In this document: positions 1 to 40,014 of the stretch, piece after piece
Numbering within the stretch: the first letter of the stretch is position 1
How the letters are laid out: every line of letters starts with the position of its first letter
IMG/VR virus record: IMGVR_UViG_3300045049_000089
Location: 1 to 40,014 of that record
Length of the DNA stretch: 40,014 nt
Strand: one strand, 5' to 3'
DNA from: a virus
Translations under genes and position numbers: made by a program
The notes under the pieces: generated by a model
Databases searched by the model: none
The model's input: the letters and a program-made list of their open reading frames with translations, nothing else
Told to the model about the DNA's origin: nothing

Positions 1-94
1 ACGAGAGCGTCGAGGAGCAAATTGAAGAAGAGGTCCATCAGTCCTCCCAAACGAGTTTTTGCGCGATCTCGGCGTCGCTCATAGCCTTCGAGGC
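1..94. repeat. Terminal direct repeat, left copy
   Basis: Bases 1-94 are identical to bases 39921-40014. The repeat falls inside the cII-like gene, far from the terminase genes and with no cos- or pac-like feature, so it reads as the overlap left when a circular or circularly permuted genome is written as a line. The unique length is 39,920 bp. Confidence 0.95.
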
Positions 95-343
95 GATGCG
101 ATGCATGGCCTCGTACATGTGCGGATCGACGCAGACGCGATCGTTAGCGACGACCTTGAGGCCCGCGGCGGCTAATACCTGGCAGGCACGCTCAAGGTCG
201 TCGCTAACGAAGCGCGAGACGGTGGGTGGTGAAACCCCGATTTCAGCGGCGATCGTGTTTTGCCCGACTGCCGAAATTCGCTGCAACGCAATAGACGCAA
301 ACTTGCGTGCCCTTTCAGCGATCGAGGACGAAACTGTGCTCAT
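38..343 (-). CDS. cII: CII-like transcriptional activator
   Basis: A 101-residue protein resembling the lambda CII family (Phage_CII). A helix-turn-helix is visible at about residues 27-50 (GQNTIAAEIGVSPPTVSRFV), preceded by a basic first helix, as in lambda CII. The ATG at 343 overlaps the cro-like stop codon in an ATGA, so the two genes are translationally coupled. Its stop overlaps the start of a 29-residue membrane peptide in a TGATG. A longer in-frame extension upstream only copies the cro reading region and was not used. By family, CII activates establishment transcription of cI and int; that role is inferred here. The 3' end of the gene is repeated at the right end of the window. Confidence 0.82.
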   Translation of the reverse strand: MSTVSSSIAERARKFASIALQRISAVGQNTIAAEIGVSPPTVSRFVSDDLERACQVLAAAGLKVVANDRVCVDPHMYEAMHRIASKAMSDAEIAQKLVWED

Positions 344-558
344 GCGGCGGCCTCGGAAGGTTTGGGCGACGACTCGACCTCTGCGAGCAGTCCCACGAGG
401 CCAGCGACAACACGATACGAGGGACGCGATGTGCCGATCTTCCCGGATGCGATATCCGAGATCGTTGGCTGGCTGCATCCCACCCGGGTGGCAATCGCCT
501 TCTGCGTCATTCCTGACGCAAGGAGGGTCTGCACGATGGCTTTGAGGTTCGGTTCCAT
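340..558 (-). CDS. cro: Cro-like repressor, probably leaderless
   Basis: A 72-residue HTH_3-type DNA-binding protein, with its helix-turn-helix at about residues 15-42 (ASGMTQKAIATRVGCSQPTI). It diverges from the cI-like gene across a 72-bp control region, the position of lambda cro. I chose the ATG at 558. An in-frame GTG at 564 lies against the -10 box of the only good promoter and could not be transcribed from it. With that promoter the transcript would begin at or next to the ATG, and no Shine-Dalgarno sequence precedes it, so a leaderless mRNA is likely. The stop overlaps the cII start. Calling it Cro rather than the main repressor rests on its size and its operon with cII and the replication genes. 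Confidence 0.8.
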   Translation of the reverse strand: MEPNLKAIVQTLLASGMTQKAIATRVGCSQPTISDIASGKIGTSRPSYRVVAGLVGLLAEVESSPKPSEAAA

Positions 559-564
559 GCGCAC

Positions 565-593
565 AATATAGGCGTTTCTATATCGGAGTGCAA
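565..593 (-). promoter_or_regulatory. pR-type early promoter
   Basis: On the minus strand, TTGCAC (593-588), a 17-nt spacer and TATATT (570-565) form a near-consensus sigma-70 promoter reading into cro, cII and the replication genes. One operator covers the -10 and spacer and another touches the -35, as expected for the repressed lytic promoter. Confidence 0.75.
566..583. promoter_or_regulatory. Repressor operator OR-a
   Basis: A perfect inverted repeat, ATATAG-GCGTTT-CTATAT, with 6-bp arms and a 6-bp centre. It overlaps the -10 box of pR. It is the most symmetrical of four sites sharing the ATAG-N6-CTAT core (others at 591, 1737 and 1761). Confidence 0.8.
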
Positions 594-608
594 TAGGAAC
601 ATCTATCG
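591..608. promoter_or_regulatory. Repressor operator OR-b
   Basis: CAATAG-GAACAT-CTATCG shows the ATAG-N6-CTAT core with degenerate outer bases. It starts 25 bp from OR-a, so both sites lie on nearly the same face of the helix, allowing cooperative binding. It touches the -35 of pR and lies just upstream of the -10 proposed for the cI-like gene. Confidence 0.75.
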
Positions 609-615
609 CAACTTG

Positions 616-621
616 TATAAG
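616..621 (+). promoter_or_regulatory. Possible pRM -10 box for the cI-like gene
   Basis: TATAAG lies 9 bp before the ATG at 631. No good -35 lies 16-18 bp upstream, which suits a weak or activator-dependent maintenance promoter. Transcripts would start around 627-629, again almost leaderless. Supported only by position and the -10 match. Confidence 0.4.
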
Positions 622-630
622 AATTCCGAT

Positions 631-1104
631 ATGGAAAAGCTAGATACCCTTGGGGCTCGTTTGAGATGGGCACGGCACAACGCCAAGATGACGCAAGCAG
701 GCGCATCGCGCGCGGTGGGCCTCTCTCAACCGACGCTTTCAGACTTGGAAAACGACAATACGAAGGGCACGACCAGCATCGTGGAGCTGGCAGCGCTGTA
801 TGGGGTCAGTGTCCAATGGCTCAAGAGCGGCCGCGGCTCGGCGCAAGCACAAGCGCCCGGCAGTGTCAATTCAGGGATTACTGACAATAATCCCGTGCTT
901 TCCATCGAATCGGTGCGGCTCGAACGCGCTAAATTGTTGGCGGACGCGCTTCTAGACGTCTCCGAAGAAATGCGAGCATTGATCGAAAAGTTGATCCAGG
1001 CCGACCGTGAGGGCGGCGCGATACGAGAAATGACGATAGCCGGGGCCGGATACGTGCTCCAGGCTGTCCCTGTGACCCAAACACAGAAGAAGGCCAGCAA
1101 ATGA
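631..1104 (+). CDS. cI: CI-like lysogeny repressor without a protease domain
   Basis: A 157-residue protein with an N-terminal HTH_3 domain at about residues 5-67. The helix-turn-helix lies near 20-41 (MTQAGASRAVGLSQPTLSDL), followed by the helical part typical of CI/C2 repressors. The remaining ~90 residues include a charged helix but no sign of the LexA-like S24 peptidase domain of self-cleaving repressors, so the mode of prophage induction is unclear. I chose the ATG at 631 over an in-frame TTG at 613 that would lie inside the presumed promoter. It diverges from the cro-like gene and is the likely binder of the four ATAG-N6-CTAT operators. Its end overlaps the next small gene in an ATGA. 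Confidence 0.8.
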   Translation: MEKLDTLGARLRWARHNAKMTQAGASRAVGLSQPTLSDLENDNTKGTTSIVELAALYGVSVQWLKSGRGSAQAQAPGSVNSGITDNNPVLSIESVRLERAKLLADALLDVSEEMRALIEKLIQADREGGAIREMTIAGAGYVLQAVPVTQTQKKASK

Positions 1105-1238
1105 GCCGCCTCACCCCCGTGCATGGAGACATTTGGAACAGAGGAACCGCGCCCTTATGCGGACCACCCTCTAACCTTTCCATGACCAATCGGGGGCTTC
1201 TGGACCATGATGAATGCAAAGCAGACAAGAACGCTTAA
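1101..1238 (+). CDS. Small hypothetical protein (45 aa) after cI
   Basis: An ATG overlapping the cI-like stop (ATGA) opens a 45-residue frame that ends inside the next gene. No motif is recognised. Evidence is the tight start-stop coupling, a device used repeatedly in this genome, and the lack of another gene between 1105 and 1206. If real, it is expressed with the repressor in lysogens. Confidence 0.4.
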   Translation: MSRLTPVHGDIWNRGTAPLCGPPSNLSMTNRGLLDHDECKADKNA

Positions 1239-1389
1239 GCTCGTGCCGGAGCCGACCGCCTCGGAACAACCGGATCTATGCCAAACCTGCGAAGCGAGGC
1301 GTCAGCTCGAGCACGTAAAGATGCTGCTGCAGGCCGCTCTCATTGCGGCCTCCAAGCCGATTGCACCACCAACCCTGGGGAAACCATGA
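1207..1389 (+). CDS. Small hypothetical protein with a CxxC pair (60 aa)
   Basis: A 60-residue protein, unrecognised. A CxxC pair (CQTC, about residues 25-28) is followed by an amphipathic Ala/Leu-rich helix. It sits between the repressor and a lipoprotein gene, and its stop overlaps the lipoprotein ATG by 4 bp, so it is probably part of a unit expressed from the repressor promoter during lysogeny. Confidence 0.55.
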   Translation: MMNAKQTRTLKLVPEPTASEQPDLCQTCEARRQLEHVKMLLQAALIAASKPIAPPTLGKP

Positions 1390-1676
1390 AATCACTCGTC
1401 GCGGGCGCGCTGGCTATCGCATTGGCCGGCTGCGCCATTTCACACGAAACCTACGCGCCGGACGGGCGCCGCGCATATTCGATCGACTGTCCGGGCGCAG
1501 CCCTCTCCTGGGGCTCTTGCTACGAGAAAGCCGGTAGCCTATGCAAAGGCGCGGGCTACGACGTGCTGGCGGGGGGTTCCGAAGGCGGCGCCGTGATCGG
1601 AGGCGGCCCGTCCGGCTTCTTCGGTGGCACAACCATGCACCGGAACATGCTCATTGCCTGCCGATCGAGTGGCTAG
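1386..1676 (+). CDS. Predicted lipoprotein in the rex position
   Basis: A 96-residue protein with a classic lipoprotein signal: Met-Lys, a hydrophobic core, then the lipobox LAGC with the acylated Cys near residue 17. The mature part has four further Cys residues and Gly-rich stretches and is probably a small globular outer-membrane or periplasmic lipoprotein. The start is the ATG that overlaps the previous stop (ATGA); upstream in-frame codons are shadow sequence. It is the last gene of the repressor transcript, just before a terminator and pL, exactly where lambda carries rexB. A role in lysogenic conversion or superinfection exclusion is inferred from the location only. Confidence 0.75.
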   Translation: MKSLVAGALAIALAGCAISHETYAPDGRRAYSIDCPGAALSWGSCYEKAGSLCKGAGYDVLAGGSEGGAVIGGGPSGFFGGTTMHRNMLIACRSSG

Positions 1677-1703
1677 CAGTTCACCACTCCACCACTCAAC
1701 GCG

Positions 1704-1728
1704 ATCCCGCTCCGGCGGGATTTTTTTT
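1704..1728 (+). terminator. Intrinsic terminator ending the cI-lipoprotein operon
   Basis: A perfect 7-bp stem (ATCCCGC / GCGGGAT, 1704-1710 with 1715-1721) closes a 4-nt loop and runs into eight T residues (1721-1728). It separates the immunity transcript from pL, like lambda tIMM. Confidence 0.9.
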
Positions 1729-1736
1729 GCGCTCGG

Positions 1737-1754
1737 ATATAGATTTCCCTATTG
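1737..1754. promoter_or_regulatory. Repressor operator OL-a
   Basis: ATATAG-ATTTCC-CTATTG carries the ATAG-N6-CTAT core of the pR operators. It overlaps the -35 box of pL. Confidence 0.75.
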
Positions 1755-1779
1755 ACACCGATATAGGACGATCTATACT
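1752..1779 (+). promoter_or_regulatory. pL-type early promoter
   Basis: TTGACA (1752-1757), a 16-nt spacer and TATACT (1774-1779) form a strong sigma-70 promoter reading into the plus-strand early operon. Both promoter boxes are overlapped by operators, mirroring pR. Confidence 0.85.
1761..1778. promoter_or_regulatory. Repressor operator OL-b
   Basis: ATATAG-GACGAT-CTATAC covers the pL spacer and -10. It starts 24 bp from OL-a, close to the 25-bp offset of the pR pair. Confidence 0.8.
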
Positions 1780-1816
1780 TGTCTCCATCAGCGCACCGAG
1801 CGCTACGGAGAACGAC

Positions 1817-2107
1817 ATGACCCTCACCGCAACGATTTCCGCCGTCGAGCACTACACGTCGCTGGCGCAGCAGGCAGCGGATCAGCGCGAAGCATGGCTT
1901 GAGGCAGCGCGCGAAGAAGGCGCAAACACCGCCGTGCGCGAACTGATCGAGAGCGCCCGGCTCGCTCAAACGGTCTGTGGTGAAGGAGGCGATGCGCGGC
2001 TCTTCATCGCGACGTTCTGCGGTGCGATCCAGTGCGCTTTCCCCGATCTCGCGAAGGAACTCGCGGAAGCCGCTGGCATGCCTCACCTGTACGCCGAGGG
2101 GAACTGA
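1817..2107 (+). CDS. Early hypothetical protein, first gene of the pL operon (96 aa)
   Basis: A 96-residue, largely helical, acidic Ala/Glu-rich protein. It is the first gene after pL and starts at an ATG with GGAG a few bases upstream; a longer in-frame frame runs back through the terminator and was rejected. It holds the place of lambda N but lacks the Arg-rich RNA-binding N terminus of N proteins, so I do not call it an antiterminator. Function unknown. Confidence 0.65.
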   Translation: MTLTATISAVEHYTSLAQQAADQREAWLEAAREEGANTAVRELIESARLAQTVCGEGGDARLFIATFCGAIQCAFPDLAKELAEAAGMPHLYAEGN

Positions 2108-2108
2108 A

Positions 2109-2237
2109 ATGTGGACGCATACCTATATCGATCTGCGCTACGGAATCCTGCATTCGCTCGACTACGTGTGCGCGGGCGGCCATCGGATTCACGAGCGGTT
2201 CGAGACCATTCACTACGACCAAATCTGCTGGTGCTGA
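2109..2237 (+). CDS. Small early protein (42 aa)
   Basis: ATG at 2109, one base after the previous stop; 42 residues, rich in aromatic residues and His, ending in a Cys-Trp-Cys motif with a further Cys in mid-sequence. A small metal-binding or folded peptide is possible. No family recognised. Placement directly between coupled early genes supports it. Confidence 0.5.
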   Translation: MWTHTYIDLRYGILHSLDYVCAGGHRIHERFETIHYDQICWC

Positions 2238-2239
2238 GT

Positions 2240-2300
2240 GGTGACGCCTTCCGTTGCGGACACGCGGCGGTGAACAGACTCGGCCGAGTAAGGCGTCACC
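2240..2300. other. Structured inverted repeat in the early leader
   Basis: An 11-bp perfect inverted repeat, GGTGACGCCTT (2240-2250) and AAGGCGTCACC (2290-2300), encloses 39 nt. The 12-bp perfect palindrome ACTCGGCCGAGT (2278-2289) abuts the second arm. The element fills the gap between two early genes and has no T-run, so it is not a standard terminator. A transcribed RNA structure or a protein-binding site are both possible. Confidence 0.65.
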
Positions 2301-2337
2301 CCTGAGTATCACCCCACCGCACGCATTGGAGACTGAC

Positions 2338-2622
2338 ATGAAACTCACGCAACTCACGATCAAGCGCCGCGAAAGCTACGAGCAAGACGGCGGCCAGCTA
2401 AAGGCAGACGCGATTTTCGAGGGGCCAGGCGGAAAGGTTCAGATCGAGCTAGCGCCGGGATTCATCGTGCGCGTTCTCGCGCTGATCGAAGAAGACGCGG
2501 CCGAGCGAGCCAAGCGGCTCGCGGCAAGCGTTCAGACGGCGATGGTCGATGCGATCGACACGGCGCGCCTAATCGAGACGGACAAGCCGCTCGCCATTGA
2601 GTCGTCTGAAATCCCGTTCTGA
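2338..2622 (+). CDS. Early hypothetical protein (94 aa)
   Basis: A 94-residue protein. The N-terminal half looks beta-rich and the C-terminal half is a charged amphipathic helix. The start is the ATG at 2338 with GGAG in good position; upstream in-frame codons cross the inverted repeat. Not recognised; part of the pL operon. Confidence 0.6.
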   Translation: MKLTQLTIKRRESYEQDGGQLKADAIFEGPGGKVQIELAPGFIVRVLALIEEDAAERAKRLAASVQTAMVDAIDTARLIETDKPLAIESSEIPF

Positions 2623-2630
2623 GGCAGGCA

Positions 2631-2732
2631 ATGAGCCCGCTCGTCCTCGCCCTGCTCGCTTGGTTCCTCCTGCTCGCGCTGTTCGTCGGCTTCATGGCCG
2701 GCGCGGGCCACACGAGAAGCCGCGATGAATGA
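2631..2732 (+). CDS. Single-pass membrane peptide (33 aa)
   Basis: ATG at 2631 with AGGCAG upstream. The 33 residues consist of a Leu/Val/Phe membrane segment (about residues 3-25) and a short charged tail. It overlaps the next start by 8 bp. It opens a run of tiny, tightly packed genes of which at least four encode membrane peptides. Function unknown. Confidence 0.5.
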   Translation: MSPLVLALLAWFLLLALFVGFMAGAGHTRSRDE

Positions 2733-2871
2733 CCTTACGCCCGAAGACATGCGCTCGATAGACGTAGCGCACGCAGTACTAAAAGCGCTCACGTTCGGCC
2801 CTTTCGCGGCGCTCGTGCTCGCCACTTTCATCGATAACGGCCGCTTCGTTGCGGCGCTGATTGGAGGTTGA
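2725..2871 (+). CDS. Small membrane protein (48 aa)
   Basis: A 48-residue protein with a charged N terminus and one hydrophobic segment (about residues 22-36). It overlaps the preceding membrane peptide, and its 3' end contains the GGAGG that serves the next gene. Not recognised. Confidence 0.5.
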   Translation: MNDLTPEDMRSIDVAHAVLKALTFGPFAALVLATFIDNGRFVAALIGG

Positions 2872-2872
2872 C

Positions 2873-3145
2873 ATGGCCCCCGAACTCGAAGCCTGCGGCT
2901 GGTACGTGCGCACGAAGCGAACGGCCGAAGACAGTGCCCGTTGGCTTGTCGCGGATTGCTCGGCTCATCGGCACGGCTCCGACTATGCCCGCCAGTTCGC
3001 CGCAACCGGCGACATGCTCACCGCCCTAGAAACGATCCTCGCCGGCGGCCGGCTGACGAGCGCTGAGCAAGCGATGTGCGCGGCTGCGATCGCGAAGGCG
3101 ACGGGCCGCGACGTGGCGGACGTGGTTAGGGGGAGCGCGTCATGA
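2873..3145 (+). CDS. Early hypothetical protein (90 aa)
   Basis: Start is the ATG at 2873, with a strong GGAGG at 2863-2867; an in-frame TTG at 2861 lies before that ribosome-binding site and was rejected. The 90 residues are soluble and mostly helical, and contain CSAHRHG near residues 29-35. The end overlaps the next start in an ATGA. No family recognised. Confidence 0.6.
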   Translation: MAPELEACGWYVRTKRTAEDSARWLVADCSAHRHGSDYARQFAATGDMLTALETILAGGRLTSAEQAMCAAAIAKATGRDVADVVRGSAS

Positions 3146-3243
3146 AATCCATCGGCGACATCGTCGCGTACTGCGCTGCACTCGCTGGCATCGTGTGGTT
3201 CGTTTTCTTCGTGGTCGATAACGTGGCGAGGGCTTGGTCGTGA
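3142..3243 (+). CDS. Single-pass membrane peptide (33 aa)
   Basis: ATG at 3142 overlaps the preceding stop. The 33 residues include a membrane segment (about residues 7-25) rich in Val, Ile and Phe. Its TGA overlaps a GTG start for the next gene (GTGA). Support comes from start-stop coupling on both sides. Confidence 0.55.
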   Translation: MKSIGDIVAYCAALAGIVWFVFFVVDNVARAWS

Positions 3244-3485
3244 AAACGGAATATTGCGACGCACATTCGCGCGCGGTCTTCATGGCCTTCAAGAAAGCGC
3301 TTGAGCCTCTGATGGAGCAAATAGCGCCTGACTGGATTCTGCATCACATTGAAATGCGTCGTCATTCAGATTTCAGTTTGGACGATCAAAAGGTAACGAT
3401 AATTCTTGTCATCAAGCCAATCGGGAGCGCGAATTTTGTTGACCCGGACGCCGATCTTCGAACCGGACCACGGAGGATCAAGTGA
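3240..3485 (+). CDS. Early hypothetical protein (81 aa)
   Basis: GTG start at 3240 inside the preceding stop (GTGA); an upstream TTG at 3234 is less likely. The 81 residues are predicted alpha/beta and soluble. It overlaps the next gene through another GTGA. Base composition here is less GC-rich than in flanking genes, which may mark a separate origin. Not recognised. Confidence 0.6.
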   Translation: MKTEYCDAHSRAVFMAFKKALEPLMEQIAPDWILHHIEMRRHSDFSLDDQKVTIILVIKPIGSANFVDPDADLRTGPRRIK

Positions 3486-3667
3486 GCCTCTTTGAAAGAG
3501 CCGTAGAGGAAATCGTAGGAACCATTAAGGGCATCGTGAAACTGTTGCTGCTCATGTTCGCCATCATCCTCGCCATCGGCACAGCGGCGCTTGTCATCGC
3601 AGCTATCGATCCGCTCAAGGGTGTGCCGCACACATCGTCAGTGATTTCGTTTAGGAGTTGGACGTGA
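3482..3667 (+). CDS. Small membrane protein (61 aa)
   Basis: GTG start at 3482 within a GTGA overlap. An amphipathic N terminus (residues 1-18) precedes a long hydrophobic segment (about 19-42) and a short polar tail. One transmembrane helix. The end overlaps a further GTG start. Function unknown. Confidence 0.6.
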   Translation: MSLFERAVEEIVGTIKGIVKLLLLMFAIILAIGTAALVIAAIDPLKGVPHTSSVISFRSWT

Positions 3668-3879
3668 GTGAAGACGACGGGCCCGGATGGGAGATGCAGG
3701 ACGCCGCCGAGGCAATGGAATGGTTCGAACAAAGGAGAAACAACCGTGGCACTGAAAATCACCCGCGCAACAGACCCGCTGCCGGTATCGCAACTGACGA
3801 TCGTTCTCTACGCCCTACCCGGCCTCGGAAAAACGAGTACGGCGTTCACAGCCGAATCCCCGATCCTCTTGGACTTTGA
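3664..3879 (+). CDS. Hypothetical protein overlapping the Sak4-like gene (71 aa)
   Basis: A GTG at 3664, overlapping the previous stop, opens a 71-residue frame. The first ~28 residues are acidic and natural-looking; the rest is read out of frame over the start of the Sak4-like gene and has a shadow-like composition. It may exist mainly to bring ribosomes to the strong AAAGGAGAAA site of the next gene. Confidence 0.35.
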   Translation: MSEDDGPGWEMQDAAEAMEWFEQRRNNRGTENHPRNRPAAGIATDDRSLRPTRPRKNEYGVHSRIPDPLGL

Positions 3880-4642
3880 CCATGGCGCATACCGCTCGCA
3901 ATTCCGCAAGGACACCGTGCAGATCAACAAATGGTCGGACGTGGAATCGATCGAGGCTGCCGACCTTGAGCCGTTCAAGACGGTCGTTATCGACACGGCA
4001 GGCCGCGCGCTCGATATCCTCGGCGCCGACATTATCCGAAAGAATCCCAAGATGAAGGGGTTCGGCGGCGCGCTCTCGCTGCAAGGCTACGGCGCGCTCA
4101 AATCGGCGTTTATCTCGTGGCTCTCGCTGCTGCATTCGTTCGGCAAAGACGTGATCTTGATCGCGCACGCCGACGAGCAACGCAGCGGCGACGACATCGT
4201 AGAGCGCTTGGACGTGCAAGGCGGATCGAAGAACGAGATTTACAAGGTAGCCGACGCGATGGGCCGCATCCGCACACAAGACGGCGTAACGATCCTCGAC
4301 TTCTCGCCGCGGGAAAACGGCTTCGGCAAGAACCCGGCACAGTTGCCAGTGATCCAGATTCCCGACTTCCGCAAGGAGCCGACGTTCTTCTCGGGCGTGA
4401 TCGCGCAGATCAAGGAAGCGCTCAACGCTCAATCCGAGGCAGGAATGAAGGCCCAGGCCGAGATTGACGAGGCGCGCGCGTGGTTCTCGTCGCTCGATAC
4501 GGCCGAGGAATTCACCGAGGTTATCGACCAGATCAAGGAGCGCGCGCCGACGATCAAGGCGCTGCTCATGGCCGAGGGCAAGAAGAAGGGTTTCGACTTC
4601 GACAAGAAGGCCGTCAAGTTCAAGGCGAAGGAGGCAGCGTGA
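3746..4642 (+). CDS. Sak4-like single-strand annealing ATPase (AAA_24)
   Basis: A 298-residue RecA-fold ATPase of the phage nucleotide-binding (AAA_24) type. The Walker A motif is ALPGLGKTS at about residues 24-32; a Walker B-like strand (FKTVVIDTAGRA) lies near residues 76-87, and a third strand (KDVILIAHADE) precedes the C-terminal helical part. I chose the GTG at 3746 for its AAAGGAG ribosome-binding site at 3731-3740. It directly precedes a RecB-like nuclease and NinB, the context in which Sak4 recombinases occur. Family role: annealing or strand exchange of ssDNA in phage recombination, often helped by an SSB; I see no SSB gene in this window. Confidence 0.8.
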   Translation: MALKITRATDPLPVSQLTIVLYALPGLGKTSTAFTAESPILLDFDHGAYRSQFRKDTVQINKWSDVESIEAADLEPFKTVVIDTAGRALDILGADIIRKNPKMKGFGGALSLQGYGALKSAFISWLSLLHSFGKDVILIAHADEQRSGDDIVERLDVQGGSKNEIYKVADAMGRIRTQDGVTILDFSPRENGFGKNPAQLPVIQIPDFRKEPTFFSGVIAQIKEALNAQSEAGMKAQAEIDEARAWFSSLDTAEEFTEVIDQIKERAPTIKALLMAEGKKKGFDFDKKAVKFKAKEAA

Positions 4643-5241
4643 GAATCAGCGCCACGCAGATAGATGCATATGTGCGGTGGCTCGGCAACGAAGAAGTGCC
4701 GCTTGAGGAATTTCGCGACTACCTGCTCAAGAAGACGCCGCCTACGCCCGCGATGCAGGCCGGTACGGCCTTCCACAAGGTCTTGGAGAACTCGACCTAC
4801 GGCGAGATTGAGCACGCCGAGCAGGACGGCTTCACGTTCGATCTGAGTGGCCTTGAATGCACGCTCGACCTACCGGAGATTCGCGAACTCAAGCTCGAAT
4901 GCTTGACGGTGTATGCCGGGTTTCCGGTAACGGTCGTCGGCGTAGTGGATGCGCAGCGCGCGAATGGCGTCTATGACCACAAGCTCACATCGCGCTTTGA
5001 TGCCGAGCGGTACGCGGACAGCTACCAATGGCGCTGCTACCTGCATTGGTTCGGCTACGACTGGATGCGCTACAACGTATTCGAGGCGCATCAGCCGGCC
5101 GACACCCCGAATCTGTACGAGGTGCGCAACTTCCATCCGCTGCGCTTCACACGGTATCCAGAAATAGGCGATGACGTTGACCGAATCTCGCGCGAGTTCG
5201 TTCTGTTTGTACGAGAGCACGTGCCGGAGTTGGCGCAATGA
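4639..5241 (+). CDS. RecB-like PD-(D/E)XK nuclease
   Basis: A 200-residue protein with a GTG start overlapping the Sak4-like stop (GTGA). The nuclease core is visible as GVVDAQ (metal-binding Asp), then YDHKLT (the D/E-x-K part) and a Gln-x4-Tyr helix (QWRCYLHW), as in RecB/Cas4-type exonucleases. Residues 1-60 form the usual leading helices (ISATQIDAYVRWL, AMQAGTAFHKVLE). Likely the exonuclease partner that produces the ssDNA used by the Sak4-like protein. Overlaps ninB by 4 bp. Confidence 0.8.
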   Translation: MRISATQIDAYVRWLGNEEVPLEEFRDYLLKKTPPTPAMQAGTAFHKVLENSTYGEIEHAEQDGFTFDLSGLECTLDLPEIRELKLECLTVYAGFPVTVVGVVDAQRANGVYDHKLTSRFDAERYADSYQWRCYLHWFGYDWMRYNVFEAHQPADTPNLYEVRNFHPLRFTRYPEIGDDVDRISREFVLFVREHVPELAQ

Positions 5242-5630
5242 AATCGTTCGTCCTGCGAGGCCCAGAGCAATCACGCGCCCTGCTCGACTACCTAAAGGCC
5301 CATGCTGGCCCGCAGGCGAGCGCAGGATGGCCGCTCTTGGTCACGGTGGACGAATACCGCGCCAAGCGCACAAGCGAGCAGAACAGGCTCTTTCACGCGC
5401 TGCTGAACACGATCGCCGAGAACGCGACGGTGGGCGGAAAGTACTTCGATGCCGATACGTGGAAAGAGCACATCCGCCGCAAGTTCATCGGAACGGAAGA
5501 GATCAACCTGCCTGACGGCTCGCGGCTCGAACGCGGCATCAGCACCGCGTCGCTCACCGTGCCGGAATTCACGCTGTTGATTGAGCGCGTCCAGGCGTGG
5601 GCGCAAACCGAACTGAACGTCGAATTTTGA
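5238..5630 (+). CDS. ninB: NinB recombination protein
   Basis: A 130-residue protein of the NinB (lambda Orf) family. Family-like stretches are KRTSEQNRLFHALLNTIAE and the conserved DADTWKEHIRRKFIG. By family, NinB acts as a RecFOR-like recombination mediator that binds ssDNA and SSB. It closes a three-gene recombination cassette with 4-bp overlaps throughout. Confidence 0.85.
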   Translation: MKSFVLRGPEQSRALLDYLKAHAGPQASAGWPLLVTVDEYRAKRTSEQNRLFHALLNTIAENATVGGKYFDADTWKEHIRRKFIGTEEINLPDGSRLERGISTASLTVPEFTLLIERVQAWAQTELNVEF

Positions 5631-5636
5631 GTAACC

Positions 5637-5825
5637 ATGACTTCGAACTGCCAAATACGAGAAGCCCTAGCCCGCATCGCGCCGCACCTCGAAACGCTGC
5701 CAGCCATCGACCGCGAACAGTTGCGCCCAGCCGTACGCGCTTACGAGCACGACGTAGAAGCGATCCCGTTGCCCGAGCGCGTCGTCGCGATCATCCGCAA
5801 GGTTGACGCGCAGTTGCCGAAGTAA
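5637..5825 (+). CDS. Small hypothetical protein (62 aa)
   Basis: ATG at 5637, 7 bp after ninB. 62 residues, helical, soluble, with a Pro-rich middle. No recognised family. Spacing and operon position support it. Confidence 0.6.
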   Translation: MTSNCQIREALARIAPHLETLPAIDREQLRPAVRAYEHDVEAIPLPERVVAIIRKVDAQLPK

Positions 5826-5847
5826 GTCATTCACCCTAGGAGCCCGA

Positions 5848-6363
5848 ATGTTCTCCCTTCTCATGTCCAAGGCCAAGATTGTCGCTGTAACAGTCGTGTC
5901 CGAGTTGCATGGCAGTCAGCGCCGTGCCGGCTGCTGCATCACGTTTGAGATGCGATCGAATAACTACATCCTGTCCGAGTTCGACTCGCAGTTACGCCAC
6001 GCGATCTACAGCCGCGACGAGAGCCGCGTCGAGCAACGCCAACTCGTCGACGACGAAATGGGCGGTCTGACGACGCTCAAGTTTCCGAAGCTCGGGATGC
6101 CGCTGAAGTTCGATTGGGAAGCCGTCGGCTATGAGCTTCAGTTTCACATCGGCGCGAGCGGGCGCGAGGACATCGTTCTGGACAGCGTAGCTCTCAGCGG
6201 CTTCACATTCGACTGCACCGACGGAGGAACGGTCATCACGAAATTCAAAGCCATGACGCACCCCACGGCTGCGCAGCAAGGAAAGATCGATCACATGCTT
6301 CAGCTTGAGACCGAGATCAGCCTAAAACCGCCGAGCGACAAGCAACGCAGCATGGATTTGTAA
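5848..6363 (+). CDS. Early hypothetical protein (171 aa)
   Basis: ATG at 5848 with CTAGGAG upstream; a longer in-frame start would overlap the previous gene. 171 residues, largely beta-strand, with a short polar C terminus. Not recognised. Its position after the recombination genes suggests a role in early DNA metabolism or host takeover, which is an inference only. Confidence 0.65.
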   Translation: MFSLLMSKAKIVAVTVVSELHGSQRRAGCCITFEMRSNNYILSEFDSQLRHAIYSRDESRVEQRQLVDDEMGGLTTLKFPKLGMPLKFDWEAVGYELQFHIGASGREDIVLDSVALSGFTFDCTDGGTVITKFKAMTHPTAAQQGKIDHMLQLETEISLKPPSDKQRSMDL

Positions 6364-6463
6364 CCCCCTCTCACCGCGCGCAATCCTCGGACGCGCGAGC
6401 TTTGGGCCGGCCAGCACGGCGGCTCCTTTTTCGAATTCTTGCCCTATGGGCGTGGAGATGCAT

Positions 6464-7810
6464 GTGAGTGAAGAACGCAAGCAACTGGAAGCAAAGCAGC
6501 GCGCGGCGACGTTGACGGAGAAGGCAATCACCGACTCCGTGAAGAAATGGTTCCCTGACAGAGCGTATCAGGCACCGTTCTTTGCGCGCGCCCTTATCGC
6601 CGAACACAACGGGGGGGTAAGAATGCTGACTGAAAAGCAGCGAATGAATCTGTTGCTCCATGCCGATGACATGGAAGTTTCCGGCCATTCGGATGACGCC
6701 AAGGCGCTGCGCGCCATCCTCGCCAGCGCGGGGCAGGCGGTCAAGGTGTACCCACAAGGCGTCATGGGAATTCCGCCTTATGAGCCGCCCGGTAGTTCCT
6801 CGCACGGAGTTTCCGACGCTTTGACGTACAACGCCGCCCCGACGCCCGCAGCAGCGCAGGCCGTTCGTGTCTGCGAAATCAGCGATATTCAATGCTCGCG
6901 CGGTTGCGGTGTCGGCGATTGCAACCGCGAGCGCGAGGCTCGTTACCCTGTCGAGCAGCCCGCAGCAGCGCGGGATGAGCGCGCGAGCGAAGTTGATGGG
7001 ACCTTTGCTTGCCCGATCTGTGGCCGCACCACTCCTCACGAGCACAGCGCAGAGGAACAAATTGCGCACAGAAACCTGCGCAAAAAAATCCCCGACTGGC
7101 ACGAAGGCACCTTAATGGAAATCCTGGAGAAAGCCGGCCTTCGCTTTCAGTACCGCAACGAGGATGTTCGCAGTGCGGTCATTGCTGGCATCAAGTGGGG
7201 ATTCGATCGAGGCGCCGAGAGCGCCGCCCCCGCTGCGCCGGCTGTAGCGCCTCACCCAGACGACGAAGCGGTGGACGTGTTTGCTTGCGCCATGAAAGCG
7301 AAGATGGCGGCTGCACGCGACAAAGGCCGTGCGGGTTGGGAACGCATAGACCCGGTCGAACTGTCAATCATGCTTCGCGAGCACGTCGAGAAAGGCGATC
7401 CGCGCGATGTCGCGAACTTTTGCATGATGCTTTGGCACCACGGCGCGCGCATCAGCGACGCGGCGTTGCCAATGGGAAAGCGCGCCGCCCCCGCACCGGC
7501 CGAACCGAAGGGGGAGCAGCATGAAGGCGAACGGTGCAATGCCTGCCACGGGTCGGGATGGGTTGTGCGCGATCCCGACATTGGGACGGATCAAGAATGC
7601 TTCGTCTGCGATGGAACGGGTACGGTTGAGCCCGAGCAGCGCGCGGCGACGTTGAGCGATGAGCAGGCGCACGAAATGTACATGCGCGCAGCCAAAGCTA
7701 TCGAGGGGAAGCCTCGAGCCGACACTGGTTTTAAGGGATGGTGCGGCGCCTTCATCCAGTCGCTTGTCGCCATCCTCGCTGCACACAACGGGGGCAAGAA
7801 TGCCGACTGA
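6464..7810 (+). CDS. Mosaic Ea22-type accessory protein with zinc motifs
   Basis: A 448-residue protein built from short modules separated by Ala/Pro-rich linkers. It includes an HTH-like N-terminal module ending AEHNGG, a second module beginning MLTEKQRMN, a CPICG zinc motif near residue 183, and a DnaJ-like zinc pair (CNACHGSG and CFVCDGTG) near residues 358-382. A final module repeats the first (RAATL... AAHNGG). The start taken is GTG 6464, with GGAG 6 nt upstream; ATG at 6446 or 6458 is possible. The first two modules are joined through a run of seven G (6611-6617). With six G the frame would stop at once and a new ATG (6623) would follow, so this looks like two genes fused. Function unknown; such genes are typical early phage accessory genes. 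Confidence 0.6.
   Translation: MSEERKQLEAKQRAATLTEKAITDSVKKWFPDRAYQAPFFARALIAEHNGGVRMLTEKQRMNLLLHADDMEVSGHSDDAKALRAILASAGQAVKVYPQGVMGIPPYEPPGSSSHGVSDALTYNAAPTPAAAQAVRVCEISDIQCSRGCGVGDCNREREARYPVEQPAAARDERASEVDGTFACPICGRTTPHEHSAEEQIAHRNLRKKIPDWHEGTLMEILEKAGLRFQYRNEDVRSAVIAGIKWGFDRGAESAAPAAPAVAPHPDDEAVDVFACAMKAKMAAARDKGRAGWERIDPVELSIMLREHVEKGDPRDVANFCMMLWHHGARISDAALPMGKRAAPAPAEPKGEQHEGERCNACHGSGWVVRDPDIGTDQECFVCDGTGTVEPEQRAATLSDEQAHEMYMRAAKAIEGKPRADTGFKGWCGAFIQSLVAILAAHNGGKNAD
6495..6515 (+). repeat. Direct repeat A (21 bp), partner at 7635-7655
   Basis: An identical 21-bp segment encoding QRAATL occurs at 6495-6515 and 7635-7655, each opening a related module inside the same reading frame. 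Part of the collinear duplication of this accessory block. Confidence 0.85.
6710..6740 (+). repeat. Direct repeat B (31 bp), partner at 7869-7899
   Basis: Thirty-one identical bases encoding AILASAGQA occur at 6710-6740 and 7869-7899, in two different genes. Points to recombination between related module genes. Confidence 0.9.
6832..6857 (+). repeat. Direct repeat C (26 bp), partner at 8039-8064
   Basis: Twenty-six identical bases encoding the AAPTPAAA linker occur at 6832-6857 and 8039-8064, in the same order relative to repeat B. Confidence 0.9.
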
Positions 7811-8531
7811 CGAACAAATCACCGCGATTTTCAACGCAACGCGGCCATTCACTTATCAGGCATTCGCACGCGCCATCCTCGCCAGCGCGGGGCAGGCGGA
7901 GCCGGTCACTATCGCCGAATTTGAAACGGCCATCGAGACCCTACGGCACGTCATCGATTGTCTGCGTCAACGCGGTAGCTATACGGACGAGGAAGGAGAG
8001 GCGACAGACTTTCTAGAGCCTTTGCTCAATGCGCGCCTCGCCGCCCCGACGCCCGCAGCAGCGCGGGACGAGCCGGAAGCCACTGCCCCATTCATTGGCA
8101 TGGGCCGCGAATGGACGGCGGAAGAAAAAGCCGGGATCGATGAAGCGCTTCGAAGCTACGGCTGGAAGAATGGCGCACCGCAACTGGCGCAGGACGAGCG
8201 CGGGGCGTTTGAGGCGTGGGCGAAGAAAGAATTTCAAATACAAGCTGACGGACTTACGCGTCGAGGTGACAGCTACAAATACACCGGTATTTGCGACGCC
8301 TGGGCAGGATGGCAAGCCCGCGCGGCAGCATCGCCAGTTAGCGGGGCGGCGCTAACTGTACTCACTGATGAGTTCCCGACGGAAGATTGCCCGCAACGGC
8401 GCTTCCTGCTGGAAGTTTCCAATGCGATGAAGCGCAAGCATACGCATCTACTGCTGTCGACCATTCACGAAGTGCTTTTAGCTGCCCTCGCCGAAATCGA
8501 GCGCGGTGAGCGGGCGGGAGGTAAGTCATGA
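7800..8531 (+). CDS. Mosaic Ea22-type accessory protein (243 aa)
   Basis: ATG at 7800, overlapping the end of the previous gene by 11 bp. 243 residues: an N-terminal module that shares AILASAGQA with the upstream protein, an Ala/Pro linker, then a section with a FEAWAKKEF ... AWAGWQAR pattern seen in many phage accessory proteins, and a helical C terminus. Not enzymatic as far as I can see. The shared modules indicate duplication and exchange with its neighbour. Confidence 0.65.
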   Translation: MPTDEQITAIFNATRPFTYQAFARAILASAGQAEPVTIAEFETAIETLRHVIDCLRQRGSYTDEEGEATDFLEPLLNARLAAPTPAAARDEPEATAPFIGMGREWTAEEKAGIDEALRSYGWKNGAPQLAQDERGAFEAWAKKEFQIQADGLTRRGDSYKYTGICDAWAGWQARAAASPVSGAALTVLTDEFPTEDCPQRRFLLEVSNAMKRKHTHLLLSTIHEVLLAALAEIERGERAGGKS

Positions 8532-8758
8532 TCCGGGTGGCATGCACTTGGAACAAGCGCATCCGAGCGGGGCACCCGAACAAAGACGGGCTTTCATTCC
8601 GATGCGGCGGCGATGACGTGACGAGCGATGTGTTGAAGGCGATTATTGAGTATGTGCAGCCGGGGAATTCGATCACTGTCACTGAAAACGGCGTGCCTAT
8701 GTTCGAGATCGAAGTTCGGATGAGCGACGCAGCGAAGGGGAGCGACGGCCATGACTGA
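8528..8758 (+). CDS. Hypothetical protein (76 aa)
   Basis: ATG overlaps the previous stop (ATGA). 76 residues, predicted beta/alpha, with no recognised motif. The end overlaps the next start by 8 bp, so it is part of a coupled string of accessory genes. Confidence 0.6.
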   Translation: MIRVACTWNKRIRAGHPNKDGLSFRCGGDDVTSDVLKAIIEYVQPGNSITVTENGVPMFEIEVRMSDAAKGSDGHD

Positions 8759-8954
8759 CTACGAGATCAATGCGTTCTGGCTCCTGCGGGGAGAAATTCG
8801 CGGCGGCGATCTGCTTGCGCAACTGCGTGACTTCGCTCGTGAGGTTGAGCGCGCCGCACGCGCCGCTGCGATAGAGGAATGCCGTGAATTGATGCGGGAG
8901 CACGGTTGGTATGAGCAGTCGGACGCTATCCGCGCACTTCTGGAGGGATCGTGA
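8751..8954 (+). CDS. Hypothetical protein (67 aa)
   Basis: 67 residues. An amphipathic helical segment (AREVERAARAAAIEECREL) resembles a module repeated in phage Ea22-type proteins, here as a stand-alone gene. Coupled to the next gene by a GTGA. Confidence 0.6.
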   Translation: MTDYEINAFWLLRGEIRGGDLLAQLRDFAREVERAARAAAIEECRELMREHGWYEQSDAIRALLEGS

Positions 8955-9184
8955 TTCGCACCGCATGGATTCCGATTGCAATAAAGCCGGTTCGGCCCGG
9001 CCCATATGAGGCGAGAGAACGTCGCACGAGATGTGTGATTCCTGATGTTCATTGGCGCAAGCTGACCGATACCGATCGTTACGATTGGTATGCCTTCAAA
9101 GGCGTACTCGGCCCGTTCGCCCTATGGGAATGCGCCTCTCACAAGATCACATCATGGCGCGGCTTGACGGAGAAAAGCAAATGA
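8951..9184 (+). CDS. Hypothetical protein (77 aa)
   Basis: GTG start within a GTGA overlap. 77 residues with several Trp and Pro and a compact beta-like pattern (RPGPYEARE ... HWRKL), recalling short phage proteins of unknown function. The end overlaps the next ATG. Confidence 0.6.
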   Translation: MIRTAWIPIAIKPVRPGPYEARERRTRCVIPDVHWRKLTDTDRYDWYAFKGVLGPFALWECASHKITSWRGLTEKSK

Positions 9185-10005
9185 CCAACCCCGCCGATAT
9201 TTGCAATCTGCTGCGCACCGAGAATGCGTGCCATGCAGGATTCTACGAGCACTGCACGAAAGCCGCCGATCTTATCGAAGCCCAGGCCGCGCACATCGCC
9301 GAGTTGGAGCTTGAGCGCAATTACTTGAGCGCCCAAATGGATCAGGCCCGCATCACCATCGGAGCGCTTGAGGCAGGCTACGCAAACGACCTCAACGGCG
9401 ATCTAGAATTGCTGCTCGAGCGGATCAAAGAGCTCGAATCCGACCGCAACTCATGGCGCGACCAGTGCTCACAGCGCGTCGAGGATTGGTCGAAAGAGCA
9501 CGAGCGCGTCAAGGCCCTCGAAGCCAAATGCGCGCTACTGGCGGCATCGCTGGATCAAGAAGAGAAGCATAGCGCAGCGCTCGAAGCGCAGCTACAGGAA
9601 CGGGGTGAGCCGATCTATCAGATGCGAAGAGTTTCCGGCGAATGGGTTGATACGACCGAAAAGGCGGCTATCGAAAATATCAACACGGGCGCCACTGTTC
9701 GAGTCGTCTATACCCACCCGCCAGCCTCAATGCCGATGGGCGACCCGATCTATCAGACGGGCTTCATCAAGGACCAATGGAGAGACGTGGGCCGAGCCGA
9801 GTTTGAGCGCGCCAAGTCGTTGCGCGCCGATCTTGCCAGGATCGTCTACGCCCACCCACCGGCCGCAGCGGCGAGCGAGGAAAGGCGGGATGCGGAGTTA
9901 TGGCGAAAGTGGGTCGGATATCTCAAGAGATTGAGACGTGTATCTTTCGAGCTTGCCAAAGATATCGACGCCGGCATCGCAGCGCAGAAGGAGAGGCAGA
10001 GATGA
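9181..10005 (+). CDS. Coiled-coil accessory protein with two repeated domains
   Basis: 274 residues. Residues ~1-140 form a long coiled coil (repeated AHIAELELER, RIKELESDR, KALEAKCALLAASL). Then come two copies of a ~40-residue beta unit, EPIYQMRRVSGEWVDT ... VVYTHPPA and DPIYQTGFIKDQWRDV ... IVYAHPPA, and a basic helical tail. ATG at 9181 overlaps the previous stop; a longer frame from 9052 is shadow. Function unknown. The internal repeat shows domain duplication within one gene. Confidence 0.7.
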   Translation: MTNPADICNLLRTENACHAGFYEHCTKAADLIEAQAAHIAELELERNYLSAQMDQARITIGALEAGYANDLNGDLELLLERIKELESDRNSWRDQCSQRVEDWSKEHERVKALEAKCALLAASLDQEEKHSAALEAQLQERGEPIYQMRRVSGEWVDTTEKAAIENINTGATVRVVYTHPPASMPMGDPIYQTGFIKDQWRDVGRAEFERAKSLRADLARIVYAHPPAAAASEERRDAELWRKWVGYLKRLRRVSFELAKDIDAGIAAQKERQR

Positions 10006-10328
10006 CTGAGCGAGCCCTGAGCCTGAAGGAGGCAGCCGCGCTGCTCGGTCTATCCTACTCGACCGTCTACGCGCACAAGATCGAGATGGGCTTTTTCCAG
10101 GTGGGCAATCAATGGCGCGTATGGCCTGACAAGTTGAAGTCCGCGACCGAGTACAATCCAGACCGATCGGCGCGGGACGACGAAAGAAGGAGCAAAAAAT
10201 GTCGATCCGAAAGCGTAACGGCTCGGACATCTGGCACGTTGACATCCGCGCGCCAGGCGGCGGCCGAATTAGACAATCTACTGGCACCACCAACCGAAAG
10301 GAGGCTCAGGAGTATCACGACAAGCTGA
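10002..10328 (+). CDS. xis: Excisionase-like DNA-binding protein
   Basis: ATG at 10002 overlaps the previous stop. 108 residues with a winged-helix/HTH_17-like start (LSLKEAAALLGLSYSTVYAH) and a following wing (GFFQVGNQWRVWP), as in MerR-like excisionases. The last ~43 residues are read over the start of the integrase gene in another frame. Its position directly before int supports a directionality factor. A general regulator of int is also possible. Confidence 0.65.
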   Translation: MTERALSLKEAAALLGLSYSTVYAHKIEMGFFQVGNQWRVWPDKLKSATEYNPDRSARDDERRSKKCRSESVTARTSGTLTSARQAAAELDNLLAPPTERRLRSITTS

Positions 10329-11260
10329 AGCACGATCTGTGGCGGGTCGCAAAGCTTGGAGAGAAACCGAAGCGGACATTCGACGAGGCGGCCCTGCGTT
10401 TTCTGAAGGAGAAAGCCGAGCAGCCGGACTATGGTAACAAAGTGCTGCACATCCGTCATTTCCGCAGCATGTTCGCCGGCCGCGATCTAGGTTCGATCAC
10501 GCGCGATGAGGTGTACGAGGCGCTCCCCGAAGTGAATCGGCGCAAGAAAGAAGTCGTGCCGGTGAGCCGGGCCACGAAGAACCTATACCTGAGCACGATC
10601 CGCTCGATGCTGAACATGGCGGCCGACGAATGGGGATGGATTGCGAGCGCGCCGAAGCTGCCCAACCTCGCGATATCGAACAAACGTATTCGCTGGATCA
10701 CGCGTGAGGAAGCGCAGCGCCTGCTGTCGTCGATCAGGACCGAGTGGATGCGCGATATCACGACGCTCGGCTTTGCGACTGGCCTTCGGCAATCGAACCT
10801 GCTGCACCTCGAATGGGGGCAAGTCGATCTGGTCAAGCGCCGTGCTTGGATCCACCCGGACCAGGCGAAGGCGCGCAAGCCGATCGGCGTGCCGCTGAAC
10901 AACGAGGCCGTCGAGGTTATCCGCCGGCAGATCGGGAAGCACCAGGAACGCGTCTTCTCACGCCGCGGCAAGCCGATTCCTCGATGGGATAGGGCGCAGT
11001 GGGAGCGCGCAGTAGCGCGGGCCGGCATCGAGCATTTCCGGTTCCATGACGTGCGACACACCTGGGCAAGCTGGCACGTGCAGAGCGGGACGCCCCTGAA
11101 TCGGTTGATGGAGCTGGGTGGATGGTCGAAGTACGAGCACGTTTTGCGGTACGCGCACCTTGCGCCGGACCATCTCGCAGAGCACGCGGCGACGGTCACA
11201 ATTTGGGCACAAGGACCAACCGAGGAAGCCGAGGAAAGCGCGCAAAGCCTTGTGGCATAA
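10199..11260 (+). CDS. int: Tyrosine-recombinase integrase
   Basis: 353 residues, the usual length for lambda-type integrases. An N-terminal arm-binding region (about 1-60) and a SAM-like core-binding domain (about 60-150) precede the catalytic domain. Catalytic residues visible are Arg197 (ATGLRQSN), Lys near 224-227, His283 and Arg286 in HDVRH, Trp309 (LGGW, in place of the usual second His) and Tyr318 (LRYAHL). ATG at 10199 has GAAGGAG upstream. Mediates site-specific integration; the probable attP follows directly. Confidence 0.95.
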   Translation: MSIRKRNGSDIWHVDIRAPGGGRIRQSTGTTNRKEAQEYHDKLKHDLWRVAKLGEKPKRTFDEAALRFLKEKAEQPDYGNKVLHIRHFRSMFAGRDLGSITRDEVYEALPEVNRRKKEVVPVSRATKNLYLSTIRSMLNMAADEWGWIASAPKLPNLAISNKRIRWITREEAQRLLSSIRTEWMRDITTLGFATGLRQSNLLHLEWGQVDLVKRRAWIHPDQAKARKPIGVPLNNEAVEVIRRQIGKHQERVFSRRGKPIPRWDRAQWERAVARAGIEHFRFHDVRHTWASWHVQSGTPLNRLMELGGWSKYEHVLRYAHLAPDHLAEHAATVTIWAQGPTEEAEESAQSLVA

Positions 11261-11475
11261 GGCCGATCGCGATGTAGTCAGGAATGGCGGTTCAGCTAGC
11301 CTATCGCCCACCATGCAATATGGGCATCTAGCAACCCCATGATTTTAAACAGCAAAGTCTCGCGCCGGTCAGCACTGAGACTGTGCCATTTGTGCCCGTT
11401 TATGCCATTTCGTAGCTTCATTGTACTGATGTGGACACGCTTTGGTCACAAGCCGGGCCCCGGGGAACACTTCTA
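11261..11475. other. Non-coding region, probable attP
   Basis: No convincing gene. The stretch after int holds short repeats of the kind found in attP: a direct repeat TGCCATTT (11384-11391 and 11403-11410), small inverted repeats around ATGC/GCAT, and local AT-rich sequence (11341-11350). A core cannot be fixed without the bacterial attB. The GC-rich palindrome-like CCGGGCCCCGG near 11455 precedes the HNH gene. Confidence 0.5.
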
Positions 11476-12012
11476 ATGAAGAAAGCAACGTCGCGGATCG
11501 CGGATGACGCCATCCCTATTCTCACGCAGGCTCGCCTCAAGGAGCTTCTGAATTACGACCCTTTGTCCGGCGATTTCGTTTGGATCAAACAAGCATCAAG
11601 CAGGGCGCTTGCTGGCTCAAACGCGGGGTGCCAAAACTCGGCCGGTTACATCGTCATCGCAATTGATGGCGTGCAATATCGAGCGCACCGACTTGCATGG
11701 CTCTATATGAGCGGCAGTTTCCCCCAGAAGTTTCTGGATCATCGAGACTTAAACCGCGCCAACAACAGATTTGAAAACTTAAGAGAAGCAAGCTATTGCG
11801 AGAACTCATGGAACCGTCCGATCAGTTCCAACAATAGCAGCGGAGTAAAAGGAATAAGCTTTGACAAGAAAAACGGGGTCTGGCGTGCGACCTTTTTTTA
11901 CAAGGGAAAGAAAATAGATGTGGGCCGCTTCGACTCCATCGAAAAAGCAAAAGAGCAAGTTCAACTAAGACGATCTGAATTGCACGGTCAGTTTGCTAAC
12001 CACGGGGTATAA
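11476..12012 (+). CDS. HNH endonuclease with AP2-like DNA-binding domain
   Basis: 178 residues. The HNH_3 core is recognisable (YRAHRLAWLYM, then LDHRDLNRANNRFENLR and a CENSWN segment). The AP2-like domain follows (GVKGISFDKKNGVWRATF ... GRFDSIEKA), a usual pairing in free-standing homing endonucleases of phages. ATG at 11476 is preferred over an upstream GTG. The gene is visibly richer in A and T than its neighbours, which indicates recent acquisition. It lies between int and the lysis genes and does not interrupt a recognisable gene. Confidence 0.85.
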   Translation: MKKATSRIADDAIPILTQARLKELLNYDPLSGDFVWIKQASSRALAGSNAGCQNSAGYIVIAIDGVQYRAHRLAWLYMSGSFPQKFLDHRDLNRANNRFENLREASYCENSWNRPISSNNSSGVKGISFDKKNGVWRATFFYKGKKIDVGRFDSIEKAKEQVQLRRSELHGQFANHGV

Positions 12013-12014
12013 AA

Positions 12015-12482
12015 ATGAAAAGATTGATTATTGCGATTACTCTATCGGTACTGTCGGCATCGAGTTTCGCGGAGGTGGATGGTCTTCTACTAGGGAAAAG
12101 TTACCACTTCGGGCATTCCGTTCCGGCGGCCAAAGTCGGCTATGACGTGAACCAATACAATTGGGGGGGCGGCCTGGAATACCGCGGCGACGCCTGGCAC
12201 GGCCAATGGCTCGTCGGCGGCCTGACCTACCGCGACACGTTCCGTCAGCAGGCTTATACGGTCTACGGCGGCTATCAGTTCACGGTGCCGGTCTCGAGAG
12301 ACGTATCGGTCTTTGCGACCGTGCGCGCGGGCTATTTGAACGGATCTGGGCATCACGGCCCCGGCGCGCTGCCGAGCTTCGGCATTACCTACAAGCGCGT
12401 GTCGCTCGAGGCGACATACATCCCGCCGGCGGCGAAGGATGGCTACAACTGCATCGCGATCTTCGGTCGGATCTCGTTCTAA
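12015..12482 (+). CDS. Small outer-membrane beta-barrel protein
   Basis: 155 residues with a Sec signal peptide (KRLIIAITLSVLSASSFA, cleavage near residue 19). The mature part shows alternating aromatic/polar strands (GGGLEYRG, WLVGGLTYRD, YTVYGGYQF, VFATVRAGY, FGITYKRVSLEATY) and ends in Phe (FGRISF), the typical C-terminal signature for outer-membrane barrels. About eight strands, PagP- or OmpW-sized; no specific family is assigned. Together with the HNH gene it forms a plus-strand insert between int and the minus-strand lysis genes, a common place for lysogenic-conversion genes. Surface or receptor modification is inferred. Confidence 0.65.
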   Translation: MKRLIIAITLSVLSASSFAEVDGLLLGKSYHFGHSVPAAKVGYDVNQYNWGGGLEYRGDAWHGQWLVGGLTYRDTFRQQAYTVYGGYQFTVPVSRDVSVFATVRAGYLNGSGHHGPGALPSFGITYKRVSLEATYIPPAAKDGYNCIAIFGRISF

Positions 12483-12949
12483 ACGTCGACGAACGCCGAC
12501 ACGATGAGCAGCAATGAATCCGGGTCGATCTTCGTGGGCGGCTCGGATAGCTGCTTGAGCCATCCGCACGCTTGCAGTCCGGCGGTGCACAGTTCCGAGC
12601 AGAACCATGCGCCCTTGGTGCTCCAATCCGTCCCGGCCGCGAAGGCGGCGATCGCTGCGCTGTCGTAGGGCTTGCCCACCTGATCGAGCACGAAGCCGTA
12701 ATAGGCGTCCTGCTGCGCCTGAGTGCACGGGATCGTCACCTTCTTGAGCGTATAGCCGATCTGATACCCGGGCCCGCGAATCTGCACGCCGGCCGGATAC
12801 CCGGCCATCACGTCGTTGCGCGCGCCGAGAAGCATGCCGTCCGGCATGACCGTATCGACATGCGCGAAGCGGCCATGCCCGAACCATTGGATCAGCCGGG
12901 AAGTCAGCGACGACGACCCGGCGAATTGCAGGACGATTTGTCCGCTCAT
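12479..12949 (-). CDS. NlpC/P60- or YiiX-like cysteine peptidase
   Basis: 156 residues. A papain-like fold is suggested by His30 (GRFAHVDTV) and Cys117 in WFCSEL, with a permuted His-before-Cys order as in YiiX/YaeF-type (DUF830) enzymes. ATG at 12949 overlaps the lipoprotein stop. It is the last gene of the late operon, next to the lysis genes, so an auxiliary cell-wall or lipid hydrolase is plausible. Its stop overlaps that of the convergent outer-membrane gene by 3 bp. Confidence 0.65.
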   Translation of the reverse strand: MSGQIVLQFAGSSSLTSRLIQWFGHGRFAHVDTVMPDGMLLGARNDVMAGYPAGVQIRGPGYQIGYTLKKVTIPCTQAQQDAYYGFVLDQVGKPYDSAAIAAFAAGTDWSTKGAWFCSELCTAGLQACGWLKQLSEPPTKIDPDSLLLIVSAFVDV

Positions 12950-13206
12950 TTTGCGCTCGACGCCGCCACAGACGCGGACGCGGCGGCCGTGGCATTCGCT
13001 TGGACGGCGCCGCAGAACACCGTATTGGCAGCGGCGGCCGCGCCGGCTACCGGATTGCCGCTGCCTGCGGCGATCGCGTTGCCAGTCGGCGCGCCGATCT
13101 TGCAGCCGGCGGCCAGCGTGTTGTCGGCGTTTTGCAGTTGCGTGGCCGTGCAAGCGGAGAGGGCGGCCAGGGAAATCCCTGCCGCGAGAAGCAGCATGCG
13201 TTTCAT
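12946..13206 (-). CDS. Predicted lipoprotein of the lysis region (86 aa)
   Basis: Lipoprotein signal with lipobox LSAC (Cys near residue 19). The mature ~68 residues are Ala/Gly/Asn-rich and low in complexity. It follows the endolysin and a holin-like gene, where an outer-membrane spanin (Rz1) would be expected, but the Pro-rich character of Rz1 and a partner Rz frame are missing. ATG at 13206; a longer frame is shadow of the upstream gene. Confidence 0.65.
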   Translation of the reverse strand: MKRMLLLAAGISLAALSACTATQLQNADNTLAAGCKIGAPTGNAIAAGSGNPVAGAAAAANTVFCGAVQANATAAASASVAASSAK

Positions 13207-13234
13207 GGTGAGTCCTTTCGGGAGGTTGGGAGGG

Positions 13235-13516
13235 TTACTGCTGAGGTGCGGCGGGAATTGCGGGTGTGGGTTGCGGTGCGATCGAGCCGGCCAAGGCGGT
13301 CCCTTGTGGGGCAGGCTGGGCAGGCTTGGTCTGGCGATTGGAGATCGCGTTGCAGGCGACGTGCAGGCCCGCGAGCACAAGCGCGCCCATGGTGCCGGCC
13401 ACGTCAGCCGGTGGCGCCGCGATCTTGAGCGCGCCGCAAGCCCATACGATGACGCCGCCGATCATGGCGCCGCTGACTGCGGCGGCACCCGTGGTGACGG
13501 GAGAGGTTTGATTCAT
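13235..13516 (-). CDS. Holin-like membrane protein (93 aa)
   Basis: Two hydrophobic segments (about residues 10-32 and 40-58) and a polar Pro/Gln-rich tail. ATG at 13516, immediately after the endolysin stop. Size, topology and place beside the endolysin suit a class II holin or a related lysis membrane protein. No family match can be claimed. Confidence 0.55.
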   Translation of the reverse strand: MNQTSPVTTGAAAVSGAMIGGVIVWACGALKIAAPPADVAGTMGALVLAGLHVACNAISNRQTKPAQPAPQGTALAGSIAPQPTPAIPAAPQQ

Positions 13517-13517
13517 T

Positions 13518-14009
13518 TCACGCTCCTGAGATTTTGAGATTGCGGGCGATGCGATTCGTCCACCCTCGCCCGAAGGTGGGCCACTCGTCGGTAAGCGACG
13601 TGTAGTAGGTAAGGCGGCTCGAATTGAAGCGCACGATGACAAGCATAGGATCGAGCGCTCGGACAGCGGCGATCGTGATGGCGCCGATTATGCCGTCCTG
13701 CTGGGCGCCCGCCGCCCCTTGCAGCCATTGGGCTGGGTGACCACCGTTGTATGCGGCGTCGAAGACATTGAAGCCCACGCGCGGATCGAACTGGTCGCAC
13801 TGGTAGGCATCCCAATACTTCGCCTTGGCTATCGCCTGTGCGGTCGATAGCGGAAGTGCTTGCATTGCTCCTGAGTAGCCCCAAGCGCGCGCGACCGTCT
13901 CGGTGATGCCATACATCGTCGCGCCCCCCGGATCGGCCGGATTGTCGACGTAGCCTCCCTCCGAGCCGATCACGACTGCGAAGGCATCCGCGAAACAAGT
14001 GATGCTCAT
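13518..14009 (-). CDS. GH108 endolysin
   Basis: 163 residues. The glycosyl hydrolase 108 signature is clear: catalytic Glu17 in SEGGYVDNPADPGGATMYGI, followed by a helical lysozyme-like domain. The C-terminal ~60 residues match the associated PG_binding_3 region (GIIGAITIAAVRALD ... FGRGWTNRI). ATG at 14009 overlaps the preceding TAA (TAATG). Cleaves peptidoglycan glycan strands at lysis. No signal peptide, so export needs one of the adjacent membrane proteins. Confidence 0.9.
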   Translation of the reverse strand: MSITCFADAFAVVIGSEGGYVDNPADPGGATMYGITETVARAWGYSGAMQALPLSTAQAIAKAKYWDAYQCDQFDPRVGFNVFDAAYNGGHPAQWLQGAAGAQQDGIIGAITIAAVRALDPMLVIVRFNSSRLTYYTSLTDEWPTFGRGWTNRIARNLKISGA

Positions 14010-14383
14010 TATTCGCTCGGTTCTGTGAGTGCCTTCAAGATGCGCGGGTTATTGAGCAAGCGCAGCAGATCGGCTTGCATGTCGCGCTGAGCCTCCGCGA
14101 TAGCGAGCGTCGCCGCCGTGTTCGCGCGGATTTCCGTGACCATTTCGAGGATCGCGGTCAGCATGCGCTCGCACAGCGCCGCGGATGCGTCGGCCACGAC
14201 CATCAGCACCGCGCCGGCCGAGCTCGCCTCGATCGAGAGGATCAGGTTCGTGAGGCCGAGGTCGCCGTCATAGCCGAGCCGCACGTGCGCGTAGAGCGAC
14301 GCCGTGATGTAGCCGGCCAGCACCCAGAGGAAATACTTCGGATTGCGCGCGGCGACGTACAGCTTGAACAGGCGCTCACGCAT
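14009..14383 (-). CDS. Membrane protein, candidate holin (DUF1003-like look)
   Basis: 124 residues with two hydrophobic segments (about 16-32 and 43-66) and a C-terminal amphipathic helix (ATLAIAEAQRDMQADLLRLL). The LGLTNLILSIEASSAGAVLM stretch recalls the DUF1003 membrane family, but this is by eye. Directly upstream of the endolysin with a TAATG overlap. Candidate holin. Confidence 0.6.
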   Translation of the reverse strand: MRERLFKLYVAARNPKYFLWVLAGYITASLYAHVRLGYDGDLGLTNLILSIEASSAGAVLMVVADASAALCERMLTAILEMVTEIRANTAATLAIAEAQRDMQADLLRLLNNPRILKALTEPSE

Positions 14384-14567
14384 GAGGATGGAAATACATG
14401 AGCGCTTCGAAAGCCGCTTCGAGCGCGACCAGCGTAATCACGAGCCACTCGAGCGCGCGGCTCTTGCGCACCTCCTTGTCGCCCTCAATGATGTCGAGCC
14501 GCTGCGTAATATGGTCGAGCCGCTCGTCCACGAGATCAAAGCGGCCCTCGATCAGATCGTCATCCAT
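14376..14567 (-). CDS. Small tail-anchored membrane protein (63 aa)
   Basis: An acidic helical N terminus with heptad-like spacing (RFDLVDERLDHITQRLDIIE) followed by one membrane segment (LEWLVITLVALEAAFEAL) near the C terminus. ATG at 14567 chosen; the longer frame overlaps the previous gene more. Lysis-region protein of unknown role, possibly an antiholin. Confidence 0.55.
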   Translation of the reverse strand: MDDDLIEGRFDLVDERLDHITQRLDIIEGDKEVRKSRALEWLVITLVALEAAFEALMYFHPHA

Positions 14568-14886
14568 GCCAGTGCCCCAGAGCGAAATCGACGAACGCAA
14601 TCAACGCCATCAGGCCGCCGAACCATGCTGCCAGTTTCGTTGGGATCGAGTTGTGCGCGTCGCGTGCGCGCTGATCGAACCGATCGCTTACGTCGCGCCG
14701 AAGATCGCCGATATCCTCTTTCGTCGCGACGCGTCCCATCGTTTCGCGCAAGATGCCGATCGCGTCGTCGAGCTTAGAGATATGCCGCTCATGACGCGCG
14801 ATGTCTTCGTCGTGCGCATCGACGCGCGCGCGCACCTCGGCAATCGCTTCGGCATTCTCTCGGATGGCTGCTTGAATGTGGTCCAT
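14560..14886 (-). CDS. Coiled-coil membrane protein of the lysis region (108 aa)
   Basis: 108 residues: a long charged coiled coil (about 1-80) and one C-terminal membrane helix (LAAWFGGLMALIAFVDFAL). ATG at 14886. An inner-membrane protein projecting a coiled coil would suit an inner-membrane spanin if the orientation were reversed. As written, it is an unassigned lysis-cassette protein. Confidence 0.6.
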   Translation of the reverse strand: MDHIQAAIRENAEAIAEVRARVDAHDEDIARHERHISKLDDAIGILRETMGRVATKEDIGDLRRDVSDRFDQRARDAHNSIPTKLAAWFGGLMALIAFVDFALGHWHG

Positions 14887-14896
14887 ATGTGCCCCG

Positions 14897-15373
14897 TTAA
14901 GAATGAGGGTAAATCGTGAAGTTGTAGGTTTGCCCGTCGTTTCCGTATAGGCCGATGCCAGAATCTCCAGCCCACTCTCCCGATCCAACATACGTCAGTA
15001 CGCTAGATCGATTTAAAGTTGTGTTTGTTACTATGAGGCTTCCGGTATAGGCGGTTGGCGTGTTTGCAGCAGTTACGCCTATAGGAGGGCCAATCTGTTG
15101 CTCAATTATTTGAGAAATTTGTGAATCAAAAAATTGGACGTTTGGGACAACATTCACAAGATAAAAAATATTCCCGCCACCTGCATCCATACGAACCGTA
15201 CCACTAGCATTGCAGTGACCAGATTTCCCGAGCAAATCGCTGAAGCTGACCGGCAATGCGGTCTTGCCGGCGAGAGCGATCACCCACGGATGATTGATCG
15301 AAAGCGGCAGCGACAAGCCGAGCTCGGTGGCGATCTGTGACATGGAGAGCGGAAACGCTGCTGGCAGCGTCAT
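14897..15373 (-). CDS. Virion protein, tail-fibre associated (158 aa)
   Basis: 158 residues. The N terminus (SQIATELGLSLPLSINHPWV) is a short helical module seen at the start of several phage structural proteins. The rest is beta-rich and Gly/Thr-rich. Overlaps the S74-type fibre stop by 4 bp. Base composition in the 3' half is AT-richer than its neighbours, suggesting exchange of receptor-facing sequence. Function inferred from position. Confidence 0.55.
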   Translation of the reverse strand: MTLPAAFPLSMSQIATELGLSLPLSINHPWVIALAGKTALPVSFSDLLGKSGHCNASGTVRMDAGGGNIFYLVNVVPNVQFFDSQISQIIEQQIGPPIGVTAANTPTAYTGSLIVTNTTLNRSSVLTYVGSGEWAGDSGIGLYGNDGQTYNFTIYPHS

Positions 15374-15993
15374 GGCGTTTCTCCACGCTCATCGAGCAGG
15401 CGCAGCACGAGAGGGATGAGTTCGAGCACTGTGACGAGCGCGGCATGCCCATATGCGATCGAGAGCGTGCCGTCGTCGGCTTCGTGCACGACCTCGGGAA
15501 ATGCTTCGCGCATCGATTGCGCGCCGGCCCCGGCGCTGCGGGGACCGCCATTCACCCATGCGAAGGTGCCATGCAGGACGCCGGCCATGCGCTCAAGGAA
15601 GTCGCGCGCCATCGGGCGCCAATCCTCCTTCAAGCGCTCGTCTGACGTGCCGGTAATATTGGAGCCGCTGATGGTGCCCGTCGTCGTGATCGATTGCGTC
15701 GTATTGATGAGGCCAGCACTCGCGCCAAGCACGGTAAATCCTGCGCTCTGAATCTGACCTACCGTCGCATACTCGTTCGTGTTCTGCGCATTGGCGACGC
15801 TCAGGTGCCTGAAGTTTCCCATCGGCAGATTGGCCGTCGGCGTCGTCTGTCCATCAACGGCGATTGACGCCGTCAGGGCAGACGCAATATCCGTCATCGT
15901 TGGGTTTGCCCACCCACTGGAGCTGATCGTCGTGCCGGTCACAACCGGATTGCCTGATGGTAGGCTATAGGTCCCGCTGCCATTACGAGGCAT
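15370..15993 (-). CDS. Tail fibre with C-terminal S74 chaperone domain
   Basis: 207 residues. The N-terminal part (GSGTYSLPSGNPVVTGTTIS ... WANPTMTDIASALT) is the particle-binding module common in podovirus fibres. After a short beta region, SDERLKEDW at residues 117-125 opens an intramolecular chaperone (Peptidase_S74) domain, which self-cleaves before the Ser after trimer assembly. The fibre shaft is unusually short. Confidence 0.8.
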   Translation of the reverse strand: MPRNGSGTYSLPSGNPVVTGTTISSSGWANPTMTDIASALTASIAVDGQTTPTANLPMGNFRHLSVANAQNTNEYATVGQIQSAGFTVLGASAGLINTTQSITTTGTISGSNITGTSDERLKEDWRPMARDFLERMAGVLHGTFAWVNGGPRSAGAGAQSMREAFPEVVHEADDGTLSIAYGHAALVTVLELIPLVLRLLDERGETP

Positions 15994-16016
15994 GGCGCAC
16001 CCCCAAGGAGAGAATC

Positions 16017-16250
16017 ATGCTGTTTGTATTTGTGCGGGAGCATTGGCTGCTCTCGATCATCGTCATTTTCATCGGTGGCATCCTATGGGGCATTTACGAG
16101 GCTGCGACGGCTAACCCCTACGACCGCGGCTGGGACGACCTGCCGACGCAAAGCGGCAGCGAGCGCCTGCTGCGATCCATTGACGGGACCGGCCGCACGA
16201 GCGTTCAGGTAAGGAAGGAGGGCCTCGGGGTTAAGAAGAAAGTCCGATAG
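16017..16250 (+). CDS. Plus-strand small membrane protein within the late region (77 aa)
   Basis: A plus-strand frame with an ideal ribosome-binding site: AAGGAG at 16005-16010, 6 nt before the ATG. The 77 residues comprise a short N terminus, one strong membrane helix (about residues 10-27) and a basic cytoplasmic tail. It overlaps the 3' end of the minus-strand transglycosylase gene by 168 bp. No good promoter is seen. A prophage-expressed exclusion protein is possible, but a chance frame cannot be excluded. Confidence 0.45.
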   Translation: MLFVFVREHWLLSIIVIFIGGILWGIYEAATANPYDRGWDDLPTQSGSERLLRSIDGTGRTSVQVRKEGLGVKKKVR

Positions 16251-18485
16251 CTGGGCGTTTAGGCGATTACCGACCATTTGGCCGACTTTCCCGATACCGC
16301 TGGCGACGCCGAGCCCGGCCCACGGATGCCCCGCCGCAGCCACGGCGCCCCCCGCCAGAAGACGGCCGAGATTGGTACTTCCTCCGTAGGATGGACCGTA
16401 CAGATTGCGAGCCAACCAACCATCGGCCGCAATGTTGTAGGCCGTATCGCTGCCGGGCGATTTCAATGAGTTCGAGATCGTTGCGCGCTGCAAGTCGCGC
16501 CCCACGTTTTCCAGAGCATCTTGCGCCGATGGCTCAATACCGAACTCTTGGTTTTTGAGAGCCCGCGCCAGCGCCGTCGCATAAGGGCCGGCCTGTAATA
16601 CAGGCTGTTGATTGACGTTCGCGCTGCGCCCAAGACTCGACATCGCGTTCGCAACCTCTTGCCCGGCGCTCATCGTATTAACGGGAACACTGGCCTGCGC
16701 ATACGCCGCGCGCGCCGCGTCGATCGCCGGGATATTCTGCGATCCCCACTGGTCGATCGCGTTGGCTGTTTTGGTCAAAGCGCGAACCTGCTGAGCTGAA
16801 CCGTTGCGCTGAGCGACGCCAATTTGATCTCGCATGGCTCGACCGAGATAGTCGAGCGCTTGACCTGAAATAGGCTGTTTAGATGCCGTTGGAAACGAAA
16901 GCGATACGCCTTCATCTGCAGCCAGCCTTACGGCGTCATCCATCGCGCTTTTTACGGCAGGCCGGGAAAATAGGCTAGTGAGCGGCGCATCTGCTGCCGC
17001 CCATGAATTGTTCACGTTGTCATAAAGGGGCGCCGTGGCGGTCAATCGAGCCCGCTCGGCCGCCTGAATATCAGCCGGAGTGCCGGCGACCCCGTTGATG
17101 GCGGCCCATCTGGCTTCGTTGTTGTCGAGTGCGCGCTGTTCAAGCGCTGTGCGGATCTGAGGAACGTTCCCCGCAGCCTTTTCGGTCTGCAACAAAACCG
17201 GGCTTCCTGCCACTTGAGCCGTCGTCGGCATCGAGCCGCGCACGAACTGCGGTGCGCTCGCGATGTTCTGCGCGACATTCCCCGCCTCATCGCCTACGGC
17301 GTTCGCCAAGCCTTCACCGACGACGCCTTGCGGGTTGATGATCGGCCGCACGGCGCCATAGAGATTCGAGCCGATCGCTTTCCCCGCTGCCGCTGCTGCC
17401 GGCATCGCGACACCAAGCGCCGCGCCAGTCCCGACGTTACGCGCGTCCTGCGGCCCGACAGGCTGATTTGGGTCAATCGGCGCTCCGGTCGCCATGATCC
17501 CGCCATTCACGGCGTTTCCGAGTGCAGCCCCGATCGCGCGCCCGACCGGCGCGACTGCATTCGGCGTAAGGCGCGTTATCCCAGCGCGAACGGCGTTACC
17601 GGGAGCCATCGCGCCCGACATAGGGAGCAGCATCGGCGCAACGAATGCCGCGGCCTTCTCGCCGGGCGACGCGGTCTGTGAGAACTGCTGATCTGCCTGC
17701 GCCTGCGTCGCCGTATCGCGCGCGGCGACATCAGCCGGGAAAAAAGGGAGATGGCGCTCGGCGAAGTTCGCCGCGTTGTTGAACATGCTTCCAACGCCGT
17801 GCGCCCCGGCGCGCGCGATTTGCCCGAGTTGAGAGAGCGTATCGGGCGATGCGCCGCCGGCGGCTAGATCCTGCGCTTGTGCTGCCTGCGCCTGTTGTGC
17901 GCCGCTCGATGCGCTACTTGGCGAAACTACGGGCGCTTGTGCGGCCGGCGCTTTTCCGCTCGCAATCCCTTGCGCCATTGCGAGAATAGGATCGGACGTG
18001 GCGGCCGTCGGTGCTGCACTAGGGGCCGCGGAAGGCGAGCCGCCCTTCTGAATCGACTGCGCCATGGCCAAGACCGGATCGGCGCCCTGCGGCGCTTCCT
18101 GCGCGGCGGCCGGCGCGCCCTGCTTCATCTGCCCGAAGATGCCCGACACCTGATCGACATACTGCGAGGTTTTAGGGCCCCACAGTTTTTGATTCGGGCC
18201 AGCGAAATGCGCAGCTACCGCATCGTCGACGTTTCCGTTGAAGCGCTGCAGATTCTCTGCAAACATCTTCGCCGCCGCCGGAATGGCTTGCTGCGGATCA
18301 AGCGGATTAATGCCATAGGATTTGGCCGTAGCGGGAGTGAAGCCCATGAGGCCCGACGCGCCGCTCGCGGGATTCACGGCCGTCGGGTTCATCGACGATT
18401 CCTTCATCGCAATCGCGCGCAGGATCGTCGGGTCGACGCCATATTGCTGCCCGGCAGCTTGAAAAATGGGGGTGAAGTCAGGCAT
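16083..18485 (-). CDS. DNA-ejection protein with lytic transglycosylase domain
   Basis: 800 residues. Residues ~1-125 are an SLT domain, with catalytic Glu29 in MKESSMNP and the downstream GLMGFTPATAKSYGI motif. Ala/Pro-rich linkers follow (about 125-230), then a long mostly helical part with small hydrophobic patches. This is the build of podovirus internal virion proteins that cross the cell wall ahead of the DNA. ATG at 18485 overlaps the previous stop (TGATG). Confidence 0.8.
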   Translation of the reverse strand: MPDFTPIFQAAGQQYGVDPTILRAIAMKESSMNPTAVNPASGASGLMGFTPATAKSYGINPLDPQQAIPAAAKMFAENLQRFNGNVDDAVAAHFAGPNQKLWGPKTSQYVDQVSGIFGQMKQGAPAAAQEAPQGADPVLAMAQSIQKGGSPSAAPSAAPTAATSDPILAMAQGIASGKAPAAQAPVVSPSSASSGAQQAQAAQAQDLAAGGASPDTLSQLGQIARAGAHGVGSMFNNAANFAERHLPFFPADVAARDTATQAQADQQFSQTASPGEKAAAFVAPMLLPMSGAMAPGNAVRAGITRLTPNAVAPVGRAIGAALGNAVNGGIMATGAPIDPNQPVGPQDARNVGTGAALGVAMPAAAAAGKAIGSNLYGAVRPIINPQGVVGEGLANAVGDEAGNVAQNIASAPQFVRGSMPTTAQVAGSPVLLQTEKAAGNVPQIRTALEQRALDNNEARWAAINGVAGTPADIQAAERARLTATAPLYDNVNNSWAAADAPLTSLFSRPAVKSAMDDAVRLAADEGVSLSFPTASKQPISGQALDYLGRAMRDQIGVAQRNGSAQQVRALTKTANAIDQWGSQNIPAIDAARAAYAQASVPVNTMSAGQEVANAMSSLGRSANVNQQPVLQAGPYATALARALKNQEFGIEPSAQDALENVGRDLQRATISNSLKSPGSDTAYNIAADGWLARNLYGPSYGGSTNLGRLLAGGAVAAAGHPWAGLGVASGIGKVGQMVGNRLNAQLSDFLLNPEALLPYLNARAAGPVNGSQQALAAALRRQVVPAAVVGVSRRSLVNAP

Positions 18486-20149
18486 CAGAAGGCTCCCATC
18501 GATTGCATCGCCTTGTACGACTTCATGAAATCGTCGAGCTTGCCCTGCTTCTTGAGGTCGGTCAGATAGGCCTGTTGATCGGCAGCATTCGGCATCGACC
18601 GAACCATCATCACGTCAGGGCTATAGATGCGGTTCCATTGAGCCTCGAACTGCGGATAGTTGACCGTGCTCTGGCCGTTCTGATTGAGGAATGCCTGTGC
18701 GGCCTGATACTTCGCCTGCACGCCGGCCTGCTGCCCACGAACATACTGGATGGCGTAACGCAGCGCTTGCGGATTCATCGCTTCAGTATTCGGCTGACCG
18801 TGCGAGAACGCTTCGAAACGCGCATCCGAGCCGTTATACCCGCTCGCCGAGGCCGCCTGGGCATTCGCATTCGCGAGGAATTTCTGCAAGCTCTGGTAGC
18901 CGGTCACGTCGCCCTGCATGAGCGGGATGCCGGCAGTATTTAGGCGACCGATGATGTTCGCGCCCAGCGTCGAGCCGGGGCCCGTCGTCACGCCGTCGAG
19001 CAGAGCCTGCTCCGCTTTGTTGTAGCCATCGATCGCCGTCGGAGTCGATGCGGCGGCGCCGCGCAAGGCGTTGAACGAATCGGCGGAGCCTTCTGCCAGC
19101 TTCTCCGCACCAGGGGCGAGCCCGGGCGATACGGCGCCAGAATTAGGCGCTTGATAGCCGCCAAAACGTCCCGAATTTACGGACCCCGATTGTGCCCCGG
19201 GCGCGCGTTGACCCGTGGCGATCCCATATGCCGTCGCATATGCAGGCCTTCCAGTAGCGGTATCGACACCCTTCTGGATATCGAACATTGCGGGACCACT
19301 AGCCTTGGCGGCAGACATTGACCCCTCGACACCGATTGCCCCTGGCTGAGGAACGACTGCTCCGGTGAAATTACCGTTTGCGTCTTGGACCGGCATGCCG
19401 CCTGCCGGAACAGCAGGCATCCATTGCATCTGCCCTGTCGTGCGATTGAGCATATAGCCGCCGGCACGCCCGGCTTGATACTCCGGAGCGAGGGTATTCG
19501 CCAGCGCAGTTTGAGCGATTTGGCGCCCACGCGGCGTACTCGGGTCGATGCCGGCCGCGCGCATCTGCGACACGATATCTGCTTGCTTGTATGCGCCTGC
19601 TTGCGTCTTCCAATATTCGTCCGGCGAATTCAGGTACATCATGGCCGCCTGTTGCACCGGCATGCCGAGCGGATTCATTGGGCCACCGGGAGATAGCATC
19701 CCCGGAGTGCCCTGCGTTTGCCCTAGCTGCCCAGATACCCCGCGAGCCCCAGCAGCCCCGTCATCGAGTACGGGTTGTTCTGCTGGGGCTGACTGAAGAG
19801 GGGATGCATTGCCCCCCATCGCCGGGGCCGAAGCTCCGAAGCCCTGCGTCGGATTGCTGCCGACCAGAGCTTGCCATTGCTGCGCGCCGAGATTGTTCAG
19901 GCCTTGGCCGGCCTGATTGCCCATCTGCGAGCCCATCAATGCCGAGGCCAGTTGAGCAGCCGGGACGGCCCACGACGTGCGCGGCATGACTTGGTAGTTC
20001 TGCGAGCCACCCGATCCAACGGTGCCCTGCTGAGGCCGCTGCGCCAGCGAGTTTTGCATGAGCGCCTGCGCGAGTTGCTGCTGCCGTTGCAGGTCATAGA
20101 GCGATCCTTGATACTGCGGGAGGACCGCCATCCCGCCGATGTTAGGCAT
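18485..20149 (-). CDS. Internal virion / ejection protein (554 aa)
   Basis: 554 residues, rich in Gln, Ala and Gly, beginning with a Gln-rich helix (YDLQRQQQLAQALMQ) and ending helical. Low-complexity central part. Placed between the transglycosylase ejection protein and the diiron-oxidase-like gene. The role follows from the P22/N4-like pattern of three clustered ejection proteins, not from a motif. Confidence 0.65.
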   Translation of the reverse strand: MPNIGGMAVLPQYQGSLYDLQRQQQLAQALMQNSLAQRPQQGTVGSGGSQNYQVMPRTSWAVPAAQLASALMGSQMGNQAGQGLNNLGAQQWQALVGSNPTQGFGASAPAMGGNASPLQSAPAEQPVLDDGAAGARGVSGQLGQTQGTPGMLSPGGPMNPLGMPVQQAAMMYLNSPDEYWKTQAGAYKQADIVSQMRAAGIDPSTPRGRQIAQTALANTLAPEYQAGRAGGYMLNRTTGQMQWMPAVPAGGMPVQDANGNFTGAVVPQPGAIGVEGSMSAAKASGPAMFDIQKGVDTATGRPAYATAYGIATGQRAPGAQSGSVNSGRFGGYQAPNSGAVSPGLAPGAEKLAEGSADSFNALRGAAASTPTAIDGYNKAEQALLDGVTTGPGSTLGANIIGRLNTAGIPLMQGDVTGYQSLQKFLANANAQAASASGYNGSDARFEAFSHGQPNTEAMNPQALRYAIQYVRGQQAGVQAKYQAAQAFLNQNGQSTVNYPQFEAQWNRIYSPDVMMVRSMPNAADQQAYLTDLKKQGKLDDFMKSYKAMQSMGAF

Positions 20150-20723
20150 GTGAGCCTCCGAATTTCGCGACCGCGGCGCGAATGTAAAAAACCGTTTGGA
20201 CGGCGTTCTGCTTCACCAATTCGCGTCGATTCACATCGAGCGCCTCAATCTGAGCGACGATCGCCGGCCCATGCACGGCATCGTTTTCTGCGTGATAGCG
20301 CAGCGTTCGGCACAAGCCCTTTCCGTGGATTCTCTCGACCTCATCGAGATAGCCCAGCGGCATCGAAAAGCCTTCAAGCACGAGCATGTAGCCGAGCAGA
20401 GCGCAGGCGTCGACATACCGAATGAGGTAGTGCTGGGAGCCCGCCATTGCGACGGCTTCCGGCGAGATGGGCATTGCCCGCACGTCGAGCTCGACGCCGG
20501 CGAGATCATCCTCGAGCCATTGAGCATGCCCCCTTTCATCTTCAAGATGGTCAATGAAAAAGTCCTGAAGGTCGCCCGTCGAATGCGCGATTGCCTCGCG
20601 CAAAAGGTCCTCGCTCGCGATCATCAACTGATGATCGAAAATGAGATTGGCGAGAAAACTCATGCGGTCGCGCAAATCCAGAGAGGGCATGATCTGGCGC
20701 AATGACTTGATGAATTCGTGCAT
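20142..20723 (-). CDS. Heme-oxygenase-like diiron oxidase family protein
   Basis: 193 residues, all-helical. Three motifs match the iron-containing redox enzyme/HDO family: His59-x3-Glu63-x2-His66 (DHLEDERGHAQWL), Glu117 (YMLVLEGFSMPL), and His144-x3-Asp148-x2-His151 (YHAENDAVHGPAI). They are spaced as on the core helices of such enzymes, so the metal site looks intact. Family members do N-oxygenation, desaturation, C-C cleavage or ring formation on small molecules or amino acids. No phage role is known to me. ATG at 20723; it overlaps the next gene by 8 bp and lies 2 bp from the previous one, so it is fully embedded in the virion operon and presumably made late. Alternative: a degenerate fold reused as a virion part. 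Confidence 0.75.
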   Translation of the reverse strand: MHEFIKSLRQIMPSLDLRDRMSFLANLIFDHQLMIASEDLLREAIAHSTGDLQDFFIDHLEDERGHAQWLEDDLAGVELDVRAMPISPEAVAMAGSQHYLIRYVDACALLGYMLVLEGFSMPLGYLDEVERIHGKGLCRTLRYHAENDAVHGPAIVAQIEALDVNRRELVKQNAVQTVFYIRAAVAKFGGSHA

Positions 20724-20725
20724 GG

Positions 20726-21667
20726 TCAGTACATCATGATCGCCATCGCAGCCATCGACGCCATGCCGCCGATTTCCTGCGTGGTTTGGTTGGAACTCGC
20801 CACGTCGGCGTTGTGACCAGCGAGTTGCCCCTGATAGGCATTGTTCATATAGCTCGCAATGTCGGATGCGTTCGCCGACGACGGGGCAGTGCCGGTGTAG
20901 CCAGGAATCATGCTCGCGATCGTCTGCAGGTTCGAATACGGCGCTTGTCCAATGCCCACCGTTTGGCCGAGCAAGCCCCCCTGCGTATTGATGCTGTTGA
21001 TCTGATTCTGCAGGTTTTGCGAGCCGACCTGAGAGCCGGTGAGCACCGCGTTGTTGATCGCCTGTTGCTGCTGCTGCCCCTGCGCGCGCTGCAGATTCGA
21101 ATATGCGTTGTCATAGGCCTCGGAGCCAGGGGCAAGTCCCTGATTCGCAAGTTGCGCCTGCAGCGACGTTTGCTGCTGCTGAAATTGCGGCTGCAGATAG
21201 CCCATCGTCGACGCGTAGGCAGCTTGCTGACCTTGCGCCTGGGCCTGCTGTGCGGCTTGCGGGCTCAGGCTCCCGGCGAGGCCATACAACCCGCTCAGGG
21301 CAGTCGAATTGATCCGGCCGCTTTGCCCCGTCTGCCCCAGCAGATTATCGAGCTGTCCCTGCAATTGAGGGTTCGCTGAAATCTGCGTGCTAAAAATCGG
21401 CGCGCCGTCGGGCGCGGTGCCGGTCTGAACCGTCGTTTGCGATCCAAACGGGTTCGAGTAGTCGTTGAGGTTGAGGTACTTGTTGAACTCAGCGGTTTGC
21501 TGATTCTGCTGAGTCTGCGCGCCCGCCGTCGCGTAGGGATCGGGAGGCGCGGGTGCATCGCCACCCTTTCCTCCTTCGAGCGTGGCCGCCCGGTTGCGCC
21601 CGAGCGCTTTACGAAACGCGCTCGACGGCAAATCCGGGCCGTCGCAGGTAATCCAATAATGCCGCAT
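20726..21667 (-). CDS. Gln-rich internal virion protein (313 aa)
   Basis: 313 residues with Gln/Ala/Asn-rich, helical low-complexity sequence. A GGKGGDAPAPPDP segment near residue 33 is typical of the N terminus of podovirus ejection proteins. As called, the start (ATG 21667) overlaps the GNAT gene by 59 bp. A strong GGAGG lies later, but no in-frame start follows it, so the upstream ATG is kept. Probable smallest ejection protein. Confidence 0.7.
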   Translation of the reverse strand: MRHYWITCDGPDLPSSAFRKALGRNRAATLEGGKGGDAPAPPDPYATAGAQTQQNQQTAEFNKYLNLNDYSNPFGSQTTVQTGTAPDGAPIFSTQISANPQLQGQLDNLLGQTGQSGRINSTALSGLYGLAGSLSPQAAQQAQAQGQQAAYASTMGYLQPQFQQQQTSLQAQLANQGLAPGSEAYDNAYSNLQRAQGQQQQQAINNAVLTGSQVGSQNLQNQINSINTQGGLLGQTVGIGQAPYSNLQTIASMIPGYTGTAPSSANASDIASYMNNAYQGQLAGHNADVASSNQTTQEIGGMASMAAMAIMMY

Positions 21668-22094
21668 GGTATTTGCCTTCGATGAATCGGCATTCGCTTT
21701 TCAGCATGCCGTAGACGATCAAGTCCGTTCCATCGGTGCAAGCCGCGCGGAGTTGTCCTTCACGCTTGAACCCCAAGTGCTCGTCGAAACGCTGAGCGTC
21801 GACGTTATCGGCCCGCACAAGGCCCGTGATCCTGCTGCATCCCAACTGCAGAAATGGGTAACGGAAACATGCTGCCAGATAAGGCGCTGTCAGCCAATGC
21901 CGCGAGCCATCGGATGCGACATGCGCGAGGATATTGCTGCCCGCACGCATGTTGTAGACGGTGCCGGCCACGAGTTCGCCATCGACCTCGAGGCCGATCG
22001 CGGTGAAGAGCTTATAGCCGTCCTGCTCGTCGGTGCGCTCGGCCACCCACCGCATGACGCGCTCGGGCTGGTTCCAGACGATGTGCTTTTTCAC
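21609..22094 (-). CDS. GNAT-type N-acetyltransferase
   Basis: 161 residues. GTG at 22094 overlaps the preceding stop (GTGA); a longer frame lies within the gp10-like gene. GNAT features: a beta strand pair (LEVDGELVAGTVYNM), the helix-strand acetyl-CoA region (PYLAACFRYPFLQLGCSRITGLV), and the terminal NVDAQRFDEHLGFKREGQLR ... YGML pattern. Such genes occur among tail and ejection genes of several phage groups; the substrate is unknown. It is separated from the diiron-oxidase-like gene by one ejection gene. Confidence 0.8.
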   Translation of the reverse strand: MKKHIVWNQPERVMRWVAERTDEQDGYKLFTAIGLEVDGELVAGTVYNMRAGSNILAHVASDGSRHWLTAPYLAACFRYPFLQLGCSRITGLVRADNVDAQRFDEHLGFKREGQLRAACTDGTDLIVYGMLKSECRFIEGKYHAALLDYLRRPGFAVERVS

Positions 22095-23659
22095 AGCACG
22101 CCGCCGTCGGTCATGAGGTAGTCCGTGCTCATCCAAGAGAGCGGCATATCGAGCGCGCTGGCGATCATATGCATCGAAGCGGCGTAGCCGACGCCGGATG
22201 CGTACTCCCAATTCTTGATGGTCTGCATCGCGCCGCCCCACTGAACTTGATCCCATTTCGCTTGATCCCAGAGTGCGCCCCCCTGGGCCGAGAATGTCGT
22301 CGGGGCCGTGGGCGCCGTCTCATCGAAATCGACGTTCAGCAAGATCGACACCCCCGGCGTGCCTGTCGACTGCATGACAGGCCGCACCATCGTCCATTGC
22401 TTGAGCTGATGCGTGCCGAAATAGTTGAAGGCGGGTAGCGCTTCGCCGACGATTTGACCGCCATTGTCGTCCTGCGCAGCAGACCATGCATGCACTACGA
22501 CTCCATTTCCGCCGTAATAGAGGTTGTCGTTGAAGCGCGCCCAGCAGTTCGCCGACCACCCGGTGAAATTGCACCACGCTCCCGTTATCGTGTTCATCAC
22601 ATATTGCTGTTGCTGCCCCGGCGCGATGGGCACATTCAGGAGCAGCGCATTGAGCGGTGGATAGAGCACCATGTCCCAGCCGAAATTTCCGGCATAGGAG
22701 GTCGTCGCCTGCGAAATCGCATTCTGGATCTTATAGCTCAGATCGACCTGCGTATTGACACGCGAAGAAGCGAGCAGGCGCGACAGCGGGGCGAGGCCGT
22801 CCTTGCCGATATAGAGCACATCGCCGCCATACTTCATGAAGCAGCGACTTCCCATCGGCGTGCCGACTTGATAGACGCCAACGAGCGAGAACGAGCTCGA
22901 CTGAGAGGGATCGGTGCCGCCATAGATGGCAATTTCGCCTTCGGTCGTGACGAAGCATAGGTAATCCTGCATCCCGTAGCCACCGTCGACCGTCCAAATC
23001 CCCATCGCCACGAGTGAGCCGCCGCGGCGAAAGATAGCCGTCATCGGGAACTGCGCGGTAGCACCCCCCACACTATTGACCGGCAAATAGTAGGCCGTCA
23101 GCGACGATTTCTGGATGAACCAGACGCGCGAGGCGTATTCCTGAATGTCCGAGAGCGTCGTCGGATCGACGCCTGTAATCGAAATGCCTGACGATGACGA
23201 TGTGATTTGCTGCCACGTCGACCCGTTGTAGACGTAGTAGCCGTCGACGCCATTGACGATTGCGAGATAGGGACCGGCGCTCGTCGAGAAGTTCAGGTGC
23301 TTCCACTTGTCGCTCGAAAGCGAGCCAACGACTGGCGCACCCACCGCACCGCCGGTCGTGACATCGAAAATAGAGCCGCCGGACGCCGCAAATAGCTTCC
23401 CGCTGCCCGATGCGGGATTGAACGGCATGAGCGAGTTGACCTGATTGCCGAGGCCGGTCGACCACGTTTGCGAGCCGCTGCGTAGGATCACGTCCGATGG
23501 CCGGGGAAACCAATTCGTGAGGATCACCGCATCCGTTGCCGGCATGTTGGCAATCGAGTCGCGCGCATTCCATCCACCGATCGGCGCAGGCACGCTCATC
23601 GTGCGCGCCCGCTGCATCTTCCCCATGGGGGTGACTGGCGCGACAGGCCGGCGCATCAT
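22091..23659 (-). CDS. P22 gp10-like tail/DNA-stabilisation protein
   Basis: 522 residues, beta-rich with repeating blades (for example VILTNWFPRPSDVILRSGSQ near the start, DVLYIGKDGLAPLSRL mid-sequence). The N-terminal GGWNARDSIANMPATDAV plus PRPSDVILRSG pattern matches gp10-type proteins that close the portal channel beneath the adaptor. ATG at 23659 overlaps the previous stop and has GGAG upstream; the extra three codons from a TTG are rejected. Confidence 0.7.
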   Translation of the reverse strand: MMRRPVAPVTPMGKMQRARTMSVPAPIGGWNARDSIANMPATDAVILTNWFPRPSDVILRSGSQTWSTGLGNQVNSLMPFNPASGSGKLFAASGGSIFDVTTGGAVGAPVVGSLSSDKWKHLNFSTSAGPYLAIVNGVDGYYVYNGSTWQQITSSSSGISITGVDPTTLSDIQEYASRVWFIQKSSLTAYYLPVNSVGGATAQFPMTAIFRRGGSLVAMGIWTVDGGYGMQDYLCFVTTEGEIAIYGGTDPSQSSSFSLVGVYQVGTPMGSRCFMKYGGDVLYIGKDGLAPLSRLLASSRVNTQVDLSYKIQNAISQATTSYAGNFGWDMVLYPPLNALLLNVPIAPGQQQQYVMNTITGAWCNFTGWSANCWARFNDNLYYGGNGVVVHAWSAAQDDNGGQIVGEALPAFNYFGTHQLKQWTMVRPVMQSTGTPGVSILLNVDFDETAPTAPTTFSAQGGALWDQAKWDQVQWGGAMQTIKNWEYASGVGYAASMHMIASALDMPLSWMSTDYLMTDGGVL

Positions 23660-24393
23660 GCGTTCCAACTCCCGGAAGGGACAAGGATGCCCGGATAGAT
23701 GTCGTACTTCACGTCACCCATGTTGATCACGTCTTTGGTGCCGTCGCGCGCCTTCGCATCCTGCAGCATGGTCTCGTAATCGACGAAATCCTGCGCGTAG
23801 TCGAGGCCCTTGGCCTTGCGCCAGCGCCACTCGACGCCGAGCTTGAAGAGATCATCGCGCAAGATCAAGGTGTCAGTGTCGGCCATAAATTTGACCTGCG
23901 GCATACCGCTCACAGACTGGCACCATGCGCGCGTTGTGTATTGGAACCACACATGTTGCCCCGCCGTGGGGAACGGGATGAACAGGATATTGCCGCCACG
24001 AATCTGAAATTGATTCCACGGCCCCTGCATGACCATTGCTTTCAACTGCTCCCAGCGCTGCGGCGTCATCGGACCGAACACAGGGCGCCGCAGATCGCGA
24101 TTCCACATCGTGTCGTTGATTATGTTCTTCATGTACGGCGCGATTGTGGAGAGAGGGCCCTGGTTTTCCTGCGCCAGCGTCACGAAATTCGCCTCGAGAC
24201 AGAGCGACTGCCAATCGTATTCGTTCGTCACCCATTCCCCCTCCTTATTGCATAGGGCGAGCAATTGAAGCACGGAGGGATCAGTCGAGGTGGCTGCGAC
24301 GCTCGGGATCGGGATATTCAGGCGCGCAGCCAAATCCTGGATGATGGAGAGACAACTGACGGTGCCGGTTACGGCTTGGGTAACGATCGTCAT
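23656..24393 (-). CDS. Head-tail adaptor (gp4-like)
   Basis: 245 residues. The N-terminal pattern SIIQDLAARLNIPIPSVAAT, followed by LLALCNKEGEWVTNEYDWQ, is characteristic of podovirus adaptor proteins that bind beneath the portal. The second half is beta-rich, ending in a conserved-looking WRWRKAKGLDYAQDFVDYE segment. ATG at 24393 taken. Adjacent to the gp10-like protein as in P22-type neck assemblies. Confidence 0.7.
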   Translation of the reverse strand: MTIVTQAVTGTVSCLSIIQDLAARLNIPIPSVAATSTDPSVLQLLALCNKEGEWVTNEYDWQSLCLEANFVTLAQENQGPLSTIAPYMKNIINDTMWNRDLRRPVFGPMTPQRWEQLKAMVMQGPWNQFQIRGGNILFIPFPTAGQHVWFQYTTRAWCQSVSGMPQVKFMADTDTLILRDDLFKLGVEWRWRKAKGLDYAQDFVDYETMLQDAKARDGTKDVINMGDVKYDIYPGILVPSGSWNA

Positions 24394-24394
24394 G

Positions 24395-25561
24395 TCAGTT
24401 GTACTCGTAGACGATGACGGCGCCGATCGAAGCGGCGCCACCCGCAGCAGCTACACCAGAACTCCCTCCCGAGGCCGCCCCGCCGCCACCGCCGCCGTAC
24501 CCGGTTCCTGGGTTTCCGGCACCTGACGCGGATCCGCCAACATACATAGCCGATCCACCGCTGCCCAGCTCCGAGTTCCCGCCCGCTCCACCCGAAAGCA
24601 CATTGTTTCCAGAGAGCCCAAGGCCGCCAGACCTTCCGCTCATGTTCGCAATAGCTGTGGCGCCTGAGATCGTGCAAGTAGTAGTGGACGTGCCGCCGCT
24701 TGCGATGACCGCGGTGGCGGTTGCCCCGGTGGAGTTTCCACCACCCCCACCCGGACAGCTGACAATCGATCCGAAAGATGTGGTACCGCCGGAGGCGCCG
24801 CTATTATTGCCGCCGCTTGCGCCTCCGGACCCGGCAGCCCCTATGGTTACAGTTGCTCCCGAGAAAGCGCTCGTAACTTTGGCGGCGGCATAGGATCCGG
24901 AAGCACCACCACCGCCGAAATTTCCGGTACCACTTCCTCCCGCCGCAACGCCAGCGCCTCCTCCGCCACCACCCACAACCTGCACAATGACGCTATTCGT
25001 GCCGGGGGTCGGCGTATATGTGCCGCTCGACGTGAAAATCTGAATGCCGATCAGGCGCCCTGCGACAGCGTTTTGGAACGAGGGGAATGCCGAGGCGCCG
25101 TTCGATGTCAGGACAAAGCCCGCCGTGCTCGGTCCGATCGCCGCAATGCCTCCTGTTCCGTTCCCGGCCAGGATGTTGTATTGCGCAAGCGTGTTGTCGC
25201 CGGTGCCGCCCTGTGCCACCGAAAGCGGCGTCGTCAGGCCGCCGAGCGACGTGATATTGAGGTTCGCGCCAGATGTAGCGACGGACGAGTTGCAGCCGAA
25301 TCCGACCGAATTCGTCCATTGCAGCGCCTGCGCCGCGCCATTGCAACCTGTGACCGTGATCGCAGTTGGGCTAGCGCTCGATCCACTCGCATTGCCTACG
25401 ACCGTATTCGCAGCCTGCGCGGCAAGACTCGGAAGACCGACCTTTCCCGTCGCGGTGAAGGTGCCGAGAACCGTGAGGTTCTGATAGGTCGGCGATGGAT
25501 AGGTCTGGCCGAGCGCAATCAGCGGCAACCAAAGTGCCGCGATGAGGATTCGTTTGAGCAT
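24395..25561 (-). CDS. Tail-fibre protein with signal-like N terminus and Gly-rich tip
   Basis: 388 residues. A signal-peptide-like start (LKRILIAALWLPLIALG) is followed by a collagen-free beta shaft (~20-190) and then about 190 residues of Gly-rich sequence with recurring GGGGG, GSGGASGG and GGSA runs, as in polyglycine-II receptor-binding tips of gp38-type adhesins. It ends IGAVIVYEYN. ATG at 25561; the longer frame lies in the previous gene. Likely host-receptor binding. The secretion-like N terminus is unusual for a virion protein assembled in the cytoplasm. Confidence 0.7.
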   Translation of the reverse strand: MLKRILIAALWLPLIALGQTYPSPTYQNLTVLGTFTATGKVGLPSLAAQAANTVVGNASGSSASPTAITVTGCNGAAQALQWTNSVGFGCNSSVATSGANLNITSLGGLTTPLSVAQGGTGDNTLAQYNILAGNGTGGIAAIGPSTAGFVLTSNGASAFPSFQNAVAGRLIGIQIFTSSGTYTPTPGTNSVIVQVVGGGGGGAGVAAGGSGTGNFGGGGASGSYAAAKVTSAFSGATVTIGAAGSGGASGGNNSGASGGTTSFGSIVSCPGGGGGNSTGATATAVIASGGTSTTTCTISGATAIANMSGRSGGLGLSGNNVLSGGAGGNSELGSGGSAMYVGGSASGAGNPGTGYGGGGGGAASGGSSGVAAAGGAASIGAVIVYEYN

Positions 25562-25562
25562 G

Positions 25563-25916
25563 TCAGGACACCGAAATGACTTGACCGTTATTCCATAGCT
25601 TGCCGGATGCTCCCGGCAGCGTCGTCGGGAGATCGGCCGGCAAAACGTCCACAAGGAGTACGTCGTTTACCGTGACGGGCGTGATGGCAATGCCATTCAA
25701 ATTGCCGGTGATCTGCAGTGCGTAATGACCGTCCGCGGCATAGAAACCGAATGCGCCATTCGCATCGGTTGTGAGTGGATTTGCGGCGACGGTCACCCCA
25801 TTGTCAGAGTAGATCGTCGCCGTCGTGCCGCTCGGATAGTTCGTAACCAGAACGCTCGCGTTCGGCACCGCGACGCCACCTGGGCTGAGAACGACGTTGT
25901 TCTGGTATTTCTGCAT
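25563..25916 (-). CDS. Virion protein with Ig-like/carboxypeptidase-regulatory fold (117 aa)
   Basis: 117 residues, beta-rich. The pattern GVAVPNASVLVTNYPSGTTA ... LTTDANGAFGFYAADGHYAL is that of small carboxypeptidase-regulatory-like sandwich domains often found at the base of phage fibres. Two bp before the glycine-rich fibre gene; the two probably form one fibre. Confidence 0.65.
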   Translation of the reverse strand: MQKYQNNVVLSPGGVAVPNASVLVTNYPSGTTATIYSDNGVTVAANPLTTDANGAFGFYAADGHYALQITGNLNGIAITPVTVNDVLLVDVLPADLPTTLPGASGKLWNNGQVISVS

Positions 25917-25918
25917 GA

Positions 25919-26563
25919 TTACGCAGCCTCCTGCTGCTTCGACGGCCGGCCGGCGCCGCGTTTCTCGATCGTAGTCATCGTCGCCATCTGCTCTTTGAGT
26001 TCATTCACGACGCCGACCAAATCCTCGACCTTCTGTTTGAGCTCGGCATTTTCGACGGTCAAGGCCTCGACCTTCATTGCGCTTTCCTTGCCCTCGCCTG
26101 CCTTGATCGCCTCCTGCGCCCGCGTCTTGAGCGCTCGCGATCCCATGCCAATGCGGCCAAGCGTTTCCTCGTTCGCTGCCGCGAGGTCTTCAAGCGTCAG
26201 TACATTCACCGCCGCGCAATTAGCGATTTCGGAAGGCGAAAAGAGCGTCGTGCACATGCGCAGAGGAGTTCCATGCACAGGCATTTCGAGGCCATCCTTG
26301 TACATCTCGAACATCTTCTTGAAGTCGCGCGCCCATTCGTAGTCGTACTGACCGTTCTGAGCCTGCGCCTCGATTTTCTTGAGCCATGCCTCGGCATGAT
26401 CCTCGCGCACGTCCTTGCCTCCCGGAGGCGTCACGATGACCCAATGCACGTCCTTGTAGACCTTGTGTCCCTGCTCGATCGATTGCTCGCGATCCTCGAC
26501 GGGCCGAGTCTCGAAGCGCACATGCGGACGAGGTCCTTTTTCCTGCAGCCTGAGCTCTTGCAT
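25919..26563 (-). CDS. Structural-region hypothetical protein (214 aa)
   Basis: 214 residues. An alpha/beta N-terminal half (HWVIVTPPGGKDVREDHAE) precedes a coiled coil (VEALTVENAELKQKVEDLVG) and a basic GAGRPSKQQ tail. Not recognised. Position between capsid and fibre genes suggests a virion or assembly role. Confidence 0.6.
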   Translation of the reverse strand: MQELRLQEKGPRPHVRFETRPVEDREQSIEQGHKVYKDVHWVIVTPPGGKDVREDHAEAWLKKIEAQAQNGQYDYEWARDFKKMFEMYKDGLEMPVHGTPLRMCTTLFSPSEIANCAAVNVLTLEDLAAANEETLGRIGMGSRALKTRAQEAIKAGEGKESAMKVEALTVENAELKQKVEDLVGVVNELKEQMATMTTIEKRGAGRPSKQQEAA

Positions 26564-26583
26564 TGCCTTTTCTCCTTGGGCGA

Positions 26584-26910
26584 TTACAGCGTTTCGAATA
26601 GGTTTTGCAGCACGCGCGCGCCGAACGATTCATGCGTGTCGTGACTGCCTTCGGACTGCGTTTTATGGATTGCGGCAGGCAAGCCCATGAGTGCCGCCTC
26701 GAGCTTCATGAAGCGCTGCTCGATTAGTTGCTCAAACGCGAGCGGCTCACCATCGGCGCTTGAACTTCCGCTTTTGAGCGATGAAGTAGCGCCGCCAACG
26801 GCATTCTCGGGAGAGCCCTGGGCGCTCGCGTCGCTTGCCGCAGCCGAGGCAGCGTTTGGGTCATGCTCGACCACGATCGGCGCGGGACTGGTTTGGTTTT
26901 CATCCGGCAT
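26584..26910 (-). CDS. Structural-region hypothetical protein (108 aa)
   Basis: 108 residues with an Ala/Ser-rich, probably disordered N-terminal half and a helical C-terminal half (AFEQLIEQRFMKLEAAL). ATG at 26910 chosen because GGAGG stands just upstream; the longer frame runs through a terminator. First gene after that terminator. Function unknown. Confidence 0.6.
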   Translation of the reverse strand: MPDENQTSPAPIVVEHDPNAASAAASDASAQGSPENAVGGATSSLKSGSSSADGEPLAFEQLIEQRFMKLEAALMGLPAAIHKTQSEGSHDTHESFGARVLQNLFETL

Positions 26911-26922
26911 TTCTGATCCTCC

Positions 26923-26953
26923 AAAAAGCGCGGCGCACCCGAAGATGCGCCGC
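26923..26953 (-). terminator. Terminator after the capsid block
   Basis: An 8-bp perfect stem (GCGGCGCA / TGCGCCGC, 26930-26937 with 26946-26953), an 8-nt loop, then on the minus strand GC and five T (26927-26923). Lies between the decoration-like gene and the next late gene. Confidence 0.75.
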
Positions 26954-26982
26954 AAAAGGTTCCCCAAGGAGACAGCAGGGAA

Positions 26983-27726
26983 TTACGTGATTGCGCCCTG
27001 AGCGAAGGCGCGGTCGGAATAGAGCACGTTGTAGAACGTCGTGCCGTCGTTCATCGTGCCCGTGAGCGTGATCGATCCCGTTGCCGTGGCGTTTTGCGCC
27101 GTAGCGAGGTCCGACTGCGTCATGGTGATATATGGGCCAGAGCCGTCCGTTCCGATAGCGCCGATATAGGTCGACGCGGGGATACCCGTGCCCGAGATCG
27201 GAAGGCCGACAAACAAGCCGTCCGAATTGGGCACGCGCACGAGTGGCGAACCATTGCGCGTCGTACTGTTGGCCTTGGTGATCGTTGCGGTCGCAGCTTG
27301 CACGGAGGTAGCTCCGAGAATCTGCTTGCCGGCGCTGTTGGCCCCGAGTTGGCCGGCGGCAGTAATGCCGACCGTCGTACCCGCGGCCACCGATGCCGTG
27401 CAGTTCGCAACGATTTGGCCTGACAGCTTGAACCAACCAAATTGGCCGGCCGTCATGGGATATGTCGCCCATGCGACGGCGCAACCCTGGTTCGCCGTGT
27501 TCGGCAAATTGATCGCGAGAAAGCCGACGGCTGCATTCCACGTGACCGAGGCGCCCTGGTTGAGCGTCGCATTCGCCTTCAGGTAGATGTATTCGCCGCC
27601 ACCCCAAAACGGGTCATCTGCGGCCACGATCGCGCCCAGCGGATGGCGTTGCGTGGTATCCGGCGCGAAGAAGTTTCCAATCGGCTGAGAACCGATCAGA
27701 GGGAATTGCGTTGCTGCTACAGTCAT
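26983..27726 (-). CDS. Capsid decoration/cement-like protein
   Basis: 247 residues, beta-rich and Ala/Thr/Gly-rich. The first half (NPxx-like GNFFAPDTTQRHPLGAI ... GGGEYIYLKANATLNQG) matches the style of head-decoration proteins encoded next to the major capsid gene. The second half (AATATITKANSTTRNGS ...) resembles an extra surface beta domain. 16 bp after the capsid gene and followed by a terminator, so expressed with the capsid. Confidence 0.6.
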   Translation of the reverse strand: MTVAATQFPLIGSQPIGNFFAPDTTQRHPLGAIVAADDPFWGGGEYIYLKANATLNQGASVTWNAAVGFLAINLPNTANQGCAVAWATYPMTAGQFGWFKLSGQIVANCTASVAAGTTVGITAAGQLGANSAGKQILGATSVQAATATITKANSTTRNGSPLVRVPNSDGLFVGLPISGTGIPASTYIGAIGTDGSGPYITMTQSDLATAQNATATGSITLTGTMNDGTTFYNVLYSDRAFAQGAIT

Positions 27727-27742
27727 TTCATCCTCCGTTCGG

Positions 27743-28729
27743 TTAGGCCTTCATCACGCCTTGCAGGAAGCGCGCCGAGCACACCAGATTGCCTTGCCAG
27801 AGCACCGGCATCACAACGGCATCTTGGTTCACACTGCGCAACTCCTCCGGCATGTCCATGTTCGCGTCGCGATGCACGACCATTTCCATGAATTCGGTGT
27901 TCAGGAAGTAGGCATGCTGGGCCGGGATGCCGCCCGACGAATCGAAGAACACGTCGGCCGTCTTGTATTTCATCGAGATCATGCCGCCCGCGCCTCGATC
28001 TTCCGGCGCGTAGCGCTTGAGCGACGTTTGCGACTGCTCATACATCGCAAAATAGTCATCCGACATGACGATGAGGTCGGGCGTATCGGCGCCGCGGGTC
28101 AACTTGATCCACAGCGGCAGCATGAGCGACTCAATGGTTGTCGAGCTCGGCGTAATTGCTCCGCCCCCTTGAATCGGCGCCGCTGCGGATTGGACGATGT
28201 TTTGCCAGAAGCCCCACGTTGAGGCATTGATGCCGCCCACCGTGCCCACACCGCTATCGGCAACGATCGCCTGCAAACCGTTAATCTGATTTGCCGCCGT
28301 GCCGTCCGAATACACATCGGTCGACATGCCGTTGGCGAACGAGCGCTGCGCGTTCGTGATCTTGGCCTTGACGAAGTTGATGATGCGCTGGGCGCCGGAG
28401 TTCGTGCGAAGCTCCAGCCCAGAAGCGGCCACGTTCACCGCAGCTTGGCGCCACGGATATTCGGCCGCCGTCAGCACGTCCACGGCATTGATGTTCAGCA
28501 CATCGTAGCCGCTGTAGCGCTGATAGGTCGAGTTCGCTTGATAATCCAGCGGACAGACGATCGACAGGCCGCCATCTTCGAGCCGCACGCGACCCTTCGA
28601 CGCGATGCGCCGGTAGAGGGCGTTGTGATGCGACACGTTGTCGGCGACCGTCTTCTTGTGATTGCGATAGGTGGTCGATACCAGTTCGGTGAAAGCGTTG
28701 AACAGGCTCGACTGACCGGGAGATGCCAT
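27743..28729 (-). CDS. Major capsid protein
   Basis: 328 residues. Family-like features of HK97-fold podovirus capsid proteins: an N-terminal arm (TTYRNHKKTVADNVSHHNAL), central STTIESLMLPLWIKLTRG ... DLIVMSDDYFAMYEQSQ, and a C terminus MPVLWQGNLVCSARFLQGV. Directly after the scaffold gene, as usual. No separate maturation protease is visible. Confidence 0.85.
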   Translation of the reverse strand: MASPGQSSLFNAFTELVSTTYRNHKKTVADNVSHHNALYRRIASKGRVRLEDGGLSIVCPLDYQANSTYQRYSGYDVLNINAVDVLTAAEYPWRQAAVNVAASGLELRTNSGAQRIINFVKAKITNAQRSFANGMSTDVYSDGTAANQINGLQAIVADSGVGTVGGINASTWGFWQNIVQSAAAPIQGGGAITPSSTTIESLMLPLWIKLTRGADTPDLIVMSDDYFAMYEQSQTSLKRYAPEDRGAGGMISMKYKTADVFFDSSGGIPAQHAYFLNTEFMEMVVHRDANMDMPEELRSVNQDAVVMPVLWQGNLVCSARFLQGVMKA

Positions 28730-28743
28730 GATGCGCTCCTATA

Positions 28744-29832
28744 TCAGTTGATAAGGCCTAGGCGCCGTGCCGTAGCCTCAATGTCCTCTTCCATTGTCCG
28801 CGGCGGCTGGGCTGCAGGCACGCTGGCGCGCCCGTTGGGGCGAACCACATTCGCGCCGGCCTGCTTGGCTGTGCGGACTTTCGCTTTCCGCTCGTCGTCC
28901 CACTTCTGCTGCTGTTGAGCGAGCCAAACTTGGTACGTCTGCGGGTTTTGCCGCATCGCCATCTCATAAGCCTCATCGAGATCCTTGGCGCGGCCGTTCT
29001 GCAATAGCAGCGCCATGTCCTGCTGAAGGATCTGAAAATGCTCGTGGTCTGGGTCTGAGGCGAATGCAGCGATTTCAGCGTCGATCGAGGAGTTCTCCCG
29101 AGTGGCCGCCTGTTGCTGCGCTTGAAATTGCTGTTGCTGCAGTTGATCAACTCGCGCTTGCAGTTGTTGCATGCGCGGATCGACCGGATTTTGTTGCTGC
29201 CAAATTTGTTCGCCTGCGATTTGCTGGATGCCATTCGCAAGCGATTGAATGTCGATCCCGAAACTTCCAGCCAGCCGCAATAGATGACCCACCTTCTGCT
29301 GAGGCGGGCTATAGCGAAGCAGATGGTCAGCCTTCAAAAGCTCGTTCACGGCGACCTGCGGCGTCACGCCGAAGCTCTGGATCGTCGCGAGGTAGGGCTG
29401 CACCGTCCGATCCCATTCCTGGGCTTGCTGCGCGCCGCTCTTGTACTGCTCGATGCCTTTATGGAAATCGGCCTCGCGGCGCTCGATCTCCTTACGTGCG
29501 AGCTCGGGCAACTTCTCCCACTCGGCGAGGGCGGCCTTCTTCCACGGCGGCCGGAATGTCTGCGCCTCCGCCTGTTGCTGATCGCTTTCTCCGGCCGCTG
29601 CACTGCTTTCGTCGGCCGAGCCGCCCTGTTCTTCGCTCGAGCCGTTAGCGGGCTGCCCAGCGTCGTCATCGAGTCCTTCTTCGGCGCCCGAAGAAACTTG
29701 CCTGTCCGAACTCCCGCCTTCCGGCGTGAAGTCGCCCTCCTTTCCGCGCGATTGAATCGCATTCCACGTGTTCAATAGCGTTTCGTCGATCGTCGGCTCT
29801 TGCTGCGTAGGCGCTGCTGCGGTATCCGTCAT
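28744..29832 (-). CDS. Scaffolding protein
   Basis: 362 residues. Acidic, disordered N terminus (about 1-90, rich in Ser/Glu/Asp/Gln) followed by long Gln-rich helices (RVDQLQQQQFQAQQQAATRE) and a basic C-terminal segment likely to contact the coat. This is the standard architecture and place for a scaffold, just before the capsid gene. ATG at 29832 with AAGGAG upstream. Confidence 0.8.
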   Translation of the reverse strand: MTDTAAAPTQQEPTIDETLLNTWNAIQSRGKEGDFTPEGGSSDRQVSSGAEEGLDDDAGQPANGSSEEQGGSADESSAAAGESDQQQAEAQTFRPPWKKAALAEWEKLPELARKEIERREADFHKGIEQYKSGAQQAQEWDRTVQPYLATIQSFGVTPQVAVNELLKADHLLRYSPPQQKVGHLLRLAGSFGIDIQSLANGIQQIAGEQIWQQQNPVDPRMQQLQARVDQLQQQQFQAQQQAATRENSSIDAEIAAFASDPDHEHFQILQQDMALLLQNGRAKDLDEAYEMAMRQNPQTYQVWLAQQQQKWDDERKAKVRTAKQAGANVVRPNGRASVPAAQPPRTMEEDIEATARRLGLIN

Positions 29833-29850
29833 TTCAGGCTCCTTGGGCGT

Positions 29851-29872
29851 AAAAAAAGCCGCTCAAGGCGGC
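29851..29872 (-). terminator. Terminator before the scaffold gene
   Basis: On the minus strand GCCGC-CTTGA-GCGGC (29872-29858) is followed by seven T (29857-29851). It ends 18 bp before the scaffold ATG, so capsid genes are reached only by readthrough or antitermination. Confidence 0.8.
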
Positions 29873-29895
29873 GATCTGTTGTTTTTGGCTCGGCT

Positions 29896-30273
29896 TCATA
29901 ACTGTTGCAGCGCGCGCTGGCTCTCGGCGCTCATGCCGTTGTACACATCGGCCACGGCCGCTTCGACGGCGCGCTCGTGCGTATGGTCAATCTCGTTCGC
30001 GCGTCGCTCCGCCTCCTTCTTTTCGGCCTCCATACCTTCCCACGGACGGCAACCGTTGCGCTTGAGGTCTTCGGCTCGCGCGCGGCGCCCTTCTATCCAG
30101 CGGCCGTCAATGGGCGACGTATAGCCCGGCAAATCAGCTTGCACGGTAGGAGCTTCGAGGACGCGTTGCATCGCGCCATGGCACACTGGAAGTTCCGAAT
30201 CACGCTGGTCGATATGCCGAAAAATCACCTGTTTTCGACCGCATTCGCCGCACCGCGTGGTGTATATCGGCAT
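29896..30273 (-). CDS. FmdB-like zinc-ribbon protein (125 aa)
   Basis: 125 residues. The N terminus (MPIYTTRCGECG, Cys8 and Cys11, then CH at 31-32) is an FmdB-type zinc ribbon; the remainder is a charged helix with Arg/Glu. ATG at 30273 has AGGAGG 8 nt upstream and overlaps the portal stop. Phages with this type of head module often carry such a gene after the portal; the function is unknown. Confidence 0.7.
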   Translation of the reverse strand: MPIYTTRCGECGRKQVIFRHIDQRDSELPVCHGAMQRVLEAPTVQADLPGYTSPIDGRWIEGRRARAEDLKRNGCRPWEGMEAEKKEAERRANEIDHTHERAVEAAVADVYNGMSAESQRALQQL

Positions 30274-32534
30274 CACTCGCCTCCTTTCTCGCTGCCGGCC
30301 TGTGCAGCGCTAATCTGCGCCGCCTGAAGTTGCGCGCCGGTCGTGATTTCGGCTACCTCGAGCGCGCTTTGGTTCTTCATGGCCTGCAGGATGATCTGCA
30401 ATTGCCCGTTGATTTGCGTCTTGATAGCTTCGACCGAGGCTGCCTGCTGGGCCTTGAGCGCCTCGACCTGCGCATCGTAGTGGGCCTGCAACGCAGAGCG
30501 CTGCGCCTCGAGCGAATTCTCTTGCTGAGCCTGCGCGGCCTGCGCGCGCTGCTCCATCATCTGCAGCCACGCTTGTATCTGGGCCTTATGCTGCTCGGCC
30601 TGCACGTCGGCCGCGATCTCCTGCTGCTTACCCTGTTGCCGCATCTGCTCGACCTGCACCTGCACCGGCGGCCCCGGCTGCTTCGGCGGTTGCATCTGAT
30701 CGAGCGCATCCTCGACCGCAGTGCCCATGCGGAACTTACGGGCTGTCATGAGCAGTAATTCCTTGAAGGCCCCGAATGGAAGCACGCCCATCTGCACCGC
30801 GGGGCCCATTTCCTTGAACATCGTGACAATTGCGGTCATCACCGTGGCGAGGTCTTGAGCGTCCTCCTGCTGGGCTGCGGCGATCGTCGAATCCGTCTCG
30901 ATGTCCACGCGGAATGTGCGCTGCGCATCGTTCTGCATGGCGCGGTGCACGTCCTCCCAGCTCACCGGATTGGGTGGCTTTGGGGGAGGGGTTTGCCCCT
31001 GCTGGATGGCTGCAACGGCGGTCATCATCCATTGGCGAAATACGGGGGATGCCATCAACTGAGCGTCCGTCGGCAGCGATAACTGCGTCATCTGCTGCAG
31101 CGTATCGAGCGCGAAGCGGTTGCATATCACCTCAGCCTGCAGGCAGAGCAGATCGCGGATATAGCGCTGCACCGAGCGCTGCATGCGCGAGAGCCGCGTC
31201 ATGCCGAAGGCGACCTTCAAGTCCTGCGCTCCCTTCGTTTCCTGCGCATCCGTCGAGCCGCGCATGATATCCGCAATGCCGGTGAGCTCGTAGATGACCT
31301 GCTTGCATTGCTCGCGCTGCTCGTATAGCCCCTCGATGACCTTGATGATGGCCTCGATCGGTGCAAACCAAATCGCATTGGCGAGGCCGCCATTTTCGTA
31401 TAGGCCCTTGATTGACGAGGCTGCCGGGATGAGATCGTTGTCTTGCCCGCGGAACAGTTCGGCGATCATGTCGCCCAGCGATGGGTCGTAGATTGCACGC
31501 GCCTTGAGCGCATCGACGAGCTTATTGATGCGGGTGGAGATGCGATCGAGCTCCTCGGCCTGCTCCTTATACTGGTCATAGAGCGGGGTCGGCGTGAATT
31601 CGTCCGAATCGTCGATCGCCCTGAGCGGATCGGGCAACGGGAAGAATTGTTCGAGCTTGAGCGGGTCCTTCTCGATCTTGCACAGCTTCGCCTTGTATCC
31701 CTCGGCGAACCAATTGACCCGGCGCGTTTCCTTGTCCCAGATCTCCCACACCTTGGCCGTTTTGAAGAGGGCCATCGTGTCATCGTCGGCAATGCGCTGG
31801 ATATCTGCATCCACATTCGCGGGCCCGCCGGAGAGTTCGATCGCATTGCCTATCTCGTCGCCAAAGCGGCGGATCAATTCCTCTCGAGTCAGATCGTGCT
31901 CGAACGCCCACCACGGGATTTCCTTGAACGTGCGCCCCGGGCCGTGCAGGTACTTGTCCCATTTCACGTGCTCGATTGGCGCGGTTTCCCAGGCAAGTTC
32001 CTCGTTTTCCTCGCCCTGCTGCGCCTCGTGCGCATCGTTCGTCTCCGCCTCTTCGCTTCCTACATGCTTCGTGTCTCCTACCTCGACAAGATCCGGCACA
32101 TAGCGCACGCGCGAGAAGCCCATGCCGGGAATCAGCATGTCGAGGATGTCATCCTTGATCTCGGCTTCGAATCCGGTCGTCTCGGCGTTGAATAGCAGTG
32201 CTCGATTGAGCACCTCGGAGACCGCCTTGCCGAGCGCATCCCCTTGCGCGAACCGGCGCCTAACGTCGGGCGTAGGCATCGAGTTGTAGACGGACGGAGC
32301 CAGGATTTCGGTATTGGCATACAGAGCGTTGTAGCTGTTCTTCTTGCGGCTCACGCTCGTGCCGTGATAGATGTCCCATAGTTTGCGAGCCTTCTCGCGC
32401 CACGGCTTCATGCGCGTTTTGGCAAGCGAGAGCTCGACTGCCCAACGCCGATATTCGCCCTCCTCGCCCTTGCCAAAATCTGAGGGCTTGTCGACGGCAT
32501 TGATAGCCGTGGAGGAATCGAGGTAGCCGTCCAC
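30273..32534 (-). CDS. Portal protein (P22-like)
   Basis: 753 residues, the size of P22-type portals. Starts at GTG 32534. The N-terminal helical wing (EYRRWAVELSLAKTRMKPWR ... SVYNSMPTPDVRRRF) and stem/crown order match the family. A long Gln/Ala-rich helical barrel region closes the protein (about 610-740, QQGKQQEIAADVQAEQHKAQ). Forms the dodecameric DNA entry channel. Confidence 0.85.
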   Translation of the reverse strand: MDGYLDSSTAINAVDKPSDFGKGEEGEYRRWAVELSLAKTRMKPWREKARKLWDIYHGTSVSRKKNSYNALYANTEILAPSVYNSMPTPDVRRRFAQGDALGKAVSEVLNRALLFNAETTGFEAEIKDDILDMLIPGMGFSRVRYVPDLVEVGDTKHVGSEEAETNDAHEAQQGEENEELAWETAPIEHVKWDKYLHGPGRTFKEIPWWAFEHDLTREELIRRFGDEIGNAIELSGGPANVDADIQRIADDDTMALFKTAKVWEIWDKETRRVNWFAEGYKAKLCKIEKDPLKLEQFFPLPDPLRAIDDSDEFTPTPLYDQYKEQAEELDRISTRINKLVDALKARAIYDPSLGDMIAELFRGQDNDLIPAASSIKGLYENGGLANAIWFAPIEAIIKVIEGLYEQREQCKQVIYELTGIADIMRGSTDAQETKGAQDLKVAFGMTRLSRMQRSVQRYIRDLLCLQAEVICNRFALDTLQQMTQLSLPTDAQLMASPVFRQWMMTAVAAIQQGQTPPPKPPNPVSWEDVHRAMQNDAQRTFRVDIETDSTIAAAQQEDAQDLATVMTAIVTMFKEMGPAVQMGVLPFGAFKELLLMTARKFRMGTAVEDALDQMQPPKQPGPPVQVQVEQMRQQGKQQEIAADVQAEQHKAQIQAWLQMMEQRAQAAQAQQENSLEAQRSALQAHYDAQVEALKAQQAASVEAIKTQINGQLQIILQAMKNQSALEVAEITTGAQLQAAQISAAQAGSEKGGE

Positions 32535-33062
32535 TTAGCCGATCCTCTCTAGGCGAATGTGCGCCGCATACTTCATCGCGCCAGCCGTGCCAGACGCGTA
32601 GTTGCTTGTCTGATACGTGATATTCGTGCCGCCCTTCGCATAGACGACTTGGATGCCCTGGCCGAATGCGCCGGCTGAGTTCGCGGTATTGGTCGGTGTC
32701 ACGGTGCCAGCAAGTAGCGCCACGTTAGAGTCCACATCGGTCCAGCCGATGCCGATGTTCGGCAGCGTCGAGGAAGCCGCATCGGCTGTCGTTTCGACGG
32801 CATAGCATGATACGCGATACATGCCACCCTCCGCAGAGGGCACAGCATAGAGCGTCGTGGACGCAATATTGGCGTTTTGATTGGCGAGGTTTACCTGCGC
32901 AACAAGCGCCGGAACGCCGTTGGCAACGAGCGTATCGCCGTTGTAGGAGCTGAGCGCACCTGTGACCTTCGAGACGGTCGGATTAGGGTATGTGCCACCT
33001 AGATCGCCGCCAGCCGCACCTGAAGGCGGCAGGCTCCCAGGCTGACTCACCGCGCGCATCAT
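32535..33062 (-). CDS. Virion protein (175 aa)
   Basis: 175 residues. Contains the short module SGAAGGDLGGTYPNPTVSKV, common near the start of phage fibre/head-decoration proteins, then a beta-sandwich-like region. Two adjacent ATGs (33062, 33059); the upstream one is used. Lies between terminase and portal genes. Probably a surface or fibre protein. Confidence 0.6.
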   Translation of the reverse strand: MMRAVSQPGSLPPSGAAGGDLGGTYPNPTVSKVTGALSSYNGDTLVANGVPALVAQVNLANQNANIASTTLYAVPSAEGGMYRVSCYAVETTADAASSTLPNIGIGWTDVDSNVALLAGTVTPTNTANSAGAFGQGIQVVYAKGGTNITYQTSNYASGTAGAMKYAAHIRLERIG

Positions 33063-33361
33063 TGCCCGTCTCCCACCGTGGCGTAAAGCGTAGAACCCGT
33101 CGCGCTCGCGATGGCCGAAATCGTATCGGTTGGCGCAAGCGTGAACGTCTCCACCGTATTGCCCAGCATTGGCATGCCAGCCGCCACCGTTGCAGTCGCT
33201 CCGAACGCGATAAATACCGTCTGCGTCCCGGAGTTCACAAGGCGCACCGTGCCGCCTTCTGCGGGAAGCGTCGTCAGCGGCACATTGGCTGCGGCGACCC
33301 CAACGGCCAGATTGACCGTGTTGCCGTTGCCGCGAGGTTTGAACGAGTATTGCTGCTGCAT
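33059..33361 (-). CDS. Small beta-rich virion protein (100 aa)
   Basis: 100 residues, nearly all beta (VRLVNSGTQTVFIAFGATAT ... PMLGNTVETFTL), resembling small head- or fibre-associated proteins that bind as trimers. Overlaps its neighbour by 4 bp. No firm family. Confidence 0.6.
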   Translation of the reverse strand: MQQQYSFKPRGNGNTVNLAVGVAAANVPLTTLPAEGGTVRLVNSGTQTVFIAFGATATVAAGMPMLGNTVETFTLAPTDTISAIASATGSTLYATVGDGQ

Positions 33362-33362
33362 G

Positions 33363-34802
33363 TCAGGCTTCCTCGGCTATGCGCTTCGCACGCTGGCGAG
33401 CAATGAGTTGGTCGATCGATAGATCGAGCGGGTATTTCGGGGGAGGCGGAGGGGGCGCTGCGGCTTTCTCCGCCTGATAAGCAACCGCAAGCATCCGAAA
33501 CGCGTCCGCAGGGTTCGAGCACCAGTCGTGCAGAGGCTTCTCGCGAAAGACCTTGTGGTCCGCGTCATATTCGCGCTTGTATTGCGAAAGCGCCTCAATG
33601 CCAGTGAAGCCGGCCGACTCGTCGGTATCGCACGACGTATCGAAGTAGACGCGGGGGAACATCGTGCGCACCGCCTGAATGCCATCCTGCACACTCAAGT
33701 TCGGTACGATTTCGACGTGCTCCCAGCCGACGCCCGGAATTTTGCGGCCATCCTTCTCGACACCTTCGATGAACTGCTCCATGACGCTCTTGCCCATGCT
33801 CGCGAGCGTCTTTGCCTTGGCGTCATGCGGCAGATATAGCTTGCCGAGCTTCGCACCGCGATCCTGCAGGAAGGCCCACAGCCATTCGAGGTAGAAGCCC
33901 ACGTCCTTGCCGTTGCTCGAGTGGAATCCGTTGATGTGGATGGCCTTCCACGGTACCTGAAACGGCCAAATGCTCGTGTCGTCTGTGCGGCCGATGTCGA
34001 AGGCGAAATGCACCGGCAGCGCGGCGTCGACCTTGACCTCTTGGATACGCTTCTCGGCCCGCACTTGGACAATCCACGCCGTGTAATAAGCGCCCAGAAC
34101 GGCCGCGTCGAAGCTGCACATGTATTCCTGGTCGAAGATCGATTGGCCGAACTCAGGGCCGTATTCCGCGATCAGCGAGAGTCGTTCTTGCTCGAGCGCT
34201 TCGGCCGAGAAGATGCCCGTCTCCGTGGCCGGCGACACATCGGCAAACGCGCCCGGCATGTTGCGCGCGGCTTTGAGCATGCGCTCGGCATGATTATGCC
34301 CTCGAGGCGTCGTGATGAAGGCCGACCAGCCGCCATTTTCCAGTAGGATCGGGCGCACATAGGCCCAGGCCGCCGGATTGGCGAGCGCCCACTCGGAGAA
34401 GACAACGCCCGCCGGCGACGATCCAACGAGCGTGTTGTATCGATCGCTACCGCCCACCTGCCACGTCGATCCGTTCACGAACTCGATGAACATCTCCCGC
34501 TCACGCGTGGTCTTGCGAAGCGCTTGCGGGAAGGCTTCGTCGATCCGGCGCATGCCCGTATGCGGGTTCACGGCGGTCCAGATGGCTTTGCGTGCATGCG
34601 CCGCTTCCGGCAGCAAGTGCCAATAGGCGCCGACGCGCTCAAACGCTGCTACGCTCGTCCAGCGCAGCGCGATATCGTCCTTGCCCCAGCGCCGATGCGC
34701 GATTTGATAGAGATAGCGACCGCCGTTCTCGAGATATGTCCATGCCTTGCGCTGATGCCTGCGAGGCTTCCAGCCATAGGCCGGGAGGATGATCTCAGGC
34801 AT
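33363..34802 (-). CDS. terL: Terminase large subunit
   Basis: 479 residues from ATG 34802 (an alternative in-frame ATG at 34814 adds four). The ATPase has Walker A RRWGKDD at residues 37-43, in the Arg-Arg-x-Gly-Lys form common in terminases, and Walker B VVFSEWA (133-139). The RNase H-like nuclease begins at FAFDIGRTDD with Asp269. A Pro-rich linker and helical tail end the protein. Packages DNA into the procapsid; the family suggests headful packaging, in keeping with the circularly permuted map. Confidence 0.9.
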   Translation of the reverse strand: MPEIILPAYGWKPRRHQRKAWTYLENGGRYLYQIAHRRWGKDDIALRWTSVAAFERVGAYWHLLPEAAHARKAIWTAVNPHTGMRRIDEAFPQALRKTTREREMFIEFVNGSTWQVGGSDRYNTLVGSSPAGVVFSEWALANPAAWAYVRPILLENGGWSAFITTPRGHNHAERMLKAARNMPGAFADVSPATETGIFSAEALEQERLSLIAEYGPEFGQSIFDQEYMCSFDAAVLGAYYTAWIVQVRAEKRIQEVKVDAALPVHFAFDIGRTDDTSIWPFQVPWKAIHINGFHSSNGKDVGFYLEWLWAFLQDRGAKLGKLYLPHDAKAKTLASMGKSVMEQFIEGVEKDGRKIPGVGWEHVEIVPNLSVQDGIQAVRTMFPRVYFDTSCDTDESAGFTGIEALSQYKREYDADHKVFREKPLHDWCSNPADAFRMLAVAYQAEKAAAPPPPPPKYPLDLSIDQLIARQRAKRIAEEA

Positions 34803-35184
34803 TCTCATCCCCATGCCGCACGATCTTGACTACGAGTGCTCCGCCGCCCTCGCCGGTCAATTCCTGCGTAAACTTGTCGCCATACTTCTTCGGATTCATG
34901 CGCGCGAGCACCCACTTGCGGGCGTCGATCTGCACGCGCGTCTTTTGCGGATCACTCTTGCTATCCGCGATGTCGATGATCTCGTCGAAGTAGCGCTCGG
35001 CGCGAAGCTGCTGAGCCTCAGCGTATTGGGCGGCCAGCTTCCCGTCATTTTCGAGCCACCGAAGCACTGTTCGCGTGTTCGGCATGTCCGCTGCTTTGCA
35101 GACCGAGCGTAGGCTTGCCCCCTCGGCCATGCGCTCGCAGATGCGATCAAACAGCGCTTGAGAGAACTTTGATGCGCGGGCCAT
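34795..35184 (-). CDS. terS: Terminase small subunit
   Basis: 129 residues. The N-terminal helix-turn-helix (RICERMAEGASLRSVCKAAD then TRTVLRWLE) and the helical oligomerisation part are like Sf6-type small terminases. Overlaps terL by 8 bp. Recognises the packaging site; the site itself is not evident. Confidence 0.85.
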   Translation of the reverse strand: MARASKFSQALFDRICERMAEGASLRSVCKAADMPNTRTVLRWLENDGKLAAQYAEAQQLRAERYFDEIIDIADSKSDPQKTRVQIDARKWVLARMNPKKYGDKFTQELTGEGGGALVVKIVRHGDENA

Positions 35185-35187
35185 GGA

Positions 35188-35382
35188 TCAATATCCGCCG
35201 CTGCCCTTGTAGCCCGATAGGCGCGCGCCGAGCTTCTGCGGGTCAGCCTTCGGCTTGCTCTTGGCCTGGCGCTTCGTGTTCTCGGCGATGGCGACGGCCT
35301 GCTTCTGCGGCTTGCCGGCGGCCATCTCGGTTTTGATGTTCTTGCCGACCGAATCTTTCGAACCGGACTTGTCGAGGGGCAT
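35188..35382 (-). CDS. Small Lys-rich phage protein (DUF6496-like, 64 aa)
   Basis: 64 residues, basic, with GSKDSVGKNIKTEMAAGKPQ and KQAVAIAENTKRQAK, a pattern found in short phage proteins beside terminase genes. ATG at 35382 with GGAG upstream; the longer frame runs into the terminator. First gene of the late operon after that terminator. Function unknown. Confidence 0.7.
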   Translation of the reverse strand: MPLDKSGSKDSVGKNIKTEMAAGKPQKQAVAIAENTKRQAKSKPKADPQKLGARLSGYKGSGGY

Positions 35383-35398
35383 TTCGGGCTCCAAATGC

Positions 35399-35430
35399 AA
35401 AAGCCCCGGCAGATCGCTCTGCGCGGGGCT
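35399..35430 (-). terminator. tR'-like terminator at the head of the late operon
   Basis: An AGCCCCG/CGGGGCT outer stem (35402-35408 with 35424-35430) and a GCAGA/TCTGC inner stem close a TCGC loop with one bulged base; on the minus strand the stem runs into TTTT (35402-35399). It lies ~73 nt downstream of the start predicted for the promoter at 35510-35538 and before all late genes. Confidence 0.85.
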
Positions 35431-35479
35431 CGGGTGTCGTTGGAGCGAAGTTGGCCCCGCCTGCAGGCCAATTCACTCG

Positions 35480-35908
35480 TCAATCGACGGATTCAGTCAT
35501 CTCCGCGCGATTATAGGCATAGCGTATGGGTTTCGCAAGGTCATCGAATTTTTCCAATCTGGCGGCGATCGCTTGGCGAGCGTGGTAAAGGGCGAAATCC
35601 CATACATGCTCGTGGCCGCGCCCCTGCTTGAGCTTCAGCCGCCGGCAGATGAACGACGAATGAGCCCGCCACACGTAATGCATTCGCAGCACGTCTCGAT
35701 CAACGGGCATGCAGCGCTTCCACGCCTCGTTCACGAGGTTTGCATCTTGCTGGTCGATCGGCGGCAGCACGATAGCTTCCTCGCGATATAGCACGCCCGG
35801 ACGCCGATACATGCCTTCGGCGCTCGCGATGCACGCGCCACTGCCCCCGCTCGAGTTTTGCGAGCGCGCCCAGTTTTCCAGCCTCGGCTCAAGCGTCGCC
35901 AGGTCCAT
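35480..35908 (-). CDS. Q-like late antiterminator
   Basis: 142 residues. The middle and C-terminal part (DANLVNEAWKRCMPVDRDVL ... ICRRLKLKQGRGHEHVWDFA, then LYHARQAIAARLEKFD) has the helical pattern of phage Q/sigma-4-like late regulators. ATG at 35908 with GGAGG upstream. Its place decides the call: last early gene, with a strong promoter inside its 3' end and a terminator just downstream, the layout of lambda Q-pR'-tR'. By analogy it would load onto polymerase at the promoter and allow passage through the terminators of the late operon. Confidence 0.65.
   Translation of the reverse strand: MDLATLEPRLENWARSQNSSGGSGACIASAEGMYRRPGVLYREEAIVLPPIDQQDANLVNEAWKRCMPVDRDVLRMHYVWRAHSSFICRRLKLKQGRGHEHVWDFALYHARQAIAARLEKFDDLAKPIRYAYNRAEMTESVD
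35510..35538 (-). promoter_or_regulatory. pR'-like late promoter
   Basis: On the minus strand TTGCGA (35538-35533), a 17-nt spacer and the perfect -10 TATAAT (35515-35510), inside the 3' end of the Q-like gene. Predicted start near 35503. No other promoter of this quality was noticed before the terminase genes. Confidence 0.85.
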
Positions 35909-36208
35909 TCAGCCTCCGAAAATTCGACGCCACCAGGGGCGCCTATCGATCATTGCGTTCCACAGCTCGGAGTCTTCGAGTACCTGCGCGAGTACCTGCG
36001 CAACTTCACCAGGGCGGCCGACGGGCACCGGCTCGCGCTGCTCGAATAGCTTCGCATCCGGACCGCACTCGCCGTATGCGGGTGCGCGCGCACGCGGGCA
36101 TTCCAAAATCGCAGCGCCATTGATCACCGAATGCTCGACAGATGGATGGTCGCAGAGCGAGAAATGGAGAAATTTCTTGAAGTGCTTGCAGTCTTTGCAG
36201 AGTTTCAT
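35909..36208 (-). CDS. Cys-rich small protein (99 aa)
   Basis: 99 residues. MKLCKDCKHF ... LCDHP ... ECPRARAPAYGECG provides at least five Cys and His that could bind zinc. ATG at 36208 after AGGA; the longer frame crosses the Tad2-like gene. It falls in the nin-like region between replication and Q. No function assigned. Confidence 0.65.
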   Translation of the reverse strand: MKLCKDCKHFKKFLHFSLCDHPSVEHSVINGAAILECPRARAPAYGECGPDAKLFEQREPVPVGRPGEVAQVLAQVLEDSELWNAMIDRRPWWRRIFGG

Positions 36209-36245
36209 GTCAGATTCCTCAGTGCAAGATGTAGCGTGTTCACGG

Positions 36246-36680
36246 TTATGCGGCCGCTTGATTGAGCGGAGGAGTGAAGATTTGCCAGTCGTCGGCAAGC
36301 AGGGAGTCCATGCCGGGAATAAAAACGCAAACCGTGTCGTCGGCGCGCTTGATCGCCAGGTAGGCAAAATACGGCACCATCGATCCCTCGCCGAAATGAG
36401 CCTTTGCAGCGCCCGTTTGTACGGGGTATGCCGCCGCCGGCACGTGGTAGACGAAAACGCCTGCAGCGCCCCATGGGGCGCGAGTGACGCTCAATCCCTT
36501 TCGCAGTGCCTCCAGCGCCAGGCCGAACGACATGCCGTCACTGCGCCGGTATGCCTCCTCGAAAACATCCTTGGGAGACCAGCTCGTATAGCCGTCAGCG
36601 TAGTGCACGGCGTAACCGTCCTTGCCCGCTTGCTGGTGGGGAAATGCGTGAACGATCTTGGTGCCGATGTATTGGTCCAT
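36246..36680 (-). CDS. Tad2-like (DUF2829) anti-defence protein
   Basis: 144 residues in two parts. Residues ~1-47 (YIGTKIVHAFPHQQ ... DGYTSWSPKDVFEEAYR) are a module common in phage proteins. Residues ~50-138 are a DUF2829 domain: MSFGLALEALRKGLSVTRAP, then PYFAYLAIKRADDTVCVFIP and GMDSLLADDWQIF. DUF2829 is the family of Thoeris anti-defence 2, in which Tad2 multimers bind the cyclic signalling molecules of Thoeris and some CBASS systems. ATG at 36680 with AGGA upstream. Expression from pR puts it early, when such protection is needed. The activity is inferred from the family. Confidence 0.75.
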   Translation of the reverse strand: MDQYIGTKIVHAFPHQQAGKDGYAVHYADGYTSWSPKDVFEEAYRRSDGMSFGLALEALRKGLSVTRAPWGAAGVFVYHVPAAAYPVQTGAAKAHFGEGSMVPYFAYLAIKRADDTVCVFIPGMDSLLADDWQIFTPPLNQAAA

Positions 36681-36693
36681 CGTCTTCCTCAGG

Positions 36694-37164
36694 TCAAATT
36701 GCGCGTCGCGCGGTTGCGGTAACTGCTACGGCGAGAGCGCTCCAAGCGTGGCTTGAAACGCCGTAAAGAGGGCCTGGCATAGCCTTCGTGCCGACCTGAG
36801 GTGTCTTGCCTCCTCCGGTCCGCGGAAACATGTCGAGCAGCGCTTGGCGGATGTTTGGGTCTTTGGCGCGCGAGTTGCCGCACAGGTGCAGCTTCACGTC
36901 GCGGCGGTAGACGAACTGCACCGCGTCGGGCCGAAAATAGGCCTGCTGGAACCGCCCGATCCAAACGCAGGTATCGAACGTCGTCTGACCGACCGCCATG
37001 CCCATGCCGGCGATCATTTCGATTGCTAGGCCCTCTTTCCATCGGCTGACGAGTTCCAGGACGCCCGCATTGGGCGACACGTCGCTGCTCGACACGCGGC
37101 CATCTTCGAGGATGACCCAACCGCTCTTGTCCGTGCCCGGATCTATCGACAAAAGCGCGCTCAT
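36694..37164 (-). CDS. RuvC-like Holliday junction resolvase
   Basis: 156 residues with an RNase H-like fold. Motifs: Asp8 in LLSIDPGTDKSG, Glu49 in LAIEMIAG, a conserved AKDPNIRQALLD helix, and C-terminal His139 (SSHAWSALAVA) where RuvC has its last acidic/His motif. By family it resolves branched DNA before packaging and replaces NinG/Rap of other lambdoids. Overlaps its upstream neighbour by an ATGA. Confidence 0.75.
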   Translation of the reverse strand: MSALLSIDPGTDKSGWVILEDGRVSSSDVSPNAGVLELVSRWKEGLAIEMIAGMGMAVGQTTFDTCVWIGRFQQAYFRPDAVQFVYRRDVKLHLCGNSRAKDPNIRQALLDMFPRTGGGKTPQVGTKAMPGPLYGVSSHAWSALAVAVTATARRAI

Positions 37165-37574
37165 GCCGCCTCCGCGCGCGTAGTGGCGGTTTGAGCGGGA
37201 ATATATTCCCCGAAGAACGCCGCATCCATCGGATGCCGGAAGACCGGCGCCGAGACCGCACGCGATCGCTCCCGAGCTTGGATGCGCTCCGTCTCAAGCT
37301 CATCGAGAGCGCCCTCGCAAAGCTGCCACAACACCGCAGTGCAGCCCTTGCCCGCTCTCGCCTTGCGTTCGTCGACCTCCTTGACGTGGCCCCGCTTCTC
37401 GAGCGATTTCAGCCTTTGGAATGTCGCTGCGCGCGAGAGCTTTGTCTTCTCGGAAATCTCCGGCATGGTCATCTTCCCGCCCCGGGAGAGCACTCTGGCG
37501 ACCTTGCGCTCATTGGCCGCTGCTGTCTCCGCGCAGAGCTTCAAAATCGCGTCGTTTCGCTTCGCGTTGCTCAT
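37161..37574 (-). CDS. Winged-helix DNA-binding protein (137 aa)
   Basis: 137 residues. A MarR/IclR-like winged helix occupies about 28-75 (MTMPEISEKTKLSRAATFQR then LKSLEKRGHVKEVDER). Lies between resolvase and helicase genes; possibly a regulator of replication or early/late timing. No effector domain seen. Confidence 0.65.
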   Translation of the reverse strand: MSNAKRNDAILKLCAETAAANERKVARVLSRGGKMTMPEISEKTKLSRAATFQRLKSLEKRGHVKEVDERKARAGKGCTAVLWQLCEGALDELETERIQARERSRAVSAPVFRHPMDAAFFGEYIPAQTATTRAEAA

Positions 37575-37577
37575 GTC

Positions 37578-37727
37578 TCACCTCACCGTCAAAAGGTTTC
37601 TGCCCCACCGCCGCCAGCCGGCTTCCCATGAGTCGTAGTCGGCCTTGTCGCGATAGACGTGATAGGGGTTATGCCAATTCGGCATGCCCTTGCGGGCGGC
37701 CTCGTAGCCCTGTTCGAAGGCCGTCAT
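37578..37727 (-). CDS. RMF/CrpP-like small protein (49 aa)
   Basis: 49 residues. The FEQGYEAARKGMPNWHNPYH ... SWEAGWRRWGR pattern recalls ribosome modulation factor/CrpP-type peptides (Gly-Tyr-x2-Gly-like start, Asn-Pro middle, Trp-x2-Gly-Trp end). Start at the ATG overlapping the helicase stop (ATGA) chosen over upstream ATGs inside that gene. Function uncertain; RMF itself dimerises ribosomes. Confidence 0.6.
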   Translation of the reverse strand: MTAFEQGYEAARKGMPNWHNPYHVYRDKADYDSWEAGWRRWGRNLLTVR

Positions 37728-38689
37728 CGAAGCCCCCATTGCGTTTGCCATTGACCCGTGCGCAGGTCGAGGAACGACGATGCGTTTCGATCGTCGCGGA
37801 ATTGCAGGCTCTCGGTGTCGAACCACAGCTTGACCTTGCCCTCCCATGTGAAATGCCGTTGCTTGGCGCAGATCAGGATCGTGTCGGCCTGCGCTTCGTA
37901 CTTGGCGCGCTCGTCGTCCTTCAGGTCATTGCGCAACGCCTCTTCCTTTCGCTTGTTGCGATGCACGATCAGCACGTTGTCGACAAGGTCGGTGATTTCG
38001 CCTGCGCCTTTGATGTCGAACTTGTCGGGCGCGTTAGTCTCGCGCTCGCCCTTGCGGATGTGGTGCACGAGGTGAATGTGCAAGCCAGTGTCTCGAGCGA
38101 GGGAGCACAGCGCGTCGACGAAAGCCTTCTGCCCGGAATAGTCATCCGGTGCGATGCCGCATTTCATCAGGCTGTCGATCACCATGTGGCCGACGCCGAG
38201 TTCCTTCCGGCAGTAGCGCGATACCGAGATCATCCGATCGCGCGGCACCGTTCCGGTTTGGTTGTAGAGCCAGAGCCGCGCATTGGTCCAATGCTCGAGC
38301 TGCGCGAGATATTCGCGCGCCGGCTTGGCCTGGCAGGCGGCCTGCTTAGCCATGCGCTCGAGCGTCGTCTCGGGGGCCATTTCCATCGACGCGATGCACG
38401 CGCGCTCGCCCTGAGCCATAACGCCGAGCATGCACTGCCCCAGAACGCCCGACTTGCCGTGGCCATTAACGCCGCTCCACAGCGTCACCTCGCCGGCCCG
38501 AAAGGCCAGGTTATGGCCCACGCTTGCCCAGGGCGTCAGCGCCCCGACGTAACGCTCCTGCTGCTCGCCGTGCAAGCGATCAATGACGCGGCCGAAGAAT
38601 TCGCTTGCCGGTCGCACGTCGGCGCGGCCGTCATTTTCGTCGGCGAGGTACGACTCCCAATCGATCGAATCGGGGAGGATGTTAGCCAA
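37724..38689 (-). CDS. DnaB-type replicative helicase (TTG start)
   Basis: 321 residues from a TTG at 38689 that has an ideal AGGAGG exactly 6 nt upstream; a longer frame from 38737 overlaps the previous gene. RecA-fold SF4 helicase core: Walker A GVNGHGKS (73-80), Walker B-like HMVIDSL (~165), and a DnaB-like H3 segment (HIHLVHHIRKGE) with a downstream arginine-finger region. It lacks the N-terminal primase-binding domain of full DnaB, like other phage single-domain helicases. Replaces lambda P plus host DnaB recruitment, or works with the neighbouring unknown gene. Confidence 0.85.
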   Translation of the reverse strand: MANILPDSIDWESYLADENDGRADVRPASEFFGRVIDRLHGEQQERYVGALTPWASVGHNLAFRAGEVTLWSGVNGHGKSGVLGQCMLGVMAQGERACIASMEMAPETTLERMAKQAACQAKPAREYLAQLEHWTNARLWLYNQTGTVPRDRMISVSRYCRKELGVGHMVIDSLMKCGIAPDDYSGQKAFVDALCSLARDTGLHIHLVHHIRKGERETNAPDKFDIKGAGEITDLVDNVLIVHRNKRKEEALRNDLKDDERAKYEAQADTILICAKQRHFTWEGKVKLWFDTESLQFRDDRNASSFLDLRTGQWQTQWGLR

Positions 38690-39167
38690 GATTGGCCTCC
38701 TGTTGGGCTTGGAGAAAGAGCGGCAACGCCTGCTCATAGGGAAGCGGAATGGCCTTCCCGAGCTCGGCCGTTAGTCGCTTGCGGACAAGCGAAGCCTCGC
38801 CGTAGGACGTAGGACCAAGCGCCATCGGCAGCCAGTCGAATAGCGCGAAATCGTCAATGCGCCGCCACTCGCCGCACTCGATGCGCGGGCCTTCGGTGTA
38901 CGTGAGAACCATGTGCGCCGGCACGCAGGCAGCGATATCGGCCAGCGCCTCGACGACCGCGGGGAACGCAATCGATCGATCAACGAAGACCTCCACGTCG
39001 AGCCCGGCCAAGCACCGCCAGTCGTATCGCGTACCAGCCTCTGCATGCAGGATCGTGTTCGTGTGCGGCAGATCGCCCACGAACGACACGAGCACCGGGA
39101 GCGCAGGCTTGAAGCCCCCCATGCGGAGTTCGGCAAGACCGGATGCGTTGCGTGCAAGTTGGCCCAT
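38682..39167 (-). CDS. Replication-region hypothetical protein (161 aa)
   Basis: 161 residues from ATG 39167; longer frames are shadow of the initiator gene. Alpha/beta pattern (LPVLVSFVGDLPHTNTILHA ... GLDVEVFVDRSIAF). Not recognised. Placed between initiator and helicase, where a helicase loader or SSB-like partner is expected; this is context only. Confidence 0.6.
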   Translation of the reverse strand: MGQLARNASGLAELRMGGFKPALPVLVSFVGDLPHTNTILHAEAGTRYDWRCLAGLDVEVFVDRSIAFPAVVEALADIAACVPAHMVLTYTEGPRIECGEWRRIDDFALFDWLPMALGPTSYGEASLVRKRLTAELGKAIPLPYEQALPLFLQAQQEANLG

Positions 39168-39171
39168 GGCG

Positions 39172-39867
39172 TCACCCGAAGATGCTGGTTTCGTGGCCGT
39201 TGGCTCGGGCGGTTCCCAACGACCCCACGTACTGCCCGAACTTCTCGGCATTGAACAGCGTTGCCGGACGCAGGTATTCGCACATCTTCGGGTCATGTGC
39301 CCAATCGCGGACCTTCGCATCGACAACGGCCTTCATCTGCTCGACGGTGGCTCCCTCTCGGATTCGAGCCGCGATGAGCTTCGTGTTTGCAGGCACAGCC
39401 TGAAAGCTGCGATTCGCTTTGACGTTTAGGTACGCGAGTACCTCACTCACGGAGTCGGGCGCGCCCGACATATCCTCTCCCTTCCCTTCCTTTCCCTTCC
39501 CTTCCGTCAGTGAGCACTCAGTGAGTGAGGTCAACAAATCCCGCTCTTGTGGCTGAGGAATACTTGATTTAGACGGTCGATTGACGACCTGATGCTCCTT
39601 GAAACCCTTGATGTGTATGAAAGTCTCGCCATTCACTGAGTATTCAATGAATAGTCCTGCATCGATCAAGGTTTGAATGAGCGGTTCACAGTCGATCACG
39701 TCGGCCGGGAAAACCTGCATCTTCAACTTTTTGGCCGAGCGTTGAAGATTCCCTGAGTCATCAGCGAAATTCCATGAGCCGATGAAGAACAGACGAACCT
39801 CATACGGAAGCTCGACGATTTTCTCGTCGGTCCAGAAGTCTGGCTTGATGCTGCGTATGCGGGCCAT
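39172..39867 (-). CDS. Replication initiator (O-like, with Phg_2220-type C terminus)
   Basis: 231 residues. A winged-helix N-terminal domain (RIRSIKPDFWTDEKIVELPY ... GFKEHQVVNRPSKS) resembles the DNA-binding part of O/DnaD-like phage initiators. An acidic, low-complexity linker (TEGKGKEGKGED) follows. The C-terminal domain (EVLAYLNVKANRSFQ ... AKVRDWAHDPKMCEYLRPAT) is like Phg_2220_C. ATG at 39867 with GGCGGTGA upstream; the 16-residue extension is rejected. Probably binds the repeats within its own gene. Confidence 0.75.
   Translation of the reverse strand: MARIRSIKPDFWTDEKIVELPYEVRLFFIGSWNFADDSGNLQRSAKKLKMQVFPADVIDCEPLIQTLIDAGLFIEYSVNGETFIHIKGFKEHQVVNRPSKSSIPQPQERDLLTSLTECSLTEGKGKEGKGEDMSGAPDSVSEVLAYLNVKANRSFQAVPANTKLIAARIREGATVEQMKAVVDAKVRDWAHDPKMCEYLRPATLFNAEKFGQYVGSLGTARANGHETSIFG
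39473..39525 (-). other. Candidate replication origin inside the initiator gene
   Basis: A 33-bp pure polypyrimidine/polypurine tract (39473-39505; GGGAAG-like repeats on the minus strand) directly abuts two TCAGTGAG copies (39507-39514, 39518-39525). An inverted-orientation relative (TCACTGAG) lies at 39633-39640. In lambda, ori iterons and an easily melted tract lie in the middle of O; the same placement is seen here. Confidence 0.45.
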
Positions 39868-39868
39868 T

Positions 39869-39958
39869 TCACCGCCACACAAAAAACGGACGCCCGAAAC
39901 AGAGCGACAGCACACCGACGACGAGAGCGTCGAGGAGCAAATTGAAGAAGAGGTCCAT
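39869..39958 (-). CDS. Small membrane peptide between cII and the initiator (29 aa)
   Basis: A 29-residue frame that crosses the ends of the window and is intact at this end. Its ATG overlaps the cII stop (TGATG), and its TGA stands one base before the initiator ATG (TGAAATG). A single hydrophobic segment (NLLLDALVVGVLSLCF) with an Arg-ended tail. Coupling on both sides argues for translation. Confidence 0.55.
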   Translation of the reverse strand: MDLFFNLLLDALVVGVLSLCFGRPFFVWR

Positions 39959-40014
39959 CAGTCCTCCCAAACGAGTTTTTGCGCGATCTCGGCGTCGCTC
40001 ATAGCCTTCGAGGC
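39921..40014. repeat. Terminal direct repeat, right copy
   Basis: Identical to bases 1-94; see the left copy. It carries the 3' end of the cII-like gene (39958 onward), so that gene appears here only in part. Confidence 0.95.

Follow-up and report, generated by a model that had tools for sequence, protein, structure and literature searches.

A putative heme-oxygenase-like diiron oxidase as exchangeable cargo in the ejection cassette of P22-type temperate podoviruses

Heme-oxygenase-like dimetal oxidases (HDOs) perform unusual oxidative chemistry, and their metals are usually held by three histidines and three carboxylates located on three core helices (PMC13108848). Phages have not previously been named as a source of these enzymes. 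HrmI, UndA and MboA belong to natural-product or hydrocarbon pathways, and none of them is phage-derived; the nitrile synthase AetD, part of the biosynthesis of a cyanobacterial toxin, uses Trp derivatives as substrates and has D76-x2-H79, E140 and H172-x3-E176-x2-H179 as ligands, with H72 nearby (PMC10654658). CADD (CT610), the p-aminobenzoate synthase of Chlamydia trachomatis, is self-sacrificing at Tyr27 (PMC11965152). DtpC of Acinetobacter baumannii, encoded on the chromosome beside katE, has an HDO domain and a role in desiccation and oxidative stress; in vivo, its protection against oxidative stress is reported to depend on the ligand residues (PMC13232832). On the phage side, the closest described system is a moron of Bcep22-like phages that encodes a PAPS reductase (BcepIL02 gp67, JC1 gp65) and is flanked by a GNAT/virion-protein pair on one side and by the following virion genes on the other. 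This is the same slot as the one occupied by the gene described below, although the moron product is a PP-loop enzyme (PF01507), unrelated to HDOs.

The window analyzed here is a 40,014-nucleotide stretch of viral DNA (IMG/VR record IMGVR_UViG_3300045049_000089). It encodes an integrase (10199-11260, plus strand; phrog_1, E=1.8e-63), a portal and a major head protein, and represents a P22-type podovirus that is temperate, given the integrase. An ORF of 193 codons on the minus strand (20142-20723), with its ATG at 20723 and TAA at 20144-20142, encodes a putative HDO-family diiron oxidase, as assigned from the PF14518 match, an AlphaFold model and ligand conservation. A plus-strand reading of the same interval was ruled out by stops and the absence of an ORF. 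In close pairs, dN/dS is about 0.06-0.25, indicating purifying selection. In a Pfam scan with E-values up to 1, the sole match was PF14518 ("Iron-containing redox enzyme"), which scored 30.6 bits (gathering cut-off, 28.9; E=3.6e-7), and comparison with PHROGs and NCBIfam returned zero matches. A ferritin or bacterioferritin identity was dropped: the phmmer matches were weak and limited to one helix, and the fold search led to the heme-oxygenase bundle.

The AlphaFold (AF2) model, which is metal-free and was built from 16 aligned relatives, has a mean pLDDT of 94.1 and a pTM of 0.89, and the protein is predicted to form a seven-helix heme-oxygenase-like bundle. Foldseek against the PDB gave as the top match 3dde (E 7.9e-5), that is, Sden_3740 of Shewanella denitrificans, a PF14518-like protein with the heme-oxygenase-like fold, and CADD was matched at a TM of 0.78. 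The VIA-align Z-scores were 20.6 for 3dde (rmsd 2.5 over 190 residues), 18.6 for CADD, 17.4 for HrmI and 16.1 for UndA, with 189-191 residues covered in all four; HrmI has an extra N-terminal part. An HDO bundle, and not an unlike fold, is thus what the model returned, with CADD and UndA among the structural matches, in agreement with the expectation of an earlier note made from the sequence of this DNA. A profile of phage and bacterial members reached 3dde (2.8e-13), CADD (0.0066) and the acetylenase MboA (E=0.0095), with the E-x2-H and H-x3-D-type helices in register. Sden_3740, the best PDB sequence match by profile, carries H-x3-E-x2-H in its first core helix, as does the phage protein, but is bacterial, 239 aa long and only 10% identical. 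CADD shares the H-x3-D-x2-H helix by profile. A search of BFVD for viral structural relatives found none at E up to 0.001.

Because TenA and heme oxygenase chains likewise reach Z-scores of 16-18 against the model in VIA-align, the fold by itself does not separate the phage protein from these cousins; the sequence does. A heme oxygenase, a TenA thiaminase or a CADD-type pABA synthase, instead of a substrate-oxidizing HDO, would be compatible with this common fold, but is highly improbable considering that matches to PF01126 (heme oxygenase), PF03070 (TenA) and TIGR04305 (CADD/PabS) are all absent, that no Cys position is conserved among the phage relatives, and that the first Tyr is residue 99, leaving no counterpart of Tyr27 (or Tyr25) of CADD. 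With the N-terminal Tyr missing, CADD-like self-sacrifice was rejected.

Every residue of the ligand pattern listed in the earlier note, H59-x3-E63-x2-H66, E117 and H144-x3-D148-x2-H151, is present in the protein. The description of this pattern as a full metal-ligand set holds for the six residues E63, H66, E117, H144, D148 and H151 (three histidines and three carboxylates), which are retained in 41/41 phage relatives and account for six of the 11 positions, among 193, that are invariant in these phages. It does not hold for H59, which is found in 40/41 phage relatives and gives way to Tyr or Arg in several bacterial members, others keeping His; because of these replacements, H59 appears to be an extra histidine, not an obligate ligand. 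When bacterial proteins (from Streptomyces and the order Burkholderiales, 17-32% identical) were added to the alignment, the invariant columns were L27, E63, H66, D73, G111, E117, H144, D148 and H151, so that none of the six ligands was lost in any homolog compared, phage or bacterial. The second-sphere residue Y99 is also invariant in the phage relatives. SznF-type HDOs (3H/4C) take an additional Glu ligand from an auxiliary helix; as regards such a residue, conservation among the phage relatives differs between E38 and E130.

The ligand set is shared with HrmI, UndA and MboA, the first two of which have the fold in common with the phage protein as well. The in-helix spacing is also that of AetD (H72-x3-D76-x2-H79, E140, H172-x3-E176-x2-H179), where H72 corresponds to H59 (PMC10654658), although overall similarity to AetD is low (Foldseek TM 0.57). 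The phage protein is, then, a member of the known superfamily of heme-oxygenase-like dimetal oxidases; its diiron chemistry is well supported by homology, and metal binding by the six ligands would be expected from their conservation.

The gene lies inside a virion ejection cassette, as the earlier note had proposed. On the minus strand, the order is a tail tubular A-like tail protein (phrog_6013, 23656-24441), a P22 gp10-like tail/head-closure protein (phrog_5107, 22091-23668), a GNAT-fold protein (phrog_4470, 21609-22256), a virion structural protein that forms the upstream border (phrog_6121, 20726-21667; PHROG E=1.9e-34), the HDO, a 554-aa ejection-type protein that forms the downstream border (18485-20149), and an 800-aa ejection protein with an SLT transglycosylase domain (16083-18485; PF01464, E=1.1e-19; phrog_342, internal virion protein). 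The first three assignments combine PHROG matches with the annotation of Sulfitobacter phage phiGT1, which has the same order: P22 gp10 (Phage_stabilize), a gp14-like GNAT-fold head assembly protein, and injection proteins. The 554-aa protein is assigned from its position, which is that of the phiGT1 injection proteins, and from the same gene order in relatives. The PHROG name of phrog_5107, "amidase" (lysis), is probably wrong; annotated relatives are named tubular tail B, phage stabilization or head closure.

The tight packing that had also been noted is evident on both sides. Only 2 nt separate the phrog_6121 stop from the HDO start (TGAccATG), and the 3' end of the HDO gene overlaps the ATG of the 554-aa gene and contains the GGAGG of that gene, an arrangement from which translational coupling of the HDO to the flanking virion genes is predicted. 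A search for sigma-70-like promoters in 18400-23700 found none, and a lysogenic-conversion moron with its own promoter was accordingly dropped. Given the operon position, the gene packing and the lack of a separate promoter in this interval, the HDO is probably made late, together with the ejection proteins.

Among relatives of the neighboring GNAT-fold protein, to which phrog_4470 attaches the label acyl-CoA N-acyltransferase, only 22/172 have the [RQ]xxGx[GA] acetyl-CoA loop; instead of being a moron enzyme, this protein probably takes part in head assembly, as P22 gp14 does. With an enzyme fold probably turned to assembly two genes away, the HDO, too, could have a metal-binding or structural role without catalysis. 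The six ligands and Y99, however, are invariant, unlike the eroded GNAT motif, and related phages assemble without any HDO, so that we give this possibility very little credence.

The phage relatives were collected in IMG/VR scans, and additional surveys were anchored on the GNAT-fold protein and phrog_5107 and thus not chosen for the HDO; the contigs are often fragments, and ORFs were called mechanically. The search for the same gene in related phages, which the earlier note had suggested, yielded 41 relatives, nearly all with the HDO at one position, between phrog_6121-type and 554-aa-type genes, in a cassette ordered as gp10-like protein, GNAT-fold protein, virion protein, HDO and ejection proteins. 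The sole relative seen with a moved HDO is L008 (1221-3816), where the order is phrog_5107, HDO, GNAT-fold protein. In other phages, the slot contains a PAPS-reductase-family enzyme (PF01507) or a protein that is small or rich in Gly/Ala, or it is vacant; in L046 and L048, the empty site is clean and spans 8-12 nt. Across 87 non-redundant loci, the slot holds an HDO in 28, a PAPS reductase in 15, other proteins in 30 and nothing in 14, the first count including loci that came from HDO searches, so that 28/87 is no estimate of frequency. The HDO and the PAPS reductase never occur together (0/87). Mapped onto the phrog_5107 tree, HDO presence requires 12 changes, at least 10 of them on starred branches. 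The HDO gene is, therefore, accessory cargo that temperate podoviruses of the P22 type exchange, not a fixed virion part.

The nearest phage by phrog_5107 (L045, 86% identical) has no HDO. Its 554-aa and 800-aa counterparts are just 32% and 25% identical to the proteins of the window (18485-20149 and 16083-18485), and because these values are so low despite the close match in phrog_5107, the ejection half of the cassette appears to recombine as a module. In close relatives, the HDO is replaced by a family of Gly/Ala-rich proteins of 250-350 aa (L045, 6373-7128, and the slot ORFs of L058-L076), which probably represents one more ejection or virion protein.

These comparisons bear on the suggestion of the earlier note that the enzyme might modify a virion protein, namely, that it oxidizes a residue of a neighboring ejection protein. 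The predicted translational coupling to the flanking virion genes and the almost invariable location in this cassette would fit such a role. Nevertheless, closely related phages gain or lose the HDO while the flanks stay similar: between L056, which has the HDO, and L076, which does not, the 6121-family proteins are 75% and the 554-aa-family proteins 73% identical, and the 554-aa and SLT proteins of the window align full-length with those of the empty-slot phage L046, at 48% and 57% identity. Distances among the HDOs track phrog_5107 (rho 0.66) as well as they track the flanking virion genes (0.63 and 0.63), and HDOs are known mainly for acting on free amino and fatty acids. We therefore consider modification of a virion protein decidedly doubtful and disfavored as originally worded, the more so as the slot enzyme of phage JC1 is not found in virions. 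Nor do the sister-phage comparisons support an HDO that is obligately paired with particular ejection proteins.

The result on JC1, a related phage, comes from virion mass spectrometry, in which the flanking structural proteins are listed, including gp64, the virion structural protein at the phrog_6121 position, and the slot PAPS reductase and the GNAT-fold protein are absent (PMC9144972). Because of these absences, the slot enzymes are probably cytosolic, with the qualification that this proteome concerns another slot enzyme and may miss minor proteins. The same data weigh against packaging of the HDO in the virion and its delivery to the next host, where it would work early, against a defense or by changing a metabolite. 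Flanking ejection-protein genes and the precedent of internal enzymes in podoviruses (here, the SLT domain) speak for such delivery, but a compact soluble HDO is unlike known ejection proteins, and we regard an ejected enzyme as quite unlikely.

The reading that we favor, with about even confidence, is that of a late-made, O2-activating diiron oxidase with a small-molecule substrate, carried as accessory cargo and probably not present in virions. Under this scheme, E63, H66, E117, H144, D148 and H151 would hold two metals (diiron, possibly Fe/Mn) in the alpha-helical bundle, and the reduced cluster would react with O2 to oxidize a small organic molecule; by comparison with characterized HDOs, an amino acid or some other carboxylate is the most likely substrate. 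Expression through the late virion operon would place the HDO alongside the ejection proteins; it would then act late in infection, in the dying cell, and would probably stay in the cytosol instead of being built into the virion. We infer the small-molecule substrate, the O2 chemistry and the absence from virions from homologs and from the cassette. Production of a small molecule at lysis, the other role that had been suggested earlier, is conceivable. Among candidate benefits of a late oxidase, we rank highest the making or removal of a metabolite ahead of lysis, followed by defense against reactive oxygen species, ejection and, last, modification of a virion protein.

Protection would mean that the enzyme, similarly to DtpC, limits damage by reactive oxygen species to phage DNA or virions late in infection, with no dedicated metabolite. 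Such a function is consistent with the part of DtpC in guarding against oxidative stress, for which the ligand residues are required (PMC13232832), and with the redox-type family of the alternative slot occupant, PAPS_reduct; however, none of the genes identified next to the phage HDO encodes a catalase, OxyR or another stress protein, and many sister phages manage without it, which makes a protective factor rather unlikely. We place at a similarly low level the broader proposal that the HDO belongs to the infection machinery, whether by being packaged and ejected or by oxidizing either an ejection protein or a host metabolite late in infection; the slot would then be a swappable bay for redox enzymes (diiron oxidase or PAPS-reductase-like enzyme) that serve one shared purpose.

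Returning to the favored reading of an accessory small-molecule oxidase, the phage HDOs form a single clade (support 100/100) against the bacterial HDOs sampled, a thin sample to which this monophyly is limited. Four different members, used as queries against 50,697 phage records, found no relative (E up to 0.01), and a fifth gave chance-level matches only. Our literature search for phage-borne HDOs returned none; it did turn up a prophage that integrates next to a bacterial gene for an iron-containing redox enzyme. No match came from isolated-phage records, BFVD or PHROGs. The view of the earlier note that this is not a standard phage part is supported. In the literature searched, we found no description of the phage HDO clade, of where it sits in the ejection cassette, or of a PAPS-reductase-like enzyme taking its place.

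A phage clade in which all ligands are kept across large divergence represents a new pool of HDO enzymes. Because the slot comparison reveals a fixed bay for exchangeable cargo in the P22-type ejection cassette, a moron need not be a lysogeny gene with a promoter of its own but can also be a late gene embedded in a virion operon. The three slot states (vacant, HDO and PAPS reductase) provide natural controls, and one HDO relative (L028), in an integrated prophage of the cultured strain Herminiimonas contaminans Marseille-Q4544, makes the question testable. The neighborhoods of Streptomyces relatives, with their cyclase/AAA regulators, gave no functional lead for the phage enzyme; in four of these (L029, L030, L031 and L032), the HDO gene adjoins a large cyclase/AAA/TPR regulator, forming a conserved pair. 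Slot enzymes of the PAPS reductase family (PF01507) are exemplified by L171 (8783-9478), L206 (6459-7163), L187 (3700-4383) and L020 (16449-17168), and the three metagenomic examples contain a CC...CxxC arrangement that may correspond to the 4Fe-4S cluster of APS reductases.

Follow-up and report, generated by a model that had tools for sequence, protein, structure and literature searches.

A clade of phage Tad2-like proteins with an altered pocket motif, represented by a gene carrying a portable N-terminal module

The Tad2-like gene lies on the minus strand at positions 36246–36680 of the window, by which we mean the whole 40,014-nucleotide stretch of viral DNA analyzed here (IMG/VR record IMGVR_UViG_3300045049_000089), and its open reading frame encodes 144 amino acids. 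Its ATG lies 13 bases past the TGA (36694–36696) of an upstream gene of the same operon for a RuvC-like Holliday junction resolvase (36694–37164, minus strand; phrog_1770, E 3.4e-17), and a probable ribosome-binding site, GAGGAAG (36684–36690, minus strand), directly follows that stop codon. Because of this spacing and the good ribosome-binding site within it, the two genes are likely co-transcribed and their translation coupled. Joined across the repeat at the record ends, the minus-strand operon runs from a CII-like gene through genes for a replication initiator, a DnaB-like helicase, a ribosome modulation factor-like protein, an HTH protein, and the RuvC-like resolvase to the Tad2-like gene, and continues with a small Cys-rich ORF, a phrog_19609 gene, and the small and large terminase genes, the last of these (33363–34814; no Pfam match) being inferred from position and sequence. 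Judged by gene order, the layout matches a lambda-like early operon, in which the Tad2-like gene occupies the nin-region position. The phage is temperate, with an integrase gene (10199–11260, plus strand), a repressor-like gene (613–1104, plus strand), and the CII-like gene (38–478, minus strand).

An exact 94-base direct repeat is present at both record ends (positions 1–94 and 39921–40014), which suggests a complete genome map. The ribosome modulation factor-like protein of the early operon (37578–37847, minus strand) matches PF04957 with an E-value of 5e-5, below the curated cut-off. The phrog_19609 protein (35480–35908, minus strand) adjoins the terminase genes, a position like that of a late-gene regulator such as Q.

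The initial annotation held that early expression from pR would suit counter-defence. The placement in the operon speaks for this, and by analogy an early-operon position plausibly fits such a role; the promoter part of the claim is less secure, in that the operon is presumably transcribed from a pR-like promoter while the sites returned by the promoter scan were no more than expected by chance. No sigma-70-type promoter was found directly upstream of the Tad2-like gene, and no TIR gene was found in the window.

The C-terminal part of the protein had initially been read as a DUF2829/Tad2 pattern, for which a PF11195 profile search was proposed. That search matched PF11195 (Tad2-like) to residues 50–134 (36279–36533, minus strand) with an E-value of 1.2e-13 and 51.8 bits, above the curated cut-off of 25 bits, and a phrog_872 match spans residues 9–134; NCBIfam and PADLOC, searched with the same protein, gave no match. 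Among PDB sequences, the matches were ModTad2 (2.6e-18), SPO1 Tad2 (3.9e-9), and HgmTad2/AcrIIA7 (3.4e-7). The AlphaFold2 model, computed as a single chain from an 84-sequence alignment, has a mean pLDDT of 92.5, and when it was searched with Foldseek all 24 matches at E < 0.001 were Tad2 chains, headed by ModTad2 with hisADPR (9eib; 42% identity), with the SPO1, Hgm, and Spt Tad2 structures also near by Foldseek and VIA-align (Z about 11–12.7 against Tad2 chains). The pattern reading is thus borne out, and profile and fold together place the protein in the Tad2-like family. The solved structures closest to it are ModTad2 with hisADPR, SPO1 Tad2 with gcADPR, and HgmTad2 with cADPR.

ModTad2, the Tad2 of a Myroides odoratus prophage (9eib, 8v3e), shares with the window protein the fold, the length of the Tad2 domain, a conserved α1, and a VP..Y..QT..K..FG pattern, at 41–42% identity; it differs in having no N-terminal module and in carrying the canonical WNGKGM, TW, and PSxSD where the window protein has WGAAGV, VF, and PGMDS. 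SPO1 Tad2 (8sme, 8smf) is likewise a short form of the Tad2 fold without the dinucleotide insertion, but it is only about 30% identical, has the canonical pocket motif, and lacks the module. Through binding of their ligands, His-ADPR and gcADPR, MoTad2 and SPO1 Tad2 block type II and type I Thoeris, respectively (PMC13299392). HgmTad2/AcrIIA7 (8kbi–8kbm) and SptTad2 (8wjd) also share the fold (Z 11.6 and 12.7) but are longer than the window domain, and HgmTad2, with a canonical motif, carries an insertion that forms its cyclic-dinucleotide site (PMC12043709).

This last difference bears on a second initial claim, the anti-CBASS part of the label anti-Thoeris/anti-CBASS. HgmTad2/AcrIIA7 and SptTad2 do bind cGG according to their PDB titles, which lends the idea some footing; however, the insertion that makes the HgmTad2 site is absent from the window domain (85 versus 101 aligned residues), and the short SPO1 Tad2 does not bind 3′3′-cGAMP (PMC11722364). 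For these two reasons anti-CBASS activity of the known kind appears unlikely from the sequence, the claim was not upheld, and we regard a cyclic-dinucleotide sponge as highly improbable.

The window Tad2 domain is one of 10 distinct sequences (the window, L043, L044, L046, L051, L052, L059, L067, L071, and L138) that form a monophyletic clade, whose tree support is 100/99 and whose stem measures 0.68 changes per column. Compared with 92 homologs outside the clade, SPO1 Tad2, ModTad2, and HgmTad2 included, the clade has changed residues that are otherwise nearly invariant. Trp120, present in 92 of 92 non-clade homologs, is Phe in all 10 members; Ser123 (90 of 92) is Gly in 10 of 10; Asp126 (91 of 92) is Ser in 10 of 10, accompanied in the window protein by a new Asp at 125; and Thr119 is replaced by Val or Met. 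In the WNGK loop, Asn71 (90/92) is lost in 8 of 10 members and Gly72 (92/92) in 9 of 10, so that N71-G72-K73 is lost or shortened in most of the clade. For the window protein these changes amount to an altered β1-β2 loop at residues 69–75 (PWGAAGV against canonical GWNGKGM; 36456–36476, minus strand) and an altered β4 and β4-α3 motif at residues 117–128 (VCVFIPGMDSLL against canonical VSTWVPSVxDxL; 36297–36332, minus strand), in which STWxPSxxD has become CVFxPGMDS. The initial annotation did not remark on this departure.

In the model, the altered residues fall in the β1-β2 loop, β4, the β4-α3 loop, and the start of α3; these segments, together with the β3-β4 loop, form the gcADPR pocket from two protomers according to a review (PMC12043709), and we assigned the pocket positions of the window protein by secondary-structure segment following that source. 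The motif common to SPO1 Tad2, ModTad2, and HgmTad2 (WNGK ... W.xS..D.LA.DW) is absent from the window protein, and because it is the pocket motif shared by the characterized anti-Thoeris Tad2 proteins, the ligand cannot be assigned by homology; this loss lowers the claim to a known ligand and leaves family membership unaffected. The motif is not quite universal: some weak relatives outside the clade (L024, L027, L030, and L031) also depart from it.

Among cultured phages, no close DNA relative was found, and no member of the pocket clade was seen, a result that covers the motif of the best match; that match, from Acidovorax phage AP1 (56%), has the canonical pocket motif. The best plasmid match is at 58% (Stenotrophomonas). 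Only 2 of 398 genomes of the family of the Paraburkholderia host hold a close relative, and one clade member lies in a contig of Paraburkholderia antibiotica (L123).

The extra N-terminal module noted in the initial annotation is present at residues 4–45 (YIGTKIV...SWSPKDVFEEAYR; 36546–36671, minus strand) and is conserved in 61–65 diverse phage proteins. AlphaFold2 predicts it, modeled alone, as a β-β-β-helix unit with a pLDDT of 95.7. Scanning viral contigs for the module yielded at least 580 stretches that carry it, and the 65 distinct module-bearing proteins comprise 28 with Tad2, 14 with Gp49_66 (PF13876), 14 with crAss001_48 (PF21825), and 9 short proteins (about 55–80 residues) with no Pfam partner. 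By these counts the module is a portable small phage domain and not special to the window gene; since many module-bearing phage proteins carry Tad2, the two-part architecture of the window protein is common. It recurs in phrog_872 proteins and in the Escherichia coli phages N4 (gp49) and Kapi1, and an IME10 protein matches the window protein along its full length; N4 gp49, however, has the canonical motif (KGWNGKGM...PWVPSQSD) and is only about 32% identical to the window protein. Tad2 and Gp49_66 genes adjoin in phages AP1 and N4. The partner families of the module may be functionally linked.

Sources of the module include L170–L249, L032–L037, L039, and positions 36546–36671 of the window, where it is fused to Tad2, Gp49_66, or crAss001_48 or stands alone. 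Tad2 is also fused to Gp49_66 in a single reading frame in L004 (1–699), L087 (2548–3729), and L152, and the L004 and L087 fusions have three domains, N-terminal module, Tad2, and Gp49_66. PF13876 is named for N4 Gp49, yet N4 gp49 (NC_008720) matches Tad2-like only; the Gp49_66-like protein of N4 is the adjoining gp48 (L040 at 2603–3456 holds both genes). Because its SWSP motif is TWEP-like and it has faint fold matches, the module was also considered as a chromodomain or Tudor domain. Its three-strand-plus-helix layout does resemble chromodomains, Tudor domains, and the small RNA-polymerase-interacting barrels of Mfd, CarD, and UvrD, though only weakly: the top Foldseek match has an E-value of 0.58, and the top VIA-align Z is 4.1. 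No sequence match rose above chance, and none of the matches is significant.

The window was compared with L005/L006 part by part. The N-terminal modules are identical for 50 residues, the 11 base changes between them all being silent, and the Tad2 domains agree at only about 61% of residues, that of L005/L006 being canonical behind the same module. Where the module gives way to the Tad2 domain, synonymous divergence climbs from about 0.5 to about 1.6. It is therefore likely, on this pattern of substitutions, that the signal-binding domain has been swapped behind a conserved module. Against L002, the module has 6 silent and no amino-acid-changing differences, and by such codon comparisons it is under strong purifying selection; the dN/dS of the window gene is 0.11 against L002 (range 0.11–0.15). 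The suggestion in the initial annotation that the module could set ligand choice is weakened by two of these observations: some members of the pocket-variant clade have the module and others do not (half of the clade lacks it), and in L005/L006 the identical module is joined to a Tad2 domain of canonical type.

Decay of the window gene is argued against by the purifying selection (dN/dS 0.11–0.15) and by the occurrence of the pocket change throughout the clade, on differing N-terminal contexts; a change of ligand is therefore plausible and would be the simplest reading of the clade. We somewhat favor the view that the protein is a Tad2-family phage signal sponge of a pocket-variant clade whose preferred signal is related to, but different from, the known ones. 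As a sponge of the branch nearest ModTad2, it would be made early, with the replication genes, assemble by homology into a tetramer through its Tad2 domain, and, by analogy, capture a nucleotide signal of the immune response in inter-protomer pockets, which would keep a Thoeris-like effector off and rescue the phage. With the pocket residues common to gcADPR-, His-ADPR-, and cADPR-binding Tad2 proteins swapped together, the preferred signal is probably related yet different, and the module would perhaps serve protein contact or localization rather than being the ligand-binding part.

Several features temper the proposed ligand change: the substitution of Trp by Phe is mild, D126S comes with the new Asp at 125 and a similar ligand might still bind, and the clade is small (n = 10), with no cultured phage member seen. 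A rival reading is a plain His-ADPR sponge of the ModTad2 kind that counters type II Thoeris, its ligand the same as before and its motif changes either compensated or due to neutral drift. ModTad2 with hisADPR is indeed the closest in sequence and structure, and outside the motif the window Tad2 domain is strongly conserved with its canonical relatives; we nevertheless consider an unchanged ligand rather unlikely, as residues kept in 90–92 of 92 homologs with various ligands change on one branch and are then fixed, unlike drift. The loss of the ligand motif could alternatively mean that the Tad2 fold now serves a purpose other than nucleotide sequestration, such as directly inhibiting a defense protein or an anti-CRISPR-type role, with the module as a targeting part. 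AcrIIA7, deposited as a type II CRISPR-Cas inhibitor, has the Tad2 fold, and the module also occurs on Gp49_66 and crAss001_48 domains, for which no nucleotide ligand is known. This reuse seems improbable, given that the altered pocket segments are strongly conserved within the clade, as for a pocket under selection, and that half of the clade has no module. A sponge with a related but different signal thus remains our preferred reading.

A bolder proposal, which we offer tentatively as possible rather than probable, is that a clade present in several phage backgrounds has turned its pocket to a signal bound by no characterized Tad2, and that the module is a toolkit mark, with Gp49_66 and crAss001_48 as further counter-defense domains. 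If true, the pocket switch of the clade would point to a defense signal not yet assigned. As baits for the immune signals of bacteria, sponge proteins are useful, and a Tad2 branch in which the fold is retained while the residues common to gcADPR and His-ADPR binders are swapped together would be a natural probe for a further signal. The N-terminal module, for its part, is a sequence handle tying Tad2 to two widespread phage families of unknown function, and could guide the search for new counter-defense proteins.
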